Shown here: one piece after another, positions 1 to 7,309 of the stretch
Position numbering within the stretch: position 1 is the first letter of the stretch
Layout: each line of letters starts with the position of its first letter
Source: an uncultured Mollicutes bacterium
Lineage (GTDB): Bacteria > Bacillota_I > Bacilli_A > RFN20 > CAG-826
Assembly: GCA_937893635.1 (NCBI GenBank)
Contig: CALBGF010000216.1
Coordinates: 1 to 7,309 of the forward strand
Direction: 5' to 3'
DNA length: 7,309 nt
The notes under the pieces: model-generated
Database searches by the model: none
What the model was told of the DNA's origin: nothing
What the model saw: only the letters and a program-made list of their open reading frames with translations
Made by a program: the position numbers and the translations under genes

Positions 1-2285
1 TTAACTGCAGCTTTGTTATTTGTTGTACCAACAAATTTGCAATTATTAAATATAGCAGTTGTAACACCATCATTTTGTGTTTTATATGCATGAGCAAATT
101 TACCAGTTGAAGAATTAAATGTGCAGTTATCAAATTCAAAGTAATTTCCTGAATATAACCATAAATTATATTCTTTATCAGTGTTAAATACACAATTTTT
201 AAATGTTACTTTACCTGTACCCCAATATGAACCCATACCATTAATGATACAGTTTTCAAACATCATTTCTTTTGGTCTAACAAATCCGTTGAAATTTTCA
301 ACACCTAATTCAATTGTAACATTTCTAAATGTTATAGAATTTGTTCCATCAAACGAATAATCAGCATTTGCTTCACCAGATACACCTTTTGGAGTATTTT
401 TATAAATGGTTTTTCCGTTTCCTTTACCAATAAATGTTAAATCTTTATCAGTAGCATATTTCTTATTTGTTTCTTTTAGACTAAATTCACCTTCAGCCAA
501 ACTAATTGTTGCGGAATCTGTATTTTCTAATGCATTAGAAATAGATGAACTAAGATTATCATTTGAACTTACTTTAACCATATCTGTTTCAGCAAAATCA
601 ACATCATAATCAACATCAGATTTCCATTTAACTGCAACTTTAGCACCATTAAGAATATTATCTTTAGCAACAAATGTTGCGCCCTCTTTCATGCTTGGTG
701 TTGCACTAAACGCCATTAATGCAATACAACCATTAATTTCATTTCCTGTAATCTTAATATTACTTGATTCACCAGATGTAGTTGAGAATATAATAGCGTC
801 ATTTTTCTTATTTCCATCATCAATTAGATTGAATGTGTTGTTTGTAATTTCTAATGAAGCATTTTCTACAACTTGTTCATACAATTTAATTGGACGAGTT
901 GATGTAAATGTTGAATTCTTAATTGTGACTTTAGAACCTTCTCCAAGATACCAACCTAAATTAGAGGCACCAAGATTAATAAACCACATAGGATTGCTAT
1001 CGTTACCATTGTTGAATTGTTTGAATTCGCAGTTATCAATAATTAATTCTCTAGCAAATCCACCATTTTGGAATAAAGCACCATCATCAAATGTACAATT
1101 TCTTAAAATGATTTTATCTAATTTATGTGGATATGTACTTTCGTGATTATATCCATTAGCAATAATTTGTTGCCATTCAGCTTTAATACTAAGTGCACCT
1201 TTAAATGTTGTACCATCAAATATTAATGTAGCTCCATCTGGAAGATTAGTACCAATATATCCTTTTTTATCATTATTAATATCATTAGGATTTTTGCCCT
1301 TAACTCCTTCAAATGTTCCGCCTTTAATTACAAATGATTGACCTTTTTTAGCAGTATTTAAAACTGTTTCAGTTCCTTTAGGGCCTACCGCCACTTCTTT
1401 TTCATCTTCTGTTAATTCACTAGTGTTTTTAAATGTATGTAAATCAGCGATATTTTTATTACCTAAAGTTAAATTGTTTGCTTCTAATGTTTTACCAGTT
1501 AAATCAACATTAACTGTTTCAGTAGCGGTACCAATAGAACTTAGGCTATTTAATTCATCGATAGATGTGAAGTTTAAAACTTCTTCTCCATGACAAACTG
1601 TACATACGTTATCAACAAAATCATGTCCTTCGGCAACATCATATTTGTTAGTAATAAATTTTAATTTCTTAATTTGTTCGTCATTTAAGTTTGCTGTTGA
1701 GCTAGATAATAATTCATCTGCTAAACAAACAAATGAGCGTGAATCAGAACGATTACTATAAACATAACTATCTCCACCATCGATTGAATAATAAACAACA
1801 GCTTGATATTTTAATGCATAGTGATCTTTTGCTAAATCTAAAACGCCACTCATAGTATAATCATTTTCGGCTTCTTTATATATTTTACTTGCTGGGAACT
1901 CCATTGAGATAGCTCCTTTGTCTTTGCCAAATTGTTTTAAGAAAGTAAAATAATCTTTTTCACTGCTTTGTTTGTTAAAAGCATCATAAGCCGCTTGTGG
2001 AATAATAATCATTCCTAATTCTACGTTATCTTTGTAAGCACCATTACTAACAAAGTTATTATAAATATTTTTGTCCATATGTGCTTTAAATCTAATACCT
2101 ACTGCTTGTTCATCGACTCTTAAAGAAGCACTAGCATCAAATTTAATATTAGCATCTACTGCAATCGCAGGATCAGCTTTGGCTGTTTTTGTGTCAAATA
2201 AATTACCATTGCAAGTAATAACTCCTAAACCAAGTCCAGCAGTAATTACAAACAATCCAATTTTTTGCTTTGTAATTGTTTCCAT
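1..2285 (-). CDS. Secreted parallel beta-helix (pectin-lyase-like fold) surface protein, 3' end beyond window
   Basis: A frame of 761 codons stays open to the left edge, so the C-terminus is missing. Translation starts at the ATG ending at 2283, preceded by AAGGAGG (2299-2293) with 7-base spacing. The N-terminus looks like a Sec signal: a Lys pair, a hydrophobic stretch (residues 9-24), then AKA|D at 35-38 fitting signal peptidase I. Residues about 40-215 form a domain with phrases such as ASLRVDEQAVGIRFKA, a style I associate with secreted proteins of gut Firmicutes. A short GH-x6-CxxC motif follows (220-231). Repeats typical of beta-helix rungs then recur, centred on GGTF, GTTF, NCTF, NCEF, NSTF, NNTF (323-483) and NCII, NCVF, NCTF, NCKF (679-749), spaced about 19-39 residues. 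A less repetitive linker joins the two blocks. Role is probably cell-surface: adhesion, glycan binding or polysaccharide cleavage. No catalytic residues could be assigned. It is co-transcribed with the small gene upstream from the C-tract promoter. Confidence 0.85.
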   Translation of the reverse strand, partial: METITKQKIGLFVITAGLGLGVITCNGNLFDTKTAKADPAIAVDANIKFDASASLRVDEQAVGIRFKAHMDKNIYNNFVSNGAYKDNVELGMIIIPQAAYDAFNKQSSEKDYFTFLKQFGKDKGAISMEFPASKIYKEAENDYTMSGVLDLAKDHYALKYQAVVYYSIDGGDSYVYSNRSDSRSFVCLADELLSSSTANLNDEQIKKLKFITNKYDVAEGHDFVDNVCTVCHGEEVLNFTSIDELNSLSSIGTATETVNVDLTGKTLEANNLTLGNKNIADLHTFKNTSELTEDEKEVAVGPKGTETVLNTAKKGQSFVIKGGTFEGVKGKNPNDINNDKKGYIGTNLPDGATLIFDGTTFKGALSIKAEWQQIIANGYNHESTYPHKLDKIILRNCTFDDGALFQNGGFARELIIDNCEFKQFNNGNDSNPMWFINLGASNLGWYLGEGSKVTIKNSTFTSTRPIKLYEQVVENASLEITNNTFNLIDDGNKKNDAIIFSTTSGESSNIKITGNEINGCIALMAFSATPSMKEGATFVAKDNILNGAKVAVKWKSDVDYDVDFAETDMVKVSSNDNLSSSISNALENTDSATISLAEGEFSLKETNKKYATDKDLTFIGKGNGKTIYKNTPKGVSGEANADYSFDGTNSITFRNVTIELGVENFNGFVRPKEMMFENCIINGMGSYWGTGKVTFKNCVFNTDKEYNLWLYSGNYFEFDNCTFNSSTGKFAHAYKTQNDGVTTAIFNNCKFVGTTNNKAAV

Positions 2286-2303
2286 GTAAATCCCTCCTTA
2301 TAG

Positions 2304-2456
2304 TTACTTTGTAGAAGTAAAACTACTCCAATCTCCACCATTATCTGGCATAATTACATCTTTGTCTTCTTCTACACCAGATACACAAATAACATCACAT
2401 ACTTTAATTTCAATGAATGTTATAAATGGTTCTTCATAAACTTTCAATTTTTCCAT
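2304..2456 (-). CDS. Small acidic protein of unknown function, 50 residues
   Basis: A 50-codon frame starting with ATG (2456-2454) and ending in TAA. A Shine-Dalgarno AAGGAG (2474-2469) lies 12 bases upstream of the ATG, which is somewhat far. The stop is 18 bases before the ATG of the beta-helix gene, and that gap holds the next gene's strong RBS, so the two are almost certainly one transcript. The product is acidic (11 Asp/Glu against 5 Lys) with no signal peptide or membrane segment. It has an N-terminal beta-like part (FITFIEIKV), a central CDVICVSG (residues 20-27) and a tail MPDNGGDWSSF (36-46). Short proteins with a DVIxxSG-like core and an Asp/Trp-rich tail resemble unnamed small proteins of gut Firmicutes. 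I recognise the style but know no function. It could be a leader peptide, a signalling peptide or a partner of the surface protein. No peptide-modifying enzymes are visible nearby. Confidence 0.65.
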   Translation of the reverse strand: MEKLKVYEEPFITFIEIKVCDVICVSGVEEDKDVIMPDNGGDWSSFTSTK

Positions 2457-2474
2457 ATGCTTATCTTTCTCCTT

Positions 2475-2490
2475 TTATCTTATAAGATAA
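2475..2490. promoter_or_regulatory. Perfect 16-base palindrome over the predicted transcription start (operator candidate)
   Basis: TTATCTTATAAGATAA equals its own reverse complement. Its centre (2482/2483) is 2-3 bases upstream of the predicted start of the surface-protein transcript, and its upstream edge overlaps the -10 box. A third half-site TTATCTT recurs at 2461-2467, between the RBS and the start codon of the small gene. The position suits a dimeric repressor. The AT-rich composition lowers the weight of a palindrome of this length. Confidence 0.45.
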
Positions 2491-2517
2491 TACCCCCCCC
2501 CCGTAGCATTTTGTCAA
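2487..2517 (-). promoter_or_regulatory. Promoter of the small gene and beta-helix unit, C10/G10 tract in its spacer
   Basis: Reading the minus strand, a perfect -35 TTGACA (2517-2512) is followed by a 19-base spacer and a -10 TATTAT (2492-2487). Ten of the 19 spacer bases are the G run. The predicted start near 2480 leaves a leader of about 24 bases before the small gene. The spacer is two longer than the usual 17, so as sequenced the promoter should be weak. A rival -10 (TAATAT) lies farther upstream around 2536-2531 but lacks a well-spaced -35. Confidence 0.65.
2493..2502. repeat. Homopolymer C10 (G10 on the minus strand), candidate phase-variation tract
   Basis: Ten consecutive C in a strongly AT-rich sequence, the only long C or G run in the window. 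It sits wholly inside the -35/-10 spacer of the surface-protein promoter. Runs of this kind change length by slipped-strand mispairing. The effect here would be a spacer of 17, 18, 19 or 20 bases for C8, C9, C10 or C11. The length may also vary between reads or be miscalled. Confidence 0.8.
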
Positions 2518-2524
2518 GGTTTTT

Positions 2525-2572
2525 TTGAGCAATATTACAAAAATAAACAATTTGTAAATCTTGAGCATTATT
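2525..2572. repeat. Direct repeats flanking an inverted repeat between the two divergent promoters
   Basis: TTGAGCAATATT (2525-2536) and TTGAGCATTATT (2561-2572) match at 11 of 12 bases and start 36 bases apart. Between them lies a perfect inverted repeat, TTACAAA (2535-2541) and TTTGTAA (2551-2557), with a 9-base centre. All of it falls between the -35 boxes of the divergent promoters, upstream of both, where activator or repressor sites would be expected. No regulator gene in the window can be paired with it. Confidence 0.4.
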
Positions 2573-2596
2573 CTGGATTCTATATCTTGCCTAATT

Positions 2597-2625
2597 TTGC
2601 ATAATTACAGCAAAAATGATATTAT
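2597..2625 (+). promoter_or_regulatory. Promoter of the TIR-STAND gene
   Basis: A -35-like TTGCAT (2597-2602) is separated by 17 bases from TATTAT (2620-2625), which carries the extended -10 element TG at 2617-2618. A consensus TATAAT (2623-2628) overlaps it by three bases and may serve instead. The leader would be about 30 bases. Confidence 0.55.
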
Positions 2626-2648
2626 AATTTTGTAACAAAAAAGCAATT

Positions 2649-2654
2649 AAGGAG
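2649..2654 (+). promoter_or_regulatory. Ribosome binding site that fixes the start of the TIR-STAND gene
   Basis: AAGGAG ends 8 bases before the ATG at 2663. An in-frame GTG at 2654 overlaps the last base of this RBS, so it cannot be served by it. The ATG is therefore the start. Confidence 0.8.
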
Positions 2655-2662
2655 TGAATAGT

Positions 2663-4945
2663 ATGCCTTTCGATAGCAGATTTATAAAACATGACATAAT
2701 GATTTCTTATTCTACAAAGCGCGCGATTGTTGCTAGTGATATTGCAAGTTTATTAAATAGTAATGGCTATAATGTTTGGATTGCTCCTAACTCCATTCCT
2801 AAAGGCATTGATTATATTGATGAAATATATTCCGCAATAGACAATTCTAAAATAATCGTGTTTATATTATGTGAAGAATCGCTTGATTCTAAATGGTGTC
2901 AAAATGAGCTTATTTATGCAATAAAACAAAATAAAAAAGTTTTGCCAATTCAAATCGCCGACGTAATTCATCCATATGATAAAATGGGAAAAATATTAAA
3001 GCCATTGCAAAGAAGTCAAATTTTAAATTTATTTCCTGAATATGCTGCAAAATTATCTGAGGTTTTAAAAAGTGTACAAGTTTTATTAGATAATAATGTT
3101 TCTAATATTGTTAATCCATATCCACAAGATAGTTATGCCTTTTTTGCTAGTGATGATATCTTTATTGGAAGAGAATTAGACATTGAAAATATTCATAATT
3201 TGTTAGCAAAAAATAGAATAATTAATTTATATGGTATGGGTGGAATTGGAAAAACCTCTTTATTAAAACATTTCTTTGCTTATTATAGTAATAAGGATGC
3301 CTATCATAGTATCCATATTTGTAAATATACTAATTCCATTGAAGAAACTATTGCCGCTATACCGTTTAATGGATTTAATGACGCAAAGTTTTTAGATTCA
3401 ATTGTTGATCCATCTATCACGAAAACAAAAGCGCTCTATCAAAGAAAGATGATTTTGCTTCAAAATTTGTCAACAGAATGTCTTCTTGTTATTGATGGAG
3501 CGGATTATATAAATGAAATGGAATTAATACCTCTTACTACACTAGGTTGCTCAATTATCATTTCTTCTAGAAACAAATATAATTTTTGTGCAAATTACCA
3601 CTTAAATTCATTAAGCGAAGATTCTCTAATTCAAATGTTATTTGCTTATGCAAATGAAGAATATAATGAAAAAGAAGCTAAATATGCTCAAGAAATAGTT
3701 AAAAAGATGGGATATCATACTTTAATGATTAAACTCATTGGTAACTACGCTAACGAAATGTATTATACGTTTGAAGAACTATTTAACGATAATCTATTAA
3801 ATGATATAAATGAATTTGATAGTGATGAAGAAAAAATATCCACATTATTTGATTATTCCAAATTAAATGAAGATGAAATAGAAATGTTAAAAATTTTAGC
3901 ACTATTCCCACATGGAATTAGCAAAGGAGCAATGCAAAAAATAGATAGAACATTGCTTAGAAAATGTGCTTCTTTAGTAAAAAAAGGAATTGTAAATGAG
4001 GATAATGGATTTAGTTTACACCAAATAATAATTGAAAGTGTTATTAAAAACACATCACTAGATACAACATCATTAAAACCATTTTTATCAAGATTTATTG
4101 ATGTTTTTAGAAATATTGGTTTAGAGAAAGGCGAACTCACCATAATTATCAAACATATGTGTAATGTTTTAAAAGGTGAAGACGAATTAATGGTTTTACT
4201 ATTACATCGTTTTGGTAATTGTATTTGTGATATTAATTACGCTGATTTATTCCATGTTGATGAAGAAACTTATAATAGTCAGGATATGAACTTTTATAAT
4301 CAAAAAAATACAGATAACGAAAGATTTGAAATGTATGATTATTCCAATTATTTAAATACAAAAGCTTATGAACTCGCTTTAAAAATTAATCTAAAAGATC
4401 ATAATTTAATAAGCTATATTTTATCCTATATTGGTTCTACTCATTTTAATAAAAACGATTATGAATCTGCATTGAAATATCAACAACTAGCGTTAGAGGA
4501 AATTAAAAAAGGCGACAATATCGATTACTCTAACTATATTGTTATATTAAATAGAATTGGATTAACTGCAATTGAAGTAAATAAGTTAGAAATTGCTAGA
4601 AAATCATTCGAAGATTATATAGATACTATTAATAAGCAAAATATTAGTAACGCTAATTTATCGATGGCTTTATTTAATATTGCTAACACTTATTATAAAG
4701 AAAAAAATTATGATAAAGCAGAATCTTACTATCTAGAATCAATCAGTAAAAACACTGATAATCCTGAAACATCTTTTGGTTTATCAGAATTGTATATGTT
4801 ACTTGCTGATATTTATTTAAAAACAAACAAAAAAGAAATAGCTAGTAATTATTATCTAAAAGCAAAACATATTAAATGCAATATTATCAAAGACAAAGAT
4901 AAACTAGATAATTTCATTAATAAATATGAGGCATTATATTTATAG
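2663..4945 (+). CDS. TIR-STAND(NB-ARC-like)-TPR protein, probable anti-phage NLR-like receptor
   Basis: A 760-residue protein in three parts. A TIR domain (about 8-130) has DIMISYS, the loop APNSIPKG and SKWCQNEL. Glu82 in WCxxE is where TIR NADases carry their catalytic Glu. A STAND ATPase (about 166-400) has P-loop GMGGIGKT (191-198), Walker B LLVIDGAD (274-281), a sensor SSR (300-302) and GYHTLMI (349-355) in the place of the NB-ARC GLPL motif. A winged-helix-like part (about 400-460) ends in SLHQ, comparable to the MHD motif. About four TPR-like repeats follow (584-617, 625-658, 666-699, 708-741). Known for the class: the C-terminal repeats sense an invader, ATP drives oligomerisation, and clustered TIR domains cleave NAD+ and stop the infected cell. 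The trigger here is unknown. It has no signal peptide or membrane span, so it is cytosolic. It is transcribed alone, divergently from the surface-protein unit. Being a pure regulator without NADase activity is the main alternative. Confidence 0.88.
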   Translation: MPFDSRFIKHDIMISYSTKRAIVASDIASLLNSNGYNVWIAPNSIPKGIDYIDEIYSAIDNSKIIVFILCEESLDSKWCQNELIYAIKQNKKVLPIQIADVIHPYDKMGKILKPLQRSQILNLFPEYAAKLSEVLKSVQVLLDNNVSNIVNPYPQDSYAFFASDDIFIGRELDIENIHNLLAKNRIINLYGMGGIGKTSLLKHFFAYYSNKDAYHSIHICKYTNSIEETIAAIPFNGFNDAKFLDSIVDPSITKTKALYQRKMILLQNLSTECLLVIDGADYINEMELIPLTTLGCSIIISSRNKYNFCANYHLNSLSEDSLIQMLFAYANEEYNEKEAKYAQEIVKKMGYHTLMIKLIGNYANEMYYTFEELFNDNLLNDINEFDSDEEKISTLFDYSKLNEDEIEMLKILALFPHGISKGAMQKIDRTLLRKCASLVKKGIVNEDNGFSLHQIIIESVIKNTSLDTTSLKPFLSRFIDVFRNIGLEKGELTIIIKHMCNVLKGEDELMVLLLHRFGNCICDINYADLFHVDEETYNSQDMNFYNQKNTDNERFEMYDYSNYLNTKAYELALKINLKDHNLISYILSYIGSTHFNKNDYESALKYQQLALEEIKKGDNIDYSNYIVILNRIGLTAIEVNKLEIARKSFEDYIDTINKQNISNANLSMALFNIANTYYKEKNYDKAESYYLESISKNTDNPETSFGLSELYMLLADIYLKTNKKEIASNYYLKAKHIKCNIIKDKDKLDNFINKYEALYL

Positions 4946-4954
4946 TTTTGCTTT

Positions 4955-4963
4955 TGTTATACT
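4955..4963 (+). promoter_or_regulatory. Extended -10 promoter for yfcE
   Basis: TG-T-TATACT (4955-4963) is an extended -10 element in the 54-base gap after the TIR-STAND gene. No good -35 is seen, as is usual for this class. A second TATACT lies at 4975-4980 without a well-spaced partner. This suggests yfcE can be transcribed independently, although read-through from the upstream gene is possible because no terminator separates them. Confidence 0.45.
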
Positions 4964-4999
4964 CCAAAAAGTTTTATACTAAATCCGAGGTGGATAAAA

Positions 5000-5539
5000 A
5001 TGAAGTATTTAATTATATCTGATATTCATGGCTCTTATTACTACTTAAATAAAGCATTAAAAGTATTCAAAAAAGAAAAATGCGATAAAATTCTTATTCT
5101 AGGTGATGTTTTATATCATGGTCCAAGAAATGATTTACCAAAGCAATATGCGCCTAAAAAGATTATCCCTTTATTAAATGAACTCAAAGATAAAATCATT
5201 TGTGTTCGTGGTAATTGTGACGCTGAAGTCGATCAAATGGTTTTAAAGTTTCCAATAAGAAAAGGAAAAGAAATTGATGATAATATTACTGCTTATTTAA
5301 CACACGGTCACAAAATTAATCCGCAAAATCCATATAAAAAGAAAAAAGTTGACGTTGTCTTATTCGGTCATAGTCATATTCATGAAATAACAAACGTAGA
5401 TGGTGTTACATATATTAATCCAGGATCTATTTCTATTCCAAAAGGCGACAAAATCAACTCTTACGCTATATGGGAGAACAATACAATTACTATTTATAAT
5501 TTACTAACTGGTGATAAATTGATGGAATATACAAAATAG
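5000..5539 (+). CDS. yfcE: YfcE-type metallophosphodiesterase
   Basis: A 179-residue calcineurin-like phosphoesterase, close to the roughly 184 residues of E. coli YfcE. The metal-site motifs are all present: SDIHGS (Asp8, His10), GDVLYHGPRN (Asp36), RGNCD (Asn72), THGH (His102) and FGHSHIH (His124, His126). The YfcE signatures HGPRN, EVDQM and NPGSISIPKG are recognisable. YfcE hydrolyses phosphodiester bonds in vitro with divalent metal, mostly manganese, and its physiological substrate is unsettled. It is cytosolic. The start ATG follows GAGGTG (4987-4992) with 7-base spacing. The gene lies 54 bases after the TIR-STAND gene on the same strand and ends in TAG inside the terminator stem. Nothing links it functionally to defence; it looks like a core gene with defence genes on both sides. 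Confidence 0.93.
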   Translation: MKYLIISDIHGSYYYLNKALKVFKKEKCDKILILGDVLYHGPRNDLPKQYAPKKIIPLLNELKDKIICVRGNCDAEVDQMVLKFPIRKGKEIDDNITAYLTHGHKINPQNPYKKKKVDVVLFGHSHIHEITNVDGVTYINPGSISIPKGDKINSYAIWENNTITIYNLLTGDKLMEYTK

Positions 5540-5560
5540 TGCAAATTTACACTATTTTTT
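5533..5560 (+). terminator. Rho-independent terminator of yfcE, possibly bidirectional
   Basis: AAAATAGTG (5533-5541) pairs with CACTATTTT (5550-5558) across an 8-base loop and ends in a run of six T. The yfcE stop codon TAG (5537-5539) lies inside the left arm. On the minus strand the stem is followed by TTTTGTATATT, so it may also stop the abiE transcript, whose last gene ends at 5595. The stem is AT-rich and not strong. Confidence 0.65.
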
Positions 5561-5594
5561 AATATAAACCAATTAGTTATACATATTATTAATT

Positions 5595-6491
5595 TTAAAA
5601 AATGTTTTTGCTAACTACTATTGCTATGCCATTATTTATTGCATCATCATAGTTATAATGTTCATATAGTAATTTTTGAGTAACATTAATATAATCTAAT
5701 TCATAGAACTTACTATCAATAATCTCTTTTAACATATTTGTTATGTTATACTTTTCATTTGCAGATGGATTGTTTTTAGACAATGCCCTATCTTTTCTGA
5801 CTAATTGAATTAATTCTTTGATTTTGTTGTCAAATTTTATATATGGAATCATTTTTGCCACATCATATAGGTGTCTAGAGTCTCTATCCATCATATTTTG
5901 AATTCTATAGTCACATATAGCAAAAATTTTATCAATAAAAGTTCTGTTTAAAGACTGCACATCAAATTCGAAAAACATTGCATCAAAAGAAATAGGCAGT
6001 TGAATGTTTTTTTCTTTACAAAAACTTCCAATAAAACTATTAATTGTTTTTTTCTCCACTGGATATACCAATTGATAAAAACTTGTTTCTATAATAATTT
6101 CTAGCGGTTTATCATCAAATAAAGATTCGTAAGTAAAAACATATTTATTGTAATCATGTCTTGATTTAATCTTATTTGGATTACTTAACGTTAGATCAAG
6201 AATATCAGCAACATTAAGTATCGCCTCTTTTGCTTTTTTCTTTTCACCATCAGTTGCTTTTTTACTAAAAGATATGTCTATATCCTCAGAAAATCTATCA
6301 ATAAGTCCATATACTTTTGATAGTGATGTTCCGCCTTTAAACACAAAAGGCAAATTCGACTTGCTTAGCTCATATAAAAAGATTGATTGTATTGTATCTT
6401 TTTCAACAATAATAACGTTCTTTTTTATTTCTTGAGCTATTGTTTCAATCACTTCTCTCCAAACCATTTCGTTTCCGTTAGACCAACTCAT
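5595..6491 (-). CDS. abiEii: AbiEii-type nucleotidyltransferase toxin (type IV toxin-antitoxin)
   Basis: A 298-residue protein, the usual length for AbiEii. Nucleotidyltransferase motifs are clear: FKGGTSLSKVYG (51-62) with the GGTSL nucleotide-binding turn, then SEDIDISF (68-75) with the metal-binding pair Asp70 and Asp72. Further family motifs are DKIFAICDYR (187-196) and RDSRHLYDVAKM (203-214). AbiEii toxins are GTP-binding nucleotidyltransferases that halt growth, and in phage infection they cause abortive infection. A related toxin, MenT, modifies tRNA acceptor ends; the target of this one is unknown. It lies downstream of its antitoxin. Its ATG falls inside the antitoxin gene (14-base overlap) and GGAGG (6504-6500) lies 8 bases upstream, so translation is probably coupled. 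All motifs are intact, with no frameshift. Confidence 0.9.
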   Translation of the reverse strand: MSWSNGNEMVWREVIETIAQEIKKNVIIVEKDTIQSIFLYELSKSNLPFVFKGGTSLSKVYGLIDRFSEDIDISFSKKATDGEKKKAKEAILNVADILDLTLSNPNKIKSRHDYNKYVFTYESLFDDKPLEIIIETSFYQLVYPVEKKTINSFIGSFCKEKNIQLPISFDAMFFEFDVQSLNRTFIDKIFAICDYRIQNMMDRDSRHLYDVAKMIPYIKFDNKIKELIQLVRKDRALSKNNPSANEKYNITNMLKEIIDSKFYELDYINVTQKLLYEHYNYDDAINNGIAIVVSKNIF

Positions 6492-7080
6492 TCATTAATC
6501 CTCCATCATAAATATTTTTGTACACACACATCGGATATAAAGATATATATTTTTTTACATATTCAAAATTAACATTAGTTTTAGCCACAAATTCTTTAAG
6601 TTTTTCAACACGCTCTTTTTTATCAAGCTCAGAATACTTGTCTATATAAAGCATCAAATCTAAAAATTGAAGAGCCGAAATATTATCCTTAGTAATTTTA
6701 ACAACAGGTTTATAAACAATTATCATAAAACCATCAATGCTGTTCTTTCTTTGCTTAGTTGTTGCCTTATTAGATGCAACTTCAATTACAGCAGGATTTT
6801 GTGTTGTAAACCCATATTTATTTAATAAAGTTAAGCCCGTATAAAAGCCCGAATAATTCTGTATGTATAACTTATTAACATATTTATCTATAGAAATTTT
6901 GCCTTCTGTGCCTAAAATGGTTTTATATTTTTTATAATATACTCCATTATATAATCTTGCTAAGACACCAATATCAGTTAGTCTTTTAAGTTCTTGCCTT
7001 AAATAATTTTTACTACTGCATTTGAATTCTTCAATAAATATTGGCTCTCCATTGGCATAGTTATTTAAATTTAACTCCAT
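6478..7080 (-). CDS. abiEi: AbiEi-type antitoxin / transcriptional autorepressor
   Basis: A 200-residue protein with an N-terminal winged helix-turn-helix (about 8-50) holding LRQELKRLTDIGVLARLYNGVYYKK, shown here in part as LKRLTDIGVLARLYNGVYY. This is the typical AbiEi/DUF6088 recognition-helix-and-wing pattern. The next conserved block is YTGLTLLNKYGFTTQNP (80-96). The C-terminal half is probably the antitoxin domain. AbiEi counteracts AbiEii without forming a stable complex (type IV) and represses its own promoter by binding inverted repeats. The start is the ATG at 7080, with AGGTGG (7094-7089) 8 bases upstream. An in-frame GTG at 7092 lies inside that RBS and is rejected. The gene ends in TAA, overlapping the toxin start. 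The antitoxin-toxin order matches the family. Confidence 0.85.
   Translation of the reverse strand: MELNLNNYANGEPIFIEEFKCSSKNYLRQELKRLTDIGVLARLYNGVYYKKYKTILGTEGKISIDKYVNKLYIQNYSGFYTGLTLLNKYGFTTQNPAVIEVASNKATTKQRKNSIDGFMIIVYKPVVKITKDNISALQFLDLMLYIDKYSELDKKERVEKLKEFVAKTNVNFEYVKKYISLYPMCVYKNIYDGGLMNELV
6500..6504 (-). promoter_or_regulatory. Ribosome binding site of the toxin gene inside the antitoxin gene
   Basis: GGAGG on the minus strand, 8 bases before the toxin ATG (6491-6489), read as codons of the antitoxin's tail (GGL). An ATG at 6495-6493 is in the antitoxin frame and is not the toxin start. Confidence 0.75.
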
Positions 7081-7117
7081 AATTAAAACCACCTAACAAT
7101 CTTGAAATTTTATTTTT

Positions 7118-7132
7118 CATATTTATTATATG
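7118..7132. promoter_or_regulatory. Inverted repeat over the abiE -10 box (candidate AbiEi operator)
   Basis: CATAT and ATATG are arranged symmetrically around 5 bases, with the -10 TATAAT of abiE inside. Known AbiEi proteins bind inverted repeats in their own promoter, and the position fits repression. The arms are short and AT-rich, so chance is not excluded. Confidence 0.4.
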
Positions 7133-7153
7133 CGTTTTATATTTTTTTATCAA
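7125..7153 (-). promoter_or_regulatory. Promoter of the abiE operon
   Basis: On the minus strand, TTGATA (7153-7148), a 17-base spacer and TATAAT (7130-7125). This is the best sigma-A promoter in the window. It leaves a leader of about 38 bases before the antitoxin ATG. Confidence 0.75.
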
Positions 7154-7232
7154 CAAAAATGCATTTACTAAAAATACGAGTTTACATAGCAGCAATAATT
7201 TATGTTTGATTTGTCATATTTAAAAAGCACAT

Positions 7233-7277
7233 AAAAACTGTGGAAGTGCTTAAATAATTAAGTTTCCACAGTTTTTT
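7233..7277 (-). terminator. Long terminator hairpin upstream of abiE
   Basis: AAAAACTGTGGAA (7233-7245) pairs perfectly with TTCCACAGTTTTT (7264-7276), with an inner CTTAA/TTAAG stem capped by ATAA. T runs follow on both strands (TTTTTT on plus, TTTTT on minus). No plus-strand gene lies to its left, so it most likely ends a minus-strand gene to the right of the window. The minus frame from 7309 meets TAA at 7291-7289, 12 bases before the stem, and may be the tail of that gene. The stretch 7154-7232 between this hairpin and the abiE promoter shows nothing else recognisable. Confidence 0.7.
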
Positions 7278-7309
7278 AATTAAAAAGTTTAATCTACATT
7301 AATTTGCAT

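Follow-up and report, generated by a model that had tools for sequence, protein, structure and literature searches.

A homopolymer inside a promoter

Can a run of ten G residues, lodged between the -35 and -10 hexamers of a promoter, act as a switch for the genes below it? The question is raised by positions 2487-2517 of the window (the whole 7,309-nt stretch of DNA analysed here), whose plus strand reads ATAATA-C10 (2493-2502)-GTAGCATTT-TGTCAA. On the minus strand, 2517-2487 is read directly as TTGACA, a 19-base segment composed of AAATGCTAC and G10, and TATTAT (Table 1). The first-pass annotation had described just such an arrangement, a C10 run in very AT-rich DNA placed between TTGACA and TATTAT with a 19-base spacer, and both the coordinates and the sequence are confirmed: the GC content of the window is 27%, and the C10 tract is its sole G/C run of at least 7. 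On the sequence evidence laid out below, we consider it likely that this is a phase-variable promoter governed by slipped-strand changes in the length of its spacer.

Slipped-strand mispairing in the G run would lead to the gain or loss of Gs. Because the run adjoins the -10 hexamer, each such change would bring the -35 and -10 one base closer together or further apart, and the altered distance would in turn alter the binding of RNA polymerase. With a fixed part of 9 bases, G8 would correspond to a spacer of 17, G9 to 18 and the assembled state, G10, to 19, which is predicted to be weak. The first-pass annotation likewise predicted ON for C8 or C9, low for C10 and OFF for C11 or more, and proposed that the product may be a surface antigen, adhesin or phage receptor. 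Both the small ORF and the exported protein would come under this one switch. That slippage is the cause, that expression is affected and that this organism has further loci of the kind is what we infer from the comparisons described here.

Table 1. Features of the poly-G promoter and of the two genes below it
Feature	Position	Strand	Basis or remark
-35 hexamer TTGACA	2512..2517	-	6/6 consensus
19-base promoter spacer, AAATGCTAC + G10	2493..2511	-	sequence
G10 homopolymer (C10 on +), adjoins -10; proposed slippage tract	2493..2502	-	sequence, shuffles
-10 hexamer TATTAT	2487..2492	-	5/6 consensus
Perfect 16-nt palindrome TTATCTTATAAGATAA, overlaps -10 and expected start site	2475..2490	.	sequence
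Ribosome-binding-site-like AAAAGGAG	2469..2476	-	sequence
50-aa ORF, first gene of predicted transcript; YEEP...DVICVSG type small protein	2304..2456	-	ATG at 2456
Probably exported protein, second gene, 18 nt past 50-aa ORF	3..2285	-	N-terminal 761 aa of about 1117

The promoter is missing from the list produced by a generic promoter scan, since that scan permits spacers of 16-18 bases only. The palindrome at 2475-2490 is a possible operator or 5' hairpin; the leader RNA has a structure z-score of -1.6, with 13 of 200 shuffles folding equally well. No match was returned by an Rfam scan of the whole window or by a phage search with positions 2280-2660.

Genes below the promoter

The ORF of the second gene, which starts at 2285, leaves the window after 761 aa and differs from the 1117-aa protein P0004 at 3 of 761 residues. 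Its N-terminus is signal-peptide-like according to a home-made hydrophobicity rule, and P0004 has neither a C-terminal membrane span nor an LPxT motif. The locus had been annotated as a small gene followed by a secreted beta-helix protein. The 50-aa ORF is confirmed and the signal-peptide-like start makes export probable, but the beta-helix identity is weakly indicated: PF13229 is precomputed for P0004, Pfam gave no model at 1e-5 for P0004 or at E 1e-3 for the part of the protein inside the window, and the single-sequence fold is poor (mean pLDDT 43, many short strands) and unfit for structure search.

As a probe, the 50-aa ORF matched 3 proteins and nothing in viral_contigs or genome_contigs, and an alignment built on it hit 7 of 55 Anaeroplasma-family genomes, with matches that are weak and confined to the N-terminal part; in the same 55 genomes P0004 had no match, in a search that lacked a positive control. 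Small ORFs with Y..P and D[VI]I..S are also found immediately ahead of an exported gene at loci that lack poly-G (L253, L258), and a similar small-ORF arrangement, again without poly-G, is seen at L254 and L255. The order found in the window is reproduced in G296 (L294), where a G9 promoter is followed by such a small ORF and then by an 811-aa exported protein; a second copy of this promoter carries G8.

Recurrence of the layout

Other genomes were reached via the metallophosphoesterase encoded at 5000-5539 (best match about 60-62%, L001/G001), and the ranks of family, order and class used below are those assigned by the search tool. A first pattern, TTGAC N6-14 G7 N0-10 TANNNT, matched 5 of the 11 initial genomes, while its reversed form, used as a control, matched none. 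Among these five are G005, G006 and G007, with records titled Anaeroplasma bactoclasticum, Anaeroplasmataceae bacterium and uncultured Anaeroplasma; the Anaeroplasma-titled and Anaeroplasmataceae bacterium records are metagenome-assembled genomes (MAGs). The Anaeroplasma-type MAG hosts are probably gut commensals.

The first-pass annotation called the design rare in a low-GC Firmicutes-like genome, a view that the wider counts contradict for this group. A slightly tighter pattern was found in 19 of 55 Anaeroplasma-family genomes (reversed control 0), and it was absent from the other genomes of the order (0/105). Among the 19, the single match of G003 sits inside an ORF and looks like chance. 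In a second family the layout occurs in 8 of 18 genomes (reversed control 0), although both families were preselected, the second because G244 had sites and the Anaeroplasma family likewise because a member had the layout. Class-wide, the count is 52 of 395 genomes, to which the Anaeroplasma family contributes 12, against 7 in the reversed control. The distribution is patchy, with the layout missing in 36/55, 10/18 and 343/395 genomes, respectively. It is likewise missing from the two genomes nearest to the window by metallophosphoesterase (G001 and G002, 61% and 57%), which gave no pattern match. The metallophosphoesterase tree places the window no more precisely than at a fork that it shares with several Mollicutes-like rows and some that bear Clostridia titles.

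Some genomes carry many matches (14 in G257, 9 in each of G005 and G486, 8 in G244, overlapping matches being counted apart). In a sample from the Clostridia-like class, 25 of 291 genomes matched; these matches are largely noise, because the reversed control gave 10, and the good-looking sites are few (G738, G719, G758, G601, G785). A scan of IMG/VR returned 15 stretches, mostly with G7 or odd spacing, of which L133 has a good site.

Spacing and polarity of the G runs

Runs of G8 or more are carried by 18 of the 19 matching family genomes, 102 runs in total. Of the 93 that lie at least 40 nt from the end of a stretch, 45 lie between -35 and -10 hexamers that score 11 or 12 out of 12, against 0/93 in both a reverse-complement and a reversed-sequence control; the 19 genomes had been preselected for a match, a choice that adds roughly one site per genome to this count. 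Of the G8+ runs outside promoters, many are in ORFs.

For the analysis of spacing we collapsed the family and class-wide matches by hand to 109 sites. The set took 45 of the 47 distinct family sites; same-genome identical repeats in the class-wide set were mostly collapsed, and for class-wide genomes with many matches only the first ones listed were available. About a dozen class-wide sites with poor hexamers or context were left out (G310, G345, G380, G173, G212, G426, G403, G504, G344, G244:C16, one G257 site and one G476 site). In this set the run adjoins the -10 hexamer at 103 of 109 sites, and the spacer measures 17-19 bases at 78. Since the commonest fixed part is 9 bases, a G8 run most often yields a 17-base spacer. 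Run length tends to decrease as the fixed part grows (rho -0.33, p 5e-4, for 109 non-independent sites that include related ones), a correlation that is not significant in the Anaeroplasma family alone (p 0.12).

The runs are strictly polar. A C-run version of the layout, sought in 40 of the 64 genomes with G-run matches (both families and the class-wide set), matched in one genome only, and that match is the G tract of G042 read from the opposite strand. A pure-spacing model does not predict this lack of C-run promoters. Besides setting the spacing, the G run may serve to place a G directly before the -10 hexamer, or else the sites may descend from one cassette; the G-only polarity suggests a run that both sets the spacing and provides the G next to the -10.

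Several variants of the arrangement were met. G439 has 22 pattern matches (overlapping ones counted apart) of an atypical short-spacer kind: several copies (L385-L388) read TTGACTta-G10-TAT[GA]AT, with the run by the -35 and an apparent spacer of 12, and their true -10 may lie further downstream. A second conserved run without TTGACA, AATTATACT-G10-TATAYTTA, is present with exactly G10 in four genomes (L147, L211, L214, L220). At three related poly-G promoters (L243, L244, L245) the motif GAAA[GA]CGC adjoins the -35; this motif may be cre-like and the genes below may be TasA-like in look.

Variation in run length and alternative explanations

Thirty-seven pairs of G7+ sites whose flanks share at least 75% identity were available for comparison, two of them being pairs of coding tracts, and the run length differs in 16 and is equal in 21. 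Within single genomes, promoters of G257 have G9 and G10 with flank mismatches of 0/61, those of G486 G8 and G9 with 1/70, and those of G296 G8 and G9 with 1/70; in G797, four sites with a common TTGACAAAAATCAAC have runs of G9, G9, G10 and G10. Among orthologs, G006 and G048 have G10 and G052 has G12 (5-6/70 mismatches). Constant lengths occur too: two ortholog trios are all G8, one pair is G13 in both members, and seven of the eight G486 copies are G9.

These comparisons bear on the most serious alternative, namely that the promoter is static and its G run is kept for another reason, be it an extended -10-like G contact, the binding of a regulator or an influence on melting, so that changes of length are neutral. 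The strict polarity, with the single C-run match in 40 genomes coming from the other strand, and the several orthologs of equal run length speak in its favour. Nonetheless, we regard a static promoter as unlikely, given that run lengths differ between near-identical copies and that spacers cluster at 17-19; moreover, 7-13 identical bases are not needed for extended -10-like contacts, and such runs are inherently slippery.

Far less probable is an artefact of sequencing or assembly, in which the tract would be a poly-G read end or a homopolymer of wrong length. Assemblers can make errors of the latter kind, and artefact-like poly-G does appear at contig ends (G048:C338, G048:C77, G050:C16, G051:C175), but the run of the window is internal, and dozens of assemblies contain the layout with consensus hexamers, against zero or next to none in the reversed controls. 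A chance run in AT-rich intergenic DNA is the least credible reading of all, for although promoter-like hexamers are common in such DNA (43 in the generic scan, with a shuffle mean of 55) and a run of at least 7 arose in 42 of 2000 dinucleotide-preserving shuffles of the window, none of the 2000 contained a run of at least 10, or a run of at least 7 inside a promoter of at least 11/12 (spacer 15-21), and the layout recurs in other genomes.

The slipped-strand reading of the promoter is thus the one we retain. The proposal of the first-pass annotation, spacer-length phase variation before an exported protein, gains from the recurrence of the layout, the 17-19-base spacers, the differences in run length and the lean towards export described below; this backing comes from other genomes and not from the window locus itself.

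A coding poly-G tract in a signal-peptide region was also observed: in L213, L219 and L237 it is G8 and keeps the reading frame (a fourth copy, L206, is cut by the contig end), whereas in G005 (L205) it is G10 and the frame is lost. As far as the sequences go, this tract points the same way with respect to changes of run length.

Genes driven by poly-G promoters

The fetched loci contain 89 promoters, the window not included, and 81 of them have a callable first gene. According to a home-made rule, 55 of the 81 first genes are export-like (14 with a lipobox); among background ORFs the count is 164 of 553 (odds ratio 5.0). When each protein cluster is counted once, the excess shrinks, with 21 of 45 clusters export-like (odds ratio 2.1, p 0.028). 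Pfam, with a cut-off of 1e-5, was applied to 20 proteins, namely P0004 and the products of 19 first genes from the set of 81. BspA-type leucine-rich repeats are present in four and Listeria-Bacteroides repeats in two, and one each has a GDP-mannose-dehydratase-type, glycosyltransferase, acyltransferase, IclR, RyR or AAA-helicase domain; eight, P0004 included, have no match at this cut-off. PADLOC, applied to seven first genes, recognised two of them, as Mokosh MkoA (L158) and PDC-S30 (L291). Overall, the first genes tend to encode exported proteins, and some are glycan or defence genes.

In G486, a near-identical poly-G promoter precedes every member of a row of paralogous genes for exported proteins; seven of these genes share a contig and the eighth is on a second one. 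This multi-gene plan, in which paralogous surface genes have a homopolymer promoter each, is seen in G486, G257 and G797.

Two individual loci deserve mention. At L158 (G056:C2), the first callable gene, 200 nt below a G11 promoter, encodes a Mokosh MkoA-like helicase and is a candidate phase-variable defence gene. At L292 (G217), a G11 promoter has as its first gene a 39-aa Cys-containing peptide that is RiPP-precursor-like by eye and has no NCBIfam match.

Relationship to known phase-variable promoters

The mechanism proposed here is already known from other bacteria. According to PMC7864442, Treponema pallidum tp0126, a putative surface-protein gene, has a poly-G between -35 and -10 and an optimum at a 17-base distance, and tprE/G/J/L of the same species have poly-G promoters; the poly-G of Neisseria meningitidis porA is clearly between -10 and -35, and in porA and opc the length of the homopolymer alters promoter spacing or the -35 area. 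According to PMC10502178, a dinucleotide repeat varies in the promoter spacer of M. mycoides Vmm. The many-gene plan of Mycoplasma hyorhinis vlp is like that of G486, G257 and G797. The window shares with porA- and tp0126-type promoters a homopolymer of at least 8 between recognisable -35 and -10 hexamers, a spacer within a few bases of 17 (here 19), and a surface or exported product, as judged from the signal-peptide-like N-terminus by the home-made rule. The best reading of these similarities is that the window promoter would work like porA, tp0126 and mycoplasma Vlp.

The systems are not identical. The tp0126 promoter resembles that of the window in having its poly-G between -35 and -10, but T. 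pallidum is a spirochaete pathogen with other genes, whereas the window comes from a 27% GC genome of another phylum. N. meningitidis is a Gram-negative pathogen, and its opc uses poly-C, the version that was not found in 40 G-run genomes here. The repeats of vlp and Vmm consist of A or of dinucleotides, whereas those described here consist of G and precede other gene families.

The window promoter probably belongs to a multi-locus set of the sort that several genomes of the Anaeroplasma family and of other Mollicutes-like groups possess. It is tempting to go further and to propose that Mollicutes-like bacteria, in the Anaeroplasma family and in several other groups of the class, possess a genome-wide set of phase-variable promoters, in which a G run, invariably on the coding strand and usually adjoining the -10, tunes the spacer before exported, glycan and defence genes; we regard the case for this broader proposal as evenly balanced. 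If true, this would be a large system of multi-locus phase variation in bacteria other than the well-studied pathogens. The openly licensed papers that we searched, together with few subscription papers and no preprints, contained no report of the poly-G promoter layout in this bacterial group, so that the host group, the scale and the G-only polarity look new.

Genes of defence type also occur in the window. Divergent from it and beside it, positions 2654-4945 of the plus strand encode a protein with TIR, NB-ARC-like ATPase and TPR parts, a defence-type architecture, and PADLOC models identify an AbiEi/AbiEii pair at positions 5595-7092 of the minus strand, which is predicted to be a type IV toxin-antitoxin system for defence against phage.
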